DNA from: Faecalibacterium sp. An122
GTDB lineage: Bacteria; Bacillota; Clostridia; Oscillospirales; Ruminococcaceae
Assembly: GCF_002160895.1 (NCBI RefSeq)
Contig: NZ_NFLL01000001.1
Span: forward strand, 248,001-312,000
Reading direction: 5' to 3'
Length of the DNA stretch: 64,000 nucleotides
The stretch's first letter is position 1, and every line of letters begins with the position of its first letter. Below, piece by piece: positions 1 to 64,000 of this stretch. Under the pieces are notes generated by a model. It was not told the DNA's origin, made no database searches, and saw only the letters and a program-made list of their open reading frames with translations. Both the position numbers and the translations under genes were made by a program.

Positions 1-1
1 G

Positions 2-2026
2 CAGATTTCCGATGCCATCATTGCGCCGGATACCATGGCGGACACTGCGTCCCACACGCTGAACGAACTGCGGAAAAAGATCCGCGCCACTGAAAACTCC
101 ATCCGTGACCGTCTGGACAGCCTGGTCCACAACATGGAGTCCTCCAAGTACTTACAGGAGGCCGTGGTTTCCATCCGCAACGGGCGCTATGTCGTCCCGG
201 TCAAGAGCGAGTACCGCGGCGAAATCAGCGGCATCATCCACGACGTTTCCTCCACCGGCGCCACCGTCTTTGTGGAGCCCCAGGCCGTCGTGGAAGCCAA
301 TGCTCGCATTCTGCAGTACCGCGCCCAGGAAGCCCAGGAAATCGAGCGGATTCTGACGGCCTTTACCAGCCAGGTGGCCGCCATTGAGCCTCAGTTCCAG
401 TACAGCTACAAAGCCATGCTGGAAATCGATATCCTGCTTGCCAAGGCGCGGATGGCCATTGAGATGAAGGCCTTCAAGCCCTCGGTCAGCTATGAGAGCT
501 CCTTCTCGCTGATTCGGGCTCGGCACCCCCTGATCGACCCGGCCAAGTGCGTGCCAGTCAACATCGCGCTGGGGCAGGATTATGATTCTCTCATCATCAC
601 TGGCCCCAACACCGGCGGCAAGACCGTCACCCTTAAGACGGCCGGCCTGCTGTGCGCCATGGCCCAGTGCGGCTTCCTGATCCCGGCGGACGAGCGCAGC
701 GAAGTCTGTGTGTTCCAGGAGTATCTGGTGGACATCGGTGACGAGCAGAGCATCGAGCAGAGCCTGTCCACCTTCTCGGGGCACATGACCAAAATCACCG
801 GCATTCTGGAACTGGCCGGTCCCGGCACTCTGGTGCTTCTGGATGAGCTGGGCGCCGGCACTGACCCGGCGGAAGGCGCCGCCCTGGCTGTGGCCATCAT
901 CGAAGAACTGCGCCGCCGGGGTGTCCTGCTGATGGCTACCACCCACTATGCGGAGCTGAAAGTCTTTGCACTGGAAACGCCCGGCGTGGTCAATGCCAGC
1001 TGTGAGTTTGACCTGGAAACGCTGCGGCCCACCTATAAGCTGAGCGTCGGCGTGCCCGGCAAATCCAATGCGTTCCTCATCAGCGAAAAACTGGGCATTC
1101 CGGAGCGGGTCATCGAGGCCGCCCAGCAGCATCTGTCGGCGGACGACAAGCGTCTGGATGCAGTGCTGGGCCAGCTGGATGATCTGAAACTCCAGCTGAA
1201 AGCCAGCCAGGACGAGGTGGAGAGCCTCCGCCATGAGGCGGCCCATCAGCTGGAAGCCGCCCAGAAAAAGAAAGAGGAACTGATCCGTCAGGGCGAAAAC
1301 GAGCTGGAAGCCGCCCGTGCCAAGGCCCGCGCCCTGGCGCAGCAGGTGGAAAACGAGGCCTACCGCCTCACCGATGAGCTGCGCCAGCTCCAGAAAGACG
1401 AGAAGATGAGCGCCCAGCAGCGTGCCCAGCGCGCCCGGGAGATCGCCAAAAAAGAGTCCGCCAAGCTGTTTTCCAATTCGGATGTGGTGCACAACCCGGT
1501 GCGGGAGTTTGTCCCCCTCAAGGAAGTGCGGGTAGGGCAGGAAGTCTGCATCGCCGAACTGGGCCAGCTAGCCACTGTTCTGGCTCTGCCGGATCGAAAC
1601 GGAGACGTTCTGGTCCGGGCCGGCATCGTCAAAACCAAAGTGCCCCTCAAGGGGCTCAAGCAGCCGGATAAGATGGAGAAGGCCCCCGCCGCACCCAAGA
1701 CAAAGGCCCAGCAGCGCTATACCCGCCAGACTGGCGACGGCAGCCGCGCTGCAGGTGGTCATGTGGAACGGGTCCGTCGGGACGCCAAGATGGAGTGCAA
1801 CCTGCTTGGTCTGACTGTGGACGAAGCCATCCAGGAGGCGGATTCTTTCATCGACCGCGCCATCTTGAACGGTCAGTCCACGGTCTATCTGATCCACGGC
1901 AACGGCACCGGCGCACTGCGCAACGCCATTCAAAAGCATCTGCGCGGACACCGGATGGTCAAGAGCTTCCGCCTGGGCCGCTATGGCGAAGGTGAAAGCG
2001 GCGTGACGGTGGTCGAGCTGAAATAA
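2..2026 (+). CDS. mutS2: MutS2 family ATPase/Smr endonuclease, 5'-truncated by window edge
   Basis: The reading frame is open from the first bases, so the true start lies left of the window. Visible are the MutS core segment (GATVFVEP), the Walker A motif GPNTGGKT (about residue 190 counted from the ATG at 35), an ABC-type ATPase segment (LLDELGAGTDP), a long charged coiled coil (about residues 370-500) and a C-terminal Smr domain with HGNGTG near residue 621. MutS2 proteins act on stalled ribosomes and/or branched DNA. The usual LDLRG motif at the start of the Smr domain reads CNLLGL here (about residue 588), so the acidic nuclease residue appears absent. A rho-independent terminator follows the stop, so this gene ends its transcript. 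Confidence 0.96.
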   Translation, partial: QISDAIIAPDTMADTASHTLNELRKKIRATENSIRDRLDSLVHNMESSKYLQEAVVSIRNGRYVVPVKSEYRGEISGIIHDVSSTGATVFVEPQAVVEANARILQYRAQEAQEIERILTAFTSQVAAIEPQFQYSYKAMLEIDILLAKARMAIEMKAFKPSVSYESSFSLIRARHPLIDPAKCVPVNIALGQDYDSLIITGPNTGGKTVTLKTAGLLCAMAQCGFLIPADERSEVCVFQEYLVDIGDEQSIEQSLSTFSGHMTKITGILELAGPGTLVLLDELGAGTDPAEGAALAVAIIEELRRRGVLLMATTHYAELKVFALETPGVVNASCEFDLETLRPTYKLSVGVPGKSNAFLISEKLGIPERVIEAAQQHLSADDKRLDAVLGQLDDLKLQLKASQDEVESLRHEAAHQLEAAQKKKEELIRQGENELEAARAKARALAQQVENEAYRLTDELRQLQKDEKMSAQQRAQRAREIAKKESAKLFSNSDVVHNPVREFVPLKEVRVGQEVCIAELGQLATVLALPDRNGDVLVRAGIVKTKVPLKGLKQPDKMEKAPAAPKTKAQQRYTRQTGDGSRAAGGHVERVRRDAKMECNLLGLTVDEAIQEADSFIDRAILNGQSTVYLIHGNGTGALRNAIQKHLRGHRMVKSFRLGRYGEGESGVTVVELK

Positions 2027-2060
2027 ACACCAAACCGGACCTGTAAAAAGAAGGGAACAG

Positions 2061-2098
2061 CCGCCCGGCTGCAATGTGCGGGCGGTTTGTTTCGTTTT
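2061..2098 (+). terminator. Rho-independent terminator after mutS2
   Basis: A 7-bp stem CCGCCCG (2061-2067) pairs with CGGGCGG (2079-2085) and is followed by a T-rich tail (2086-2098). It sits 35 bases after the mutS2 stop. Confidence 0.8.
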
Positions 2099-2134
2099 AT
2101 TGGATGAAGTAAAAAGCGGAAGGTACAAAAACAG

Positions 2135-2983
2135 ATGCAAAAGCGGCGAAAAGGCACAAAATCCAGACATGGGAAAAAGGGAGCGATGCGCTGGCAGTTG
2201 GCTGCCGCGGCCCTTGTTCTTGTCCTGCTTCTCGGCAAAGCCTGCCAGGCAGGTCTGGAATGGATGAATGCCCAAAACGCCATTCGGGAAGCCAGCGCTA
2301 CGGAAGAACCGGGGGAGGACTTTCGCCCGGACGTAGGGGAACCGCCTTACACGGTAGCTGTGGATGCCGGTCATGGCGGGGATGACCCCGGCGCCACCGG
2401 TCTGATCGTGGAAAAGGATATGACGGCCGCTACCGCTGAAGCCCTGATGGCCTGGCTGCAGGCTGACGCCAACTACATACCGGTGACCACCCGGGACAGT
2501 TACGATGTCACCGCCACCCCCATGGAGCGGGCCGAGCGCTCCAACCGTCAGCATCCGGATTTGCTTTTGTCCATTCATGGCAACTCTGCCGCCACCGAAG
2601 CCAGCGGGTTTGAGTGTTATCCCATTACGCCGGGCCGGACCTGGCATCGGGAGAGTGTGTATTTCGCCCGGGAGCTGGCCGCAGGTATGGAAAACGCCGG
2701 GAGCTCTCTGCGGGGACAACGCGGCATCCGCTACATCTACTACGAAAACGGCGTCAAGGTCCTGGCAGAAGCCAACGACCTCCGGGTCCGGGAAGAGGAG
2801 ACTTTCACCCTTTTGGAGGAATCCAACTGCCCGGCGGTATTGGCAGAGCAGTGCTTCATCACCAGCGCCGAGGACGTGGATCTCTTTGGAGATGAGGACG
2901 GCTGCCAGCGGACAGCCCGTGTCTATTACGAAGCCATCTGCGCTTACTTTGGCACCCAGCCGCTGACTTCTCTGGGAGAGTAA
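2135..2983 (+). CDS. Membrane-anchored N-acetylmuramoyl-L-alanine amidase (Amidase_3)
   Basis: Predicted zinc amidase of 282 residues that cleaves the bond between N-acetylmuramic acid and L-alanine in peptidoglycan. A short basic N-terminus and one hydrophobic segment (about residues 19-36) suggest a signal anchor or signal peptide. The Amidase_3 motifs are all present: VDAGHGGDDPG (first His), EKDMT (Glu), LSIHGNSA (second His) and the terminal AEQCF (catalytic Glu). The domain fills residues about 72-275, with no extra cell-wall-binding repeats. GGAAGG lies 11 bases before the chosen ATG; a second ATG at 2186 has a Shine-Dalgarno sequence only 2-3 bases away and is less likely. The gene stands alone between two terminators. 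In clostridia such proteins serve cell separation or spore cortex lysis; which one applies cannot be told here. Confidence 0.9.
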   Translation: MQKRRKGTKSRHGKKGAMRWQLAAAALVLVLLLGKACQAGLEWMNAQNAIREASATEEPGEDFRPDVGEPPYTVAVDAGHGGDDPGATGLIVEKDMTAATAEALMAWLQADANYIPVTTRDSYDVTATPMERAERSNRQHPDLLLSIHGNSAATEASGFECYPITPGRTWHRESVYFARELAAGMENAGSSLRGQRGIRYIYYENGVKVLAEANDLRVREEETFTLLEESNCPAVLAEQCFITSAEDVDLFGDEDGCQRTARVYYEAICAYFGTQPLTSLGE

Positions 2984-2998
2984 ATAAAAACTTTCGGG

Positions 2999-3049
2999 CC
3001 GCTCGGGTCAAAACGTAAAGAACGTTTTGCCGGGCGGTCTTTTTCTTTT
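2999..3049 (+). terminator. Rho-independent terminator after the amidase gene
   Basis: Inverted repeat built from CCGCTCGG (from 2999) and CCGGGCGG (to 3038) with an inner AAAACG / CGTTTT stem, followed by CTTTTTCTTTT. Confidence 0.8.
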
Positions 3050-3168
3050 CAGCGCGTCCGTATGATCCCCGGCGGCGCAGTGTTTTGATCCACCGAAAAA
3101 GCCGTTACGAATATTCGCCATTTTTTGAATTGGGTGTATAAAAAGTGAAAGGATTTGTATTCCATACC

Positions 3169-3196
3169 TTGACAAGTAAAAAAAACATGGTACAAT
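3169..3196 (+). promoter_or_regulatory. Strong sigma-A promoter for structured RNA / polyamine operon
   Basis: TTGACA at 3169-3174 and TACAAT at 3191-3196, spaced by 16 bp, in an AT-rich context. Expected transcription start is about 3203. The stretch between the previous terminator and this promoter (3050-3168) shows no gene. The promoter lies almost 500 bases before the first polyamine gene, so the transcript has a very long leader. Confidence 0.8.
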
Positions 3197-3202
3197 GATG
3201 GC

Positions 3203-3564
3203 AAAGCGTGTACCGATGTACACACAAATAGATTAGGCCGGGCGCTCTTTTTGGGCTGCCTAAAGCTCATCGGACAGGGCTGGCCGCTGCCGCGTGTGGC
3301 GTAAAGCGCCACAACATTATTGAACGGGTGGGTCACCCGGAAATTTTATAAGTTGGTCACTTTTTATAACCTCGTGCGGACGCACACCACTTGTGAAACG
3401 TCAATAAGAGCAGCAGAACCGCCCCTCGATCTATTTGCTGAAGTTCTCTTCCAAAAGGCATGGCCGGACATTGCAGAATGTCGTCTCCTCTGTGTGATGA
3501 GGAGTCAGGCCGCCTCGACTGTATCTCACAGGCAGTGTGCCCGAAAGGGTGCGCTGCCTTTTTT
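3203..3564 (+). ncRNA. Candidate structured non-coding RNA or riboswitch-like leader upstream of the polyamine operon
   Basis: About 360 nt between a strong promoter and a strong intrinsic terminator, without a convincing reading frame. Hairpins visible by eye: GTGTAC/GTACAC (3208-3223, loop CGAT), TGTGGCG/CGCCACA (about 3295-3313), CGGGTG/CACCCG (about 3324-3338), GTGCG/GCAC (about 3375-3387), and a three-way junction in which 3457-3465 pairs with 3508-3514 and encloses two hairpins, GACATT/AATGTC (3467-3482) and CTCCTC/GAGGAG (3485-3504). It lacks the T-box core, the tmRNA and SRP signatures and the RNase P conserved blocks. It may be an independent small RNA, or a leader that controls read-through into speA. 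Confidence 0.55.
3531..3564 (+). terminator. Intrinsic terminator ending the structured leader RNA
   Basis: A 12-bp stem (3531-3542 with 3547-3558, three wobble pairs) capped by a GAAA tetraloop and followed by six T (3559-3564). The position between promoter and speA makes it an attenuator candidate. Confidence 0.85.
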
Positions 3565-3585
3565 GTTGCAGTCAGAAATGTCTTT

Positions 3586-3634
3586 CCGCCGGAGCATGGT
3601 TCCGTTTCAGACCATGCACAGGAGAATCCGGCGG
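3586..3634 (+). promoter_or_regulatory. Second leader hairpin just upstream of speA
   Basis: Two stacked stems: CCGCCGGA (3586-3593) with TCCGGCGG (3627-3634), and GCATGGT (3594-3600) with ACCATGC (3611-3617), leaving the 3' side bulge 3618-3626. It has no T tail, so it is not a terminator; it separates the attenuator-like terminator from the speA ribosome binding site. Role unknown. Confidence 0.5.
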
Positions 3635-3696
3635 CCCGTCCGGGATGGGAGCAGACTTCCGCTTGACTCAAAACCTGAAAAAGAGAGGGATGTTAT

Positions 3697-5145
3697 TTGA
3701 ACCGGGATCGTCAAAAAAGAGCGCCCATCTATGAGGCGCTGGAAAAGTTCCGCCGGCAGCGGGTCGTCCCGTTCGATGTGCCGGGCCATAAGCGCGGCCG
3801 CGGAAACCCCGAGCTGGTCGAACTGCTGGGGGAACGATGTGTCGGCATCGATGTCAACTCCATGAAACCTCTGGATAACCTGTGTCATCCGGTTTCAGTC
3901 ATCAAGGAGGCAGAGGAACTGGCCGCCGACGCATTCGGCGCGGCCCACGCCTTCCTGATGGTGGGCGGTACCACCAGCAGTGTCCAGAGCATGGTCCTGA
4001 CAGCCTGCAAGCCGGGGGACAAGATCATACTGCCCCGCAATGTCCACAAGAGCGCCATCAACGCCCTGGTTCTGTGCGGCGCGGTGCCCGTCTATATTGA
4101 TCCCAAGGTGGATACCGATCTGGGCATCCCTCTGGGTATGGAAGTGGAAGATGTGCGGGCCGCCATTGAGGCCAACCCCGATGCCGTGGCCATTTTTGTC
4201 AATAACCCCACCTATTACGGCATCTGCTCCGACCTGCGCAGTCTGGTGGATCTGGCTCACGCCCACAATATGCTGGCTCTGGTGGATGAAGCCCACGGCA
4301 CCCATCTGTATTTCAATCCCAGTCTGCCTCTCAGCGGCATGGCAGCCGGGGCCGATATGGCCGCCGTTTCCATGCACAAGTCGGGCGGCAGTCTGACCCA
4401 GAGTTCGCTCCTGCTCTGCGGGCCCGGGGTCAATGCGGGATATGTGAGCAATATCATCAACCTGACCCAGACCACCAGTGCATCCTATCTGCTGATGTCC
4501 AGTCTGGATATCAGCCGGCGCAATCTGGCCATGCGGGGCAGAGAGAGCTTCGCCCGCGTGATTGATATGGCCGAGTACGCCCGGCGGGAAATCAACGCCA
4601 TCGGCGATTACTATGCTTTCGGCTCCGAGATGATCAACGGCGGCAGCATTTACGACTTTGACGTCACCAAGCTGGCTGTCAATACCCGCGGCATTGGTCT
4701 GACCGGCATTGAGGTTTATGACCTGCTCCGGGACGAGTATGACATCCAGATTGAGTTTGGCGACCTGTCCAACATTCTGGCCTATATCTCCATCGGCGAC
4801 CGCATTCAGGATATTGAGCGTCTGGTGGGTGCTCTGGCGGATATCCGCCGCCTCTACTCCAAGCCCCGCAGCGATCTTTTCACGGCGGAGTACATCACGC
4901 CGCAGGTAAAGGCTACTCCCCAGCAGGCGTTCTATTCGCCCAAGGAGAGTTTGCCTTTGCGGGAAACCGCCGGCCGGATCTGCACAGAGTTTGTCATGTG
5001 CTATCCTCCGGGAATTCCCATCCTGGCTCCCGGCGAAGTGATTACCCCGGAAATCATCGATTACATCGAGTTCGCAAAGGCCAAGGGCTGCTCCATGCAG
5101 GGCCCGGCCAGCGAGGATATCTCGGAACTGAACGTTTTGGTATAA
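3697..5145 (+). CDS. speA: Arginine decarboxylase, fold-type I PLP enzyme (Orn/Lys/Arg decarboxylase class)
   Basis: Predicted to convert arginine to agmatine with release of CO2, the entry step of the operon. The 482-residue protein has the short Bacillus SpeA-type architecture: PLP-binding core with LVDEAHGTH, the lysine motif SMHKSGG (Lys about residue 228) followed by TQSS, and the C-terminal Orn/Lys/Arg decarboxylase domain. The start is TTG at 3697, chosen because GAGAGGG ends 6-7 bases before it and the next residues match the family N-terminus. Family members act on lysine, ornithine or arginine; the downstream agmatine deiminase and carbamoylputrescine amidase argue for arginine. It is the first gene of a tightly spaced operon preceded by an unusual structured leader. 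Confidence 0.9.
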   Translation: MNRDRQKRAPIYEALEKFRRQRVVPFDVPGHKRGRGNPELVELLGERCVGIDVNSMKPLDNLCHPVSVIKEAEELAADAFGAAHAFLMVGGTTSSVQSMVLTACKPGDKIILPRNVHKSAINALVLCGAVPVYIDPKVDTDLGIPLGMEVEDVRAAIEANPDAVAIFVNNPTYYGICSDLRSLVDLAHAHNMLALVDEAHGTHLYFNPSLPLSGMAAGADMAAVSMHKSGGSLTQSSLLLCGPGVNAGYVSNIINLTQTTSASYLLMSSLDISRRNLAMRGRESFARVIDMAEYARREINAIGDYYAFGSEMINGGSIYDFDVTKLAVNTRGIGLTGIEVYDLLRDEYDIQIEFGDLSNILAYISIGDRIQDIERLVGALADIRRLYSKPRSDLFTAEYITPQVKATPQQAFYSPKESLPLRETAGRICTEFVMCYPPGIPILAPGEVITPEIIDYIEFAKAKGCSMQGPASEDISELNVLV

Positions 5146-5171
5146 CGGATTGAAAAGAAGGAGGGAGTCTC

Positions 5172-6035
5172 TTGCAGGAAATGGATTACTGGTTTGGCGA
5201 ACTGCATACCGCCAACGTCAAAACTTCCATTCGGGTGGACCGGCAGCTCTACAGCGGAACAAGCGACTTTCAGCGGATCGATGTCTTTGACTCGCCGGAG
5301 TTCGGACGGTTCCTGACTTCGGACGGCAGCGTGATCTTCTCGGAGAAAGACGAGTTCACCTACGACGAGATGATCGTCCACGTTCCTATGGCCGTTCACC
5401 CCGATGTCAAGCGGGTTCTGGTCATCGGCGGCGGAGACGGCGGCGTAGCCCGTGAGCTGTCGTATTACCAGGAGATCGAAGTCATCGATGTGGTGGAACC
5501 GGACAAAATGTTCGTGGATGTCTGCCGCAAATATTTCCCCGACAATGCCTGCGGTCTGGATGATATCCGCGTCCGCGTCTATTACGAGGACGGCCTGCGG
5601 TTTCTGCGGGGCAAAGAGGATGAATACGACCTGATCATCAACGACTGTACCGATCCTCTGGGCCATGCAGCCGGCCTGTTCACCAAGGAATTCTATGGCA
5701 GCTGCTACAAGGCCCTCCACGAGGACGGCATCATGGTGTATCAGCATGGCAGCCCCTTCTTTGATGAAGATGAGGAGACCTGCCGCGCCATGCACAAACG
5801 GGCTTACCGCTCGTTCCCCATCAGCCGGGTGTATCAGGCACACATCCCGACCTGCCCGGCGGGGTACTGGCTGTTTGGCTTTGCCAGCAAAAAGTATCAC
5901 CCCATCAAGGACTTTGACCCCAAGCGCTGGAACAAGCGGGGGATCAAGACCTGGTATTATACCACCCACCTCCATCGTGGAGCCTTCATGCTTCCGCGCT
6001 ATGTGGAGGACCTTCTGAAAGAAGAAGAAGACTGA
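5172..6035 (+). CDS. speE: Spermidine synthase family aminopropyltransferase
   Basis: 287-residue SpeE-like protein with the Rossmann methyltransferase fold: the N-terminal beta domain (FQRIDVFDSPEFGRFL), the nucleotide-binding loop GGGDGGVAREL and the substrate-site segment NDCTDPLGHAAGLF. Typical spermidine synthases have D-S-S/T-D-P followed by GPA; here it reads DCTDP and GHA, so the amine-binding loop is slightly unusual. Normal SpeE needs decarboxylated S-adenosylmethionine from SpeD, and no speD is present nearby. The start is TTG at 5172 with GAAGGAGGGAG about 6 bases upstream; an ATG at 5181 is too far from it. The gene is 26 bases after speA and 48 before the next gene. Its substrate in an operon that also has the carboxyspermidine route is open. 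Confidence 0.88.
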   Translation: MQEMDYWFGELHTANVKTSIRVDRQLYSGTSDFQRIDVFDSPEFGRFLTSDGSVIFSEKDEFTYDEMIVHVPMAVHPDVKRVLVIGGGDGGVARELSYYQEIEVIDVVEPDKMFVDVCRKYFPDNACGLDDIRVRVYYEDGLRFLRGKEDEYDLIINDCTDPLGHAAGLFTKEFYGSCYKALHEDGIMVYQHGSPFFDEDEETCRAMHKRAYRSFPISRVYQAHIPTCPAGYWLFGFASKKYHPIKDFDPKRWNKRGIKTWYYTTHLHRGAFMLPRYVEDLLKEEED

Positions 6036-6083
6036 AAACAGACGAAATCAAGAAACGGATTGTATTTGAAAGGAGCTATTTCC

Positions 6084-7346
6084 ATGAGCAAACTGCTTGT
6101 CATTGGCTGCGGCGGCGTCGCCTCGGTTGCGATCCAGAAGTGCTGCCAGAACCACGAGACTTTCACTGAGCTGTGCATTGCCAGCCGCACCGTCTCCAAG
6201 TGTGACGCCCTGAAGGCCAAGCTGGAGGCCGCCGGCACCCCCGTCAAGATCACCACCATGACCGTCAACGCCGACGATGTGGAGGACGTCAAGCGGGTGA
6301 TTGAGGCTTACAAGCCTGAGCTGGTTCTGAACGTGGCTCTGCCTTACCAGGATCTGACCATCATGGACGCCTGCCTGGCCTGCGGCGTTCACTATGTGGA
6401 TACCGCCAACTACGAGCCGGAAAACACCGACGATCCCGCCTGGCGCGCCATCTACGAGAAGCGCTGCAAGGAAGAGGGCTTCACCGCATACTTCGACTAC
6501 AGCTGGCAGTGGGCTTACGCCAAGAAGTTTGAGGAGGCTGGCCTGACCGCCATCCTGGGCTCCGGTTTCGACCCGGGTGTCACCAGCGTCTTCACTGCCT
6601 ATGCTCTGAAGCACTACTTCGATGAGATTCACACCATCGACATCCTGGACTGCAACGGCGGCGACCACGGCTATCCCTTCGCCACCAACTTCAACCCCGA
6701 GATCAATCTGCGTGAAGTTTCGGCCAACGGCAGCTACTGGGAGAACGGCCACTGGGTGGAGACCAAGCCCATGGAGATCAAGCGGGAATACGACTTCCCC
6801 CAGGTGGGCAAAAAGGATATGTATCTGCTCCACCACGAGGAGATCGAGAGCCTGGCCAAGAACGTCCCCTGCGTCAAGCGGATTCGCTTCTTCATGACCT
6901 TCGGCCAGAGCTATCTGACCCACATGAAGTGTCTGGAGAACGTGGGCATGCTCTCCACCAGCCCCATCCAGTTTGAGGGCCGCGAGATTGTGCCCATCCA
7001 GTTCCTGAAGGCTCTGTTGCCTGATCCCGCATCCCTGGGCCCCCGCACCGTCGGCAAGACCAACATCGGCTGCATCTACACCGGCGTCAAGGACGGCAAG
7101 GAGCGCACCATCTATATCTACAACGTCTGCGATCACCAGGAGTGCTACAAGGAGCTGGGCAGCCAGGCCATCAGCTACACCACCGGTGTTCCGGCCATGA
7201 TCGGCACTGCTCTGGTAGCCAATGGCCAGTGGCGTCAGCCCGGTGTCCACAACCTGGAGGAGATGGACCCCGATCCCTTTATGGAGATGCTGAACCAGTA
7301 CGGCCTGCCCTGGGTTGTGGATGAGCATCCTGTGACGGTGGAATGA
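6084..7346 (+). CDS. Carboxy(nor)spermidine dehydrogenase/synthase, saccharopine dehydrogenase family
   Basis: Predicted NADPH-dependent enzyme that condenses aspartate semialdehyde with putrescine (or diaminopropane) to carboxyspermidine (or carboxynorspermidine). The 420-residue protein begins with a Rossmann motif, LLVIGCGGVAS, and has the saccharopine dehydrogenase pattern throughout (NVALPYQDL, YVDTANYE, GSGFDPGVTS). The start at 6084 follows AAGGAG by 8 bases; an upstream in-frame ATG at 6060 lacks a ribosome binding site. The stop overlaps the start of the next gene in an ATGA arrangement, so the dehydrogenase and the decarboxylase are translationally coupled. The assignment over saccharopine dehydrogenase rests mainly on this coupling. 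Aspartate semialdehyde could come from Asd at 21409. Confidence 0.88.
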   Translation: MSKLLVIGCGGVASVAIQKCCQNHETFTELCIASRTVSKCDALKAKLEAAGTPVKITTMTVNADDVEDVKRVIEAYKPELVLNVALPYQDLTIMDACLACGVHYVDTANYEPENTDDPAWRAIYEKRCKEEGFTAYFDYSWQWAYAKKFEEAGLTAILGSGFDPGVTSVFTAYALKHYFDEIHTIDILDCNGGDHGYPFATNFNPEINLREVSANGSYWENGHWVETKPMEIKREYDFPQVGKKDMYLLHHEEIESLAKNVPCVKRIRFFMTFGQSYLTHMKCLENVGMLSTSPIQFEGREIVPIQFLKALLPDPASLGPRTVGKTNIGCIYTGVKDGKERTIYIYNVCDHQECYKELGSQAISYTTGVPAMIGTALVANGQWRQPGVHNLEEMDPDPFMEMLNQYGLPWVVDEHPVTVE

Positions 7347-8494
7347 TGGAGCATTTGAAACGGCATGAACCCGGGCTGCAGACACCGGTCTATGTGGTGG
7401 ACGAGACAGCTCTGGTTCACAACCTGGAAATTCTGCAGGGGGTACAGCAGCGTACAGGCTGCCATATTCTGCTGGCCCAGAAAGCTTTCTCCATGTTCCG
7501 GGTTTATCCGCTGATTGGGCAGTATCTGGCAGGCGCCACCGCCAGCGGCCTCTTCGAGGCCCGGCTGGCCCACGAGGAAATGCCCGGCAGGGAAAACCAT
7601 GTTTTCTGCCCGGCCTATACCCCGGAAGAAATGGAAGAGATTGTACAGATCTGCGACCATATCAGCTTTAATTCGCTCGCTCAGCTGGAGGCACACCGTC
7701 CGGTCTGGGAAAAGGCGGGTGTCAGCGTCGGCCTGCGGGTCAACCCGGAGCACTCCACCCAGGAAGGCCACGCCATCTACGATCCCTGTGCACCGGGCAG
7801 CCGGCTGGGCATCCGCCGGCAGAATCTGCCGGACCAGCTGCCAAAAGGGGTGGAGGGACTGCATTTCCACACCCTGTGTGAGCAGGACGCTGCCCCTCTG
7901 GTGGAGACCTTTGCCGCCTTTGAGGAAAAGTTCGGGCAGTATCTGCCGGGGCTGAAGTGGATCAATCTGGGCGGCGGGCACCACATCACACGCCCGGGCT
8001 ATGACATTGCCGCCCTGGAACAGCTGATCCTTTCCATCCGGGAAAAGTACGTTCTGGAAGTTTATCTGGAACCGGGGGAGGCCATCGCCCTTTCGGCCGG
8101 CACCCTGATTACCACCGTGCTGGACATTGTACAGGCCACCGATATGCCTGTCCTGATTCTGGACACCTCGGCGGCTTGTCACATGCCCGACGTGCTGGAA
8201 ATGCCCTATCGTCCGCCCCTGTACGACAGCGGACTGCCGGGCGAAAAGGCATGTACCTGCCGTCTGGCATCCCGGACCTGCCTGGCCGGAGATGTCATCG
8301 GCGAATACAGCTTTGATTCCTGCCCCCAGATTGGGGACAGGCTGGTTTTTGGCGATATGGCGATTTATTCCATGGTGAAAAACAACACTTTCAATGGAAT
8401 GCCGCTGCCGGATATTGCGCTGCGCCATCTGGATGGCAGCTGCGAGGTAGTGCGCCATTTCGGCTATCAGGATTTCAAAACGCGTCTGTCCTGA
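7343..8494 (+). CDS. nspC: Carboxynorspermidine/carboxyspermidine decarboxylase
   Basis: 383-residue PLP enzyme of the alanine-racemase-fold decarboxylase group, which removes the carboxyl group from carboxyspermidine to give spermidine (or norspermidine). Visible features are the PLP lysine in LAQKAFSM (Lys about residue 47), the glycine loop NLGGGHHITRPGYD, and the LEPGEA segment near residue 255. The start overlaps the stop of the dehydrogenase by four bases (ATGA). With the preceding gene it forms the SpeD-independent spermidine pathway known from Vibrio and many gut bacteria. Length and motifs agree with the family; whether the natural substrate is the spermidine or norspermidine form cannot be read from sequence. 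Confidence 0.92.
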   Translation: MMEHLKRHEPGLQTPVYVVDETALVHNLEILQGVQQRTGCHILLAQKAFSMFRVYPLIGQYLAGATASGLFEARLAHEEMPGRENHVFCPAYTPEEMEEIVQICDHISFNSLAQLEAHRPVWEKAGVSVGLRVNPEHSTQEGHAIYDPCAPGSRLGIRRQNLPDQLPKGVEGLHFHTLCEQDAAPLVETFAAFEEKFGQYLPGLKWINLGGGHHITRPGYDIAALEQLILSIREKYVLEVYLEPGEAIALSAGTLITTVLDIVQATDMPVLILDTSAACHMPDVLEMPYRPPLYDSGLPGEKACTCRLASRTCLAGDVIGEYSFDSCPQIGDRLVFGDMAIYSMVKNNTFNGMPLPDIALRHLDGSCEVVRHFGYQDFKTRLS

Positions 8495-8515
8495 CGCGGT
8501 CCAAAGGAGTTTTCT

Positions 8516-9592
8516 ATGTACAGAATGCCGGCTGAATACGAGCCGCACCGCGCAACACTGATGATCTGGCCGGTACGCCCGGGCAGCTGGGGAAAAGATC
8601 CTCAGGCTGCACAGGACGCCTTTGTGCGGGTCTTTGAAGCCATCACCCAGAGTGAAGATCTTTATCTCTTGGCTGATCCGGACCATTTGGAGCAGGCCCG
8701 CGCTGCAGTGGCGCATTTAGATCGGGTGCACCTGATCTGCATGGATTCCAATGATGCCTGGGCGCGGGATGTTGGGCCTACCTTCGTCAAAAATGACAGG
8801 GGAGAGCTCAAGGGCATCAGCTGGAGCTTCAACGCCTGGGGCGGTACGGTTGACGGCCTCTATGCCGACTGGCAAAAAGACGACGCCATTGCGTCCGCCT
8901 TTTGTCAGGAACTGGGTTTGCCCTGGGACGATGCGGCTCCGTTTGTACTGGAGGGCGGCAGCATTCATACCGACGGCGAGGGGACCGCTCTCGTCACCGA
9001 GAGCTGCCTGCTTTCGGCCGGGCGGAATCCGTCCATGAGCCGCGAGGAAATCGAGGCAGAACTTTGCCGCCGTCTGGGAGTCGAGAAAGTGTTGTGGCTG
9101 CCGCGGGGCATTTACAACGACGAGACCAACGAGCACGTGGACAATGTCTGCGCTTTTGTCGCCCCTGGCGAGGTAGTTCTGGCCTGGACCGACAACGAAT
9201 CCGACCCGCAATACCCGCTTTCTGCCGCAGATCTGGCTTATCTGCAGAGTGCAACCGATGCCAAAGGGCGGTCTTTAAAGATTCACAAGCTGCCCATCCC
9301 GGATCAGCCCATCCTCTGCAGCGAGGAGGACTGCGCATCCTATTCGTTTGAACCGGGTGAGGACATTCGCGAGCCAGGGGAGCGCCTGGCGGCCAGCTAT
9401 GTGAATTTCTATTTCACCAACGGCGCCGTTCTGGTTCCTCAGTTCGGGGGCGAAAACGCCGCCAGCGACGCCCGCGCCTGCAAGATCCTGCAGCAGCTTT
9501 GCCCAAACCGTCAGGTTATCGGTCTGCCTGCGCGGGAAATCCTGCAGGGCGGGGGAAACATCCACTGCATTACACAGCAGATTCCGCTGTAA
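8516..9592 (+). CDS. aguA: Agmatine deiminase
   Basis: Hydrolyses agmatine to N-carbamoylputrescine and ammonia. The 358-residue protein has the peptidyl-arginine-deiminase-type (PPAD) fold: N-terminal MPAEYEPHRATLMIWP, the substrate segment NDAWARDVGP, the Asp/His part NEHVDNVC, and the catalytic cysteine in GGGNIHC (about residue 351). AAAGGAG lies 9 bases upstream of the ATG. It is 21 bases downstream of nspC and 15 upstream of aguB, well inside the operon. It links arginine decarboxylase to putrescine formation. Confidence 0.95.
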   Translation: MYRMPAEYEPHRATLMIWPVRPGSWGKDPQAAQDAFVRVFEAITQSEDLYLLADPDHLEQARAAVAHLDRVHLICMDSNDAWARDVGPTFVKNDRGELKGISWSFNAWGGTVDGLYADWQKDDAIASAFCQELGLPWDDAAPFVLEGGSIHTDGEGTALVTESCLLSAGRNPSMSREEIEAELCRRLGVEKVLWLPRGIYNDETNEHVDNVCAFVAPGEVVLAWTDNESDPQYPLSAADLAYLQSATDAKGRSLKIHKLPIPDQPILCSEEDCASYSFEPGEDIREPGERLAASYVNFYFTNGAVLVPQFGGENAASDARACKILQQLCPNRQVIGLPAREILQGGGNIHCITQQIPL

Positions 9593-9607
9593 AAGGAGGG
9601 AATATCC

Positions 9608-10489
9608 ATGCCACAGACCACTGTTGCGGCCATTCAGATGACCTGCTGCGCCGATCCGGCCCAGAACATCGCACACGCCGAGGAACTGGTGCGTCAGGCC
9701 GCCGCCAAAGGGGCACAGATTGTTCTGCTGCCCGAATTGTTCGAGCGGCCTTACTTCTGCCAGGAGCGCCGCTATGAATACTACGATTATGCGCTGCCCA
9801 TGGAAGAAAATCCGGCGATTCAGCGTTTTTCTGAGGTGTGCCGTGAACTGGAGCTGGTGATGCCCATCAGCTTTTACGAAAAGGACGGCACACGCCTGTT
9901 CAACAGCGTCGCCATGCTGGACGCAGACGGCAGCATCCTGGGTATTTATCGAAAGACCCACATCCCGGACGACCACTATTATCAGGAGAAATTTTATTTT
10001 ACCCCCGGAAACACCGATTTTCAGGTGTTCGATACACAGTATGGCCGGGTAGGCGTGGGCATCTGCTGGGATCAGTGGTTCCCGGAGACGGCCCGCTGCC
10101 TGGCACTGGCCGGGGCTGACATCATCTTGTATCCAACAGCAATCGGCAGTGAACCCATCCTGGATGTGGACAGTGCCGGTCACTGGCAGCGGACCATGCA
10201 GGGACATTCGGCAGCCAACATTATGCCGGTCGCTGCGGCAAACCGCTACGGAACCGAAGTGGTCACGCCGTGCAGGGAAAATGGCGGCCAGCAGAGCGCA
10301 CTGCGGTTTTACGGTACCAGCTTCTTGACGGATGAGACGGGAGCTGTCATTCAGCAGGCCGGCCGGGACGAAGACGCCGTCCTGACCGCAAGCTATGACT
10401 TTGCGGCCATTCGGCAGGCCCGTCTGGAATGGGGCTTGTTCCGGGACCGCCGGCCTGAGTGTTACGGTGCCATTTGTGATCTGGATTGA
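9608..10489 (+). CDS. aguB: N-carbamoylputrescine amidase
   Basis: Nitrilase-superfamily amidohydrolase of 293 residues that splits N-carbamoylputrescine into putrescine, CO2 and ammonia. The catalytic triad is visible: Glu43 in LLPELFE, Lys116 in YRKTHIPD and Cys153 in GVGICWDQWFPE. AAAGGAGGG precedes the ATG by about 8 bases. It is the last gene of the operon; a terminator follows 50 bases later. Together with SpeA and AguA it completes arginine to putrescine, the amine acceptor for the carboxyspermidine route encoded by the earlier genes. Confidence 0.95.
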   Translation: MPQTTVAAIQMTCCADPAQNIAHAEELVRQAAAKGAQIVLLPELFERPYFCQERRYEYYDYALPMEENPAIQRFSEVCRELELVMPISFYEKDGTRLFNSVAMLDADGSILGIYRKTHIPDDHYYQEKFYFTPGNTDFQVFDTQYGRVGVGICWDQWFPETARCLALAGADIILYPTAIGSEPILDVDSAGHWQRTMQGHSAANIMPVAAANRYGTEVVTPCRENGGQQSALRFYGTSFLTDETGAVIQQAGRDEDAVLTASYDFAAIRQARLEWGLFRDRRPECYGAICDLD

Positions 10490-10538
10490 TAGCAGTCCAA
10501 TTCAAACCTGCAGCCATATCATAGAATAAGGTTTTTGA

Positions 10539-10589
10539 AACGCATCCCAAAATCTGTGCGGGGCACAGGTGAGGGGTGCGTTTTTTGTT
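10539..10589 (+). terminator. Rho-independent terminator ending the polyamine operon
   Basis: Outer stem ACGCATCCC / GGGGTGCGT with an inner CTGTGC / GCACAG hairpin, followed by TTTTTTGTT. It sits about 50 bases after aguB. Confidence 0.85.
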
Positions 10590-10651
10590 GGCTGGCGTTC
10601 TGGACGAAAACAGCCGGACAGTCTAAATCGGCTCAAAAGAACCCAAGAGAG

Positions 10652-10726
10652 AAGGGCCCTTTTTGCCTGTATATAAATTTCGTATAATGTAGGTTATACG
10701 AAAAACAGGGAAGTGAAAAAGCCCTT
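10652..10726. repeat. Nested 75-bp palindrome with a loxP/dif-like core
   Basis: Core arms TTTCGTATAA (10678-10687) and TTATACGAAA (10694-10703) are perfect inverted repeats around the 6-base spacer TGTAGG. Outward lie CCTGT/ACAGG (10666-10670, 10705-10709), TTTTT/AAAAA and AAGGGC/GCCCTT (10652-10657, 10721-10726). The 24 bases 10679-10702 match the middle of phage P1 loxP at 22 positions (compared from memory of the known site), and the arm-6-arm layout resembles a Xer dif core. It could instead be a regulator operator or a small palindromic repeat element. Confidence 0.6.
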
Positions 10727-10846
10727 TTAAGCCGCTTTTGGGTCTTTCGGCCAGTTTTGGCCGCCGCCAGCCGTCCGGACCGGTTCAAACTGGTCCAAAT
10801 CGCATTTTTTCAAAATATGCTCATTTTATGATTTTTTAAATAAAAA

Positions 10847-10874
10847 CAGACTCCAGATTTTGCTCTGGAGTCTG
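10847..10874 (-). terminator. Terminator for the leftward SRPBCC gene
   Basis: Perfect 11-bp inverted repeat CAGACTCCAGA / TCTGGAGTCTG with a 6-base loop. Read leftward it is followed by TTTTTATTT, which fits termination of the gene ending at 10965. Confidence 0.8.
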
Positions 10875-10964
10875 CGTGGTTCTTTTTATGGTCAGCCCAG
10901 CTTCAAGCAAGCCGGCCATCTGTTTTTCATTCAGTACACTCGGTTCATCACGGTGTGCAGTGCA

Positions 10965-11384
10965 TCATGAATGGATTCTTTTAGATTCGCTGCAAATTGC
11001 TCTGCGCAAATCGGTTATAAGCTGAGCCTGCTGCTTTTTCAGGTATCCTTTTACAAACGGCTTCATCCAGACCTTCTTCACCGATACGTACTCTGTGAAG
11101 TCCACCACCGTCGCCAAGCCTCGCTGCCGGAATCTTCCAACCCAGCGGCCATGCAGATTGGTGTTGTCCATCTCCAGTTCCCAAAGCTGCCCCGGTTTTG
11201 CCCTTATGATTGTGAATTTTGTGACATATCCGTCTGCTGTGTATTCCAGAAAAGCTTCCGGGCCAAGGATTTGCACGCGGCTTAGATCAGTCCGCCACCT
11301 TGGATATTCGCTTGCTGTTGTCACAACGCTCCACGCCTTGTGTACATCACCAGGAAGAACAGATTTTAAATTTGATACCGTCAT
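10965..11384 (-). CDS. SRPBCC (START/polyketide-cyclase-like) family protein
   Basis: A 139-residue protein with the helix-grip layout of SRPBCC proteins, which hold a small hydrophobic ligand in a deep pocket. Family-like stretches are VHKAWSVVTTASEYPRW at the N-terminus, then LEYTADGYVTKF, and a C-terminal amphipathic helix (FVKGYLKKQQAQLITDLRR). No signal peptide or membrane segment. It is the last gene of a leftward run of small genes with AT-richer composition by eye than the surrounding operons. The ribosome binding site is weak (GATGG). Ligand and role are unknown; close relatives are usually annotated as polyketide cyclase or activator of Hsp90-like without proof. Confidence 0.75.
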   Translation of the reverse strand: MTVSNLKSVLPGDVHKAWSVVTTASEYPRWRTDLSRVQILGPEAFLEYTADGYVTKFTIIRAKPGQLWELEMDNTNLHGRWVGRFRQRGLATVVDFTEYVSVKKVWMKPFVKGYLKKQQAQLITDLRRAICSESKRIHS

Positions 11385-11436
11385 TTTTGTCTATCCATCA
11401 TCAAGTCATCAACATCCAAACCTTCAGACCCTAGGC

Positions 11437-11649
11437 TCAGAATTTCTCTTTAACCCGATCCAAATCTTCCTGGTCAATCCATTCTTCAATAAAGCCGCAG
11501 GTGCAGCAAACATAGCGATGGACCGGCGCCGTCGAAAAAATCGACAAGCCCAGCGGAATGTAATTCCCGGAACCATAAGCGCCCGCTTTGCCTGGAACGC
11601 GGACAATCTCATGGCTGCCGCATTTGGGACAAGTATGGGTATTCTTCAT
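11437..11649 (-). CDS. Small zinc-ribbon protein
   Basis: 70-residue protein with two CxxC pairs: CPKC at residues 8-11 and CCTC near residues 48-51, spaced like a rubredoxin-type zinc ribbon. The middle is short and non-repetitive, and no other domain is present. It lies 52 bases upstream of the SRPBCC gene and 30 bases downstream of the DUF3795 gene in the same direction, so co-transcription is likely. AAGGCGG precedes the ATG. Such proteins bind one zinc ion and may bind nucleic acid or a protein partner; nothing in the sequence decides this. Confidence 0.7.
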   Translation of the reverse strand: MKNTHTCPKCGSHEIVRVPGKAGAYGSGNYIPLGLSIFSTAPVHRYVCCTCGFIEEWIDQEDLDRVKEKF

Positions 11650-11679
11650 TGTATCATCCGCCTTTCCGACGGTACATCG

Positions 11680-12114
11680 TCATCTTTTTCGATAGCAAAG
11701 GATCTCTGGATCTGAACCGTTGGGGCCATATTCGGACACCAGAAGGTATTTTTCATCAGCAACCACCCCATAACAGCGGTCACTGCCCGGGATTTCAACC
11801 TGATTTCCGAAATAGATATTCTGGTCTGTCAGCAACTTGACGGTTTCCCCATTTGGCAGCGGATACGCCAGATTGACATAAAAGCCATTCAGCAAATACA
11901 GATCCTTCACAGCCAAGCCGGGAATCCCCAGCGCCTGAATCTCCCGAATCAGAGACTGTTTCAGATTCTGATAGGCATCAAAGCTCGAATCCTGAATGCA
12001 TTTTGCTGCGACGCAAACACCACCGAAGGGATGGCCGCCTGTCTCCTGACAGCCGCCGCAATCCGTTTTTCTTGGACAGGCTTCACAGCAGTCCGAACCA
12101 CAAATGGACTTCAT
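11680..12114 (-). CDS. Cysteine-rich DUF3795-type protein
   Basis: 144-residue protein whose first 40 residues hold eight cysteines (CGSDCCEACPRKTDCGGC, CVAAKC), a pattern typical of DUF3795 proteins and suggestive of zinc or an iron-sulfur cluster. The remainder (about residues 45-144) looks like a small globular beta-rich domain with no recognised motif. AAAGGA lies about 7 bases before the ATG. It sits between the YhfC-type protease gene (28 bases upstream) and the zinc-ribbon gene, and all read leftward. Function is unknown; the metal-binding idea is inference from the cysteines. Confidence 0.65.
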   Translation of the reverse strand: MKSICGSDCCEACPRKTDCGGCQETGGHPFGGVCVAAKCIQDSSFDAYQNLKQSLIREIQALGIPGLAVKDLYLLNGFYVNLAYPLPNGETVKLLTDQNIYFGNQVEIPGSDRCYGVVADEKYLLVSEYGPNGSDPEILCYRKR

Positions 12115-12142
12115 AGGAGTTCCTTTCCATTCTCAAGGAATT

Positions 12143-12925
12143 TTATACCTTCAGTTCAAGATATGCCTTGCGGACGTACCAGACCACAGCGGCGGTCATT
12201 GCAGCAACCACAATTTCCGTCAGTGCGATGGAAACATTCGACAGCAAAACCGCTGCAAAATCCACCACGAAATGTGCTCCAAAGGCGGCCCAATACCACC
12301 GGCCATTCTTTTCCTTGACAGCACGGTAGATCAAAACCGACAGCGCAATCTGCAAACAGACCGCCACAATCCGCTCAAACCCAGCGGCAAAAAAGAGCAA
12401 AGCCGGCGTCTCCCAGAGTGCAGACAGTCCCTGAATGGCTGTCTGGCGGGTCGCTTCATCCAGACCTTCCAGAACGCCGTTCATGGAACCGCTGTTGATC
12501 ATGGTGGAGTTGACCAGGTTGTTGATGGATGCCAGGCCCAGCAGGAGGATCGCTTCAATTCCTCCATGGCCCACACCATACATCAGTGCATTTTCTTTGG
12601 TGAGATAGTTCCGCATGACAAATTTCATGCCCAGGTACCGCCCGGTTTCCTCAAAGGCCGCCGCCATCAGGGCACCATACAGCGCATAGAGAAAAGGATT
12701 CCCGGTGATCAGGTCTCCGGTCGCCTGGAAAACCATCGAATGCACCATGCTTTCCAGCGTCAGCGCAAAGATCACGAACACCAGCAGGCCGGTGCCGAAA
12801 CTAAAGAAAGCCGCCTTCTTTTTGCGCCACAGGTAGATAAAAAGACCGATCGGCAGGCCAAAAGCCGCCACCAGCGAAAACATCATGCCGACAACATTGC
12901 CGACTGGTACAGGTTGCAGTTCCAT
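12143..12925 (-). CDS. YhfC family intramembrane metalloprotease-like protein
   Basis: 260-residue protein with about seven hydrophobic helices. It resembles YhfC, a membrane family related to CAAX-type proteases: the motif EETGRYLGMKFVMR (about residues 90-105) and the later VGHGGIEA (about 116-123) would supply the Glu and His residues of the active site. Substrates are unknown; the wider superfamily handles prenylated proteins, bacteriocin immunity and signalling. AAGGAGG stands 9 bases before the ATG. It is the first gene of a leftward group, driven by an excellent promoter overlapped by three copies of a 9-base operator-like repeat, so tight regulation is likely. Confidence 0.75.
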   Translation of the reverse strand: MELQPVPVGNVVGMMFSLVAAFGLPIGLFIYLWRKKKAAFFSFGTGLLVFVIFALTLESMVHSMVFQATGDLITGNPFLYALYGALMAAAFEETGRYLGMKFVMRNYLTKENALMYGVGHGGIEAILLLGLASINNLVNSTMINSGSMNGVLEGLDEATRQTAIQGLSALWETPALLFFAAGFERIVAVCLQIALSVLIYRAVKEKNGRWYWAAFGAHFVVDFAAVLLSNVSIALTEIVVAAMTAAVVWYVRKAYLELKV

Positions 12926-12963
12926 TTCCGTTTACCTCCTTGAATGTCAACCACATCGCAGTG

Positions 12964-12996
12964 AACGATTAACTTTTAGCTTAATCGTTAATCGTT
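12964..12996 (-). promoter_or_regulatory. Operator-like triple repeat at the yhfC-type gene
   Basis: AACGATTAA at 12964-12972 is the inverse of TTAATCGTT at 12981-12989, and a second copy of TTAATCGTT overlaps it at 12988-12996. The group lies from the predicted transcription start (about 12996) into the leader, an ideal place for a repressor. The regulator is not identifiable from the window. Confidence 0.65.
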
Positions 12997-13002
12997 GACT
13001 GC

Positions 13003-13031
13003 ATTATAACAGGCCTCTGTCCTTCTGTCAA
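13003..13031 (-). promoter_or_regulatory. Consensus sigma-A promoter for the YhfC-type gene
   Basis: On the minus strand TTGACA (13026-13031), 17-bp spacer, TATAAT (13003-13008): a perfect consensus. A near-perfect 13-bp inverted repeat (13008-13020 and 13041-13053) brackets the -35 box, so DNA or RNA structure could also influence it. Confidence 0.85.
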
Positions 13032-13067
13032 CGCCATGGAACAGAGGTCTGTTCAAACCTGTTTTTC

Positions 13068-14246
13068 TTACTGCTGCTTGTCCGGGTCGTCTGTTTCCTC
13101 CTTAAAATCCTCTGTCATGGATGGGAGAATCTCGGGCAGCGCCTCCCCTGTCCACTCCCCTGTTGGCTGCATCTCTTCTTGGATACCAGTTTCCTCTTGG
13201 GGGACTTCTGTTTTCAGAGCTTCGGCAGATTTGGGGTTCTTCACAGCCCCCAGCGGGTTAGCTTCGATGGCAGCACGCACCTGTGCATCCTGCAGATGGG
13301 TATAGATTTGGGTGGTTCCCACATTGCTGTGGCCTAAAAGCTCTTTCAGGGTCAAAACATCCACCATGCCGGTCTGATACATCAGGGTGGCGGCAGTATG
13401 GCGCAGCTTATGGGTTGAGTATCCCTTCAGCCCCGCCGCTTTCATGGCGCCGGTAATCAGCTGTTCCACCCGCCGGTTGGAGATGCGGTCTTTGCGCCGC
13501 CGGGTGATGAAGACGGCCGGTTCCTTGGGCGAAAGCCCCTCAACCGCTCCCCTCTTTTGCAGATAGAGATCCAGCGCATCGATGCAGGCGTCGTTCAGAT
13601 AAACCATCCGCTCCTTATGCCCCTTGCCAAAGAGGCGGATCTGACGCCCGGCCAAATCGATGTCCTCCATATTCATCCCTACCAGCTCAGACAAACGCAT
13701 TCCGCAGTTCAGGAATAAAACCGTCATGCAGTAATCCCGTTCCGGGAAATCGCTGAGGGTTCGGGTAGCTTCCAGAAGATCCCGCGCCTGCTCTGCAGTC
13801 AGATACTTGGGCAGAACCTTATCCAGTTTCGGAGGGCTGACCGCTGCGGTGGGATCGTTTTCCAGACGGCTGGCGTGGTTAACCATAAAATCATAAAACC
13901 CATGAAGGCTGGCCAGCCGCCGGGCGGTGGAAGATTTCTTGTTGCCGCAGGTCTGGTTCAGATAATAGAGATACTCATATATATCTTCCTTGGTGACACT
14001 GCCCCAAAAAGCGGTATCCAGTCCTTTGGGGTCAATCTCCTGCACAGGCGCATCCTCTGATACAAGGCCTTTCCTCTGCTTCATGAATTTGCTAAAATTC
14101 CGCAGGTCGCAATAGTAGTTGAAGGCCGTGTTGGGGCTTTTGCCTGCAATTACCTCCAGATACCGCACGTAATCCACAATATCCTGCGAGGCATCCTGAA
14201 AGGGTTTGTGCTTGGATGGATTTTTCTCGTCCAAATAAATCGACAT
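13068..14246 (-). CDS. Tyrosine recombinase (XerC/XerD-like) with acidic C-terminal extension
   Basis: 392-residue site-specific recombinase. The N-terminal SAM-like core-binding domain (residues about 20-125) is followed by the catalytic domain with the complete set Arg184 (GMRLSEL), Lys208 (GKGHKER), His279/Arg282 (HKLRH), His306 (LGHSN) and Tyr315 (TTQIYTHL). Xer proteins normally end 15-20 residues after the tyrosine; here 77 residues follow, the last 55 acidic and proline-rich. It may be the chromosome-dimer resolvase of this lineage or a mobile-element integrase. It lies between accessory genes and the HAM1/radA housekeeping genes, 2.4 kb from a dif/loxP-like palindrome. Confidence 0.88.
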   Translation of the reverse strand: MSIYLDEKNPSKHKPFQDASQDIVDYVRYLEVIAGKSPNTAFNYYCDLRNFSKFMKQRKGLVSEDAPVQEIDPKGLDTAFWGSVTKEDIYEYLYYLNQTCGNKKSSTARRLASLHGFYDFMVNHASRLENDPTAAVSPPKLDKVLPKYLTAEQARDLLEATRTLSDFPERDYCMTVLFLNCGMRLSELVGMNMEDIDLAGRQIRLFGKGHKERMVYLNDACIDALDLYLQKRGAVEGLSPKEPAVFITRRRKDRISNRRVEQLITGAMKAAGLKGYSTHKLRHTAATLMYQTGMVDVLTLKELLGHSNVGTTQIYTHLQDAQVRAAIEANPLGAVKNPKSAEALKTEVPQEETGIQEEMQPTGEWTGEALPEILPSMTEDFKEETDDPDKQQ

Positions 14247-14295
14247 AACCGTCCTCGTGTTTCTATGTATTCGCCCTCATAAAAGGGCTAACGCT

Positions 14296-14925
14296 TTAGA
14301 GTGCAAGGGCTTTCTTTAAAAAGGCAACCACCCGTCTGCGGTATTCCCCGACAATGATGCTGTCGCCGGACAGGTCTTCGTCTTCATCGTCTACGAAATA
14401 ACGCATGGTCCGGCAGTCCAGAGACAGAGAGTCCAATGGCCATCCCGGTTGCCGTTTGGGAGAAGGACAATCTACCATATAGAAAGCGGAGTCTTTTACG
14501 TCTTCGCTGCTTCCCATGAATGACTCGACCTTTCCCCTGTTGTAAACAGCAATTCCGTCCAGATAATAGGCCAGGACCTTTCCTCCCAGCGCGTGAACCA
14601 AATCTGCATAATGGGCGATCATCTCCTCGTCGTTCAGACGATGGACCCCGCCGGGCGTCCGGACATGGAGTCCCGGCTGACGCGGATCATCCAAAGGAAG
14701 CCCATCAAAGTATAATCCTGCATCGTTGCAAATGACACGGTCAAAGTAGGCTCCATAAAACTTCGCCTTGAGGATGGCGTTTTCCTCCGGAGTGTTCCCT
14801 ATCTCCTCGGGTTCTTGGTCGATCTGCAAATCCTGCAAAGTATAAAACGTAATGTCACAGCCGCTGAGCAGAGCTTTAAACCGTTCCACTTTGGATGGGT
14901 TGGTGGTGCCAATCAATACTTCCAC
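14296..14925 (-). CDS. HAM1/RdgB-like non-canonical purine NTP pyrophosphatase, divergent
   Basis: 209-residue protein of the Maf/HAM1 fold, predicted to hydrolyse ITP, dITP or XTP to the monophosphate and cleanse the nucleotide pool. It has the N-terminal substrate loop TTNPSKVERF, ENAILKAKFYG and the acidic metal site CNDAGLYFDGLP. After that it diverges: the usual GxPGxxSARYAG segment reads RQPGLHVRTPGG, and the terminal SHR motif is replaced by EYRRR. Start is GTG at 14925 with GGAG 8 bases before. It lies 39 bases downstream of radA and may share its transcript. Substrate range is therefore less sure than for a canonical RdgB. Confidence 0.75.
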   Translation of the reverse strand: MEVLIGTTNPSKVERFKALLSGCDITFYTLQDLQIDQEPEEIGNTPEENAILKAKFYGAYFDRVICNDAGLYFDGLPLDDPRQPGLHVRTPGGVHRLNDEEMIAHYADLVHALGGKVLAYYLDGIAVYNRGKVESFMGSSEDVKDSAFYMVDCPSPKRQPGWPLDSLSLDCRTMRYFVDDEDEDLSGDSIIVGEYRRRVVAFLKKALAL

Positions 14926-14964
14926 ATCGTTTCTCCATTCTGTTCCGGTATCTCGTTTCGCGGG

Positions 14965-16371
14965 TTACCCCTGACCGATATTCAGCGCCGCAATGGCATC
15001 GGATACATAGGCCGCACCGATCAGCTTCAGACCCGGATAATCGGCGGGGCTGAGATGCCGCAGGCTGTGTCTCGGGATCACTGCCTGCTCAAATCCGATA
15101 CGCTCCGCCTCATGCAGGCGCTGTTCCAGATTGGGCACACTGCGCACCTCGCCGCCGAGGCCCACTTCGCCAATGGCGATCAGCTTATCGCTGACCGGCT
15201 TATCCAGCAGAGACGAAATCAAACTCAGACAGACCGCCAGATCACAGGAGGTATCCCGCAGGGCAATGCCACCCACGATATTGATATAGACATCCAGATT
15301 CCCGAAGAAATACCCTGCCCGCCGTTCCAGCACAGCCAGAAGCAGATTGATGCGGTTGTAGTCGTAACCAGTGCAGGCCCGCCGGGGCGACGGGAATGTG
15401 GTTTTTGCTGCCAATGCCTGAATTTCACTCAGGATAGGCCGGGTGCCTTCCATAGTGCAGGCCACGCAGTTTCCCGACACACCCAGAGGCCGCCCTTCCA
15501 GAAGCATCTGGGAGGGATTGGCGATCTCGGTCAGTCCCTTGCCTGTCATATCGAACATGCCCAGCTCATTGGTGGAACCATAGCGGTTTTTGGCCGCCCG
15601 CAGAATGCGATACGGCAGCATCTTGTCCCCTTCAAAATAGAGAACCGTATCCACAATGTGCTCCATGACCTTGGGTCCGGCAATGGCACCATCCTTGTTG
15701 ACGTGGCCCACCAAGAACATGGGGATTTCCTGCTTTTTGGCCACTGCCAGCAGACGGGCGGTACTCTCCTTGACCTGGCTGACGGTACCCGACGAAGAAG
15801 AGATGTCCACGCACCGCATGGTCTGGATGGAGTCAATCACCACCAGGTCCGGTTTTTCCTTTTCTATCAGGCCGCAGATTTCATCCACATCGTTTTCCGC
15901 CGCCAGATAGATGTTGTCCTGGGCGATGTTCAGCCGGGCGGCGCGGAGCTTCACCTGCCGGACCGATTCCTCGCCGGTGATATACAGAACCGTATACCGG
16001 TCCGAAATCGCCCCGCAGAGCTGAAGCAGCATAGTGGATTTGCCCACGCCCGGCTCACCGCTCAGCAGAACCACTCCGCCCAGCACGATACCGCCGCCCA
16101 GCACCCGGTCCAGCTCGGTGATGCCGGTGACGATCCGGCTTTTCTCCTCGGTGGTGCTGATCTCCGAAAGGCGCTTGGCGGTCAGGGTGGTGACCCCTTC
16201 CTGGCGGGGCGCAGCCTTGGCCGCTCCGCTGCCCGCTTTGGGCGCCTCTGCAATGACATCTTCGCTCATGGTGTTCCAGCTGCCGCAGCTGGGGCATCGG
16301 CCCATCCAGCGGGGGCTTGTCTCACCACAGTTGGAGCAGACATAGACGGTTTTCAGTTTGGGCTCTTTCAT
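14965..16371 (-). CDS. radA: DNA repair protein RadA/Sms
   Basis: 468-residue RecA-related branch-migration helicase for homologous recombination. N-terminal C4 zinc finger (CSNCG ... CPSCGSW), RecA-like ATPase with Walker A GEPGVGKSTM and the RadA-specific motif KNRYGSTNE, then a Lon-protease-like C-terminal domain (PSPRRACTGYDYNR onward). The start at 16371 follows AGGAG by about 9 bases and directly precedes the zinc finger; longer in-frame starts would add an unrelated 48 residues. It is followed by the HAM1-like gene. Length and motifs are canonical. Confidence 0.97.
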   Translation of the reverse strand: MKEPKLKTVYVCSNCGETSPRWMGRCPSCGSWNTMSEDVIAEAPKAGSGAAKAAPRQEGVTTLTAKRLSEISTTEEKSRIVTGITELDRVLGGGIVLGGVVLLSGEPGVGKSTMLLQLCGAISDRYTVLYITGEESVRQVKLRAARLNIAQDNIYLAAENDVDEICGLIEKEKPDLVVIDSIQTMRCVDISSSSGTVSQVKESTARLLAVAKKQEIPMFLVGHVNKDGAIAGPKVMEHIVDTVLYFEGDKMLPYRILRAAKNRYGSTNELGMFDMTGKGLTEIANPSQMLLEGRPLGVSGNCVACTMEGTRPILSEIQALAAKTTFPSPRRACTGYDYNRINLLLAVLERRAGYFFGNLDVYINIVGGIALRDTSCDLAVCLSLISSLLDKPVSDKLIAIGEVGLGGEVRSVPNLEQRLHEAERIGFEQAVIPRHSLRHLSPADYPGLKLIGAAYVSDAIAALNIGQG

Positions 16372-16432
16372 CTTGCAACTTCTCCTGACTCTTTTTACGT
16401 TATAATACCACGGCATGGGCAGACCTGCAAGC

Positions 16433-17200
16433 TCAGCCGGCCAGGCGATTTCCCACCTGATGAGCCAGGCAGACCAAGGCTGTCGATACACCGCAAATCG
16501 GCACAAACAAAACATTCAAAACCAGATACTGGCCCAGCAGACGCCGCGCGCCGGACCCCGCCGCAAGGTTCTTTCTTCCAAAGGCGGCGCGCTGCAGCCG
16601 GCCGCTGACCCCCAGCGCCGACGCACCAAACAGGCACAGGCAAGTCACGGCGGCAGCGGTGGGAATTCCTGTGATAAACAGGCCAAACAAGGCGCTCTGC
16701 CATCCTGATTCCAAGAACAGGCGCAGCTCAATGACCCCCATTCCCATCCCAAAGAGCATGGCAAAGAGGTAAATCATTACCGGGCCAATGGCGGACAGAC
16801 CCAGCATCAGCAAAATGGTCGCGCCCCCGGCCACGGTCAAATATTCTGCCCCAAACAGTGTCCAGATCGCCTTTGGCTCGTCCAGCGTGAAAAGTCCCGA
16901 CCAGTTATCCAGATAGACCGACAGCGCATCCAGTTCGCCGCTGCGGCTGAGTCCCAGGACCACCCCCGACAGCAGTGCGCCGAAGAGATACGACGCCGCC
17001 AGGGCGACGCAGTCCCGGGAAAGTTTTTTGCCCCGCATTCCGATGGGGCGTTCTGCCCGGCGGGGCAAGTCCACCACCGGACGCGAACTTTTTTCAGGCA
17101 CAGGCTCCATCGTTTGGGGTTTCTGCGGCGCAGAGGCAGAAGATTCCACCTGTGCCGGTATGGCGAGCGATTTTTCGGCTGATTCCTGATAGACCCACAT
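16433..17200 (-). CDS. Polytopic membrane protein resembling stage II sporulation protein M
   Basis: 255-residue protein: a Pro/Glu-rich cytosolic N-terminus (about 75 residues), then five or six hydrophobic helices. The stretch LFGAEYLTVAGGATILLMLGLSAIG followed by IYLFAMLFGMGMGVIE and FGLFITGIPTAA has the spacing of SpoIIM, the membrane protein that with SpoIID and SpoIIP drives engulfment in sporulation. Similarity judged by eye only. The start ATG at 17200 follows GGGAGGA by 8 bases. Neighbours are radA downstream and a TIGR04086 membrane protein upstream. Alternative: an unrelated clostridial membrane protein. Confidence 0.5.
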   Translation of the reverse strand: MWVYQESAEKSLAIPAQVESSASAPQKPQTMEPVPEKSSRPVVDLPRRAERPIGMRGKKLSRDCVALAASYLFGALLSGVVLGLSRSGELDALSVYLDNWSGLFTLDEPKAIWTLFGAEYLTVAGGATILLMLGLSAIGPVMIYLFAMLFGMGMGVIELRLFLESGWQSALFGLFITGIPTAAAVTCLCLFGASALGVSGRLQRAAFGRKNLAAGSGARRLLGQYLVLNVLFVPICGVSTALVCLAHQVGNRLAG

Positions 17201-17270
17201 ACAACTTGTCCTCCCGTCCGGAGCCGGCCGATTGGACCGGCCCCGGATTTTTCTCTGTGTACAGCTGCGT

Positions 17271-17666
17271 TCAGTGATGACGTTTCTTCCTGGTGCAAAG
17301 CATTCCTGCATAACCGCCCAGAGCCCCCATCAAAACCAGAAGCCCCAGCCGCACCAGCTGTTCCGTGTCAGGTGTGCTGTCGTTGGACAGCTGAAGTCCC
17401 AGCAAAGTCACGGCATACAGGATGCCCAGCATTCCGCCCCAGAGCAGTCCCCGGCTTTTTTGGAGCAGGGCCAGCAGCCAGCTGCCCAAAAAACTCCCTG
17501 CGCAGATGGCCGCTGTTGCCAGTGGGCCGGCTGCAGACAGCCCCAGGCCGCGCGCCACCATCAGCGACGCAAACGCCGCCCCGCAGCCGACGGCGGCCGC
17601 GCAGCCCACCGCAAAAGCAGCCACCAAATGAATGGGTGCAGACAAACGAATGGTATTTCCAGACAT
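17271..17666 (-). CDS. TIGR04086 family membrane protein
   Basis: 131-residue protein with four hydrophobic helices and a basic C-terminus (TRKKRHH). It matches TIGR04086, a clostridial family of unknown function often found next to yajC, as here. Its ATG is directly preceded by a terminator-like hairpin whose 3' arm contains the GGGAGG Shine-Dalgarno sequence and whose T-run abuts the start codon. Translation may therefore depend on read-through and melting of that hairpin. Function unknown. Confidence 0.7.
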   Translation of the reverse strand: MSGNTIRLSAPIHLVAAFAVGCAAAVGCGAAFASLMVARGLGLSAAGPLATAAICAGSFLGSWLLALLQKSRGLLWGGMLGILYAVTLLGLQLSNDSTPDTEQLVRLGLLVLMGALGGYAGMLCTRKKRHH

Positions 17667-17707
17667 AAAAACGCGCCTCCCTGCACTACTCTATGCAGGA
17701 AGGCGCG
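17667..17707 (-). terminator. Terminator hairpin after yajC that also hides the next gene's ribosome binding site
   Basis: CGCGCCTTCCTGCA pairs with TGCAGGGAGGCGCG (arms 17694-17707 and 17672-17685) and is followed leftward by TTTTT (17667-17671), immediately before the ATG of the TIGR04086 gene. GGGAGG in the 3' arm is that gene's only Shine-Dalgarno candidate. Confidence 0.8.
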
Positions 17708-17725
17708 CTGGATATGCTTGGGAAC

Positions 17726-18037
17726 TTATTTCTTGGAGGAAGTGGCGGGAGCGTTGTCCATGTTCAGCTTTTCCACCGAGCCGATGGCGGTCTTGGTGAA
17801 GCGAATCTTGACGCGGTCGCTGCCGGTCTCCAGGACGAAGGTGTCGTCCTTGATGGCAACAACGCGGCCAATGACACCGCCGATGGTGGTCACCTGATCA
17901 CCGATCTCAAGGCTGTTGCGCATGGCGGCGTCCTTCTTCTCCTGCTTCTTCTGGGGACGGTAGATCATGAAGTAGAGCAGAACCACCATCAGTGCGAGGG
18001 TAAAAAACAAGCTGAGATAGCTTTCTGTGCCGGTCAT
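17726..18037 (-). CDS. yajC: Preprotein translocase subunit YajC
   Basis: 103-residue single-pass membrane protein: N-terminal transmembrane helix (about residues 8-26) followed by the conserved RPQKKQEKK and LEIGDQVTTIGGVIGRVV motifs. YajC binds the SecDF complex, which is encoded in this window at 50165. GAGGAG lies 9 bases before the ATG. It has its own promoter and is followed by a terminator, so it is largely monocistronic. The short C-terminal part is otherwise charged and variable, as usual in the family. Confidence 0.95.
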   Translation of the reverse strand: MTGTESYLSLFFTLALMVVLLYFMIYRPQKKQEKKDAAMRNSLEIGDQVTTIGGVIGRVVAIKDDTFVLETGSDRVKIRFTKTAIGSVEKLNMDNAPATSSKK

Positions 18038-18071
18038 TGTAAAATTCTCCTCTCGAATTTCGTTTATCGTT

Positions 18072-18100
18072 ATTATACCGGTTTATACGTCTGGATGCAA
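18072..18100 (-). promoter_or_regulatory. Sigma-A promoter for yajC
   Basis: Minus strand TTGCAT (18095-18100), 17-bp spacer, TATAAT (18072-18077). Expected start about 18065, 28 bases before the yajC ATG. Confidence 0.75.
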
Positions 18101-18139
18101 GGCCAAAAGCGCAAATCGTGCAAAAAAGCACCAGCTCTT

Positions 18140-21231
<3,092 letters not shown>

Positions 21232-21256
21232 GGGATGTATTCGCCTTTCCAGTGGG

Positions 21257-21286
21257 TTGACACGGAAGCCGTATCAATGATATCAT
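21257..21286 (+). promoter_or_regulatory. Sigma-A promoter for asd-dapA-dapB
   Basis: TTGACA (21257-21262), 18-bp spacer, TATCAT (21281-21286). The leader of about 115 bases is too short for a lysine riboswitch and shows none of its conserved blocks. Confidence 0.7.
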
Positions 21287-21308
21287 AAGTTTTATACAAC
21301 TGGTCTTT

Positions 21309-21337
21309 ATTATATTGCAACACAATCCGGTTTGCAA
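21309..21337 (-). promoter_or_regulatory. Sigma-A promoter for queA
   Basis: Minus strand TTGCAA (21332-21337), 17-bp spacer, TATAAT (21309-21314). It lies inside the transcribed leader of asd, so the two transcripts start face to face and overlap by a few bases. Confidence 0.75.
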
Positions 21338-21408
21338 GCCGCCGAGGCATCTAATTCGGCAAATGAAGCGAAATTTCGATCCGGGTTTGAAAGGAAAGGT
21401 GCTTGGAA

Positions 21409-22494
21409 ATGAATAAGCAGTCTTATAAGGTAGGCATCGTTGGTGCCACCGGCATGGTCGGCCAGCGGTTTGTGACGCTGCTGGAGAATCATCCCTGGTT
21501 CAAATTGACCGTTGTAGCGGCATCCGGCCGCAGCGCGGGCAAAACCTATGAGGACGCCGTGGGCAGCCGCTGGGCTATGACCTGCCCCATGCCCGAAAGC
21601 GTCAAGAAGATGGTCGTCCAGGACGCCTCGGAAGTTGAGAAGATCGCCAGCCAGGTGGACTTTATCTTCTGCGCCGTCAACATGCCCAAGAACGAGATCA
21701 AAGCACTGGAGGAGGCCTACGCCAAGGCCGAGTGCCCTGTGGTCTCCAACAACAGCGCCAACCGCGGCACCCCTGACGTGCCCATGGTGGTGCCTGAGAT
21801 CAACGCCGACCACATCGAGATCATTCCCGCTCAGCGCAAGCGTCTGGGCACCAAGCGCGGCTTCATCGCTGTCAAGTCCAACTGCAGCCTGCAGAGCTAT
21901 GTGCCCGCCTTCCATCCCCTGATGAAGGACTTCGGCGTCAGCAAGGCGCTGGTCTGCACCTATCAGGCCATTTCGGGCGCCGGCAAAACCTTTGACCGGA
22001 TGCCGGAGATCATCGACAACGTGATCCCCTACATCGGCGGCGAGGAGGAAAAGAGCGAGCAGGAGCCCCTCAAGCTGTGGGGCCACATTGAGGGCGACCG
22101 GATCGTCAATGCCGAAAAGCCTGTCATCACTGCCCAGTGCTTCCGTGTGCCCGTCTCGGACGGCCACACCGCCGCAGTCTTTGTCAGCTTTGAGAAGAAG
22201 CCCACCAAGGAGCAGATCCTGGAGGCATGGAAGAACTTCCGCGGCCCCGCTCAGGAGCTCAACCTGCCCAGCGCACCCAAGCAGTTCCTGCACTACTTCG
22301 AGGAGAACGACCGTCCCCAGCCCAAGCTGGACCGCGACACCGAGCACGGCATGGCTGTCTGCATCGGCCGCCTGCGTGAGGACACCCTCTTCGATTACAA
22401 GTTCGCCTGCATGAGCCACAACACCCTGCGCGGTGCTGCCGGCGGCGGTGTGCTGCTGGCCGAGCTGCTGGCCGCCAAGGGCTATCTCGACTAA
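21409..22494 (+). CDS. asd: Aspartate-semialdehyde dehydrogenase (yeast/archaeal type)
   Basis: 361-residue NADP enzyme that reduces aspartyl phosphate to aspartate semialdehyde, the branch point to lysine, diaminopimelate, threonine and methionine, and here also a substrate of the carboxyspermidine dehydrogenase. Visible: GIVGATGMVGQRF nucleotide loop, the catalytic cysteine in KSNCSLQSY (about residue 162) and the acid/base histidine in VSDGHTAAV. The insert pattern matches the archaeal/fungal branch. ATG 21409 is chosen over TTG 21403, since AAAGG lies 9 bases upstream of it. It heads an operon with dapA (42 bases later) and dapB. Confidence 0.96.
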   Translation: MNKQSYKVGIVGATGMVGQRFVTLLENHPWFKLTVVAASGRSAGKTYEDAVGSRWAMTCPMPESVKKMVVQDASEVEKIASQVDFIFCAVNMPKNEIKALEEAYAKAECPVVSNNSANRGTPDVPMVVPEINADHIEIIPAQRKRLGTKRGFIAVKSNCSLQSYVPAFHPLMKDFGVSKALVCTYQAISGAGKTFDRMPEIIDNVIPYIGGEEEKSEQEPLKLWGHIEGDRIVNAEKPVITAQCFRVPVSDGHTAAVFVSFEKKPTKEQILEAWKNFRGPAQELNLPSAPKQFLHYFEENDRPQPKLDRDTEHGMAVCIGRLREDTLFDYKFACMSHNTLRGAAGGGVLLAELLAAKGYLD

Positions 22495-22536
22495 CTGCAA
22501 ATTCATTTTTCATAACTGCAAAAGGAGAGCCTTGTT

Positions 22537-23430
22537 ATGATGAAGAAGCCTGTTTTTACAGGTGCGGGTGTGGCCATCATCACACCCATGCACCAGGACG
22601 GCAGCATCAACTTTGAGGTGCTGAGGCAGATTCTGGAGGATCAGATTGCCCGCGGCACCGACGCCATTGTAATCTGCGGCACCACCGGCGAATGCTCCAC
22701 CCTCATCGATCAGGAGCAGCTGTCTGCCATCAAGTTCACGGTGGATACCGTGGCCCATCGCGTGCCTGTGATTGCAGGCGCAGGCTCCAATGATACCGCT
22801 CACGGCTGCGCACTGGCAGCCGGGGCCGCCGCCTGCGGCGCAGATGCCCTGCTGATGGTCACCCCCTATTACAACAAGACCAGCCAGGCCGGCCTGGTGG
22901 CCCACTTCACCGCCATGGCAGAGGCCGGCGGCATTCCGGTGATTGTCTACAACGTGCCTTCCCGCACCGGTGTCAACATCAAGCCGGAGACCGCCAAGAA
23001 GCTCAGCGAGCATCCTCTCATCAACGGCATCAAGGAAGCATCGGGCAACATCTCTCAGGTGGCCCAGATTGCCGCCCTCTGCGGGGATTCTCTGAACATC
23101 TACTCGGGCAACGACGATCAGGTCCTGCCTCTGCTGTCTCTGGGCGGCAAGGGCGTCATCAGCGTTGTGTCCAATGTGGCCCCCACGCTGGTGCACGATT
23201 GCTGCCAGGCCTGGTTCGACGGCGATACCGACAAGGCTCGCCGCCTCCAGCTGGAGATTCTGCCTCTGTGCGACGCCATGTTCTGTGACGTCAATCCCAT
23301 CCCGGTCAAGTACGCCATGAATCTGCTGGGCTGGCAGGCCGGCGCATGCCGTCTGCCCCTGGTGGAGCCCGGCGATGCTCAGAAAGTCAAGATTGAGCAG
23401 GCTCTGCGTGAGCACGGTCTGCTGTCATAA
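22537..23430 (+). CDS. dapA: 4-hydroxy-tetrahydrodipicolinate synthase
   Basis: 297-residue aldolase-type TIM barrel that condenses pyruvate with aspartate semialdehyde, first committed step to diaminopimelate and lysine. Landmarks: GVAIITPM, the GTTGE phosphate-like loop (CGTTGECST), VYNVPSRTG with the proton-relay tyrosine, and the Schiff-base lysine in GIKEASGN. AAAGGAG sits 9 bases before the first of two adjacent ATG codons (22537, 22540). Middle gene of asd-dapA-dapB. Confidence 0.97.
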   Translation: MMKKPVFTGAGVAIITPMHQDGSINFEVLRQILEDQIARGTDAIVICGTTGECSTLIDQEQLSAIKFTVDTVAHRVPVIAGAGSNDTAHGCALAAGAAACGADALLMVTPYYNKTSQAGLVAHFTAMAEAGGIPVIVYNVPSRTGVNIKPETAKKLSEHPLINGIKEASGNISQVAQIAALCGDSLNIYSGNDDQVLPLLSLGGKGVISVVSNVAPTLVHDCCQAWFDGDTDKARRLQLEILPLCDAMFCDVNPIPVKYAMNLLGWQAGACRLPLVEPGDAQKVKIEQALREHGLLS

Positions 23431-23438
23431 CAAACGCA

Positions 23439-23477
23439 GCAAATGCCCGGAGAGTCTATGGAGTCCCGGGCATTTGC
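23439..23477 (+). other. Intercistronic hairpin between dapA and dapB
   Basis: GCAAATGCCCGG (23439-23450) and CCGGGCATTTGC (23466-23477) form a perfect 12-bp stem with a 15-base loop. No T-run follows, so it is more likely an mRNA processing or stability element than a terminator. Confidence 0.7.
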
Positions 23478-23505
23478 CTCATCAAACAGAAAGGAATCAC
23501 GAAAT

Positions 23506-24264
23506 ATGACGGATATTGTCATTCAAGGCATCGGCGGCCGGATGGGCCATGTCCTCTGCGATATGATTGCCCAGCGGGAGGACTGCCGCGTGGTGGCGGG
23601 CATCGACCTGCACGCCGGCGAGCAGAACGGCATTCCTGTGGTCAGCAATCCTGAGGATCTGGTCGGCCGCGGCGATGTCATCATCGACTTCAGCTCCCCC
23701 GCCGCGGTGGAGAAAATTCTCCCCTACTGCGAGGCCCACAAGGTGCCCATCGTTCTGTGCACCACCGGCATGTCGGATGAACTGAATCTGAAGATTGTCC
23801 AGCTGTCCCGCAGTGTCCCCGTCTTTAAGAGCGCCAATATGTCCCTGGGCATCAACCTGCTGGCCGAGCTGTGCAAGCGGGCATCCGCCATCCTGGGCAG
23901 CGCTTACGACGTGGAAATCGTTGAGCAGCATCATCACAACAAGCTGGACGCTCCCAGCGGCACCGCTCTGATGCTGGCCGACGCCGTCAACGAGGAGAAC
24001 AACGGCGCCTATCACTATGTCTACGGCCGCTCGTCGGTGCGGGCCAAGCGCGATCCCATGGAAATCGGGATCAGCTCGGTGCGCGGCGGCAGCATCGTGG
24101 GTGATCATGAGGTGTTGTTCTGCGGGCCGGACGAAGTCATCACCCTCAAGCACACCGCCTATTCCCGCAGCGTGTTTGCCAACGGCGCCATCAATGCGGC
24201 GATCTACCTGGCCAAGAAGGAGCCGGGTCTGTACAATATGAGCGATCTGATCTCTGAGCGCTGA
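23506..24264 (+). CDS. dapB: 4-hydroxy-tetrahydrodipicolinate reductase
   Basis: 252-residue NAD(P)H enzyme, second step of the diaminopimelate branch. N-terminal Rossmann motif IQGIGGRMGHVL, the CTTGM loop, the active-site segment EQHHHNKLDAPSGTA and GEHEVLF-like VGDHEVLFCG. The start at 23506 follows AAAGGA by about 10 bases; it begins directly with the nucleotide-binding strand. It ends 58 bases before the CapA-like gene, so the operon may continue. Confidence 0.97.
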   Translation: MTDIVIQGIGGRMGHVLCDMIAQREDCRVVAGIDLHAGEQNGIPVVSNPEDLVGRGDVIIDFSSPAAVEKILPYCEAHKVPIVLCTTGMSDELNLKIVQLSRSVPVFKSANMSLGINLLAELCKRASAILGSAYDVEIVEQHHHNKLDAPSGTALMLADAVNEENNGAYHYVYGRSSVRAKRDPMEIGISSVRGGSIVGDHEVLFCGPDEVITLKHTAYSRSVFANGAINAAIYLAKKEPGLYNMSDLISER

Positions 24265-24321
24265 TGGCCCGGCGGCTTCAGCCGCACAAGCCGGAAGCTT
24301 TTCCGGCAGGAGAACAAGACC

Positions 24322-25602
24322 ATGAGCAATCATTCTTCCAGACCTTCCGAGGGGAAGCACGTCCCTCACTCCACAGCATCTTCCCGCAGCCGCCTTCCCT
24401 ATTGGTGTGTCCTGGTAGCCCTTCTGGCAGCTTTGGGGTTCTGTTTTGGATTCGGCGGCTTTCAGTCGGATGCCCCCACCACGACCGAACCGGAAGCTTC
24501 CAGCATTCTGCCGCCGGAGCCAGAGCCGGAACCGGAACCTCAGCCCGTGGTACAGACGGTGGACTTTTCCGCCACAGGCGACAACCTGATCCACGCAAAA
24601 ATCTATCAGCAAGCCGCTGAGCGGGCGGTGGGCGATGCGCAGTACAGCTTCGACTACTGCTACCAGAACCTGGTCTCCTTCTACAGCGGCTACGATGTGA
24701 ACTGGATCAATCAGGAAACCCTCTGCACCGATGAGCTGGAGCCCTCCACGTATCCCTGCTTCTCCACTCCGGGCGACTGCGCCCGGGCGCTGTACCGGGC
24801 AGGCATTCGGGTGTTCAGCCTCTCCAACAATCACACCTATGACAAAGGCACCAGCGGCATTGCCGCAACTCTCCGGTTTTGGGCATCCATGCCGGATGAT
24901 GTGGTGACCACCGGTCTGTGGCGGGGCGAGGCGGACTATGGCTACATCCCGGTGCACACGGTGAACGGCATTACCATTGCCTATCTGTCCTACACCGAGC
25001 ACACCAACGGCATCCCCCGCAAGGATTCCATGGAGGCCAACATCATCTACACCAACCAGACCGATGTCATTGAGCAGCAGGTCAAGAAGGCTGCCGAGCT
25101 GGCAGACTTTGTGGTGGTAGGCACCCACTGGGGTGTTGAGGACAGCCACACCGTCACCGAGGCGCAGCAGACTCTGGCTCAGCAGCTGGCAGACTGGGGC
25201 GCCGATGTGGTGGTAGGCACCCATCCCCATGTGGTGCAGAATGCAGAGTGGCGGACTGCAGCCGACGGACGCCCGGTCTTTGTGGCCTACTCTCTGGGCA
25301 ACTTCCTCAGCACCCAGAGCAAAAAAGACCAACTGATCGGCACCATCCTCACCCTGCGGTTCCAAAAGACCACCGATCCCGACGGTACCGTCACCCTGGA
25401 ATTACTGGACCCCAAGCTTCACCCCACCGTCACCCACTACGGGCCCAGCAAATCCGAGGTCCGCGCCTACCTCTATCGGGATTACACCCCTGAGTTGGCC
25501 AATGCCCACGGCGTACGGGCCAACTACAGCGACTTCAACTACGATTACATCCGAGCTACCGTAGAAAAGTACATTGATCCGGCGTTTTTGGATTTCACCT
25601 GA
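24322..25602 (+). CDS. CapA/PgsA-like membrane-anchored metallophosphatase-fold protein
   Basis: 426-residue protein of the CapA family (PGA_cap domain, calcineurin-like fold). An N-terminal hydrophobic anchor (about residues 29-48) and a Glu-Pro repeat linker (about residues 61-74) place the domain outside the cell. Metal-site motifs: SATGDNLIH, SNNHTYD, GTHWGVE, VGTHPHVVQ and YSLGNFLS. CapA is needed for poly-gamma-glutamate capsules, but no capB or capC is nearby, and most clostridial homologues are solitary and of unknown function. AGGAG lies about 10 bases before the ATG. Confidence 0.88.
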   Translation: MSNHSSRPSEGKHVPHSTASSRSRLPYWCVLVALLAALGFCFGFGGFQSDAPTTTEPEASSILPPEPEPEPEPQPVVQTVDFSATGDNLIHAKIYQQAAERAVGDAQYSFDYCYQNLVSFYSGYDVNWINQETLCTDELEPSTYPCFSTPGDCARALYRAGIRVFSLSNNHTYDKGTSGIAATLRFWASMPDDVVTTGLWRGEADYGYIPVHTVNGITIAYLSYTEHTNGIPRKDSMEANIIYTNQTDVIEQQVKKAAELADFVVVGTHWGVEDSHTVTEAQQTLAQQLADWGADVVVGTHPHVVQNAEWRTAADGRPVFVAYSLGNFLSTQSKKDQLIGTILTLRFQKTTDPDGTVTLELLDPKLHPTVTHYGPSKSEVRAYLYRDYTPELANAHGVRANYSDFNYDYIRATVEKYIDPAFLDFT

Positions 25603-25667
25603 ACGCATCACACCAGTGTAAAGCACAATCACTTTACGCCTCTTTGCAGGCAGAATGGAGCGTAATT

Positions 25668-26135
25668 ATGTACGGAGTATCGAAAATCAGCGTCGAGCCC
25701 GGCGTCATGATGATTAGTGTGCAGGATGCAGCATTCAGCGCTGACAGCCTGGCACGGTATCTCAAGATTTTTGCGGACATCGGCATCGTCGTGGACATGA
25801 TCAGCCAGAGCGCCCCTCACGGCACCCAGCTGGATTTTAGCTTTACGGCCTCCAGCAATGACCTTCCCCTGGTGATGAAGGCCATTTCCACCGCACAGCT
25901 GACCCCCGGCTCCAAGGCCGCTCCCCTCATCAGCGTGGGCTACTCCAAACTGAATCTGTTCGGCGAGGAGATGGTCACCAGCTGCGGCGTGGCTGCGCGG
26001 GCTCTGAGCGCCCTGGCCTCTGCCGGCATTGAGGTTCATCTGATCACCACCAGCGATCTGGATATTTCTCTGCTGGTCCGCAGCGAAAACGAGGACGCCG
26101 CCTATGAGACTCTGCGCCAGGCCTACGAACTGTAA
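25668..26135 (+). CDS. Stand-alone ACT-domain protein resembling the aspartokinase regulatory region
   Basis: 155-residue protein consisting only of two ACT-like domains. GIVVDMISQSAP and ITTSDLDISLLV are close to the corresponding strands in the regulatory half of LysC aspartokinases, but there is no kinase domain upstream. ACT domains bind amino acids, here plausibly lysine or threonine. It lies just after asd-dapA-dapB-capA, 65 bases after the CapA-like gene. It could be a free regulatory subunit (compare the separate beta subunit of Bacillus aspartokinase II) or a degenerate remnant; it looks intact. ATG 25668 has TGGAG 9 bases upstream. Confidence 0.75.
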   Translation: MYGVSKISVEPGVMMISVQDAAFSADSLARYLKIFADIGIVVDMISQSAPHGTQLDFSFTASSNDLPLVMKAISTAQLTPGSKAAPLISVGYSKLNLFGEEMVTSCGVAARALSALASAGIEVHLITTSDLDISLLVRSENEDAAYETLRQAYEL

Positions 26136-26248
26136 AACAGCCGCCGACTTGTCAATGGTTGATTTTTACAAAAAAATCCACATTCTTTTAGGCTGATTCA
26201 CGAAATCTAAATCTTGTGGCCTTTTCTGCTGTAAATCACTGAAAAATG

Positions 26249-26257
26249 TGGTAGAAT
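26249..26257 (+). promoter_or_regulatory. Extended -10 promoter candidate for the EIIA gene
   Basis: TGG directly followed by TAGAAT (26252-26257), with no good -35. The rest of the 200-base gap (26136-26336) is AT-rich and shows nothing else. Confidence 0.4.
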
Positions 26258-26336
26258 TGCATATGAAATAGGCTGTTTTCCGGATGAATCACATCATCCA
26301 TACAGCAAATCTGGCAATGATAAGGAGAAAAGCTTT

Positions 26337-26864
26337 ATGGGATTCTTTTCCAATCTGTTCCACAAAAAAGAGGCTGCACCCGCACCCGCTGCAAAACCCG
26401 CCGCACCTGCCGGCGATAAGATCATCTACTCTCCCCTGGAAGGCGAAATGCGCATTCTGAGCGAGATCGATGACCCCGTCTTCTCCAGCGAGGCTCTGGG
26501 CAAGGGCTGCGCCATTGAGCCTTCCAAGGGCGAAGTGGTGGCTCCTTTTGACGGCACCATCGAGCAGGTCGCCGAGACCAGCCACGCTGTGGGCATGATG
26601 GGCGACAACGGCATCGAAATTCTGATCCATGTGGGCATGGACACCGTCGAGCTCAAGGGCAAGGGCTATGAGCCCAAGGTCAAGGTCGGCGACAAGGTCA
26701 AGAAGGGCCAGCTGCTGCTGAAGTTTGATATGGCTGCTATCTCGGCTGCAGGCTACAAGCTGACCACTCCGGTGGTTGTCACCAACACCGACGACTTCAC
26801 CAGCGTCGAGCCCATCGCAACCGGCAAGGTTACCCAGGGACAGGATGTTGTCCTGGTTAAATAA
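26337..26864 (+). CDS. PTS glucose-type EIIA domain protein
   Basis: 175-residue single-domain EIIA-Glc (Crr-like) protein. An Ala/Pro-rich N-terminus (about residues 12-27) leads into the domain: YSPLEGEMRILSEIDDPVFSSEALGKG, the first His in TSHAVGMM and the phospho-accepting His in ILIHVGMDTVELKG. It accepts phosphate from HPr and passes it to an EIIB domain, and may regulate carbon use. No EIIBC partner is adjacent, so it serves a transporter elsewhere. AAGGAG lies 9 bases before the ATG. Confidence 0.93.
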   Translation: MGFFSNLFHKKEAAPAPAAKPAAPAGDKIIYSPLEGEMRILSEIDDPVFSSEALGKGCAIEPSKGEVVAPFDGTIEQVAETSHAVGMMGDNGIEILIHVGMDTVELKGKGYEPKVKVGDKVKKGQLLLKFDMAAISAAGYKLTTPVVVTNTDDFTSVEPIATGKVTQGQDVVLVK

Positions 26865-27023
26865 GGCTTCCTTGTGGTGTAGGGATCTTGCATTGTGGAG
26901 GCGGGGCTTTTCGGAGCCCCGCTTCCCGCATGTCATCCCCCGTTCATAGGTTCCAACAAGCGGCGTCTCCCCTTCCCATCTGCGGCCGGGGCAAGGCGCC
27001 GCTTCTTTTTGTGATGCAAATAT

Positions 27024-27086
27024 GAAAAAGAGGAATCCATCCTGCACTTTTGAGGCACAGGACAGATTCCTCTTTTATGATTTTTA
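27024..27086. terminator. Bidirectional terminator between the EIIA gene and tyrS
   Basis: AAAAGAGGAATC (27026-27037) pairs with GATTCCTCTTTT (27065-27076), 12 bp, with T-rich tails in both directions. A separate GC hairpin GCGGGGC/GCCCCGC near 26900-26922 without a T-run lies closer to the EIIA gene. Confidence 0.8.
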
Positions 27087-27105
27087 TGGTCGCAGCGGCT
27101 TACGC

Positions 27106-28326
27106 TTACAGGGTGATCTTGTGGTAGACCTTCTTGCCCTTCTTGATCACCAGGCCCTCGGCCAGCTGATCGGAAGTGAAGCTGGCGGTGGGAGCAGCCA
27201 CCTTCTCGCCGTTGACCAGGACACCGCCCTGGGTCACCAGACGGCGGGCCTCGCCATTGGAGGCGGCCAGACCGGCCTTGACCATCAGGGTCAGGATGCC
27301 GATGCTGCCGTCGGTCAGGTCCTCAGCCGAGAGAACGGTGGTGGGCATATGCTCGGTGTCGGCGGCGTTGCCGCTGAACAGAGCACGGGCTGCATCCTGG
27401 GCCTTCTCGGCTTCTTCCTTGCCGTGGACCATGCTGGTCAGCTCATAGGCCAGGATCTCCTTGGCCTCGTTCAGCTTCTGATCCTTCCAGGTGCTCATCT
27501 CATCGATCTGCTCCAGCGGCAGGAAGGTCAGCATGCGGATGCACTTCATGACATCTGCATCGCCCACATTCCGCCAGTACTGGTAGAACTCGAAGGGACT
27601 GGTCTTATTGGGATCCAGCCAGACGGCATTGCCGGCGGTCTTGCCCATCTTCTTGCCCTGAGAGTCGGTCAGCAGGGTGATGGTCATGGCGTAGGCATCC
27701 TTGCCCAGCTTGCGGCGGATCAGCTCGGTGCCGCCCAGCATATTGCTCCACTGATCATCGCCGCCAAACTGCATGTTGCAGCCGTAGTGCTGGAACATGT
27801 AGTAGAAGTCGTAGCTCTGCATGATCATGTAGTTGAATTCCAGGAAGGACAGGCCCTTCTCCATGCGCTGCTTGTAGCACTCAGCACGCAGCATGTTGTT
27901 CACCGAGAAGCAGGCGCCCACCTCACGCAGCAGCTCAATGTAGTTCAGCTTGAGCAGCCAGTCGGCATTGTTCAGCATCAGGGCCTTGCCCTCGCTGAAA
28001 TCAATGAAGCGCTCCATCTGCTTCTTGAAGCAGGCGGCGTTGTGGTCGATGTCCTCTTTGGTCAGCATCTTGCGCATATCGGTGCGGCCCGAGGGGTCGC
28101 CGATCATGGTGGTGCCGCCGCCGATCAGAGCGATGGGCTTGTTGCCGGCCATCTGCAGACGCTTCATCAGGGTCAGGGCCATAAAGTGGCCAGCGGTTAG
28201 GCTGTCGGCGGTGCAGTCAAAGCCGATGTAGAACGTGGCTTTGCCCTCGTTGATGACATCGATGATCTCCTCATCGGTGATCTGGGCCACCAGGCCGCGG
28301 GCCTTCAGTTCGTCGTAGAGTTTCAT
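27106..28326 (-). CDS. tyrS: Tyrosyl-tRNA synthetase
   Basis: 406-residue class I synthetase charging tRNA-Tyr. Rossmann domain with the HIGH-like motif as TAGHFMAL and the KMSKS-like motif as KKMGKTAG, YIGFDCTADSL at the N-terminus, and a C-terminal S4 RNA-binding domain (about residues 340-406). The H in TAGHF and the MGKT form of KMSKS fit the TyrRS-II (TyrZ) branch. The start at 28326 follows GGAGG by 9 bases. Expression is controlled by the tyrosine T-box directly upstream. Confidence 0.97.
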   Translation of the reverse strand: MKLYDELKARGLVAQITDEEIIDVINEGKATFYIGFDCTADSLTAGHFMALTLMKRLQMAGNKPIALIGGGTTMIGDPSGRTDMRKMLTKEDIDHNAACFKKQMERFIDFSEGKALMLNNADWLLKLNYIELLREVGACFSVNNMLRAECYKQRMEKGLSFLEFNYMIMQSYDFYYMFQHYGCNMQFGGDDQWSNMLGGTELIRRKLGKDAYAMTITLLTDSQGKKMGKTAGNAVWLDPNKTSPFEFYQYWRNVGDADVMKCIRMLTFLPLEQIDEMSTWKDQKLNEAKEILAYELTSMVHGKEEAEKAQDAARALFSGNAADTEHMPTTVLSAEDLTDGSIGILTLMVKAGLAASNGEARRLVTQGGVLVNGEKVAAPTASFTSDQLAEGLVIKKGKKVYHKITL

Positions 28327-28339
28327 GAAAACATACCTC

Positions 28340-28659
28340 CTGTGTCTCACTTCGGGCAGAGGGCAAAAAGAAACACCCTCCGCCAACCTTAAAATTGGCA
28401 GAGGGCGAGAAATTCGCGGTACCACCTCTGTTTGCTGCCCCCTCACGGATGACAGCCTCACAAGTGCAACCCCCTCAGAGTATAGGAGTACACTCTGCGT
28501 CTATAACGCTCGCACGCGGCGGGGCCTACTGAGACAACATCTGTTCAGCCTGCAGCTCCGGGAGGTAGTTCGCCTGCGGCTCTGCACACCCCTTTCACCA
28601 ACCGGGGCCTCTCTGGGCAGAGTGCATCAGGGTACTTGTTCCCATCAACGCCTTTACAA
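28340..28659 (-). promoter_or_regulatory. Tyrosine T-box riboswitch upstream of tyrS
   Basis: The minus strand carries the T-box core AGGTGGTACCGCG (28415-28427) and a competing terminator (stem about 28374-28406, T-rich tail to about 28366). Stem I shows the AGTA bulge and the specifier-loop context GAACTAC; the specifier codon is TAC (complement at 28565-28567), which is tyrosine and agrees with the downstream gene. Uncharged tRNA-Tyr should stabilise the antiterminator and allow tyrS transcription. Confidence 0.95.
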
Positions 28660-28665
28660 GTGTTA

Positions 28666-28694
28666 ATTGTAAAGGAACTATTCGAAAATGTCAA
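28666..28694 (-). promoter_or_regulatory. Sigma-A promoter of the tyrS T-box transcript
   Basis: Minus strand TTGACA (28689-28694), 17-bp spacer, TACAAT (28666-28671). Expected start about 28659. Confidence 0.85.
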
Positions 28695-28730
28695 GAGGTA
28701 AAATGGCCGTTTTGTTTTTTGAGCACAAAC

Positions 28731-28761
28731 AAAAAGAGTGACCCTCCCAAAGGGGCCACTC
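28731..28761 (-). terminator. Terminator after recN
   Basis: GAGTGGCCCC pairs with AGGGTCACTC (about 28736-28761), followed leftward by TTTTTGTTTG. It ends the long leftward operon that closes with recN. Confidence 0.8.
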
Positions 28762-28804
28762 ATTGGCTTCCGTTTTCCCTCTTATGCGGAGGCGCGGGAA
28801 TTCC

Positions 28805-30478
28805 TCATTTTGCTTTCTGCTCCGCCAGGGCCAGCATCTCCCGGGCATTGGCGCGGGAAAGTTCGGTCACATGGTCGCCCGAGATCAGATGGGCCAGGGC
28901 GTCCACCCTGCCCTCGGTATCCAGAGGCATCACCTGGGTATAGGCCCGGTCCCCTTCCACCCGCTTTTGAATCAGCATATGGCAGTCAGCCAGCGCTGCA
29001 ATCTGTGCGGTATGGGTGATACAGAGAATTTGATGGCCTTTGGCGCTTTGCCGCAGAACCTGTCCAATCTTCCCTGCCGCCTTGCCCGAGACGCCGCTGT
29101 CAATCTCATCGTAAATGACGGTGGGAACGGCATCCCGGTCAGCCAGAGCATTTTTGATGGCCAGAGTGATGCGACTCAGCTCACCGCCCGATGCAATCTT
29201 GGACAAAGGCTTGGGCGGCTCACCGGGGTTGGTGGCAATGTAAAACTCAAGGCTGTCCTGGCCGTGGCTGGCCAGCGGCCCCCGGCTATGGCGAAGGCTC
29301 AGCCGGACCCCCGGCATGTTCAAAAAGTCCAGAGTATCCGAAATGCGGCGGTTCAAATCCTCAAAAGCCCGCAGACGGGTCTGGGTTAAGATTTCGGCCG
29401 CCTCCCGCGCTAGACCATAAAGCCGCAGCTTCTCGGCCTGAAGGCGCTGGTGATGTTCTTCGGAGAACTGGATGCGTTCCAGCTCCTCCCGCGCCTTTTC
29501 TCCAAAGGCCAGAACATCCTCCACCGTGTCGCCATATTTCCGTTTGAGCTTATAGATCAGATCCAGCCGCTGCTCGATTTCATCCAACTCACCGTCGTTG
29601 CTCTCGTAGTCCTCCAGGCGGGAGGCCAGATCGGCGGACAGATCCTTGGCGGTATAATACAAATCCAACAGCTGGCCGGCCCCATCCGCCAGACTTTCGT
29701 CCAGCTGAGCGGCCGTGTCCATGGCATTGGAGGCCTCTCCCAGCAGGTCTACCCCGCCGACGGCCTCATCTCCGCCCGAAAGGGCGGCATAAGCCCTGGC
29801 AATCTGTTCCCGAATGGTGGACGCATTGGCCAGAACCTTCCGGCGGCTTTCGAGGCTTTCCTCCTCGCCGGCGGTCAGAGCCGCGTCGTCAATCTCATTG
29901 ACCTGATACTGGAGCAGATCGGTCTTGCGGCGCTTTTCCTCCTCATCGGTGATGAGGCTGTCCAGCTCCCGCTTGACAGCGATCAGCTCCTTGTAAATTT
30001 TGTAGTAGTTCTGAAACTCGGTGCGGTTCTGGGCGTAATCGTCCAAAATTCCCTCGTGGTGCGCCGGGTTAAGCAGGCCCACCGAGTCATGCTGGCCGTT
30101 GATATTAATCAGCCCGCCGCACAGTTCCCGCAGGATGGCCGCCGTGGCGGGCATCCCGTTGATGCGGCAGTTGCTCTTTCCCTCGGCTGTGATTTCACGG
30201 GTCAGGAGCAGTTCTTCACTGCGCTCATACCCCGCTTTTTCCAGGCTGTCCTGGACAGCGGCGGGCACCTCCTCAAAGGCTGCGCGGATCACCGCCTTGG
30301 AAGCTCCGGCCCGCACCAGCTCCCGGGAGGTTCGATTGCCCAGGATGGCGTTGATGGAATCGATCAGGATTGACTTGCCCGCGCCGGTCTCGCCGGTCAG
30401 CACGTTCAGCCCTTTTTCAAAGTGGACATCGGCCTTTTGGATGACGGCCACATTTTCAATCTGCAAGCTGCTCAGCAT
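28805..30478 (-). CDS. recN: DNA repair protein RecN
   Basis: 557-residue SMC-like ATPase for double-strand break repair. Walker A GETGAGKSILID near residue 30, paired coiled coils (about residues 150-370) around the central hinge, the ABC signature region KIASGGELSRI and Walker B TVIYDEIDSG. Length is standard. It closes the cluster nadK-argR-recN, a conserved arrangement in Firmicutes, 22 bases after argR. ATG with GAGG 9 bases upstream. Confidence 0.97.
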   Translation of the reverse strand: MLSSLQIENVAVIQKADVHFEKGLNVLTGETGAGKSILIDSINAILGNRTSRELVRAGASKAVIRAAFEEVPAAVQDSLEKAGYERSEELLLTREITAEGKSNCRINGMPATAAILRELCGGLININGQHDSVGLLNPAHHEGILDDYAQNRTEFQNYYKIYKELIAVKRELDSLITDEEEKRRKTDLLQYQVNEIDDAALTAGEEESLESRRKVLANASTIREQIARAYAALSGGDEAVGGVDLLGEASNAMDTAAQLDESLADGAGQLLDLYYTAKDLSADLASRLEDYESNDGELDEIEQRLDLIYKLKRKYGDTVEDVLAFGEKAREELERIQFSEEHHQRLQAEKLRLYGLAREAAEILTQTRLRAFEDLNRRISDTLDFLNMPGVRLSLRHSRGPLASHGQDSLEFYIATNPGEPPKPLSKIASGGELSRITLAIKNALADRDAVPTVIYDEIDSGVSGKAAGKIGQVLRQSAKGHQILCITHTAQIAALADCHMLIQKRVEGDRAYTQVMPLDTEGRVDALAHLISGDHVTELSRANAREMLALAEQKAK

Positions 30479-30500
30479 TTCAATGCCTCATCTTCCACTT

Positions 30501-30989
30501 TTACTTGCGCACAATATAGCGTTCCAGCTCGGCGCTGATGTTTTTGGCGTCCCGCTCGGAGCGGACCAGCACCAAAAACGTGTCGTCACCCGAAAGCGAC
30601 CCCACCACATTTTTCCACTGCATCGAGTCGAACACCTGGCAGGCCGCATTGGCCATGCCGGAGTAGCACTTAATCATCACAATATGGCCGGCATAGTCCA
30701 CCTGCAGCACCGACTCCCGGAAAATGGTCTCAAAGCGCTCCTGCACTTTGGGGTCATACCGGTCGCTGTGGCTGGACACATAGCGGTATCCCTCGTCGGT
30801 GGCAGCCTTCACCAGGCACAGTTCCCGAATATCCCGGGAAATGGTGGCCTGGGTCACCTCATAGCCCTCTTTGTTCAGGTACTCCTGCAGTTCTTCCTGA
30901 CGGCTGATGGGGTGTTCACGGATCAGCCGAAGAATGGCCTGCAGCCGTTCCGTTCTGGTTTTTGTATCTTCCTGCGGTTTGCGGCTCAT
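30501..30989 (-). CDS. argR: Arginine repressor/activator ArgR (AhrC)
   Basis: 162-residue arginine-responsive regulator. The N-terminal winged helix has the signature YEVTQATISRDIRELCLVKA and the C-terminal hexamer/arginine-binding domain has SVLQVDYAGHIVMIKCYSGMANA and GSLSGDDTFLVLV. As usual in Firmicutes it sits just upstream of recN. The polyamine operon at 3697 consumes arginine, so ArgR is a possible regulator of it, but no ARG box was recognised there. AAGGAGG lies 10 bases before the ATG. Confidence 0.96.
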   Translation of the reverse strand: MSRKPQEDTKTRTERLQAILRLIREHPISRQEELQEYLNKEGYEVTQATISRDIRELCLVKAATDEGYRYVSSHSDRYDPKVQERFETIFRESVLQVDYAGHIVMIKCYSGMANAACQVFDSMQWKNVVGSLSGDDTFLVLVRSERDAKNISAELERYIVRK

Positions 30990-31205
30990 GGGAATTCCGC
31001 CTCCTTCTCATTTACCTACCATAGACTTTTCAAACGGTTCAAAATCAACTTCCGGCGGGAATTCCTGCACTTGGAATGCATCAGAACCTGGGCAAGGTCG
31101 ACACAGCTCCCCGCCCGGGCCCTTTCCTCTCAAAAACACCCGCAAAACCAACCCTCACATAAACTGTGAGCGTTTTCGTTCCGATCTGCAGCTTTAAAGC
31201 TGCTG

Positions 31206-32057
31206 TTATCTCCTGCTGCGCAGTTTCTGGTCGATGGCCTGGAACTGTTCCGCCTTGCTGAACGTCACCAGCTGAATGACCTGATCCGACAGGCGGACCA
31301 TGGCGGTCGCTCCTGCCCGGAGGGGGTAATTGTTGTCGCCGTCGCAGCTGATAAACACCTCATGATCGGCCACCTGCCCCACACAAATGTGGATTTTGCG
31401 CTCCTGCGCAAAGACCATGGCGGGGGTGGCCAGACTGTGGGGACAGATGGGGGTGACCACGATGCCCTTGGTCTGGGAATCCAGAATGGGCCCACCGGCA
31501 GCCAGAGAATAGGCCGTGGACCCGGTAGGGGTTGCCACGATGACGCCGTCGCCGCGGAAATGTTCCACCAGAATGTCGTCGCAGTAAACGCTGAAATCAA
31601 TGGCCTGCTGCAGGCGGCCTTTGGTCACCACCACATCGTTCAGGGCGTGGCCCTCCCAGGTCTCGTCCCCCAGCACCCGCACATACAGAAGCATCCGAGT
31701 GTCCAGGTTGAAGTGCCCATGAGCCACCGCGCTGAGCTTGGCCTCCAGCTCGTCCACCTCGCAGGTGGCCAGGAAGCCGCACCGGCCCAGGTTAATGCCC
31801 AGGATAGGCTTGTGATAGTTCAGGGTCTGGTTGGCTACCTGGAGAATGGTGCCGTCGCCGCCGATGGTCAGGATGACATCGGTCTTTTCCAGGCATTCCG
31901 CAAAAGGCAAATACTGCACACCGGCAATGTTGCAGCTGGGGCGGAGCTCCTGATCCATCAGGACGGCGGCGCCGTGGGTCTGAAGAATCTGAGCCGCCCG
32001 CAGAGCGACTTCTCCGGCCGAGCTTTTGCCGGTGTTGGGGGCAATGTAAACCGTCAT
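31206..32057 (-). CDS. nadK: NAD kinase
   Basis: 283-residue enzyme that phosphorylates NAD to NADP. Diagnostic motifs: ILTIGGDGTIL (GGDGT), NLGRCGFLATCE and the second glycine-rich block TPTGSTAYSLAAGGP. GGAGG lies 9 bases before the ATG. It follows tlyA by about 40 bases. The 216 bases after it, before argR, hold a small CTCACA/TGTGAG hairpin near 31157-31173 followed by a T-rich stretch, which may partly terminate transcription, and otherwise no gene. Confidence 0.96.
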   Translation of the reverse strand: MTVYIAPNTGKSSAGEVALRAAQILQTHGAAVLMDQELRPSCNIAGVQYLPFAECLEKTDVILTIGGDGTILQVANQTLNYHKPILGINLGRCGFLATCEVDELEAKLSAVAHGHFNLDTRMLLYVRVLGDETWEGHALNDVVVTKGRLQQAIDFSVYCDDILVEHFRGDGVIVATPTGSTAYSLAAGGPILDSQTKGIVVTPICPHSLATPAMVFAQERKIHICVGQVADHEVFISCDGDNNYPLRAGATAMVRLSDQVIQLVTFSKAEQFQAIDQKLRSRR

Positions 32058-32096
32058 AGGGTCCCACCTCCTGATTGGGGCTGCCGTAAAGATCGG

Positions 32097-32900
32097 TCAG
32101 CGGTCGAGGGTCTGGTGGCTGGCCGCCACCACAGCGGCGGCAGCCTCCTCGTCCAATGTACAAGGTTCTGTGCTCTTTTCCACAAACATCAGATACTCGA
32201 TGTTGCCCTCGGGTCCCTTCACCGGGCTGAAGTCCAGGCCGCGCACCGCAAAGCCGTTGGCGGCGGCATAGCCCATGGCGTTGAGGAGGACCTCTTTATG
32301 GGTGGCGGGATCACGGACAACGCCGTTCTTGCCCACCTTTTCCCGGCCGGCCTCAAACTGCGGCTTTACCAGGCAGACGCCCATGGCGTCCGGCGTGGTG
32401 ACCGCCTGCGCCACCGGGAAGATATGGTGCAGGGAGATGAAAGACACATCCACACTGAAAAACTCCACCGGCTCCTCCAGCTGGTCGGGCGTCACATTGC
32501 GGATGTTGGTCCGCTCCATATTGACCACCCGTGGATCGGTCCGGAGGCTCCAGGCCAGCTGGCCATAGCCCACGTCCACCGCATACACCTTGGAGGCACC
32601 GTTCTGCAGCATGCAGTCGGTAAAACCGCCGGTGGATGCGCCGATGTCCATACACACCTTGCCCTTGGGGCTGAGGGGGAACACCTGCATAGCCTTTTCC
32701 AGCTTGAGGCCGCCGCGGCTCACATAGCCGATATCATGGCCCCGCACTTCCACCACGGCGTCCTCTTTCACCATGTCGCCGGCTTTGTCTGCCTTCTGGC
32801 CGTTCACATAGACCACGCCGGCCATAATCATCGCTTTGGCGCGCTCCCGGCTCTGGATCAGGCCGTGCTGCACCAGATATTGGTCCAATCGAGTTTTCAA
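32097..32900 (-). CDS. tlyA: TlyA family rRNA 2'-O-methyltransferase
   Basis: 267-residue protein with an N-terminal S4 RNA-binding domain (residues about 3-62, KTRLDQYLVQHGLIQSRERAKAMI) and an FtsJ-like SAM methyltransferase domain (DIGASTGGFTDCMLQNGA at about residues 84-101). Family members methylate ribose in 16S and 23S rRNA or act as haemolysin-named orthologues of unknown target in clostridia. Start is TTG at 32900, supported by AAGGAG 8 bases upstream; it lies 2 bases after the dxs stop, so the pair is coupled. Confidence 0.94.
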   Translation of the reverse strand: MKTRLDQYLVQHGLIQSRERAKAMIMAGVVYVNGQKADKAGDMVKEDAVVEVRGHDIGYVSRGGLKLEKAMQVFPLSPKGKVCMDIGASTGGFTDCMLQNGASKVYAVDVGYGQLAWSLRTDPRVVNMERTNIRNVTPDQLEEPVEFFSVDVSFISLHHIFPVAQAVTTPDAMGVCLVKPQFEAGREKVGKNGVVRDPATHKEVLLNAMGYAAANGFAVRGLDFSPVKGPEGNIEYLMFVEKSTEPCTLDEEAAAAVVAASHQTLDR

Positions 32901-32902
32901 GA

Positions 32903-34783
32903 TTACTGCTCCTTTTTCTCTGTCAGGGCTTTCTCCACATCCTGAACCAGGTGTTCTTCGTCAAGGCCCAGGATCTTTTTCATCTGGGGAACGGTGGCAT
33001 GGGTCAGCTTGTTGTTGTCCACCGCCCGGTGGATAAAGGTGCCATGCCATCCGCGTTCCGCAAGGCAGGACACCAGCTGTTCCCCGATGCCGCCGCGCTG
33101 GACGCACTCTTCTGCAAACAGAATCACGTCGAATCGTTCGATATCATGCAGAAAATCATCTGTAAAGGGAAATATCTTTACAAGCTTACAGACACTGCAG
33201 GGAATGCCGCGCGCCTCCAAATGGCTGCCGGCGGCCAGGACATCCTCCACTTCGCTGCCATAGCTGACCAGAACAGCCCGGGCCTCCGGCGAGTTGATCA
33301 GGAAATCATACTCCCGGCCGGTGCAGCCATACTGTGCCAGAACGTCCGCCTCCCCGCCCCGGGGATACCGGATGGCCTGGGGGCCGGTGAAATCCTGGCC
33401 CAGCAGTTTGATCAACCAATAGCGCAGCTCAGCGTAATTGGAAGGCGAATAGGTGGGAATGCCAATCTGGCTCAAGAAAGCCGGGTCATAAACACCCTGA
33501 TGGGTCTCCCCGTCCGCCGGCACCAGGCCGGCCCGGTCAATGGCAAAGAGAACCTTGACCTTCAGCAGTTCCACATCATGGATGATCTGGTCGTAGGCTC
33601 GCTGCAAGAAGGTGGAGTAAATGGCTGCCACCGGGATCATCCCCTGGCTGGCAAGGCCAGCCGCAAAGGTGATCTCATGCTGTTCCGCCATGCCCACATC
33701 AAAGAAGCGATTCGGATACGCATGCCCAAAGAACTGCAGCCCGGTGCCATACTTCATGGCTGCGGTGATGGCGCAGATTTTGGAGTTGGCAGCGGCTGCT
33801 TCACACAGAGCCTTTCCGAAAATGGTGGAGAAGGATGCCGGTGCAGCCACCTCGGGGTCCGGAATGACGCCCGGTTTGGCCCCGGAAACGCCATGGTATT
33901 CACCGGGGTTCTCTTCCGCCGGCTGGTAGCCCTTCCCTTTTGTGGTGACCACATGGAGGAAAAGCGGCCCTGAGCGGACCATGATGTTCCGCATGGTCTG
34001 TTCCAGTTCCCGGACGTTGTGGCCATCCAGAGGGCCCAGGTACTGGAACCCCATGTCCTCAAACATGGTGGAATCGTACATGGAACGCCGGATGATGGTT
34101 TTTGTCCGGCGCAGGAACGCCCGCAGGGGCGGCCCCACCACCGGGATCTCACTGAGAGTATCGCTCAAATGGCGGTTCATCCGGAAATACTTGGGATTGG
34201 CCCGCAGGTGGGTCAGATACCGGGCCATTGCCCCCACGTTTTTGGAGATGGACATCTTGTTGTCGTTCAGGATGACCATCAGGTTGTTCAGGGAGGCAAT
34301 GTTGTTCATTCCCTCGTAGACCATGCCGCCGGTGAAAGCGCCATCTCCGATGACGGCCACCACCCAGCCCGGCTCACCCTTGAGCTTTTTGGCCCAGGCC
34401 ATGCCGATGGCCAGAGAAAGCGCGGTATTGCCATGGCCCGCGATGAAGGAATCGTGGACGCTCTCCCGGGGATTGGGAAAGCCGGAAATCCCATCCAGCT
34501 GCCGCAGATGGGCAAAGCCGGCCTTGCGGCCGGTAAGAAGCTTATGAGTATAGCACTGATGCCCTACATCAAAGACAATTTTGTCCTGGGGCGAGTTGAG
34601 CGCCCGATGCAGGGCCACCGTCAGCTCAATGGTGCCGAGGTTTGAGGCAAGGTGCCCGCCGGTGCGCAGAACACTGTCCACCAGGAAGCAGCGTATCTCC
34701 TCGCACAGTTGGACCACCTGCGTCTCACTCAGCTGTTTGACGTCCTCCGGACCTGTAATCGCATCCAGCAGAGGTGTATCCAT
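32903..34783 (-). CDS. dxs: 1-deoxy-D-xylulose-5-phosphate synthase
   Basis: 626-residue thiamine-diphosphate enzyme joining pyruvate and glyceraldehyde 3-phosphate, first step of the MEP isoprenoid pathway. Domain I has the thiamine site VIGDGAFTGGMVYEG and HDSFIAGHGNTALS; domain II has RFFDVGMAEQHE, with the catalytic glutamate, and domain III completes the transketolase fold. It is in one operon with ispA, which uses the isoprenoid units. The ribosome binding site before 34783 is weak (AGGTGA). Confidence 0.97.
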   Translation of the reverse strand: MDTPLLDAITGPEDVKQLSETQVVQLCEEIRCFLVDSVLRTGGHLASNLGTIELTVALHRALNSPQDKIVFDVGHQCYTHKLLTGRKAGFAHLRQLDGISGFPNPRESVHDSFIAGHGNTALSLAIGMAWAKKLKGEPGWVVAVIGDGAFTGGMVYEGMNNIASLNNLMVILNDNKMSISKNVGAMARYLTHLRANPKYFRMNRHLSDTLSEIPVVGPPLRAFLRRTKTIIRRSMYDSTMFEDMGFQYLGPLDGHNVRELEQTMRNIMVRSGPLFLHVVTTKGKGYQPAEENPGEYHGVSGAKPGVIPDPEVAAPASFSTIFGKALCEAAAANSKICAITAAMKYGTGLQFFGHAYPNRFFDVGMAEQHEITFAAGLASQGMIPVAAIYSTFLQRAYDQIIHDVELLKVKVLFAIDRAGLVPADGETHQGVYDPAFLSQIGIPTYSPSNYAELRYWLIKLLGQDFTGPQAIRYPRGGEADVLAQYGCTGREYDFLINSPEARAVLVSYGSEVEDVLAAGSHLEARGIPCSVCKLVKIFPFTDDFLHDIERFDVILFAEECVQRGGIGEQLVSCLAERGWHGTFIHRAVDNNKLTHATVPQMKKILGLDEEHLVQDVEKALTEKKEQ

Positions 34784-34814
34784 CCTATCGTCACCTAACT
34801 CTCTGTTGTTTCCA

Positions 34815-35294
34815 TTAACCGACCATCACGGACAGCGGATACAAAAAGCCCACAACTGCCCCGACGATCATGCCTGCGTAGACCTGCAGGGGGGTGTGGC
34901 CCACCATTTCCTTCAGGTGCATGTTCTGCAGGAAGGGAGAATGGCGCTCGCCCTCCTCCAGCCACATCTCAATGATGTTGTTCAGGACTTTGGCCTGTTC
35001 GCCGGTCTCATGACGGATGCCCATGGCGTCGTGCATGGTGATGATGGCGATCACGCATGCAATGGCAAACAGAGAGGAGTGCACCCCCTCGATCCGGCCA
35101 GTGGCCACCACCATGGCGCAGACCGTCGCGCTGTGGGCGCTGGGCATGCCGCCGTCCCCTACCATCCGCTCCAGCTGCAGTTTGCCTGCCAAAATAGAGC
35201 TGATGGTGGTTTTCAGCAGCTGGGCTGTCAGCCAGCCCAGAATCGAGACGGTCAGGATCTCATTCCAAGACAAAATGTTTCGAATCAATTCCAT
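34815..35294 (-). CDS. Divergent PAP2 family membrane protein (DUF212)
   Basis: 159-residue integral membrane protein with about four helices. GGMPSAHSATVCAM and DAMGIRHETGEQAKVLN are the hallmarks of the DUF212 (divergent PAP2) family, which has a phosphatase-like SAH motif. The enzymatic role is unproven; the position between ispA and dxs suggests a link to isoprenoid phosphate metabolism, which is inference. The start at 35294 follows AAGGGAAG; upstream in-frame codons would overlap the preceding ispA gap without a ribosome binding site. Confidence 0.85.
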   Translation of the reverse strand: MELIRNILSWNEILTVSILGWLTAQLLKTTISSILAGKLQLERMVGDGGMPSAHSATVCAMVVATGRIEGVHSSLFAIACVIAIITMHDAMGIRHETGEQAKVLNNIIEMWLEEGERHSPFLQNMHLKEMVGHTPLQVYAGMIVGAVVGFLYPLSVMVG

Positions 35295-35340
35295 CGTCCG
35301 CTTCCCTTCTTTTCCTAAATCATTTTTTCTGCAGCAAAAA

Positions 35341-36222
35341 TCAGCTGCGCCGCTCCAGCATGGCTGCTGCCAGCTGTTCCAGGAACGCTGCCTTTTCGCC
35401 AAAGGCCGTATGTACGGCCTCGCATGTGTCCTGATTGACCTGTTGTGCCAGAGTCATGGCGCCGTCCGCGCCATAGAGGGTCACAAAGGTCGTCTTGCCG
35501 TTGGCCTGGTCACTGCCGGCCGGTTTGCCCAGCTGCTCGGTGGTGGCGGTGGCGTCCAGGATATCGTCGATGATCTGGAACACCAGCCCCAGGCCAAACG
35601 CATACTGTTCCAGCGCTTCCCTCTGGGCGGCGTCAGCGCCGGCTGCTGCGGCGCCCATCTGGACGGCCGCATTGATGAGGGCGCCGGTCTTATTGCGGTG
35701 GATCTGAAGCAGCTGGCTCTCGGTGGTGTCCAGAACCTCATACTTCAAATCCAGCTCCTGACCGTAGACCATGCCGCGGCTGCCTGCACCGGCTCCCAGA
35801 GCCCGGTTCGCCTGGATACAGACCTCCGGCGAAGCGGGAGCCTGTGCCACCGCCTCAAAGGCCTCAGTCAAAAGAACATCTCCGGCCAGCAGCGCCGTCG
35901 CCTCTCCAAACGCCTTGTGGCAGGAAGGGCGACCGCGGCGCAGGTCGTCGTCGTCCATGCAGGGCAGATCGTCATGGATCAGAGAATAGCAGTGCAGCAT
36001 CTCCACCGCGGCGGCAAACTGTTCCGCCGCTGCATCGTCGCCGCCCAGCATATCGCAGACACTGAGCACCAGCACTGCCCGCACCCGTTTGCCGCCGCCC
36101 ATCAGGCTGTAGCGGGCTGCCTGGCAAACCTGCGACTCGGCCGGCAGATACCGCCGGCAGGCGTCCTCCAGCGCCCGTTTGGCTCGGGCTAGGTAAGCAT
36201 CATACTGCTCCTGGTAATTCAT
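35341..36222 (-). CDS. ispA: Farnesyl/geranyl diphosphate synthase
   Basis: 293-residue trans-prenyltransferase condensing dimethylallyl and isopentenyl diphosphates. First aspartate-rich motif HDDLPCMDDDDLRRG (about residues 83-96) and second FQIIDDILDAT (about residue 215) with GKTTFV nearby. Its ATG overlaps the stop of xseB by four bases (ATGA). Conserved order xseA-xseB-ispA-dxs. The product is probably farnesyl diphosphate for undecaprenyl carriers. Confidence 0.95.
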   Translation of the reverse strand: MNYQEQYDAYLARAKRALEDACRRYLPAESQVCQAARYSLMGGGKRVRAVLVLSVCDMLGGDDAAAEQFAAAVEMLHCYSLIHDDLPCMDDDDLRRGRPSCHKAFGEATALLAGDVLLTEAFEAVAQAPASPEVCIQANRALGAGAGSRGMVYGQELDLKYEVLDTTESQLLQIHRNKTGALINAAVQMGAAAAGADAAQREALEQYAFGLGLVFQIIDDILDATATTEQLGKPAGSDQANGKTTFVTLYGADGAMTLAQQVNQDTCEAVHTAFGEKAAFLEQLAAAMLERRS

Positions 36223-36470
36223 GTCTGTTCCTCCACGTCTCTTTCCACATCCAGCCCGTTCTGGGCCTTTTCTGCGGCCGCCAGCCGGCCGTCTATCTCG
36301 TCGATCTGCAGGGATACCTTGCCCAGCGTCCGGCTGCAGTATTCCACCAGGCCGGCAGCCTCGGCATAGAGTTTCACCGAGTCGGCCAGGGTGGTTTCTT
36401 CGCTCTGCATCTTGGCAAGGATATCTTCCAGTCGGGACATACCTTCTTCAAATGTTTTGGGTGCTTTCAT
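36219..36470 (-). CDS. xseB: Exodeoxyribonuclease VII small subunit
   Basis: 83-residue coiled-coil protein; MKAPKTFEEGMSRLEDILAKM is the family signature. It pairs with XseA to degrade single-stranded DNA. The start at 36470 lies inside the end of xseA (23-base overlap), with GAGGAAA just upstream, and its stop overlaps the ispA start. The overlaps imply coupled translation. Length is typical. Confidence 0.93.
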   Translation of the reverse strand: MKAPKTFEEGMSRLEDILAKMQSEETTLADSVKLYAEAAGLVEYCSRTLGKVSLQIDEIDGRLAAAEKAQNGLDVERDVEEQT

Positions 36471-37668
36471 CGGTTTCCTCCACTGCTGTGACAAGGCATC
36501 GGGCCCGGCGATGGGCAGTGATGAGCTGAATAGTCTCCCCTTCCGCCAGCTGGTCCGCCGGACGGATTTTGCCATCCGTGCCGGCCACCATTCCATAGCC
36601 CCGGGCCAACACCTGATAAGGACTCAAAGATGCGGTCAGCTGGACCGCGTGGGCCAGCTGACGGTTTTTGTCCTTCCAGCATATGCGGCTGTTGGTGCGC
36701 AGTGCCTCACCCAATGCCGCAAGATCTGTTTTACCTGCGTACAGTTTTCGCCGCGGCAAGTCACCGGCCAGGGCATCTGCACAGTCTTTGCATTTAGTAT
36801 AGCATATTTCCCGGCGTTTTTGCATATTTTCATGCATATTTCTTTGGATTTCCCACAAATGCCGCTTCTGCTCCTCCCGGTCGGGCACAGCAAGCTCGGC
36901 GGCAGCCGAGGGCGTCGGGGCACGGCAATCGGCCACAAAGTCCAAAATGGTGTAGTCAATCTCGTGGCCGATGGCACTGATAAGGGGTGTCTTGCAGCGG
37001 TAAGCTGCCCGGGCGATGACCTCGGCATTGAACACCCACAGGTCCTCCCGGCTGCCGCCGCCCCGGGCCACCAGAATCTCATCCACGCCCAGCCGGTCCA
37101 GCCGGCCGATGGCGGCAGCAATCTCCTCCGCCGCCTCAAACCCCTGGACATTCACCGGGCAGAGAATCAGCCGCACCGCAGGCCACCGGCGGCCAATGAC
37201 GTTTTTGATGTCCTGCAGCGCGGCGCCGGTCCGGCTGGTGACAAGGCCGATCCGCTCCGGGAACGCCGGCAGCGGCTTTTTGTGCTCCGGGGCAAAAAGT
37301 CCCTCGGCCTGCAGCTTGGCCTTGAGCTGTTCCAAAGCCAGCTGGGCCTCCCCGATTCCATCGGGAAACATGGCGTTGACATAGACCTGAAAGGCGCCGT
37401 CCCGCTCATACAGGGTCACGCGGCAGCGGACCACCACCCGCATCCCCTCCTGAGGACGAAAGGCCAGCCGCTGGGCGTCCGAGCGGAACATCACCGCCTT
37501 GACGCTGCACTGGCCGTCCCGCAGAGAAAAATAGCAGTGGCCGCTCTTGGCGTTCTGGACAAAATTGGCGATCTCGCCCCGGAGAGCGAGGTCATAGAGT
37601 ATGTCGTTGCGGTCCAGCAGGGTTTTCACATAGCGATTCAGGGCGGTGACGGTGATTACTTCAGCCAT
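36448..37668 (-). CDS. xseA: Exodeoxyribonuclease VII large subunit
   Basis: 406-residue catalytic subunit. N-terminal OB fold (EVITVTALNRYVKTLLDRN to about residue 100), the central nuclease domain with GLVTSRTGAALQDI, ILVARGGGSREDLW and ISAIGHEIDYTILD, then a helical region. The C-terminus is QVLARGYGMV-like, as in the family. GGGAGG lies 7 bases before the ATG at 37668, which is 13 bases inside the end of the preceding M22-type gene. Confidence 0.96.
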   Translation of the reverse strand: MAEVITVTALNRYVKTLLDRNDILYDLALRGEIANFVQNAKSGHCYFSLRDGQCSVKAVMFRSDAQRLAFRPQEGMRVVVRCRVTLYERDGAFQVYVNAMFPDGIGEAQLALEQLKAKLQAEGLFAPEHKKPLPAFPERIGLVTSRTGAALQDIKNVIGRRWPAVRLILCPVNVQGFEAAEEIAAAIGRLDRLGVDEILVARGGGSREDLWVFNAEVIARAAYRCKTPLISAIGHEIDYTILDFVADCRAPTPSAAAELAVPDREEQKRHLWEIQRNMHENMQKRREICYTKCKDCADALAGDLPRRKLYAGKTDLAALGEALRTNSRICWKDKNRQLAHAVQLTASLSPYQVLARGYGMVAGTDGKIRPADQLAEGETIQLITAHRRARCLVTAVEETDESTQNI

Positions 37669-38594
37669 AAACCAGCCTCCCGGGCGGCGAGCATGGACAC
37701 GCCCATGGCGTTGTCGCTTGCGAACTGAGCCGGCACAAACATCACTGCCGGCAGGCGTCTCTGAACCCATTCCCGAATGATCCCGCTGCTCATAACGCCG
37801 CCGGCGCAGACCACCGGCAGGTCGGGATAGACCTTCAGGGCGGCGCGGGTCATTTTGACTACCGTATCGGCCACGCAGAGCAGGCAGTACTTGCAAACAT
37901 AGGCCGGGCTGCGGCCCTGGTCCAGCAGGGCGGTGCACTGGTTTTCCAGCCCCGAAAGGCTGCAGGTCATCCCCTTGACGGAAGATTTCGGTTTGATTTC
38001 CTCCTCACAAGAGGCCGCCAGCCGGGACACCTCGGCCCCGGCCGGAAACGCAAACCCCAATTTCACCCCCAGGCGGTCCACCGCCTGGCCTGCATACAGG
38101 TCACTGCTGGAGCCCAAAAGATCAATCTGCCGGACCTGGTCGCAGAGGAGCAGATCGGTGGTGCCCCCCGAAATGTGGAACAGCAGCACTTTTTGGTCGA
38201 ACAGTTCCGCCCCTTTCGCGGCGAACAGCGCCGCGGCAGCATGGCCCTGCTGATGGGTGGTTCGAATCAGGGGAATATCCCGGGCCAGGGCAAAGGCCTG
38301 CCCGGCACTGACCCCTGCCAGAAAACAGGGCATATAACTGCCCTCCACCGGACGGGGCTTCTCAGAGACACCCACCGCAGAAATTTGAGTCAGGTCAAAT
38401 TCCGTTCCCAGTTCTGCCAGCATTCCGGGCAGAGCGGCGGTGTGATGAAAGAGTGCGTCGCTCTGGCGCAGCCCCAGCTGGCCCTCTTTCACCGGCAAAA
38501 AACGCTTTTTTGCGCAAACAACCTCCCCGGCTGTATCAAAAACAGCCAGAGAGGTCGCATAGTTGCTGGTATCAATGCCCAGTGTATAGCTCAC
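37656..38594 (-). CDS. TsaD/Kae1-like M22 family paralogue
   Basis: 312-residue ASKHA-fold protein of the Kae1/TsaD/Gcp family. It has LGIDTSNYATSLA, the metal motif HQQGHAAA, ISGGTTDLLL and ASDNAMGVSM, all family marks. It is shorter and more divergent than true TsaD, which normally is a separate gene; paralogues of this kind stand next to nusB-xseA in clostridia. The t6A role of TsaD should not be assumed. It follows nusB with a four-base gap or overlap and precedes xseA with a 13-base overlap. Confidence 0.85.
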   Translation of the reverse strand: MSYTLGIDTSNYATSLAVFDTAGEVVCAKKRFLPVKEGQLGLRQSDALFHHTAALPGMLAELGTEFDLTQISAVGVSEKPRPVEGSYMPCFLAGVSAGQAFALARDIPLIRTTHQQGHAAAALFAAKGAELFDQKVLLFHISGGTTDLLLCDQVRQIDLLGSSSDLYAGQAVDRLGVKLGFAFPAGAEVSRLAASCEEEIKPKSSVKGMTCSLSGLENQCTALLDQGRSPAYVCKYCLLCVADTVVKMTRAALKVYPDLPVVCAGGVMSSGIIREWVQRRLPAVMFVPAQFASDNAMGVSMLAAREAGLWLK

Positions 38595-39046
38595 GACTTT
38601 GCAGGCTCCTCCTGTGCGTCGATGTCCTCATCGACAAGGCCGGACTCACGGGCAACGCTGCCCAGCAGGCCATTGACGAACTGATAGTCCTCTTCTGCGC
38701 CGTATTTCTTGGTGAGCTCCACCGCCTCGTTGATAGCGACGCTGGGCTTGTGCTCCTCACCATACAGCATCTCGGCAATTGCCAGGCGCAGGATGGTGAT
38801 GCTCACCCGGGGAATGCGCTCCATGGCCCAGCCCCGCAGATGATCCCGGATCAGGTCGTCCACTTCGGCCGAGTGGTCATAGTAGGTGCGCAGCAGGCAG
38901 GCGCCAAAGGCATCCACCGGATGCTCCTCATCATTTTCGCGGTTGGCTTCCAGCGCCTCATCAAGGGGCAGCTCGCCGAACGTCTGAGAAAAGGCCAGCA
39001 GGAACGCATTCTCGCGGGCCTGGCGGCGAGGCATCAGATTTTCCAT
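38591..39046 (-). CDS. nusB: Transcription antitermination factor NusB
   Basis: 151-residue helical NusB: RRQAREN AFLLAFSQTF-like N-terminus, central DDLIRDHLRGWAMERIPRVSITILRLAIAEML, and SVAINEAVELTKKYG near the end. With NusE it binds boxA RNA for rRNA antitermination. The stop overlaps the start of the M22-type gene. GAGAGGA precedes the ATG. A perfect hairpin separates it from the upstream Asp23 gene. Confidence 0.95.
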   Translation of the reverse strand: MENLMPRRQARENAFLLAFSQTFGELPLDEALEANRENDEEHPVDAFGACLLRTYYDHSAEVDDLIRDHLRGWAMERIPRVSITILRLAIAEMLYGEEHKPSVAINEAVELTKKYGAEEDYQFVNGLLGSVARESGLVDEDIDAQEEPAKS

Positions 39047-39071
39047 AGTATTCCTCTCACAACATCAAAGT

Positions 39072-39100
39072 CCTCTCTGCAGGACGCACCTGCAGAGAGG
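39072..39100. other. Perfect 12-bp intercistronic hairpin between the Asp23 gene and nusB
   Basis: CCTCTCTGCAGG (39072-39083) and CCTGCAGAGAGG (39089-39100) with a 5-base loop. The T-run lies on the plus-strand side (GGTTTTTCT), against the direction of the genes, so leftward it is probably a processing/attenuation element rather than a full terminator. Confidence 0.65.
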
Positions 39101-39131
39101 CCGGTTTTTCTGGTTTGATTCTATTTTGGGG

Positions 39132-39512
39132 TTATTCAGCGGCTGCGTCCGCCTGCTCGGCGGCAAGGCCTGCAATGATCAGGTTGACCCGGCTGACCGT
39201 GACCCGCGTCATGTTCTGGACGGCGTTCTTCACGTTCTTCTGGACCTTTTCGGCCATGACCGGAACGCAGGTGCCAAAGCGGACGATCAGGTTCAGGGTG
39301 ATGTCCGCCGTGCCTTCCCGCATTTCCACCGTGACCGGCGACTGAATGTTGACGATCTCCAGCAGCTCCTTGGCCTTTTTGCTCTGCTGTCTGCCGCAGG
39401 AAACATCAGCCACCCCGTCAATCTCCATCGCTGCACAGCGGGCGATCTTGGCGATGACGTCGGTAGAAATCTGAAGGCTCCCGCCCATAAGATCCATGTT
39501 CTGCATATCCAT
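39132..39512 (-). CDS. Asp23/Gls24 family envelope stress protein
   Basis: 126-residue Asp23 domain protein: LQISTDVIAKIARCAAMEIDGVADV at the N-terminus and VPVMAEKVQKNVKNAVQNMT in the middle. In staphylococci such proteins sit at the membrane through AmaP and respond to wall stress; no amaP is adjacent here. It is the first gene of the long nusB-to-recN operon. GGAGG lies 8 bases before the ATG. Confidence 0.92.
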   Translation of the reverse strand: MDMQNMDLMGGSLQISTDVIAKIARCAAMEIDGVADVSCGRQQSKKAKELLEIVNIQSPVTVEMREGTADITLNLIVRFGTCVPVMAEKVQKNVKNAVQNMTRVTVSRVNLIIAGLAAEQADAAAE

Positions 39513-39833
39513 TCTACGGTCCTCCGTTCATTCCGGCTCGATTGAATGCTGTTGCTTGTGTCAGGCTACTGCACACCCCGGCCTTTGTTTTGTTCTGCCC
39601 CGCACCGCAGCCTGCGCTGCGGCTCCCAGCGCCAGCCGACATCCCGCCTGCTGGGTGCTGTCCGGATTTTGGGGGCAATGAACCATTCTGCAGTTATTAT
39701 ACCATCCTTTTTTCATTTTCACAACACTCAGACCATCAAAAATGTATTTTGAAATTGGACTGACTGCAAAAAGCTTCTCTTTATGCCGGTCTGTATCGCG
39801 CTGGAACGTGCCCTTTCGGCAGAAAGGTGATTT
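39513..39833 (-). other. Intergenic region between spoIIIAH and the Asp23 gene
   Basis: No coding frame is supported. The left part is the leader of the Asp23 operon with a CCGCAG/CTGCGG hairpin near 39606-39623. The right part, after spoIIIAH, shows only a weak CTTTCT/GAAAGG stem, so no strong terminator for the spoIIIA operon was found. Confidence 0.5.
39696..39724 (-). promoter_or_regulatory. Sigma-A promoter for the Asp23-nusB-recN operon
   Basis: Minus strand TTGTGA (39719-39724), 17-bp spacer, extended TGG-TATAAT (-10 at 39696-39701). Expected start about 39689, giving a leader of about 175 bases. Confidence 0.75.
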
Positions 39834-40475
39834 TTACTTTACCTCCACCACCGTGATGTTCTGGGCGGTCACGTTGCTCTTGCTCATGACGATATCCCGG
39901 ATCTGTGCCACCTGGGCCGCTGTCAGCGCCTCTCCCGAGGTCATCACTGTCAGATCGGCCCGCCCCGACTGGAGGAAGCACAGGCAATCGGCAAAGCCTT
40001 TGGCCTTGATGAGGGTCTCGATCTCATTTTCAGCGTTGATGTCCTCCAGATTGGCGGTCATCTGTGCGGTGTACTCCGCTTTCTCGACGTCGGACAGGGA
40101 GGAATCCTTGAGGGTCTTTTGGATGGTGTCCAGGGCCTCGTCGTGGGCCTTTTCCCGCTTGAGGCGGGCTTCATCAAAGAACTGACTGCCGGTATCGTTG
40201 GCCACACTGACCAGCTGGGCCTCGCCATAATTTTTGTTGGCTGCCGATGCGGCCTCGGCCTCGGTGAGCAGAGCGTCGGTCACCTGCCCCGAGCTGGAGG
40301 ACGAAGAATCCGACGCCGCCGACGATGCGGAAGAGGTGGCCGCGGCGGCGGTCTCCACCGCCAAGGTGTCCATATCGGTCCGGGCATACTGCCAGTTCAG
40401 GTAACAGGCCACCGCCAGCGCGGCAGCCAGCGTCACAGCAGTGGCACGGCGGGTATTTTTAGCCATACTTCTCAT
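39834..40475 (-). CDS. spoIIIAH: Stage III sporulation protein AH
   Basis: 213-residue protein with one N-terminal transmembrane helix (about residues 10-27), a Ser/Ala-rich spacer and the ring-forming YscJ/FliF-like domain (AEYTAQMTANLEDI onward) that in B. subtilis meets SpoIIQ to form the mother-cell to forespore channel. It is last in the operon. GGAGG lies 10 bases before the ATG. SpoIIQ is not in the window. Confidence 0.93.
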   Translation of the reverse strand: MRSMAKNTRRATAVTLAAALAVACYLNWQYARTDMDTLAVETAAAATSSASSAASDSSSSSSGQVTDALLTEAEAASAANKNYGEAQLVSVANDTGSQFFDEARLKREKAHDEALDTIQKTLKDSSLSDVEKAEYTAQMTANLEDINAENEIETLIKAKGFADCLCFLQSGRADLTVMTSGEALTAAQVAQIRDIVMSKSNVTAQNITVVEVK

Positions 40476-40579
40476 ACAATGGTTCCTCCCTCAGGTTTGT
40501 TGCAGTTTTCGCATTTGCAGAAGAATATGCAGGCATCACCGGGGCAATACCGGCGCGGGATATTTGTGCTCAAAATGTA

Positions 40580-41092
40580 CTAGCTGCGCTGCTCCACGCA
40601 GATCCGGTTGGACGGCACATCCAGAAGTGCGGAAACCAACGCGGTGATCCGCGCTTCCACCCCCACGTCGCCTCCCCCGTCACAGACAACCGCCACACCG
40701 CAGACGGTGGGCAGATAGACCGTCTCCTCCAGAGCGGTGCCGTCCTCCAGCAGGACGTGGGTCTGTTGGCTTTGGTCCCCGCCGGTCTGGGTATCCGTTG
40801 CATAGATCCTCTCCTCCCCGCTTTCCAGTGTAATCATGACGGTGGTCTCGCCTGCCCCGTTGATCTGTTCGATCAGGGCCGCCAGCTGGTTTTCCAGGCT
40901 GGCCCGGTAGGAGTCTGCGGTCTGCACCGTCTCCCCTCCAGGCGGGGCGGCCGGGCCGTCGGACGCGGGCCACAGCTCGCTCAGCAGGATCAGCAGCATG
41001 GCAGCGATCCCCAGTAGGACAGCCAGAGAGGCGGCCCGGGGCTTTTCTCTTGCCCCTTTCATCCAGCCTGTCAAACGTTCCTGCAGGGCCAT
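40580..41092 (-). CDS. spoIIIAG: Stage III sporulation protein AG
   Basis: 170-residue protein: transmembrane helix at about residues 25-41, then a ring-building periplasm-side domain with YLPTVCGVAVVCDGGGDVGVEARI, the most conserved SpoIIIAG stretch. ATG 41092 is chosen since AAGGAGG lies 9 bases before it; a GTG at 41101 overlapping the spoIIIAF stop is only one base from that site. Component of the SpoIIIA-SpoIIQ channel. Confidence 0.93.
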   Translation of the reverse strand: MALQERLTGWMKGAREKPRAASLAVLLGIAAMLLILLSELWPASDGPAAPPGGETVQTADSYRASLENQLAALIEQINGAGETTVMITLESGEERIYATDTQTGGDQSQQTHVLLEDGTALEETVYLPTVCGVAVVCDGGGDVGVEARITALVSALLDVPSNRICVEQRS

Positions 41093-41097
41093 TGCGT

Positions 41098-41577
41098 TCA
41101 CCCTCCTTCCGCCTGTCCGGTCCAGGCAATGGCTTCCGCCCCGGTTTCCAGCGTATTGCAGAGCAGCTCCTGCACGGCAGTGCGGTCCTGCAGGGTGGTC
41201 CCGGCGGGGGCGGACACCTCCGCCCGCACCACCTGCACGCCGGTCTGTGTGGACGCCAGCACAATATCCAGAGTCACAGCCAGACCGGTCTCCTCTGCAA
41301 TCTGTGCTTCCAGCCGGTCAGCAAGGCTGCGCTGGGCCTGCTGCAGGACAACATCCTCCATGGTGCCAAAGCTTGCGGCCGGCACATCGGGCGGCGCAAA
41401 GGAGGCCACCCCGGCCCGAATGCTGGGCAGGGCATGAAAAAGGGCTACTAGAATATATAGCCCCGCCGCAGCCTTTATGCACTGGCGGCCCCAGATGTCT
41501 CCCAGCAACCGGCCCACCAGCTCGGCGCAGATGCAGGCGGTGCAAAACACCGCCACCGCTGTCTTGAGCTGCTGCAT
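41098..41577 (-). CDS. spoIIIAF: Stage III sporulation protein AF
   Basis: 159-residue protein with two N-terminal helices (QQLKTAVAVFCTACICAELV and IKAAAGLYILVALFHAL) followed by a ring-type domain of the kind shared by SpoIIIAF/AG/AH. GGAGG lies 8 bases before the ATG at 41577, one base after the spoIIIAE stop. Assigned by operon position, length and topology, since AF is the least conserved of the set. Confidence 0.88.
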   Translation of the reverse strand: MQQLKTAVAVFCTACICAELVGRLLGDIWGRQCIKAAAGLYILVALFHALPSIRAGVASFAPPDVPAASFGTMEDVVLQQAQRSLADRLEAQIAEETGLAVTLDIVLASTQTGVQVVRAEVSAPAGTTLQDRTAVQELLCNTLETGAEAIAWTGQAEGG

Positions 41578-41578
41578 C

Positions 41579-42670
41579 TCAGCCACCTCCCACCATAAAC
41601 AGCAGCGCTGTTCCCAGCACTGCAATCCCAAAAACAAGGGCTGTGGCCGCCGCCAGTCCCTGCACGGCCTCCCGCAGGCAGTTGAACAGAGCTGCACAGC
41701 GGCCGATCCCTGCCGCGCTGCACAGCATCTCGCAGCCAAAGAGCAGCACCGCATGGACCATCAGAATCATGTACAAGGGCAGGAACTCTGCCGCCAGAAA
41801 AGCGATGGCCGCAAAGCCCAGCCCGCTCTTGAGCAGCTGGATGCCGCTCAGGACGGTGCTGGCGGCGTCACTGAGGCTCTGGCCGATGATAGGTACCGTG
41901 CCGGTCAGCAACTGACCCAGCTGTTGACTGGTCCGATCCAGCTGACAAGTAAAAATCCTTTGCAGGCTTAAAAGCGCTCCAAAAGCCCGTCCAGCCCAGC
42001 TCAGCCCTTTGCGGAACAGTCTCCCCACCCCGCGGCAGGCAGCGGACAGCGCCGCCTCGGTACTGATGCAGCAGGCCGTACTCAGGGCCAGATAACAGTG
42101 CAGAAGGGGCGGCACCCAGCTGCAAAGAAGCTGGGTCAGCAGGCACAACCCAGAGAGAAAGAGCCCTCCCGCCGCGGTGGCCGCGATGGCCTCTCCCCCC
42201 GCCAGCAAGACTCCCTCGTAAACCGGCACAAATCCCAGCAGGAAGACCCGCCAGCTGTCCAGCTTTTCACAGACCGTTTCTGCCAGCGCAGCCAGAGCCG
42301 TCCAGCACAGCAGCGCGCTGCCCCCTGCGGCGGCCAGGTCCAGCAGATCGGCCTTGTCCTCCCCCAGAAAAAAGGAGATGAGCATCACCAGCAGCAGAAA
42401 CAGAAAAACCTGGGCATAACTGCCCACCGAGTCCCGCACAGTCCGCACCATATCCCCAGGAAGAAGCCGGCGCACTGCGTCCAGCGGGTCCTCCACAAAG
42501 TCCTCCATCTCCACAGGGGCGTCGTCCAGATAGGGCTGCCAGCTCTCACTGCCCGGCAGCAAGGCCTGTCCGTCCTGTGTTCCGGCCGCCCGGGCCGCCG
42601 GAGAACCAACCACCATCATCACAGCCAGCGCCCCGGCAAGGATGGTGCGTTTCAACCGGTCAATTCCCAT
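41579..42670 (-). CDS. spoIIIAE: Stage III sporulation protein AE
   Basis: 363-residue membrane protein with an N-terminal signal-like segment and about eight further helices. Conserved segments: DAVRRLLPGDMV, GFVPVYEGVLLAGGE, and TGTVPIIGQSLSDAASTVLSG. It is the large polytopic component of the channel. The start at 42670 overlaps the end of spoIIIAD by 19 bases; GGAGG is 13 bases upstream, slightly far. Confidence 0.93.
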   Translation of the reverse strand: MGIDRLKRTILAGALAVMMVVGSPAARAAGTQDGQALLPGSESWQPYLDDAPVEMEDFVEDPLDAVRRLLPGDMVRTVRDSVGSYAQVFLFLLLVMLISFFLGEDKADLLDLAAAGGSALLCWTALAALAETVCEKLDSWRVFLLGFVPVYEGVLLAGGEAIAATAAGGLFLSGLCLLTQLLCSWVPPLLHCYLALSTACCISTEAALSAACRGVGRLFRKGLSWAGRAFGALLSLQRIFTCQLDRTSQQLGQLLTGTVPIIGQSLSDAASTVLSGIQLLKSGLGFAAIAFLAAEFLPLYMILMVHAVLLFGCEMLCSAAGIGRCAALFNCLREAVQGLAAATALVFGIAVLGTALLFMVGGG

Positions 42671-43038
42671 ATCATTCCACAGACCTCCTCCAGCAGGGGC
42701 CAGAGCGCCGCCAGGGTCAGCACCCGGCCCGCAAACGCCGTACACCAGGCCAGAACCTCAGCTTCGGCCTCCTTGCAGATGGTGCAGGCATAGTCGGTCA
42801 GGAGCAGGACGCCTGCACAGCGCAGCAAACTGGAAAACGCTATCCCATCCACCCGTCCAGCCAGGGCCGTCAGCCCTGCAATCATCCCCTGCAAAAAGAA
42901 TACAAGGCGTCCCAGAATCACCACGCCTGCCGCCAGCGACAGCAGCATGGCAAAGGCGGGGGACTGCCTGCACAGCAGGCCATACAGGAGCGCCGCGGCA
43001 ACCGCCAGGCCCAGAGTGGGCAGCAGACTCTCCATCAT
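42652..43038 (-). CDS. spoIIIAD: Stage III sporulation protein AD
   Basis: 128-residue protein with four hydrophobic segments; LLRCAGVLLLTDYACTICKEAEAE matches the conserved SpoIIIAD helix with the acidic residues. Start taken at 43038 (two adjacent ATG codons); the only ribosome binding site is a weak AGGG overlapping the end of spoIIIAC, so coupling to spoIIIAC is likely. A TTG at 43059 is an alternative. Confidence 0.9.
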   Translation of the reverse strand: MMESLLPTLGLAVAAALLYGLLCRQSPAFAMLLSLAAGVVILGRLVFFLQGMIAGLTALAGRVDGIAFSSLLRCAGVLLLTDYACTICKEAEAEVLAWCTAFAGRVLTLAALWPLLEEVCGMIWELTG

Positions 43039-43048
43039 TGCCGCAGCC

Positions 43049-43252
43049 CTAGAGGGCAAAGAGGGACTTGATGGTCACAAACAGGTCGCTGATCTGCTGC
43101 ACCAGCATGGACAAAACCACCACCAATCCGGCCAGGGTGGTCATCATGGCCTGATCCTCCCGGCCCGAACGGATCAGCAGCTGGTTGAGGACCGCTACAA
43201 TGATCCCTATGGCGGCTATCTTAAACACGAGGTCGATCTCCAAGCCCTTCAT
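43049..43252 (-). CDS. spoIIIAC: Stage III sporulation protein AC
   Basis: 67-residue protein with two helices (DLVFKIAAIGIIVAVLNQLL and LAGLVVVLSMLVQQISDLF), as in all SpoIIIAC. The start is ambiguous: AAGGAG directly abuts the ATG at 43252, which is too close, whereas a TTG at 43243 (fourth codon) has 9-base spacing and gives MEIDLVFKIA. Confidence 0.92.
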   Translation of the reverse strand: MKGLEIDLVFKIAAIGIIVAVLNQLLIRSGREDQAMMTTLAGLVVVLSMLVQQISDLFVTIKSLFAL

Positions 43253-43275
43253 CTCCTTTTCGTTTGCCGTTTCCT

Positions 43276-43761
43276 TTACAGCACCAACAGCCCCAGCATT
43301 ACCCCCACCGCCAGGCCCAGCCGCCGGTCCAGGCTGGCGGAACGCTGTTCCTCCTCCCTGGCCTGGTTCAGGAAACCATCAAAGCGTTCCCGGTAATAGT
43401 CCAGACGGGCGCACTCCTGTTTGGCGTCGGCATGGCCCAGACCGCCAAAACAAGCGGCAAAACAGGCGACCTCCTCTTCCCGAAGGGTGGAGGGCGGCTG
43501 CATCTGTCCAAAGCCTTCTGCATCGCGAAAGACCTTCTCCAGCGGGCCGCCGGGGCTGCACCCTGCCGCAAGAACATCATAAAGCCGGTTCAGGTCGGTA
43601 CGGCGATAGGCAATTTCCTGCCGAAGGCGGGTCAGCAGTTCCAGAACTGCTTCCAGTGCGCGCCGCCGGGCGGTGAGCTTCTGCCGCCGGGCCTCCCCCA
43701 CACAGAATCCTCCCACCGTCAAAAGTACGGCCGCCGTCAGGCGAAGCACCGCGCCGCTCAT
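43276..43761 (-). CDS. spoIIIAB: Stage III sporulation protein AB
   Basis: 161-residue protein with a helix at each end (AVLRLTAAVLLTVGGFCVG and GLAVGVMLGLLVL) and a GspF-like helical middle (LEAVLELLTRLRQEIAYRRTDLNRLY). Its ATG overlaps the stop of spoIIIAA by four bases. It is thought to work with the ATPase SpoIIIAA in the feeding-tube channel. Confidence 0.93.
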   Translation of the reverse strand: MSGAVLRLTAAVLLTVGGFCVGEARRQKLTARRRALEAVLELLTRLRQEIAYRRTDLNRLYDVLAAGCSPGGPLEKVFRDAEGFGQMQPPSTLREEEVACFAACFGGLGHADAKQECARLDYYRERFDGFLNQAREEEQRSASLDRRLGLAVGVMLGLLVL

Positions 43762-44654
43762 AAGGCATACACCCCGGCAATCTGTCCCGGGGCTTGTCTG
43801 CCTGCCAGCTGGACGATGGCCCGCAGCATATTCTGTTCCTTCATGTAAGCCACCTGAGGACGGCAGAGAGCTTCTTCCGGGCTGGAGGCGTGGAGGCTGG
43901 CTATGTAATCCACACCGCTGAAAAAGCCCTGTTCCAGGCCGCGCACTTCTTCCATGCCGCCCAGCTCATCCAACAGAATAACCTGCGGCGCCAAGGTGCG
44001 CAATGCCATCTGGACCGCCTGTTCCTTGGGCAGGCCCGCCACAAAGTCCACCGGCGGCCGGCTAATGTTTTGCGCCGCAGGCCAAAGTTCCTCCCGCTCA
44101 TCAATCACCGAAACAGCTTTCCCCAGCCCCGCCAAAAAGGAAGCGATGCTCCGCAGCAGGGTGGTTTTGCCGCTGTCCGGTTCGCCGGACACCAGCAGAC
44201 CGGTGAAGTGCCCGTTCAGCATCTGGGTGAGCTGGGGCGGCAGAACAACCTGTTTGACCCGGGCAATCCGAATGTTGAGGGAATGCACTTCCTGCAACAC
44301 CACCCCTTCTTGCGGATGGGAGAGATACCGCCCTCCCACGCCCACCCGATGCCCGCCGGGCAGCGTCAGATAGCCCTCCGCCAGCTCATTTTGATGGGTA
44401 TGAACCGAACCGCCGCAGAGCGTATAGAGAATTTCCTCCATCTGGGCCTGGGTGGGACGCAGATTTTGCAGCCCGGACGGGCAGCCGGGCAGCTGCTGAG
44501 CCGGGCAGAGAGCTCCCCCGATGTTCAGCCAGACTGGACAGCCTACCCGCAGGCGCACCTCATGCACCCGGCCCGCCGTCTCTGGTCTGACTGCGCCCAG
44601 CGGCTCTGCCAAATAGCCGGGCAGCGCCTTTACAGCCTGTTTGTATGCTTCCAT
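43758..44654 (-). CDS. spoIIIAA: Stage III sporulation protein AA, secretion-type ATPase
   Basis: 298-residue ATPase of the type II/IV secretion family. Walker A GEPDSGKTTLLRSIA (about residue 148) and Walker B VILLDELGG, followed by IASLHASSPEEAL. It should energise the SpoIIIA channel. The ATG at 44654 follows GGGGAGG by about 8 bases. It is the first gene of the eight-gene operon. A terminator lies between it and spoIVB, so it has its own promoter. Confidence 0.95.
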   Translation of the reverse strand: MEAYKQAVKALPGYLAEPLGAVRPETAGRVHEVRLRVGCPVWLNIGGALCPAQQLPGCPSGLQNLRPTQAQMEEILYTLCGGSVHTHQNELAEGYLTLPGGHRVGVGGRYLSHPQEGVVLQEVHSLNIRIARVKQVVLPPQLTQMLNGHFTGLLVSGEPDSGKTTLLRSIASFLAGLGKAVSVIDEREELWPAAQNISRPPVDFVAGLPKEQAVQMALRTLAPQVILLDELGGMEEVRGLEQGFFSGVDYIASLHASSPEEALCRPQVAYMKEQNMLRAIVQLAGRQAPGQIAGVYAL

Positions 44655-44711
44655 GGTGTTTTCCTCCCCGGCGCGCCTTTGGCCGCCGCCCCGGTCTGTC
44701 CGGGTTACCAC

Positions 44712-44741
44712 ACTATATGGGACAGCCTGTCTGTTTAGAAC
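44712..44741 (-). promoter_or_regulatory. Candidate sporulation (sigma-E-like) promoter for the spoIIIA operon
   Basis: Minus strand CATATAGT at 44712-44719 resembles the sigma-E -10 element, with TTCTAAA 14 bases upstream as a weak -35. No sigma-A boxes are present, which fits mother-cell expression known for spoIIIA in Bacillus. Confidence 0.35.
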
Positions 44742-44759
44742 TGCGTGTCCATCCCCAGC

Positions 44760-44798
44760 AAAAAAGACCGCCGAGCCGCAAAAGGCTTGGACGGTCTT
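44760..44798 (-). terminator. Terminator after spoIVB
   Basis: AAGACCG and CGGTCTT arms with an inner AAGCC/GGCT stem, followed leftward by TTTTTT. It separates the ger-spoIVB unit from spoIIIA. Confidence 0.8.
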
Positions 44799-44811
44799 GG
44801 ATATGTCAGTC

Positions 44812-46041
44812 TCAATCGGCCAGCTGTTCGGCCTGGCTCAGCATAGTCTCTGCAAAAATGGCGTAGCCGCGGGTGGGATCGTTCACCAGAACATGGGTTA
44901 CTGCCCCCACCAGACGGCCATTCTGGATGATGGGGCTGCCGCTCATTCCCTGAACGATGCCGCCGGTTTCAGACAAAAGGTCCGGATCGGTCACATGAAT
45001 CACCATATTGCGGACCGACTCGGCATCGGAGACCTTTTCAATCTCCACGTCATAGAGCTTGGCGGTCTGGCCCAGGGTGGTGGTCAGGATCTGGGCCGGG
45101 CCGGTGACCACTTCCTGTGCAAAGGCCACTTCCATCTCCTGCCCGTCAAAGGCAGAGCGTGTCTCACCATAGACGCCGTTCTCGCCATTGATGGCAATGG
45201 TGCCCACGGCATGGCTGCCAATGAACTTGCCTTTCAGTTCGCCGGGGCTGCCGGCGGTGCCAATGGTGCAGCCCACAATCTCACAGGGGACAATTTCGCC
45301 GCTGCGCAGGGCAATGCTCTGGCCGGTGTCTCCATCGCTGATGGAGTGGCCCAGACCGGCGAACACCTCATTTTCCTCATCAATAAAGGTCAGGGTGCCC
45401 ACGCCGGCGGAAGAATCCCGCACCCACATGCCGGCACGCCATTCCCCTGCCAGCGAATCCCAGCATGGGGTGAGGGTGGTCTGCTGCTGTTCGCCATTTC
45501 GGACATAGACCACCCGAACCGGTTGACCGGCAGCTGCCTCCAGGGCCGCTTTCACCTGGTCGTTGCTCTCCGTATTGGTGTCCCCTATGCAGATCACCCG
45601 GTCACCCAGCCGCAGGCCCGCCTCTTTGGACGGGTTGACCGGTGTGCCGTTGGCGTCTGTGATATCGGTAAAGCCCACCACGAGAGCTCCCTCCGAGAAC
45701 ATTTTCACTCCGAAGGGGGTGCCGCAGACGGTGACGATCCGCCGGGGCGTGATGACCGCCTGTACGGTTTTGACCGGAAACACCCCGCCAATGGACAGGG
45801 TGGTCTGATAGCTGCCCACCGTCTGGGTGCTGACAACGTTCCGGGTGCTGCCGCTGCCCAGGGGCTCAATATAGGCAAAACGGGGCAACTGCAGAGCCTG
45901 CCCCGGTTCCAGAAGAATGTGATCCGGGAGGCTGTTGTACAGCCAGCCCAGAGCGACCGCCGATGCGGCCAGCAGATAGGCGGCGCAGGTGCGCCGAATC
46001 CGGCGGCCTGACCCAGCCTTGGAATTACTTTTCTTTCTCAC
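44812..46041 (-). CDS. spoIVB: SpoIVB serine peptidase (S55)
   Basis: 409-residue secreted/anchored protease that, in the forespore, triggers sigma-K activation through SpoIVFA/BofA. N-terminal hydrophobic anchor (about residues 20-37), PDZ domain (GTPVNPSKEAGLRLGDRVICIG at about residues 120-145) and the S55 domain with His in GLGHSISDGD and the nucleophile serine in GMSGSPII (about residue 369). Start is GTG at 46041 with AGGGAG 8 bases upstream; it overlaps the stop of the preceding GerAB-like gene in a GTGA arrangement. Confidence 0.93.
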   Translation of the reverse strand: MRKKSNSKAGSGRRIRRTCAAYLLAASAVALGWLYNSLPDHILLEPGQALQLPRFAYIEPLGSGSTRNVVSTQTVGSYQTTLSIGGVFPVKTVQAVITPRRIVTVCGTPFGVKMFSEGALVVGFTDITDANGTPVNPSKEAGLRLGDRVICIGDTNTESNDQVKAALEAAAGQPVRVVYVRNGEQQQTTLTPCWDSLAGEWRAGMWVRDSSAGVGTLTFIDEENEVFAGLGHSISDGDTGQSIALRSGEIVPCEIVGCTIGTAGSPGELKGKFIGSHAVGTIAINGENGVYGETRSAFDGQEMEVAFAQEVVTGPAQILTTTLGQTAKLYDVEIEKVSDAESVRNMVIHVTDPDLLSETGGIVQGMSGSPIIQNGRLVGAVTHVLVNDPTRGYAIFAETMLSQAEQLAD

Positions 46042-46913
46042 GTTTGTGCTCCCTTGTTTTGATTCCTGATGCAGGCATTCTTTTCCATTCCGCTGTTGCG
46101 CTGCCAAAGCGTGCGCAGCACAAAAGCCAATAGACAAATCCTCCACAGAGCCGCCGCCGACCACAGCAACAGCAGCAGCGCATCCAAACGGGAAAAATAC
46201 CCCAGCGCCCAGGCCCGTAGCAACTCCAGACCGGAATAGTCCGGCCCGGCGGCCTGCCCCAGCACCAGTTCCAGCACAAAAGCATAGCCGGCCTGTACGG
46301 CATAACTCCAGAACGGCAGCAGGGCGCCGCGGCGCACCTTTTTCCCCTGGCAAAGGAGAGGCAGGGCAAAGTATTCCGGGTAAATCAGGATTTTGGGCCA
46401 GCCGTCCGCCCACAGCGAGGGGTCCTCTGCTCCAAAGAGCCGGTGCCAGTGCATTTGGTCCCAGAGACCCGCCAGACAGGCCAGAATCCCGGCGGCCAGC
46501 AGCCACCAGATGGCCCGGGCCGAGCGGTCCAGGGCGCTGCCGTTCATCTGCCATGAAACCAGCAGCAGAACCGGCAGTACGGTGATCAGGGCGTTGGACC
46601 CAAAATGTTCCCGGCAGACGATCTGGGCAGCAGCTATGGTGCGGCCGGTTTCCAGGGCAAACCAGACAAAAAAGCCCCACCCTGCCAGTTTGGGCAAAAA
46701 GCCCTGACCGCTGAACAGATCAAACTTTTCGGCCAGAGCCGCAAACAGTCCTGCGGCAGCCGCCAGCCCCGCCGTACTCAAAAATCCCAGCAAAAGAATG
46801 CTGCGGGCCCCATAGGCCCCGGCGGAGCTGTAGAAACATTCGGCCAGAGATGCCGTTACCAGGCCCAGCCCCAGCGCAGAAAGAGAGAATCCTCTGTCTT
46901 GTTCCTGCTGCAT
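46038..46913 (-). CDS. GerAB-like spore germination permease-type protein, short
   Basis: 291-residue protein with about eight hydrophobic helices. The C-terminal stretch FSRLDALLLLLWSAAALWRICL resembles the last conserved helices of GerAB/GerKB proteins of the endospore permease family, which are usually about 365 residues, so this one is short. It follows the GerAA-type gene by one base and overlaps spoIVB by four. In a GerA receptor it would be the amino-acid-sensing B subunit. The identification relies on context and topology; there is no GerAC lipoprotein gene next to it. Confidence 0.6.
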   Translation of the reverse strand: MQQEQDRGFSLSALGLGLVTASLAECFYSSAGAYGARSILLLGFLSTAGLAAAAGLFAALAEKFDLFSGQGFLPKLAGWGFFVWFALETGRTIAAAQIVCREHFGSNALITVLPVLLLVSWQMNGSALDRSARAIWWLLAAGILACLAGLWDQMHWHRLFGAEDPSLWADGWPKILIYPEYFALPLLCQGKKVRRGALLPFWSYAVQAGYAFVLELVLGQAAGPDYSGLELLRAWALGYFSRLDALLLLLWSAAALWRICLLAFVLRTLWQRNSGMEKNACIRNQNKGAQT

Positions 46914-46914
46914 C

Positions 46915-48405
46915 TCATCCCCTCCTCTGCCAGATGTTGAAGGGCTGGCGGGACATCTGCCGGTAGTCCCTCCGGATCACGCCATCATCAGCCAATGGCT
47001 TATGAGGGAACGGATGCTGTGCCAGATAGGGCACGCCCATGGCCGCCACCTCCGAAAGGCTGAACAGGAACACCAGAAAGACTCCCGCCAGTCCCACCGG
47101 CCCCGCCAGGCCGGCGGCCGTCACAACCATCAGCCGCAGCAAGGTGGCCGGTTCATAGAGGGACGGGGTGATGAACAGCGCCACCGACGTGATGCAGGCG
47201 GTCAGGATGACCGGCGTACTCATCAAACCGGCTGCCACGGCTGCGTCTCCTATAATCAGGGCTGCCACCAGGCTGACCGAATGGCCCAGCGACTGGGGCA
47301 TCCGCAGGCCGGCCTCCCGGATGAGTTCCAGAATCAGGATCACCATCACCATCTCGGCAAACAGGGGCAGCGGCGTCCCCTGTTCGGCGGCGGCAATCTT
47401 GGAGAGGAGTTGGGGCGGAATCAATTCGGGCAGATAGACCGCCAGGCAGACAAAGATCCCCGGCAGAAAAATGGTCAGGTAAAAGGACACATATTTCAGA
47501 ATGCGGATGAAGGAGGAGAAAAACGCTGTGGTGGCGTAGTCATCCAGGCACTCGAAATTTTCTGCAAAGAGGGCCGGGAGAACCATGGCCGACGGGCTGC
47601 CGTTGACCAGGATCAGGATTTTTCCCTCGCAGAGTTTGGCGGCCGCCACGGCGGGCCGTTCGGTGTAGCTGACCGGGGTGAACAGCCGGTAGCGCACCGG
47701 CAGCAGCCACGGCACAAAGTAACTGGAATCCAAAAGCAGCTCGGGCCTGGCCTCCTGCAGAATCTCCCGCACCCTGGCCACCATCTGGGCGTCCGCCTTG
47801 TCCCGCTGATAGCACAGAGCGTATTCGGTTTTCATGGCAGTGTCCGCCTGGGCCACCTCCATCACCAGGGTTTCGCTGCGGATCAGCCGCCGCAGCAGGC
47901 TCAGATTGATTCGCAGCAGGTCCGAGAATCCTTCCCGGCTGCCGCGGAGATTTCCCTCCCCGGAGGGCTCTCCCACCGAGCGAAATTTCAGGTTCTGAAC
48001 CGCAAAGGCCATCCCCTGTTCGCACCCGTCCAGCAGCAAAACCGCAAATCCCGCCGTCATCCGCATGATGACATCGTCCAGGGTCCGCGCCGGGGTGCTC
48101 TCGGCCGGCAGATCGGAATGGTGCATCAGGTAATCGTACACCTGCTGGCCGGGAGCCGGGTTCTCCTCAAAATCGGTGAACTGATCCTCCCGGTTGACTG
48201 CGTCCAGCAGCAGAGTCCACAGGGACGAAAGGCTCCCCATGCCATCAAACAAAAGGATGGCTGCCGGACAGCCGCAGATGCTGATCTGCTTTGCATAATA
48301 ATCGGCTGAGGCGCCAAACATGGTATTAAGCGCCGCCAGGTTCTCGCTGAGTTTTGTCGTGAGCTGCTGCATCCCTACAGTTTCACCGTCCTTTTCTGAT
48401 TGCAA
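46915..48405 (-). CDS. GerA/SpoVAF family spore germination protein
   Basis: 496-residue protein of the GerA family: an N-terminal soluble domain with GEPSGEGNLRGSREGFSD, LLRINLSLLRRLIR, and a C-terminal membrane domain with five or so helices (FYLTIFLPGIFVCLAVYLPELIPPQLL, RMPQSLGHSVSLVAALIIGDAAVAAG). It is an A subunit of a germinant receptor or a SpoVAF-type protein. Start TTG at 48405 and ATG at 48372 are both possible; neither has a good ribosome binding site. It is the first gene of the unit GerAA-like, GerAB-like, spoIVB. Confidence 0.88.
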   Translation of the reverse strand: MQSEKDGETVGMQQLTTKLSENLAALNTMFGASADYYAKQISICGCPAAILLFDGMGSLSSLWTLLLDAVNREDQFTDFEENPAPGQQVYDYLMHHSDLPAESTPARTLDDVIMRMTAGFAVLLLDGCEQGMAFAVQNLKFRSVGEPSGEGNLRGSREGFSDLLRINLSLLRRLIRSETLVMEVAQADTAMKTEYALCYQRDKADAQMVARVREILQEARPELLLDSSYFVPWLLPVRYRLFTPVSYTERPAVAAAKLCEGKILILVNGSPSAMVLPALFAENFECLDDYATTAFFSSFIRILKYVSFYLTIFLPGIFVCLAVYLPELIPPQLLSKIAAAEQGTPLPLFAEMVMVILILELIREAGLRMPQSLGHSVSLVAALIIGDAAVAAGLMSTPVILTACITSVALFITPSLYEPATLLRLMVVTAAGLAGPVGLAGVFLVFLFSLSEVAAMGVPYLAQHPFPHKPLADDGVIRRDYRQMSRQPFNIWQRRG

Positions 48406-48473
48406 ACCCAGTATGCCCGAAAGGCCCTGGATTCATACTCCCCCATTCCCACCCAAAAGGAGGACTGTTCCCT

Positions 48474-49169
48474 TTGAAGCTGCTGATCTTCCGCACCTTG
48501 TTGATTTATCTGTGCGTTCTGTTTGCCATGCGTTTGATGGGCAAGCGCCAACTGGGCGAATTGCAGCCCGAGGAGCTTGTCTCCACCATGTTGATCTCCA
48601 ACCTTGCCTCCATTTCCATCGAGTCAGAGGAGGTGCCCATCACCGCCAGTCTGGTCCCTCTGTTTCTCATTGCGCTGCTGGAGCTGCTGAGCTCGGTGCT
48701 CAGCTTCTACAGTCAGGGCTTTTCCAATCTGGTGGCCGGCCGGCCCAAAACCGTCATTCAGAACGGCCGGATTGACCAGCAGGCTCTGCGGATGCTTCGT
48801 CTATCCGCCGCCGATCTGCTGGAAGCTCTGCGCTCCAAGGACATTTACGACCCGCGGGATGTCTCTTACGCCATTGTGGAGACCAACGGCACCTTATCGG
48901 TGGCCCTCAAGCCGTCCAGGGAACCGGCCACCCTCTCGGACCTGGGCATTGCCGTCCAGCGGGCACAGGCCACCATCCCCTTTGTGGTGGACGGGCAGGT
49001 GTTGGCCGACAATTTACAGTTTTGCGGCAAGGACATGGACTGGCTGGAGCGCACCGCCACAGCCAACACCCTGATGGTCAGCGAAATTCTGCTTTTGCTG
49101 GGCAATGACACCGAGGACTATTTTCTGCTGCGAAAAGAAAAAGGCGCCCCTGCCAAGGGCGCCCAGTGA
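48474..49169 (+). CDS. DUF421 family membrane protein
   Basis: 231-residue protein: two or three N-terminal helices (LLIFRTLLIYLCVLFAMRLMGKRQLGEL with the family mark RLMGKRQ) and a C-terminal soluble domain containing GRPKTVIQNGRID. The family (YetF/YrbG-like) is common in spore formers, often near spoVA; the spore role is not established. Start TTG at 48474 with AAGGAGG about 11 bases upstream. It is divergent from the GerAA-type gene and 16 bases before the DUF4363 gene, with which it commonly pairs. Confidence 0.87.
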   Translation: MKLLIFRTLLIYLCVLFAMRLMGKRQLGELQPEELVSTMLISNLASISIESEEVPITASLVPLFLIALLELLSSVLSFYSQGFSNLVAGRPKTVIQNGRIDQQALRMLRLSAADLLEALRSKDIYDPRDVSYAIVETNGTLSVALKPSREPATLSDLGIAVQRAQATIPFVVDGQVLADNLQFCGKDMDWLERTATANTLMVSEILLLLGNDTEDYFLLRKEKGAPAKGAQ

Positions 49170-49185
49170 CAAAGGAGCTGATACC

Positions 49186-49554
49186 ATGAAACGGATCTGG
49201 CTGTGTCTTGGGATCACGCTGGGAATTTTCATTTTGATGGGCTACAGCACCTTCAAAGTGCGGGCCTTTGCGGACCAGGTAACCGTTCAGGTGGAGGCCG
49301 CCGTCACCGCCCTGGGTCAGGACGATCTGCCTGCCGCCCATCAGGCCGTACTGGACGGGGCCGCCCTCTGCGAGGACATGCGCCGGAGCAGCGTCCTCTT
49401 TCTGCGCACCGAGGATTTCATCGAGCTGGAATCCAGCCTGCGAGTGGCTGCCAGCTATCTGGCCGAGGGTTCCCGGGAAGAAGCGCTGGGCGAACTGGGC
49501 CGGGCAGCTTTTCAGGCCGAGAGCATCGACTGGCTCACCCGGCGCTGGCTCTGA
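49186..49554 (+). CDS. DUF4363 family protein
   Basis: 122-residue protein with a single N-terminal hydrophobic segment (LCLGITLGIFILMGYSTF) and a helical remainder (VTVQVEAAVTALGQDDL onward) probably outside the membrane. DUF4363 genes often follow DUF421 genes in clostridia; function unknown. AAAGGAG lies 8 bases before the ATG at 49186. A shared terminator follows. Confidence 0.8.
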   Translation: MKRIWLCLGITLGIFILMGYSTFKVRAFADQVTVQVEAAVTALGQDDLPAAHQAVLDGAALCEDMRRSSVLFLRTEDFIELESSLRVAASYLAEGSREEALGELGRAAFQAESIDWLTRRWL

Positions 49555-49580
49555 GTCCGCTTTTCTCCCCCGCTGACAGC

Positions 49581-49617
49581 AAAACAGCCCGGATGCGAAA
49601 TTGCATCCGGGCTGTTT
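49581..49617. terminator. Bidirectional terminator between the DUF4363 gene and nrdR
   Basis: CAGCCCGGATGC (49585-49596) and GCATCCGGGCTG (49603-49614), a perfect 12-bp stem, with T-rich tails on both strands. Confidence 0.8.
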
Positions 49618-49646
49618 AAGGGTTTATGGAGTGGTTGGCCAGAAAC

Positions 49647-50108
49647 TCAGGGCTTGCGGTCCTTCATCAGTTCTTCCAGCTCTGCAAAGAAGCTCTCCAC
49701 ATCCGCAAAGCGGCGGTAAACCGAAGCGAAGCGGACGTAGGCCACCTCGTCGATTTTTTTCAGCTCCTGCATGGCCAGTTCGCCGATCTGGACGCTGCTG
49801 ACCTCCCGGTCATAGCCGTTGAGCAGGGTCTGCTCGATGTTGCTCACGGCCTGTTCCAGCTGTTCATAGCTGACCGGCCGCTGAGCACAGGAGCGGAGCA
49901 TCCCGTTCAGAACCTTCTGGCGGTCAAAGAGTTCCCGCGAGTTGTTCTTTTTGATGACCATCAGGGGCAGCGTCTCGACAGCCTCGTAGGTGGTGAACCG
50001 CTTGTGGCAGGCCAGGCACTCGCGACGGCGGCGAATCCGCTCGCCGTCTTCGGTGGGGCGGGAATCAATGACCTTGGACTCCTCGCCGCCGCAATAGGGG
50101 CATTTCAT
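49647..50108 (-). CDS. nrdR: Transcriptional repressor NrdR
   Basis: 153-residue repressor of ribonucleotide reductase genes. N-terminal zinc ribbon (CPYCGGEESKVIDSRPTEDG, second pair CLACHKRFTTYE) and the ATP-cone (LPLMVIKKNNSRELFDRQKVLNGM). It senses the dATP/ATP ratio. It lies 56 bases downstream of secDF, in the same direction. No nrd genes or NrdR boxes are visible in the window. Confidence 0.96.
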   Translation of the reverse strand: MKCPYCGGEESKVIDSRPTEDGERIRRRRECLACHKRFTTYEAVETLPLMVIKKNNSRELFDRQKVLNGMLRSCAQRPVSYEQLEQAVSNIEQTLLNGYDREVSSVQIGELAMQELKKIDEVAYVRFASVYRRFADVESFFAELEELMKDRKP

Positions 50109-50164
50109 ATCGTGTCCTCCATGTTGTCAAAGTGGTCCGGCCAGCCTGGCCAGCCGCCTGCAAA

Positions 50165-52483
50165 TCAATTCTTGCGGCTGTCCTTCCGGCCGATCCAGGT
50201 AACCCAGGCCGAGGTGGAAACGCACAGCGAAGTATAAACGCCGCTGATCATACCCACCATCAGGGGGAATGCAAAGGTGAAGATGCTGTCCAGGCCATAG
50301 AGCACCGAGACAATGCACATGACCGACAGGGCTACCACCGTGGTGATGGTGGTCATCAGGGTGCGGCGGAGAGACTGGTTCAGAGACTGATTCACCAGCT
50401 CACCGAAGGAGACCTTCTTGCCCAGGAGCTTCCGGTTCTCACGGATACGGTCGTAGATGACGACGGTATCGTTGACCGAGTAGCCCAGGATGGTCAGCAG
50501 GGCGGCGATGAAGTTGCCGTCCAGCGCCACACGCAGCACCACAAACACGCCGAAGATCACCATCAGGTCGTTCAGCAGGGCCAGGATGGCCATGGCGCCG
50601 CCGGTCAGGCCGCCGATGTTCTTGAAGCGGAAAGCGATATAGATCAGGATCAGGGCCAGGGCAAAGACCACAGCCACCAGGCTCTTCTGCAGGAAGCGGG
50701 CGCCCATGGCGGGGCTAACGTTGCTCAGAGAGAGCTGGGCGAAATTGTTGTCGGGGAAGCTCTCGGTCAGATTGTCCAGCAGGCCGGCCACCTGTTCGGT
50801 GGTGACGGTCTCGCGGCCGGGCATCGAGATCTTGAGGGTATCCTCACCGGTGGCCACATTCTCGCCGGTCTGAATGGTCAGGCTACTGGTATCCAGAGCA
50901 GTCTGGGCAATCTGCTTGACCTCAGACAGGTCGGGGGTGCCCTCATAGCTCAGGGTAATCATGGCGCCGCCGGTGAACTCGGTATCCATCTTGACCCCCA
51001 GCACCGCAGCACACAGGATGATCACTGCCATCAGGCAGGCGGAGAAGGTCAGGAATGCCTTGCGCTTGCCCACAAAGTCAATCTGCTTGCGCTCCTTGGG
51101 CTGCTTGTCTGCGCCGTAGAGCAAGGGGTTCTGCAGAGCCTTGATGGAGGCCGCACCGGCGATCATCACGCGGGTGCAGAACACGCCGAACACAAAGTTC
51201 AGCAGAACGCCGGTGAGCAGCGTATAACCGAAGGCGTAGATGGTGCCGGCGGTGGATGCGCCGAAGGCGAAGAACACGAAGTTCAGCAGCCGGGCAAAGA
51301 AGCCGTCGGTGGGACCAAAGGCGCCCATCAGGATGATGGCCACAATCACGATGGTGACGTTGCCGTCAATAACCGGGGTCAGGCCGCGGGCAAAGCCGCT
51401 CTTGAGGGCGCCGGGCAGGGACTTGCCGTTGCGCAGCTCCTCCTTGATGCGCTCCGCCGTGATGACGTTGGCATCCACGCCCATGCCGATGGCCAGGATG
51501 ATACCGGCGATACCGGGCAGGGTCAGGGTGAAGCTGTTGAACACCGGGAAGTAGCCTGAGACAAACGCCAGGGTCGCAGCCACCTGGCCCAGCAGGGCCA
51601 CGCAGGCCAGCGCGCCGGGCAGGCGGTACATAAAGATCATGATGGCAAAGATCAGGATGAAGGCGATGATGCCGGCGTAGACCATGGCCTCCAGGCTGTT
51701 CTCACCCAGGGTAGGGCTGATGGTGGAGTAGCTGTCCACCGTCAGGGCAAAGGGCAGCGCGCCGGAATTGATCTGGCGGGCCAGGGTGACCACGTCCTCC
51801 CGGGTGAAGTTGGACCCGGTGATGACGGCCCGGCCATCGGTGATGGCCGAGTTCACGGAAGCCACGCTGATGTTCTGGTCGTCCAGCCAGATGCTGATGC
51901 TGCCGCCCTCCTGATACAGGCGGGTGGTGGCGTCGCCAAAGGCGGCTGCGCCGTTGGCGTCAAACTCCAGAGCCACATAGTACTCCGAAGCGCCGCCGTT
52001 GGTCACCGGGCCATACTGGGCGGTGGCGTTTTCCACGCTGGAACCGTCCAGAATCAGGGCGCCGTCGGCGCTGCTCCCCTCCCGGAAGGTCAGGTAAGCG
52101 GTGGTGCCGATCTCCTGGATGGCGGCCTCGGGATCAAATGCGGTCTCATCGGACTGCCAGGGGAACTCCAGGATCAGGCTGTCCTGGTTGTAATCTGCAT
52201 AGAGCTCGTAGTCGGTGATGTTCAGGGCAACCAGACGGTTCTCGATGACCGACTGGGCTGCATCCAGCTGCTCGTCGGTGGCATCAAAGCCGTCGGAGGG
52301 AAGGAACGTCACATTGACGCCGCCCTTGATATCCACACCAAAGCGGATATCGGACATGCCTTTGATGTAGGTGGTCGTCACATCTCCGTACTTCACCGAC
52401 ACGCCGAAGAACGCGGTGAATGCAAACACCACGATCAGCAGCACCGTGACCACGAGATGCCATGCTCTGCCTTTTGTCTTCAT
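50165..52483 (-). CDS. secDF: Fused protein translocase subunit SecDF
   Basis: 772-residue natural fusion of SecD and SecF with 12 transmembrane helices, which uses the ion gradient to help protein export. SecD half: FGVDIKGGVNVTFLP, a P1 head domain, and the helix block GVDANVITAERIKEEL. SecF half (from about residue 450): DFVGKRKAFLTFSACLM, EFTGGAMITLSY and GYSVNDTVVIYDRIREN. ATG 52483 is used; GGAGG is 13 bases upstream. YajC at 17726 is the partner. A GCCCG/CGGGC hairpin sits just upstream (about 52510-52536). Confidence 0.97.
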   Translation of the reverse strand: MKTKGRAWHLVVTVLLIVVFAFTAFFGVSVKYGDVTTTYIKGMSDIRFGVDIKGGVNVTFLPSDGFDATDEQLDAAQSVIENRLVALNITDYELYADYNQDSLILEFPWQSDETAFDPEAAIQEIGTTAYLTFREGSSADGALILDGSSVENATAQYGPVTNGGASEYYVALEFDANGAAAFGDATTRLYQEGGSISIWLDDQNISVASVNSAITDGRAVITGSNFTREDVVTLARQINSGALPFALTVDSYSTISPTLGENSLEAMVYAGIIAFILIFAIMIFMYRLPGALACVALLGQVAATLAFVSGYFPVFNSFTLTLPGIAGIILAIGMGVDANVITAERIKEELRNGKSLPGALKSGFARGLTPVIDGNVTIVIVAIILMGAFGPTDGFFARLLNFVFFAFGASTAGTIYAFGYTLLTGVLLNFVFGVFCTRVMIAGAASIKALQNPLLYGADKQPKERKQIDFVGKRKAFLTFSACLMAVIILCAAVLGVKMDTEFTGGAMITLSYEGTPDLSEVKQIAQTALDTSSLTIQTGENVATGEDTLKISMPGRETVTTEQVAGLLDNLTESFPDNNFAQLSLSNVSPAMGARFLQKSLVAVVFALALILIYIAFRFKNIGGLTGGAMAILALLNDLMVIFGVFVVLRVALDGNFIAALLTILGYSVNDTVVIYDRIRENRKLLGKKVSFGELVNQSLNQSLRRTLMTTITTVVALSVMCIVSVLYGLDSIFTFAFPLMVGMISGVYTSLCVSTSAWVTWIGRKDSRKN

Positions 52484-52639
52484 AAAATTTTGGAAACCTC
52501 CCAATTAAATAACCTCCCGCCCGCCGGTTTCCCGGACGGGCAGAGGAGATTTTTCAGGATGCATCTGAAAAGTCAAACAGGCCGAACCATGGCAAGCAAA
52601 GCGCTGGGGGACTTTTCAGACCGGCCCCGAGCCAGAGGC

Positions 52640-53920
52640 TCAGACCTTATTCTTGAGCAGGAGCTCAACGGTAGCCAGCCGGGTGCAGACGGTCAGCAGC
52701 TCGGAGGCCTGCTCCACCTCGCTCAGGCTGGGGTAAGTGGGGGCGATGCGCAGGTGCGAATCCTCGGGGTCCTTCCCGTAGGGGAAAGCTGCGCCGGCGC
52801 CCGTCAGCACCAGACCTGCCTCCTTGCACAGCTGAGCCACACGCTTGGCGCAGCCGGGCATCACATACAGGCTGATGAAGTAGCCGCCCTTGGGGTTGGT
52901 CCAGTGGGCAATGTCGCCGCAGGGGGTCAGCTTCTGGGCAAAGGTGGTCTTGACTGCGTCAAAGCAGGGCACCAGACGGCGGCGATGCTTGAGCATATGG
53001 GCCAGCACGCCTGCCTTGTTCTTCAGGAACCGCACATGGCGCAGCTGGTTCATCTTGTCGTAGCTGATGATCATGACCTCGAAGCGCTTGCAGACATACT
53101 TCATCATGTTGTCGCTGCAGGCCAGAGCCGAAACACCAGCGCCGGGGAACGTGATCTTGCTGGTGGAAGTGAACATAAAGACGCGGTCCTCGTGGCCGTA
53201 AGCCTTGCTCTCCTCCAGCAGAACGGGGGTCTCGATGATCTCATCGGTCAGGTGATGGACGATGTAAGCCTCATCCCAGAAGATCTTGAAGTCGGGGGCG
53301 GCGGTCTTCATGGCGGCAAAACGGCGCACCGTCTCATCGCTGTAGGTGTAGCCGTCGGGGTTGGAATACTGCGGCACACACCAGATGCCCTTGATGGTGG
53401 GATCCTCGGCCACCAGCTTCTCCACCATGTCCATGTCGGGGCCTTCCGGGGTCATGGGGATGTTGATCATGTCGATGCCAAACTCCTCGGTGATCCGAAA
53501 GTGGCGGTCATAGCCGGGCACCGGGCAGAGGAACTTGGGGTGATCCACCTGGGACCAGGGGCAGGGAGACTCGGGGAAGCCGAAGGTGTAGCCGACACTC
53601 ACCAGGAAGTACATCAGCTGCAGGCTGGAGTTGCCGCCCACAAAGACGTTCTCCGGCTTGACGCCCATCACTTCACCGAACAGTCTGCGGGCCTCGTACA
53701 GGCCCTCCAGGTTGCCGTAGTTGCGGGCGTCGGTGCCGTCCTCCGAGGTGTAATCGGTGGTTTTGAACAGGTCCATCGCCAGATCCATCTGGTGAGGGCC
53801 GGGCTTGCCGCGGGCCATGTTCAGCTTCAGACCCATGTTCTTAAAGTTCTGATAGGCGCTGCGCAGCTGCTTCTCCTCTGCCTGCAGTTCTTCGGTGCTC
53901 ATCTCCAGATAATTTGCCAT
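52640..53920 (-). CDS. Class I aminotransferase, aspartate aminotransferase-like (subgroup 1c)
   Basis: 426-residue fold-type I PLP enzyme. PLP lysine in STSKITFPGAGVSALA, the YSNPDGYTYSDETVR and FWDEAYIVHHL segments and the C-terminal arginine in LRIAPTYP. NMARGKPGPHQMDLAMDL at the N-terminus is typical of the 1c aspartate aminotransferase subgroup (PF12897), which differs from AspC. It probably makes aspartate from oxaloacetate, feeding Asd, DapA and ThrC. ATG 53920 follows AGGAG by about 8 bases. Monocistronic: own promoter upstream. Confidence 0.9.
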   Translation of the reverse strand: MANYLEMSTEELQAEEKQLRSAYQNFKNMGLKLNMARGKPGPHQMDLAMDLFKTTDYTSEDGTDARNYGNLEGLYEARRLFGEVMGVKPENVFVGGNSSLQLMYFLVSVGYTFGFPESPCPWSQVDHPKFLCPVPGYDRHFRITEEFGIDMINIPMTPEGPDMDMVEKLVAEDPTIKGIWCVPQYSNPDGYTYSDETVRRFAAMKTAAPDFKIFWDEAYIVHHLTDEIIETPVLLEESKAYGHEDRVFMFTSTSKITFPGAGVSALACSDNMMKYVCKRFEVMIISYDKMNQLRHVRFLKNKAGVLAHMLKHRRRLVPCFDAVKTTFAQKLTPCGDIAHWTNPKGGYFISLYVMPGCAKRVAQLCKEAGLVLTGAGAAFPYGKDPEDSHLRIAPTYPSLSEVEQASELLTVCTRLATVELLLKNKV

Positions 53921-54040
53921 ATTCAGTACTCCTTTACTATACTTTCTGTCCCTATCACCGCTGCTTTTCCTGCCGGAGGAAGCGCGGCGGAAACGCCTTT
54001 TGCATCGGCCGGACCTGCCGGCGCGATCCCAGACCTTATT

Positions 54041-54069
54041 ATTATAGTACACTTTGCTTTGAGAAACAA
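54041..54069 (-). promoter_or_regulatory. Sigma-A promoter for the aminotransferase gene
   Basis: Minus strand TTGTTT (54064-54069), 17-bp spacer, TATAAT (54041-54046). Confidence 0.7.
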
Positions 54070-54081
54070 GAATTTTACACG

Positions 54082-54121
54082 AAAAAAGCCCGGCCAGAGG
54101 GCTTTCATCCCCTGGCCGGGC
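54082..54121 (-). terminator. Terminator after clpX
   Basis: GCCCGGCCAG and CTGGCCGGGC arms (to 54121 and from 54088) with a 13-base loop, followed leftward by TTTTTT (54082-54087). Confidence 0.85.
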
Positions 54122-54137
54122 CTGGATTTCAGGAAAC

Positions 54138-55469
54138 TCAGTTTGCCGAAATCTGATTCTTATAGCGCTTGCGGACAGCGCCGTACTCCATGTGAGGTTC
54201 GCCGCCCTCCACCGTATCCTGGTCGATGGTGACCCGGACAATGGTGGGGTCGCTGGGCACGGCGTACATCACCGGCATCAGCAGGCTTTCCATCACGCTG
54301 CGCAGGCCGCGGGCGCCGCTCTTGCGCTCGATGGTCTTGCGTGCGATGGCCCGCAGGGCATCGTCGGTGAAGGTCAGTTCCACATTGTCCATCCCAAGCA
54401 GTGCCTTGTACTGTTTGACCAGGCTGTTCTTGGGCTCCTTCAGAACCCGGACCAGGGTCTCCTCGTCCAGGTCGTCCAGAACGGTGATGACCGGCAGACG
54501 GCCGATCAGCTCGGGGATCAGGCCGAACTTCACCAGATCGTGGGGCTCCACCTTCCGCAGCAGAGCCTTCTGTGCGTCGGAGGAATTGTCCTTCAGCATG
54601 CTGCCGAAGCCCAGAGCCGAGTTGTCGGTACGGCGCTGGATGTATTTGTCCAGCCCGTCAAAGGCGCCGCCGCAGATGAACAGGATATTGGTGGTGTCGA
54701 TCTGGATGAACTCCTGCTGGGGATGCTTGCGGCCGCCCTGGGGCGGGACGTTGCTGACGGTGCCCTCCAGGATCTTCAGCAGAGCCTGCTGGACGCCCTC
54801 GCCGCCCACATCACGGGTGATGGAGGGGTTCTCGCTCTTGCGGGTGATCTTGTCGATCTCATCAATGTAGATGATGCCGATCTGTGCCCGCTGCACATCG
54901 AAATCGGCGGCCTGGATCAGCTTGAGCAGGATGTTCTCCACATCCTCGCCCACGTAGCCGGCCTCGGTCAGGGTGGTGGCGTCCGCAATGGCGAAGGGAA
55001 CGCCCAGCATCCGGGCCAGGGTCTGGGCCAGCAGGGTCTTGCCCACGCCGGAGGGGCCCAGCAGCAGAACGTTGGACTTCTGCAGCTCCACGTCGTTGCC
55101 CTTGCCGCTCATGATGCGCTTATAGTGGTTGTACACCGAAACGGACAGAACCCGCTTGGCGTCGTCCTGGCCGATGACGTACTGGTCCAGACCTTCCTTG
55201 ATCTCCTCGGGAGTCATGATGTTGATCTGGGCGGGAGCCGCCGGCTGAATCCGGGCGCGGGCGCTGGGCGCGCCGCCCCGGCTGGGCCGGTTGCCGCTGG
55301 AGCGGTCAGGCTTTTCGCCCAGCAGATCGTAGCACAGGTTGATGCACTCGCTGCAGATATTGACGCCGGGCCCAATGATCATCCGCTCGACTTCGTCCTG
55401 ATGCTTGCCGCAGAAGTTGCAAACAAGGTCTTTTTCATTCTTATCTCTGCCGGAATTGTTATTTGCCAT
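54138..55469 (-). CDS. clpX: ATP-dependent Clp protease ATP-binding subunit ClpX
   Basis: 443-residue AAA+ unfoldase. N-terminal C4 zinc-binding domain ([28 protein letters not shown]), Walker [16 protein letters not shown], Walker [11 protein letters not shown], and the ClpP-binding IGF-type loop as LGFGSM. It feeds substrates to ClpP, encoded 45 bases upstream. Its own ribosome binding site (AAGGAAAG) precedes the ATG. Typical order tig-clpP-clpX. Confidence 0.98.
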
Positions 55470-55514
55470 AGCTGTACTTTCCTTTATTGTGCGTTTCTGC
55501 GCTCAGCCCTTGGT

Positions 55515-56114
55515 TCAGCGTGTGGTGATAACCTCGTCAACCAGGCCGTACTCCTTGGCCTGCAGGGCGGTCATATAGTTATCCCGCTCGGTATCCTCCC
55601 GGACACGCTCGATGGGCTGGCCGCTGTACTCGCTGAGCAGGCCATTGATCTTGTCGCGCAGGTAGACGATGTGGTCGGCATGGATCTTGATATCGGTGGC
55701 CTGGCCCGAGAGGCCGCCCCCCTGCCCGCCGGCGATCAGAGGCTGATGAATCAGAATCTCCGAGTTGGGCAGCGCAAAGCGCTTGCCCTTGGTGCCGCTG
55801 GCCAGCAGGAATGCGCCCATGGAGGCAGCCATGCCCATGCAGATGGTGGAGACATCGCACTTGATATAGCGCATGGTGTCATGGATGGCCATGCCTGCGC
55901 TGATGGAGCCGCCGGGGCTGTTGATATACAGGCTGATGTCCTTGTCCGGGTCCTGCCCCTCGAGGTACAGCAGCTGGGCGACAACCAGGCTTGCAGAAGT
56001 ATCATTGACGTCCTCGCTGAGGACGATGATGCGGTCGTTCAGCAGACGGGAGAAGATGTCGTAAGAGCGCTCTCCGTGGGCCGTCTGTTCTACAACGTAA
56101 GGAACAAAACTCAT
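55515..56114 (-). CDS. clpP: ATP-dependent Clp protease proteolytic subunit
   Basis: 199-residue serine protease forming the degradative barrel. Catalytic Ser98 in GMAASMGAF, His123 in ILIHQPL and the aspartate in the EDTERD segment; the glycine-rich oxyanion strand is [11 protein letters not shown]. The start at 56114 ([11 protein letters not shown]) follows AGGAGG by about 10 bases. It is separated from tig by a strong hairpin, with which tig transcription is expected to end or weaken. Confidence 0.98.
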
Positions 56115-56151
56115 AACAGTTCGCCTCCTGAAAATCAAATTGGATTCGCTA

Positions 56152-56203
56152 TTTTTGCAAAATTGACCGATGCGGCATCAAAAAACCGCCGCATCGGTCA
56201 ATT
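56152..56203 (-). terminator. Terminator/attenuator between tig and clpP
   Basis: Perfect 16-bp stem (56161-56176 with 56188-56203, AATTGACCGATGCGGC arm), loop of 11 bases, followed leftward by TTGCAAAAAT. The T-tail is interrupted, so some read-through to clpP is plausible. Confidence 0.75.
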
Positions 56204-56271
56204 TCAACAACATGTGCACAGGCAGGATGCGTTTCGCGCTTTTCTGCCCGGACTCAGCTCACCGGCAGCGA

Positions 56272-57570
56272 TTACTCGGCGTCGGCAGCCTTCTCCACGA
56301 TATTGGCGTGGCTCTTGATGAAGTCGATGGCCTTATTGACAGCCAGGTCCTTCTTCAGCTCGTCCATGTTGACCAGCTCGCGGACCTTGTCCTCCTCCAT
56401 CTTGTACTGGTCGGCAATGCGCTTGATCTCAGCGTTGACGTCCTCCTCGGAAGCAACGATGTTCTCAGCGGCAGCCACAGCCTCCAGAGCCAGACGGATC
56501 TTCACCTGCTTCTCAGCCTGGGGCATGAAGGAAGCACGGAACTGCTCCATGGTCTGGCCCATATACTTCAGGTAGGTGTCCAGGCTCAGGCCCTGCTGCT
56601 CCACACGGAAAGCAAAGTCGTTGACCAGCTCGTCCATGCGGACATCGTACATGGCCTGGGGAATCTCAGCCTCCATGCCGGCGATGACCTGATCCACCAG
56701 AGCGTTCTCAACAGCCAGGTCGTCCTGCTTGTTCAGCTGCTCCTGGTTGGACTTGCGGATGGACTCCTTGAACTCCTCCAGGGTGTCGTACTCGGAGCAG
56801 TCCTTGGCCAGCTCGTCATCCAGAGCGGGCAGCTCCTTGTACTTAACCTCGTGCAGCTTGATCTTGAAGACAGCGGGCTTGCCAGCCAGCTCAGAAGCCT
56901 GATACTCCTCAGGGAAGGTGACGTTCACGTCGAACTCCTCGCCTGCGCTGTGGCCCACAACCTGATCCTCGAAGCCGGGGATGAAGCTGCCGCTGCCCAG
57001 GGTCAGGCTGTAGTGCTCAGCCTTGCCGCCCTCGAAAGCAACACCGTCGGTGAAGCCCTCAAAGTCGATGTCCACGATGTCGCCGTTCTGGGCGGCACCG
57101 TCGCGGGTCAGCTCGCGGGCGTTGCGCTCCTGCACACGCTTGAGCTCGGCGTCAACCACCGACTCCTGCACAGTATGGACCGTCTTCTCCACGGTCAAAC
57201 CGGAATATGCACCGATCTTGACCTCGGGCTTGACAGCGACCTTGACGGTCAGGACTGCGCCCTGATCATCGCTGGCAGACTCCACGGTCACCTCGGGACG
57301 GCCCACAGCCTCGATGTTGGCAGCCTTGACAGCAGCCTCGAACTCAACCGGGAACAGGTTGTTGATGGCGTCGTAGGTGAACACGTCGGGACCGTACATC
57401 CGCTCGATCAGATGACGGGGGGCCTTGCCCTTGCGGAAGCCCTGGACGGTGTACTTCTTGCCCTCGGTCTGGAAGACCTTCAGGACCTCGTTCTTATAGG
57501 TCTCAGCATCGATGGAAAACTGCAGTTCGACCATGCTCTTCTCGAGCTTTTCACACTTGATAAGATTCAT
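56272..57570 (-). CDS. tig: Trigger factor
   Basis: 432-residue ribosome-associated chaperone and prolyl isomerase. The ribosome-binding loop GFRKGKAPRHLIER lies near residue 45, the FKBP-like domain (GDIVDIDFEGFTDGVAFEGG) around residue 160 and the long helical C-terminal chaperone part follows. The start at 57570 follows GGAGG by 9 bases. It heads the tig-clpP-clpX cluster. Confidence 0.97.
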   Translation of the reverse strand: MNLIKCEKLEKSMVELQFSIDAETYKNEVLKVFQTEGKKYTVQGFRKGKAPRHLIERMYGPDVFTYDAINNLFPVEFEAAVKAANIEAVGRPEVTVESASDDQGAVLTVKVAVKPEVKIGAYSGLTVEKTVHTVQESVVDAELKRVQERNARELTRDGAAQNGDIVDIDFEGFTDGVAFEGGKAEHYSLTLGSGSFIPGFEDQVVGHSAGEEFDVNVTFPEEYQASELAGKPAVFKIKLHEVKYKELPALDDELAKDCSEYDTLEEFKESIRKSNQEQLNKQDDLAVENALVDQVIAGMEAEIPQAMYDVRMDELVNDFAFRVEQQGLSLDTYLKYMGQTMEQFRASFMPQAEKQVKIRLALEAVAAAENIVASEEDVNAEIKRIADQYKMEEDKVRELVNMDELKKDLAVNKAIDFIKSHANIVEKAADAE

Positions 57571-57697
57571 TTTGCTTTTCCTCCGCTCAAAATTTGGTGC
57601 TGGGGCAGAGGATCCCTCTCCCCGCATCTGCGCCGCGCGCCCATTTTCTTTTCAAACGGCGCACGCGCCTTTGGGTACGACAATCGCGTCAGCGCTT

Positions 57698-57706
57698 ATT
57701 ATAACA
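57698..57706 (-). promoter_or_regulatory. Extended -10 promoter for tig
   Basis: Minus strand TGT-TATAAT (-10 at 57698-57703); the -35 region (TGGCTT, 57721-57726) is poor. Leader of about 120 bases. Confidence 0.55.
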
Positions 57707-57773
57707 CGTTCGCCGCATAAAAGCCAGTTGTTTTTTCACATTTTGGGAATTTCCATTGGTTTTCCGGGGCATT

Positions 57774-58457
57774 TCATGTGATTTTATACGGGCAGAAGCG
57801 CAGCCCGTCCGCGCTGACCAGCTTATAGCGGATGCCGTCCACCTCGCCCTGCACGGCAAAACGAAGGGCTTTGCCATGCAGGTGGGCGTAAAAGCACCGC
57901 TGGATTCCATATTCCTTGAGGACGGCCACAATCTCGGGCGCGTCGGCTCCGGTGTACACCGGCGGGTAGTGGAGAAACACTAGCTTCTCCTTCCCCGGCT
58001 CGGCTGCCTCCAGGCTCAGCCGCAGGCGGCCGATCTCCCGGTTCATCACCTTTTCATCGTGGGGCTCCCCCACGTCGAACAGCCAGCCCCGGGTGCCGCA
58101 CAGGGCATAATCCCCCACAGTGTAGGAGTTATTGTGCAGCAGCTGGAGGCTGTCGAAGCCCTCGGCCTTGAAAAAGGCGTTCATCTTATTGGCGGTGGAC
58201 CACCAATAATCGTGGTTGCCCTTCATCAGGAGCTTCCGGCCCGGCAGGCTGTGGAGAAAGGCGAAGTCCTTGCGGGTATCCGACAGGCGCATTGCCCAGC
58301 TGATATCCCCCGCCAGCACCACCGTATCCTCCGGCTTGACCAGCTTGCGCCAGTTGGCCTCGAGCTTCTCCACATAGCCGTCCCAGCCCGGGAACACATC
58401 CATGGGTTTCGCGCCGCCCAGCGAGAGATGGGGGTCGCCCAGCACAAAAAGTGCCAT
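57774..58457 (-). CDS. Calcineurin-like metallophosphoesterase
   Basis: 227-residue dinuclear metallophosphoesterase. All five motifs are present: LGDPHLSLGG, LAGDISWAM, KGNHDYWW, FLHYPPVY and YAHLHGKA. There is no signal peptide, so it is cytosolic. Family members act on phosphodiesters or nucleotides; the substrate is unknown. It lies 20 bases after thrC and ends 190 bases before tig, and may be co-transcribed with thrC. Confidence 0.9.
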   Translation of the reverse strand: MALFVLGDPHLSLGGAKPMDVFPGWDGYVEKLEANWRKLVKPEDTVVLAGDISWAMRLSDTRKDFAFLHSLPGRKLLMKGNHDYWWSTANKMNAFFKAEGFDSLQLLHNNSYTVGDYALCGTRGWLFDVGEPHDEKVMNREIGRLRLSLEAAEPGKEKLVFLHYPPVYTGADAPEIVAVLKEYGIQRCFYAHLHGKALRFAVQGEVDGIRYKLVSADGLRFCPYKIT

Positions 58458-58477
58458 TCGTTTCTCCTGTTCTAGTT

Positions 58478-59938
58478 TTATTCCTGATAGCTCAGCGCCA
58501 CCCCGGCGATCTCAGCCGGGTCGATGACGGCGTCGAAACGCTCCGCCTTCTGGCGCAGGCAGGCCAGGCTGGCAGGAGCGGTGCGGCCGGTGGACTGTTC
58601 CAGAGACTGCATGGCCTCAAAATCGTTCTCCGGCGCAGCCTGGCCCAGAGCGGCCAGCACGCTGCGGGGAAACTTGAAGGGCGACGCGGTGGACAGAACC
58701 ACCATCGGCACCCCTTTCCGCTTCTGTTCGCGGGCCACATGGAAGGCCACGGCGGTGTGGGTGTCGCAGAGATAGCCGTCCTTCTCCCAGCGGGTGCGGA
58801 TTTCCTGGGCCACCTGGTCCTCCTCGGCATAGCCGCAGGCAAAGGTCTCCTGGATGGCAGCCAGGGTCTCAGGACGGACGGTGTAGCTCCCCTCCTGGTT
58901 CAGGCGGCTCATCAGAGAGGCCACCTCGGCGTCGCTGCCGGTGACATGGTACAGCAGACGCTCCAGGTTGGAGGACACCAGAATGTCCATGCTGGGGGAA
59001 GAAGTCTTATAGAAGGTCCGCTTGGCGGTATAGGTGCCGGTGCGCAGGAAATCGGTCAGGACGTTGTTTTTATTGGACGCGCAAACCAGACGGCCCACAG
59101 GCAGACCCATCCGCTTGGCGTAATAGCCCGCCAGAATATCGCCGAAGTTGCCGGTGGGGACGCAGAAATCCGCTTCCTGACCAAAGGATATCTTCCCCGC
59201 CTTGACTAGCTGGGCATAGGCCGCAAAATAGTAGACAATCTGCGGCACCAGGCGGCCCCAGTTGATGGAGTTGGCGCTGGAAAGGTGAATGTTCCGCTGG
59301 GCCAGCTGGGCGGCGATGGCCTTGTCGGCAAAGACCCGCTTGACGCCGGTCTGGGCATCGTCAAAGTTGCCCCGCACTGCGTACACCGCCACATTGGCGC
59401 CTTCCTGGGTGGCCATCTGGAGGCGCTGGATTTCGCTGGTGCCGCCGGTGGGATAGAACACAGCGATCTCCACACCGGGGATATCGTGGTAACCGTCCAG
59501 GGCGGCCTTGCCGGTATCGCCGCTGGTGGCCACCAGAATCAGGGTCTTTTCGGTGTGGTTCAGGTTGCGCTTGGCCTCCACCAGAAGCTTGGGCATCAGC
59601 TGCAGGGCGTAATCCTTGAAGGCGCAGGTGGGACCATGCCACAGCTCCAGCGCCCAGGTATCCCCTTCCACAGGGGCCAGATAACCCGCCTTGCCCCCAA
59701 AGGCGTCGCCGTAGGTTTTGGCGGCTGCCTCGGCCAGGAAGGCCGGATCATAGTCGGTCAGATATTCTTTGAGAACTGCGGCTGCCATGGCCGGATATTC
59801 CAGATCGCAGATGGCCTTGGCATCCACCTGGGGGAAGGACTCGGGTACAAACAGGCCGCCCTCATCCGACAGGCCCTGCACGATGGCCTCCGAGGAGGTC
59901 ACACGCCGGCTCTGGTCTCTCGTGCTGAAAAACTGCAT
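58478..59938 (-). CDS. thrC: Threonine synthase
   Basis: 486-residue fold-type II PLP enzyme turning O-phosphohomoserine into threonine. N-terminal FFSTRDQSRRVTSSEAIVQGLSDEGG, the PLP lysine in GPTCAFKDYALQ and the phosphate loop ATSGDTGKAAL. This is the long (type II, yeast/E. coli-like) form. The start at 59938 follows AGGAG by about 10 bases. Its substrate derives from aspartate semialdehyde made by Asd. Confidence 0.96.
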   Translation of the reverse strand: MQFFSTRDQSRRVTSSEAIVQGLSDEGGLFVPESFPQVDAKAICDLEYPAMAAAVLKEYLTDYDPAFLAEAAAKTYGDAFGGKAGYLAPVEGDTWALELWHGPTCAFKDYALQLMPKLLVEAKRNLNHTEKTLILVATSGDTGKAALDGYHDIPGVEIAVFYPTGGTSEIQRLQMATQEGANVAVYAVRGNFDDAQTGVKRVFADKAIAAQLAQRNIHLSSANSINWGRLVPQIVYYFAAYAQLVKAGKISFGQEADFCVPTGNFGDILAGYYAKRMGLPVGRLVCASNKNNVLTDFLRTGTYTAKRTFYKTSSPSMDILVSSNLERLLYHVTGSDAEVASLMSRLNQEGSYTVRPETLAAIQETFACGYAEEDQVAQEIRTRWEKDGYLCDTHTAVAFHVAREQKRKGVPMVVLSTASPFKFPRSVLAALGQAAPENDFEAMQSLEQSTGRTAPASLACLRQKAERFDAVIDPAEIAGVALSYQE

Positions 59939-59940
59939 TT

Positions 59941-60348
59941 TCAATCGCTCCTTTTCCATCCTGAGTCGTAGTTTCGCTCGCTTGCATCAAATGCCCTTTT
60001 AATAATATGTACCATCCAGCGTCCACTGTCAAGAGGGGTTACTTCTGCCACATCGAAGTGGACAAAAGCTTCCTGCTGATTGGTCTCGGATAAATAATAG
60101 CGGGCCGCACGGATTAAACGCCGTTGTTTGGCCCTGGTCACCGAAGCGGAAGGCCGGCACACAGCGTTGGGATTGGTGCGGGTTTTGACCTCACAAATGA
60201 CGATGTGTCCCTCCGGCGTGCGGAGAATCAGATCAATTTCCCCGCCGCGGATGCGGTAGTTGTGTTCCAGCAGCGTACAGCCCCGCTGGATATAATACAG
60301 CGCTGCCGCCCGCTCTCCACGCCGGCCCACCTCTGCGGGGTCCATCAC
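59941..60348 (-). CDS. yraN: UPF0102 (YraN) family putative endonuclease
   Basis: 135-residue protein with the restriction-endonuclease-like fold: [16 protein letters not shown], the metal motif GEIDLI and VICEVKTR (E-V-K). Function unproven, though the gene regularly lies next to rnhB, as here, where its start overlaps the rnhB stop by four bases. It ends 3 bases before the thrC start. The C-terminus is about 15 residues longer than usual. Confidence 0.92.
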
Positions 60349-60989
60349 TTCTCCTCCGTCCAGTAGCCCTGCTTTTTCAAAAAGCTGCGGCGGTAAAAAG
60401 GCTGGATGCCATACTGGGCGATCAGCTCATAGTGAAGCTTGGTGGGGTAGCCCTTGTGTTTGGCCAGCTGATACTGGGGGTACTGCCGGTCCAGTTCCAT
60501 CATATAGCGGTCCCGGCTGACCTTGGCCAGAATGGACGCCGCACCGATGCTGGCGCTGGTGGCGTCTCCCTTGACCACAGGCTGGGCCGTCATGGCCAGC
60601 CCATCGGGGCAGCGGTTGCCATCCACCAGGACCAGGTTGGGGGTGATTTCCAGCTTTTCCACTGCCTCCCGCATCCCGTTCATGGTGGCTTTCAGGATAT
60701 TGTCCCGGTCGATGATGTCCGGGCCCACAAACACGATGCTGTAGGCCAGGGCTTTTTCTTTGATTTCATCAAAGAGGGCTTCCCTCTTTTTTTCGGTGAG
60801 CTTTTTGGAGTCGTTGATGCCCCAGACCGGTTTGGTGGGGTCCAGAATGCAGGCTGCCACGCAGACCGGGCCGCACAGCGGACCCCGGCCCGCCTCATCC
60901 ACCCCCGCAAAGCAGCCGTTGGCTGCCCGGACGGCGGCGTCGTAATCATAGAGCGGGCGGGAGATTTCCTCGTCGGTCTTTCGCTTCAT
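60345..60989 (-). CDS. rnhB: Ribonuclease HII
   Basis: 214-residue enzyme removing RNA from RNA-DNA hybrids. Active-site motif [14 protein letters not shown] with the DE pair, [12 protein letters not shown], and later aspartates in VDGNRCPDG and [14 protein letters not shown]. Its start and stop overlap rbgA and yraN by four bases each. Standard length. Confidence 0.97.
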
Positions 60990-61897
60990 TCCTCGATCTC
61001 CTCCTGGTCCTCACGGAAGGGCGGGCGCTCCAGGGTGATCCGGCCCCACTTGCAGGCCCGGAACTCATCCACCAGCATGATGGCGCACCGCTCGGTGTTG
61101 ACCTCGCCGCCCCGGACCAGCAGGCCCCGCTTGCGGCCGATGGCCTCCATCAGCTCATAGGGAGGCAGAGCCAGGGCTTCCTGGTCCAGCTTGTACCGGC
61201 TGGCCACCAGTTCGGGATAGTTCCGGCGAACTTCGTCCAGCAGGTTCATGGCCAGCTCCTCCACATCCAGGATATCGTCCTTGATGGAACCGATGAAAGC
61301 CAGATTGGAGGCCGTGGTCTTGGAATCAAATTTCTTCCACAGAACGCCGGGCATATCCAGCAGGTCAAACTTGTCGGTGGAGACCCACTGTTTGCCCTTG
61401 GTGACGCCGGGGCGGTCGGCGGCCTTGGCCCGCACCGACCCTGCAAAGGTATTGATAAAGGTGGACTTGCCCACGTTGGGAATGCCGCAGAGCATGATCT
61501 GGGTTTTGGCGCCGCTCATGCCCCGGGCCTGGCGCCGGGCCAGCAGGCCCGACAGCTCTTTCTCAATGGCGGCGCGCACCGCAGCGGTGCCGCCCTTGCT
61601 CTTGGCGTTGATGGCCACACAGCCGGCGTCGGCGGCCCGGAAATACCGGATCCACTCCTCGGTGACGGCGGGGTCGGCCAAGTCGGCCTTGTTCAGGGCG
61701 TAGAGCCGGGGTTTGCGGGCGGTGATCCGCTCCACCTCCGGGTTGAGGCTGGACAGAGGAATCCGGGCGTCCAGCAGAATCAGGCTGGCGTCCACATGCT
61801 GGATCTCCTGCTCCATCACCCGCAGGGTCCGGGCCATATGGCCCGGGAACCACTGGATATTATATTGATTGGAAAATTGAAGTTCTTCGTTGTTCAC
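60986..61897 (-). CDS. rbgA: Ribosome biogenesis GTPase RbgA (YlqF)
   Basis: 303-residue circularly permuted GTPase for late 50S assembly. The order G4-G1-G3 is visible: NKADL near residue 63, [12 protein letters not shown] near residue 125 and DMPGVLW near residue 170; N-terminus [11 protein letters not shown] with the catalytic histidine. Start is GTG at 61897 (AGGAG 7 bases upstream), overlapping the lepB stop as GTGA. Located in the conserved rplS-lepB-rbgA-rnhB order. Confidence 0.96.
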
Positions 61898-62460
61898 TTG
61901 ACCACTCCTGCATCCTCCAGGGGCAAAAAGCAGAACAGCACTTTGCCCAGGATATCCTCCTCCGCAATGCACCCGATGCTGGACGAACGGCTGTCCAGCG
62001 AGGCGTTGCGGTTGTCGCCCATCAGGAACAATTCCCCTTCGGGCACGGTATAGGGAAACTCCACGTCATAGCCCAGGAAGGTGGGCTCGGCGATATAGTC
62101 CTCCTGCAGCACTTCCCCGTTGACGGTCACGGTGCCGGAGGTATAGTCAATGGAGATGGTATCCCCGCCTTTGGCGATGACCCGCTTGACCAGGGGCTTG
62201 CCATAGGAGGTATAGTCATCCACGATGACCACATCGCCCCGCTGGGGGGTATAGCCTGCCCCCCAGACCACCAGCTTGTCCCCGTCCCAAAGGGTCGGGT
62301 TCATGGATGCGCCGTCCACCTGAATGATCCGGAAAAAGAAGGAGAACAGCAGCACCATGACCACCAGCGCAGAGATCAGCGCTTCATACCACTCAATCAC
62401 ACCCTGCCCCGGCATCGATGCCGCCTCCGGTTCACGCTTTGCGTTTGTCATCCATTGCAC
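61894..62460 (-). CDS. lepB: Signal peptidase I
   Basis: 188-residue membrane protease. One N-terminal helix (about residues 25-46), the nucleophile serine in VDGASMNPTL, the general-base lysine in KPLVKRVIAKGGD and GELFLMGDNRNASLDSR. GTG at 62460 has AAGGA 7 bases upstream, whereas the ATG at 62451 is too far. It removes signal peptides of proteins exported through Sec. Confidence 0.95.
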   Translation of the reverse strand: MQWMTNAKREPEAASMPGQGVIEWYEALISALVVMVLLFSFFFRIIQVDGASMNPTLWDGDKLVVWGAGYTPQRGDVVIVDDYTSYGKPLVKRVIAKGGDTISIDYTSGTVTVNGEVLQEDYIAEPTFLGYDVEFPYTVPEGELFLMGDNRNASLDSRSSSIGCIAEEDILGKVLFCFLPLEDAGVVK

Positions 62461-62498
62461 CCCGCATTCCTTGACGTTTTCCCTGTTATTTTACCACA

Positions 62499-62528
62499 CA
62501 GCCTGCCCCGGTAAAAGAGGCAGGCTGT
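62499..62528 (-). other. Hairpin between rplS and lepB
   Basis: ACAGCCTGCC and GGCAGGCTGT form a 10-bp stem around 62499-62528. On the minus strand it is followed by TGG-TAAAAT, a possible extended -10 for lepB, not by a clear T-run. Confidence 0.5.
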
Positions 62529-62540
62529 GAAAGGATAAAG

Positions 62541-62567
62541 AAAAAAGGGACAACAAGTGTCCCTTTT
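62541..62567 (-). terminator. Terminator after rplS
   Basis: AAAAGGGACA and TGTCCCTTTT arms with a short loop, followed leftward by a six-T run and CTTTAT. Confidence 0.8.
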
Positions 62568-62602
62568 CCCTTCGACCAGCCTGACAGGCAGACTGTGGAT
62601 GA

Positions 62603-62944
62603 TCAGATATCGCTCTTGACCTTGGCAGCTTTGCCGGTGCGGTTGCGCAGGTAGTACAGCTTTGCGCGGCGGACCTTACCCTTGCGGACAACGGTCACCT
62701 TCTCAACGAAGGGGCTGTTGACGGGGAAGACACGCTCGATGCCCACGCCGTAAGCGACGCGGCGAACGGTAAAGGTCTCAGCGACGCCGCCGTGCTTCTT
62801 GGCAATGACGGTGCCCTCGAAAGCCTGAATACGCTCACGCTCGCCTTCCTTGATGCGGACGTCCACACGAACGGTGTCGCCAACGTTGAACTGGGGGCGC
62901 TCAGCCTTGATGCTGCCCTCGGAAATAATCTTCAGTGCGTCCAT
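62603..62944 (-). CDS. rplS: 50S ribosomal protein L19
   Basis: 113-residue ribosomal protein at the 30S-50S interface. Signatures: [31 protein letters not shown] and [22 protein letters not shown]. The start at 62944 (MDALKII) follows GGAGG by 8 bases. It has its own promoter and terminator. Standard length and sequence. Confidence 0.98.
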
Positions 62945-63066
62945 TTGATGATCCTCCATTTGTTTTAGACGTTCATACACGGCACATCTGCCGTCAGAGG
63001 ACCGCCCGTTTAATGATTGCTTGTCATTAACCCCGCTGTGGTCTCAGCGGACACTAACGCCTAACT

Positions 63067-63095
63067 ATGATAGCACAAACCCGCCGGGAAAGCAA
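63067..63095 (-). promoter_or_regulatory. Sigma-A promoter for rplS
   Basis: Minus strand TTGCTT (63090-63095), 17-bp spacer, TATCAT (63067-63072). The leader of about 115 bases (62945-63060) contains a CCGCTG/CAGCGG stem and a GGCAGATGTGCC hairpin; it may be an L19-type autoregulatory leader, not verified. Confidence 0.7.
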
Positions 63096-63106
63096 GCGTT
63101 TTCACC

Positions 63107-63143
63107 AAAAAACGGGCGAAAATTTTTCTGCCTTCCCTGCCCG
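63107..63143 (-). terminator. Probable terminator after the DUF2344 gene
   Basis: CGGGC and GCCCG arms (63113-63117, 63139-63143) with a 21-base loop, followed leftward by TTTTTT. A further TCAGACGGC/GCCGTCTGA stem contains the stop codon itself (about 63151-63172). Confidence 0.6.
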
Positions 63144-63150
63144 GCTTTTT

Positions 63151-63819
63151 TCAGACGGCACCGGCCGTCTGACCGGCACAGAAGGGGGTCTTGTCGGCCT
63201 TAAGCAGGGCGGTGCGCAGGATGGATGCCTCCGCCGAGGACAGCCCAAACTGACTCTCCAGGAAGGCCGTCAGCAGGGCCGGATTCAGGTTCAGCTCCTG
63301 GGCGGCGGGCAGGCAGACATCGAACTCCACCCGCTCCCCTGCCGCACGGCAGGCAATGGACGGGACATAAGCCTTCAAATCCACCTGCTTGGACTTCTTT
63401 TTGCCCTTCTTCTCCACCGGAGCTGCCTCCAGAGCATTGTAGGCTTCCAGCTTGGACTGGGCCGCAGCGGGGTAGCTGATGGTGTAGCAGGCAAATGCGA
63501 TGGCGCTGGCCTTGTCCTGGACCGGTTCCACCTGATAGACATGGATGCCCGCCGGCATGATGGCGTTCAGCTTGTCCTGCCAGGCCCGGAAATCCGGGGC
63601 CTCCTCCTCGGTCTTGACGTCCACGCTCTCACACAGGCTCTCCTGCCCCAGAGACAGCGGACAGGTAAAGGTCATATAGATATGGGGATTGAAGCCCAGG
63701 GTGTGCCAGACCGGCAGGCCGCTGCGCTTGAGCACCCGCTGCATCACCCGCTGCATATCCAGCAGAGAGATGTACGAGGCTTCATTTCGTTTTTCAAACC
63801 AGATCCGAACTGTAATCAA
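63151..63819 (-). CDS. DUF2344/TIGR03936 radical SAM-linked protein
   Basis: 222-residue protein matching the family TIGR03936: FEKRNEASYISLLDMQRVMQRVLKRSGLPVWHTLGFNPHIYMTF is highly typical when read in pieces (ISLLDMQRV, GFNPHIYMTF). Its partner is the B12-binding radical SAM gene immediately upstream, whose 3' end overlaps it by 26 bases. The biochemical role is unknown; an RNA-modification role has been suggested for the radical SAM partner. Start TTG at 63819 with GGAGG about 8 bases before. Confidence 0.88.
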   Translation of the reverse strand: MITVRIWFEKRNEASYISLLDMQRVMQRVLKRSGLPVWHTLGFNPHIYMTFTCPLSLGQESLCESVDVKTEEEAPDFRAWQDKLNAIMPAGIHVYQVEPVQDKASAIAFACYTISYPAAAQSKLEAYNALEAAPVEKKGKKKSKQVDLKAYVPSIACRAAGERVEFDVCLPAAQELNLNPALLTAFLESQFGLSSAEASILRTALLKADKTPFCAGQTAGAV

Positions 63820-64000
63820 AGCAGGGTCCTCCCAACAGACGGTTTGCGCCGCATCCGCCGCAGGCGCGGTTGCAGGGCGGGGTGGTCTGGGCAGCCAGTG
63901 CCCGCTTGTACTCCCGCACCAGGTATTCGTGGGTGATGCCGTAATCCATATGGGACCAGGGGGTCACCTCGTCCAGGCCGATGGCCCGGTTGCAGTAGAA
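63794..64000 (-). CDS. Radical SAM protein of the DUF2344-linked type, C-terminal part only
   Basis: Frame open to the right window edge; 68 codons are visible. The end reads MDYGITHEYLVREYKRA and then a cysteine-rich tail CNRACGGCGANRL, the typical finish of TIGR03960 family radical SAM proteins that accompany DUF2344. The radical SAM CxxxCxxC motif itself lies outside the window. The stop falls inside the next gene (26-base overlap), so the two are coupled. Confidence 0.8.
   Translation of the reverse strand, partial: FYCNRAIGLDEVTPWSHMDYGITHEYLVREYKRALAAQTTPPCNRACGGCGANRLLGGPCFDYSSDLV

Follow-up and report, generated by a model that had tools for sequence, protein, structure and literature searches.

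The leader of the polyamine operon in the window (the whole stretch of 64,000 nucleotides analysed here) belongs, as judged from sequence comparison, to a family of large folded RNAs that many Firmicutes carry ahead of genes for polyamine synthesis or import. The family with its helices, the genes that follow it, its terminators and a mutually exclusive pairing were established by computation. We propose that the leader is probably a riboswitch-type transcription attenuator, which would sense a polyamine, most likely spermidine, and turn the operon off.

The leader, its relatives and their gene partners

The operon starts with a speA-like gene, whose TTG start at 3697 is preceded by a leader of about 490 nt. 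The promoter and the genes are as follows.

3169..3196, + strand: sigma-70 type promoter, TTGACA (3169-3174), 16-nt spacer and TACAAT (3191-3196), 11 of 12 consensus matches
3697..5145, + strand: speA-like basic amino-acid decarboxylase, TTG start, first operon gene; decarboxylase models matched, all below their cut-offs
5172..10489, + strand: remaining polyamine operon, speE, carboxynorspermidine synthase-like, nspC, aguA and aguB (NCBIfam)

An NCBIfam model above its cut-off was found for each of speE, nspC, aguA and aguB, and the carboxynorspermidine synthase-like match, at 407 bits, was under its curated cut-off. At 5172-8494, speE lies beside the carboxynorspermidine synthase/nspC pair, placing two triamine routes next to each other; speD is absent among the six operon genes.

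The near-consensus promoter and the highly structured RNA that the initial annotation had described were both supported. The promoter was in place in all nine leaders of the window's subtype in the genus (the window and eight relatives, one of them with TAAAAT), and shuffled sequences held a mean of 0.5 sites as good. The predicted fold of the leader had an energy of -140.6 kcal/mol vs -118.2 ± 6.0 kcal/mol for the shuffles (z = -3.7), and none of 100 shuffles equalled it. The conserved portion in the nine leaders comprised 3208-3437 and 3526-3564. Two further elements proposed at first were not conserved: the three-way junction at 3457-3514 varied in sequence and length among these leaders, and the second hairpin at 3586-3634 was shortened in L003 and L004 and absent in L005-L009.

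The covariance model R1 matched the window at 3234-3421 with 74.2 bits (E = 2.1e-19), the sole match in the 64 kb and a single copy in the whole genome. The 35 sequences behind R1 included none of the window's subtype. Since one of them was a canonical copy from the same genus (L017 of genome G005), a second model, R2, was built from 14 loci labelled outside the window's order (Paenibacillus, Bacillus, other Bacilli, Lachnospiraceae, Blautia, Hungatella, Merdimonas, Clostridium or Acidaminococcus). R2 matched at 3235-3421 with 66.8 bits (E = 2.6e-16), again the sole match in the window. BLAST of 3180-3566 against 61 genomes found eight close relatives at full length and others through the core or the terminator only, and the core matches stood before speA, speD-speA or potA. 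Two genus members with a terminator match only (L016 and L020) were excluded from the family; both carry at 1501-1543 a 40-nt near-copy of the window terminator (86% and 84%), ahead of a gene which, from the start of its protein, we take to be acetolactate-synthase-like.

A scan of public bacterial genomes with an exact pattern derived from the core gave at least 118 loci, of which eight were dropped as too close to a contig end; the pattern was the source of 110 of the 128 loci analysed below. Bacillus, Paenibacillus, Streptococcus, Acidaminococcus, Blautia, Sporobacter and many Clostridia were among the 80 titles listed. The RNA was found in 27 of 31 genomes of the window's genus (21 of 22 good genomes), in at least 88 of 345 genomes of its order and in at least 23 of 398 of its phylum, the latter two counts being lower bounds because stricter filters were used. 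The covariance model found 77 loci, 55 with the exact pattern and 22 without it, and TTTATAAG was present near the core in 66 of them. Comparison with relatives, a check proposed in the initial annotation, thus found conserved, covarying structure upstream of speA and not its absence.

The first recognised downstream gene in the 128 loci listed encoded SpeA in 74, carboxy(nor)spermidine synthase in 23, SpeD in 18 and PotA in five; the eight loci with no recognised gene have just 109-380 nt of downstream DNA. Partners were recognised by BLAST against eight polyamine proteins and begin 60-488 nt past the core motif. A polyamine gene was also next in all 77 loci of the genome search (73 and 4, assigned in two rounds), which overlap partly with each other and with the 128. 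In four Bacilli-type loci (L028, L046, L050 and L113) the operon consists of the synthase and nspC, and L106 is similar. The steady link to genes of one metabolite that is expected of a riboswitch was therefore observed in 120 of 128 loci.

All four gene contexts share spermidine as product or cargo, and the step shared by the synthase-nspC, speA, speD and speE routes and the importer would be the spermidine pool. Polyamines are abundant and bind RNA. Of the ligands suggested initially, a polyamine fits these partners; arginine and agmatine are poor fits, since neither is used by the carboxyspermidine synthase-nspC pair that follows the RNA in Bacilli. The same attenuator might respond instead to putrescine, agmatine, or an acetylated or carboxylated polyamine, or its subtypes might sense different polyamines. 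PotABCD-type importers carry putrescine too, and the divergent subtype seen in nine of the 27 RNA-bearing genomes of the genus could mean a shifted specificity. However, the Bacilli operon just mentioned involves neither arginine nor agmatine, and putrescine is a substrate in it, so that feedback by putrescine would be odd. We consider this alternative rather unlikely and retain spermidine as the best candidate.

Predicted aptamer structure and covariation

The RNA is about 213 nt long, with helices P1-P10. Its elements in the window are listed below.

3208..3223, + strand: P0, 5' hairpin ahead of the aptamer; compatible changes within the genus subtype (read by eye)
3225..3437, + strand: P1, outer stem of 3225-3233 with 3429-3437, closes the aptamer domain
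3234..3421, + strand: aptamer domain (covariance models R1 and R2)
3236..3285, + strand: P2, 3236-3239 with 3282-3285, encloses P3 and P4
3240..3261, + strand: P3, 3240-3247 with 3253-3261
3264..3281, + strand: P4, 3264-3268 with 3277-3281
3271..3292, + strand: proposed pseudoknot, P4 loop CGGACA (3271-3276) with TGCCG (3288-3292); hardly varies
3296..3312, + strand: P5, hairpin of 3296-3301 with 3307-3312; two-sided changes in six of six pairs
3317..3407, + strand: P6, TTATTGA (3317-3323) with TCAATAA (3401-3407), encloses P7 and P8; near-invariant, 98.8% of cells paired
3325..3339, + strand: P7, hairpin with long loop insertions in some relatives
3345..3397, + strand: P8, TTTATAAG (3345-3352) with CTTGTGAA (3390-3397); 100% paired, almost invariant
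3355..3371, + strand: P9, 3355-3357 with 3369-3371, inside P8; covaries
3374..3385, + strand: P10, 3374-3377 with 3382-3385, inside P8; covaries

RNAalifold on the raw MAFFT alignment of 50 sequences (A2, the window and 49 hand-picked from 105 non-redundant loci) found P3, P6, P7 and P8 only. The structure was therefore set by hand from one Paenibacillus sequence and then tested by pair counts. Before the model was made, the window, L003, L005, L008 and L133 were left out of A2 on account of their subtype and L034, L053, L067, L118 and L131 as odd; L024, L039, L059, L078 and L104 were left out as odd before the alignment A3. In A3, 92.3% of the cells held standard pairs, vs 33.7-45.3% for slid structures. 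Two-sided changes were observed in 22 of 54 pairs, compared with 9.7 ± 1.9 in the shuffles, none of 500 reaching the observed number. An alignment of 101 rows from 100 sources (the window and 99 of 138 loci), which restores all 15 sequences left out earlier and, being aligned to the model, leans to the structure, showed two-sided changes in 31 of 48 pairs vs 24.2 ± 1.6 in the shuffles (0 of 500). The flanking strands of P1 paired better with their own partner (-17.1 kcal/mol) than with swapped ones (-13.6 kcal/mol), the own pairing being better in 79 of 96 loci.

Covariation cannot test P6, P8 and the pseudoknot because these hardly vary; they are predicted from their conservation, and P6 and P8 also from RNAalifold. 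The invariance of P6 and P8 is partly selected, as their 3' strands were in the exact search pattern that supplied most loci; their 5' strands were outside it. Among the 50 aligned sequences, which come from several classes, 26 columns were invariant and 48 nearly so, part of this invariance likewise being selected by the pattern. As in riboswitches, a conserved, covarying domain was found in the 5' leader.

The leader might also bind a polyamine-responsive regulatory protein, with the RNA itself binding no metabolite. Large RNAs can serve as protein sites, and ligand binding by this RNA is putative. The number of invariant and near-invariant columns, even if partly selected, argues against a protein site, such size and conservation being typical of metabolite aptamers, and the six operon proteins named in the window include no regulator. 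We regard a protein partner as improbable. Either a protein or another polyamine could nevertheless be the signal.

Ribosome-dependent attenuation through a leader peptide, as in enterobacterial speF, is a different mechanism, and such control is described for polyamine genes in other bacteria (PMC6386406, PMC7815308). A conserved upstream reading frame was looked for over the conserved 135 nt in 97 loci and none was found: the three frames were closed in 90, 96 and 95 of the 97, and the spacing from TATTGA to CTTGTG fell in all three phases (42, 31 and 22 loci). We give this mechanism almost no credence for the present family. The speF and odc1 leaders and the potE motif resemble the RNA described here as cases of RNA control of polyamine genes (PMC6386406, PMC8632094, PMC7815308). 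As described in these sources, speF and odc1 involve upstream reading frames, whereas none is conserved here, and the potE motif was rated a weak candidate by its authors.

Terminator, antiterminator and the proposed switch

The aptamer is followed by an intrinsic terminator, whose 5' arm overlaps a strand complementary to the aptamer core.

3382..3396, + strand: antiterminator strand 1, GCACAC (3382-3387) and CTTGTGA (3390-3396), the 3' halves of P10 and P8
3526..3540, + strand: antiterminator strand 2, TCACAGG (3526-3532) and GTGTGC (3535-3540), overlaps the terminator 5' arm
3530..3564, + strand: intrinsic terminator, 13-bp stem of 3530-3542 with 3547-3559, GAAA loop, six T

The strong GAAA-capped terminator noted initially was confirmed in these terms and was present in all nine leaders of the genus subtype. 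Across the family, an intrinsic terminator was found downstream in 115 of 120 leaders, a count made without a shuffled control; one of the five misses (L006) was due to a short scanned stretch, and the genus alignment shows its terminator. The window terminator was also considered as a repeat element, and this was rejected, as a search allowing up to three mismatches found a single copy in the genome.

In the genus subtype, 13 pairs at -20.0 kcal/mol join GCACACCACTTGTGA of P10/P8 to TCACAGGCAGTGTGC, which overlaps the terminator 5' arm. When the terminator 5' arm of each leader was placed at successive positions of its own aptamer, pairing was best at the P10/P8 3' strand in 51 of 88 non-redundant leaders, vs 2-8 of 88 in ten sets of shuffled arms, two of 88 with the 3' arms and six of 85 with pre-terminator segments. 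The sharing of an aptamer strand with the expression platform, another riboswitch property, was thus observed well above its controls. The mean energy between arm and aptamer was -11 to -12 at the P10/P8 strand vs -4 to -9 elsewhere. Against dinucleotide-shuffled arms, just 24 of 88 leaders were individually unlikely at 5% (mean z = -1.2). A leader's own arm paired at -13.1 kcal/mol and swapped arms at -11.2 kcal/mol, the own arm being better in 64 of 88; a weaker contrast is expected from swapping because the P8 strand is nearly invariant. A pairing of P3 with the terminator was also considered and was dropped, P3 being variable among the genus-subtype leaders.

Since the terminator arm pairs with the P10/P8 3' strand, aptamer folding and antitermination are mutually exclusive. 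Transcription would start near 3203. At low spermidine, 3382-3396 (the P10 and P8 3' strands) would pair with 3526-3540 and hold the terminator 5' arm, and the polymerase would continue into speA. When spermidine is plentiful, it would bind the P6-P7-P8 core and lock P8 and P10, which would release the terminator arm and stop transcription at 3564. Because P8 and the antiterminator exclude each other, a P8 stabilised by its ligand would mean termination, that is, an OFF switch. Direct binding of the ligand, its identity as spermidine and the direction of switching are what we infer here. In the window, the calculated gap between the aptamer and antiterminator states was 2.5 kcal/mol without the complete terminator and 5.6 kcal/mol with it, which would be a plausible balance for a switch. 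The unconstrained minimum-energy fold of the window lacked the aptamer P8, and the constrained aptamer state was 1.5 to 2.1 kcal/mol worse. Hence, the ligand-responsive attenuator suggested in the initial annotation gained support from the covarying RNA, the frequent terminators and the complementarity of the terminator arm to the aptamer core, with a ligand that is putative.

Known RNAs and variants of the family

An Rfam search of the window and the leader for known or housekeeping RNAs gave no family at cut-off in the leader, and the matches at E up to 10 (ncS54, PYLIS_2 and U6atac, E = 2.7-7.1) were taken as chance. For the window copy the initial statement that no known family was recognised therefore holds, RF02440 giving no match there at cut-off or at E up to 10. 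It does not hold for the relatives: RF02440 (SpF59_sRNA, ldcC RNA), a 54-nt model, matched inside this leader in eight of 11 tested loci, above 37.2 bits, with no match in L003 and L008, which are of the window's subtype, and L010. RF02440 would thus be the same RNA. It differs in covering just the P2-P4 domain, corresponding to 3236..3292 in the window, which is a part missing from some family members, and in its classification, which is that of an sRNA and not of a polyamine-gene attenuator.

The pneumococcal RNA is presumably a member of this family, as we infer because RF02440 bears its name and matches loci in our set; the Streptococcus loci L024 and L065 precede speA. In the pneumococcus, the gap between SP0915 and SP0916 is reported to hold a transcript, SN20, of 318 nt by the published table, with a predicted promoter and terminator (PMC2887815). 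SN20 is also given as F59 (PMC3395615) and as srn235 and Spd_sr49, for which a 2025 table of sRNA candidates lists matches in 385 genomes (PMC12323649). SP_0916 is described as arginine decarboxylase, speA (PMC7531197). When potABCD was deleted and polyamines were lowered, speA was reported to increase 16.9-fold and speE 14.4-fold by qRT-PCR; in the RNA-seq of that study, the change in speA and speE was not seen (PMC8540371).

This pneumococcal product bears on a further possibility, namely an independent, trans-acting small RNA that lies before polyamine genes by chance. It was detected, is listed as an sRNA (F59/SN20/srn235), and is tied to lung fitness in a review table (PMC4387999). Such an RNA is at odds with the polyamine gene on the same strand being next in 120 of 128 loci, the other eight being short of DNA, and with the better fit of the terminator arm to its own aptamer strand than to those of others (64 of 88). 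We judge a chance neighbour highly improbable and return to the attenuator.

In the literature searched, a SAM-I variant was the only polyamine riboswitch class found; the "ldcC motif" may be published beyond that scope. A 2017 survey reportedly contains 224 candidate RNAs. The SAM-I-variant spermidine riboswitch, with 13 examples reported, resembles the present RNA in preceding Gram-positive polyamine genes and is described as an OFF switch acting by transcription termination, with which the predicted architecture of our leader is compatible; its authors state that further classes seem certain to exist (PMC10853860). It differs in having, as described, the four-stem junction of SAM-I, whereas the helix layout here is another one, and no Rfam match to the SAM family was found in the tested leaders.

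On balance we favour the view that the family is a second spermidine (polyamine) riboswitch class, structurally unrelated to the first and far more widespread, and that many Firmicutes, gut commensals and streptococci among them, may rely on it as their main sensor for polyamine feedback. The invariant P8 strand would serve both as binding core and as antiterminator, and the window's subtype may have a shifted specificity. The RNA would have escaped notice because the part catalogued, as an sRNA, is only a dispensable piece of 54 nt. If true, this would account for the way in which many Firmicutes switch off the making and the import of polyamines, and an RNA that has been on lists of pneumococcal sRNAs since 2010 would gain a function. 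The family is a concrete candidate of wide distribution, whose core is defined and which lends itself readily to a transcription assay.

T-box leaders are likewise large Firmicute leaders with a terminator and an antiterminator. No T-box match was found in the speA leader; the sole one in the window is a T-box leader at 28398-28657 on the minus strand (103 bits), which precedes an open frame that, from the start of its protein, presumably encodes a tyrosyl-tRNA synthetase.

Within the genus, nine of the 27 RNA-bearing genomes carry the divergent subtype of the window (L001-L009) and 18 the canonical one (L017-L019 and L162-L178). The window's subtype differs in P2, P4, one base before TCAATAA and the joining segment after P6. 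It scored 64-75 bits and the others 115-171 bits, with the exception of one canonical copy at 73.9 bits that is split by an insertion. A change of ligand or of expression platform between the subtypes is possible.

Size variants were also observed. At most 26 of 97 non-redundant loci lacked the P2-P4 domain, an upper figure because the crude motif test used also catches variants that keep it; L035, L036, L044 and L088 are clear short forms. P7-loop insertions of roughly 100-170 nt split the model match in L099 (5208-5555) and L181, with the core kept on both sides. A tandem pair was considered for L099 and G003 and rejected, each being a single RNA with a long P7 insertion; G003 reads as canonical with an insertion. 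In L032, before speD, the P6 and P8' motifs are present with almost no P7-P8 domain, possibly a degenerate or minimal form.
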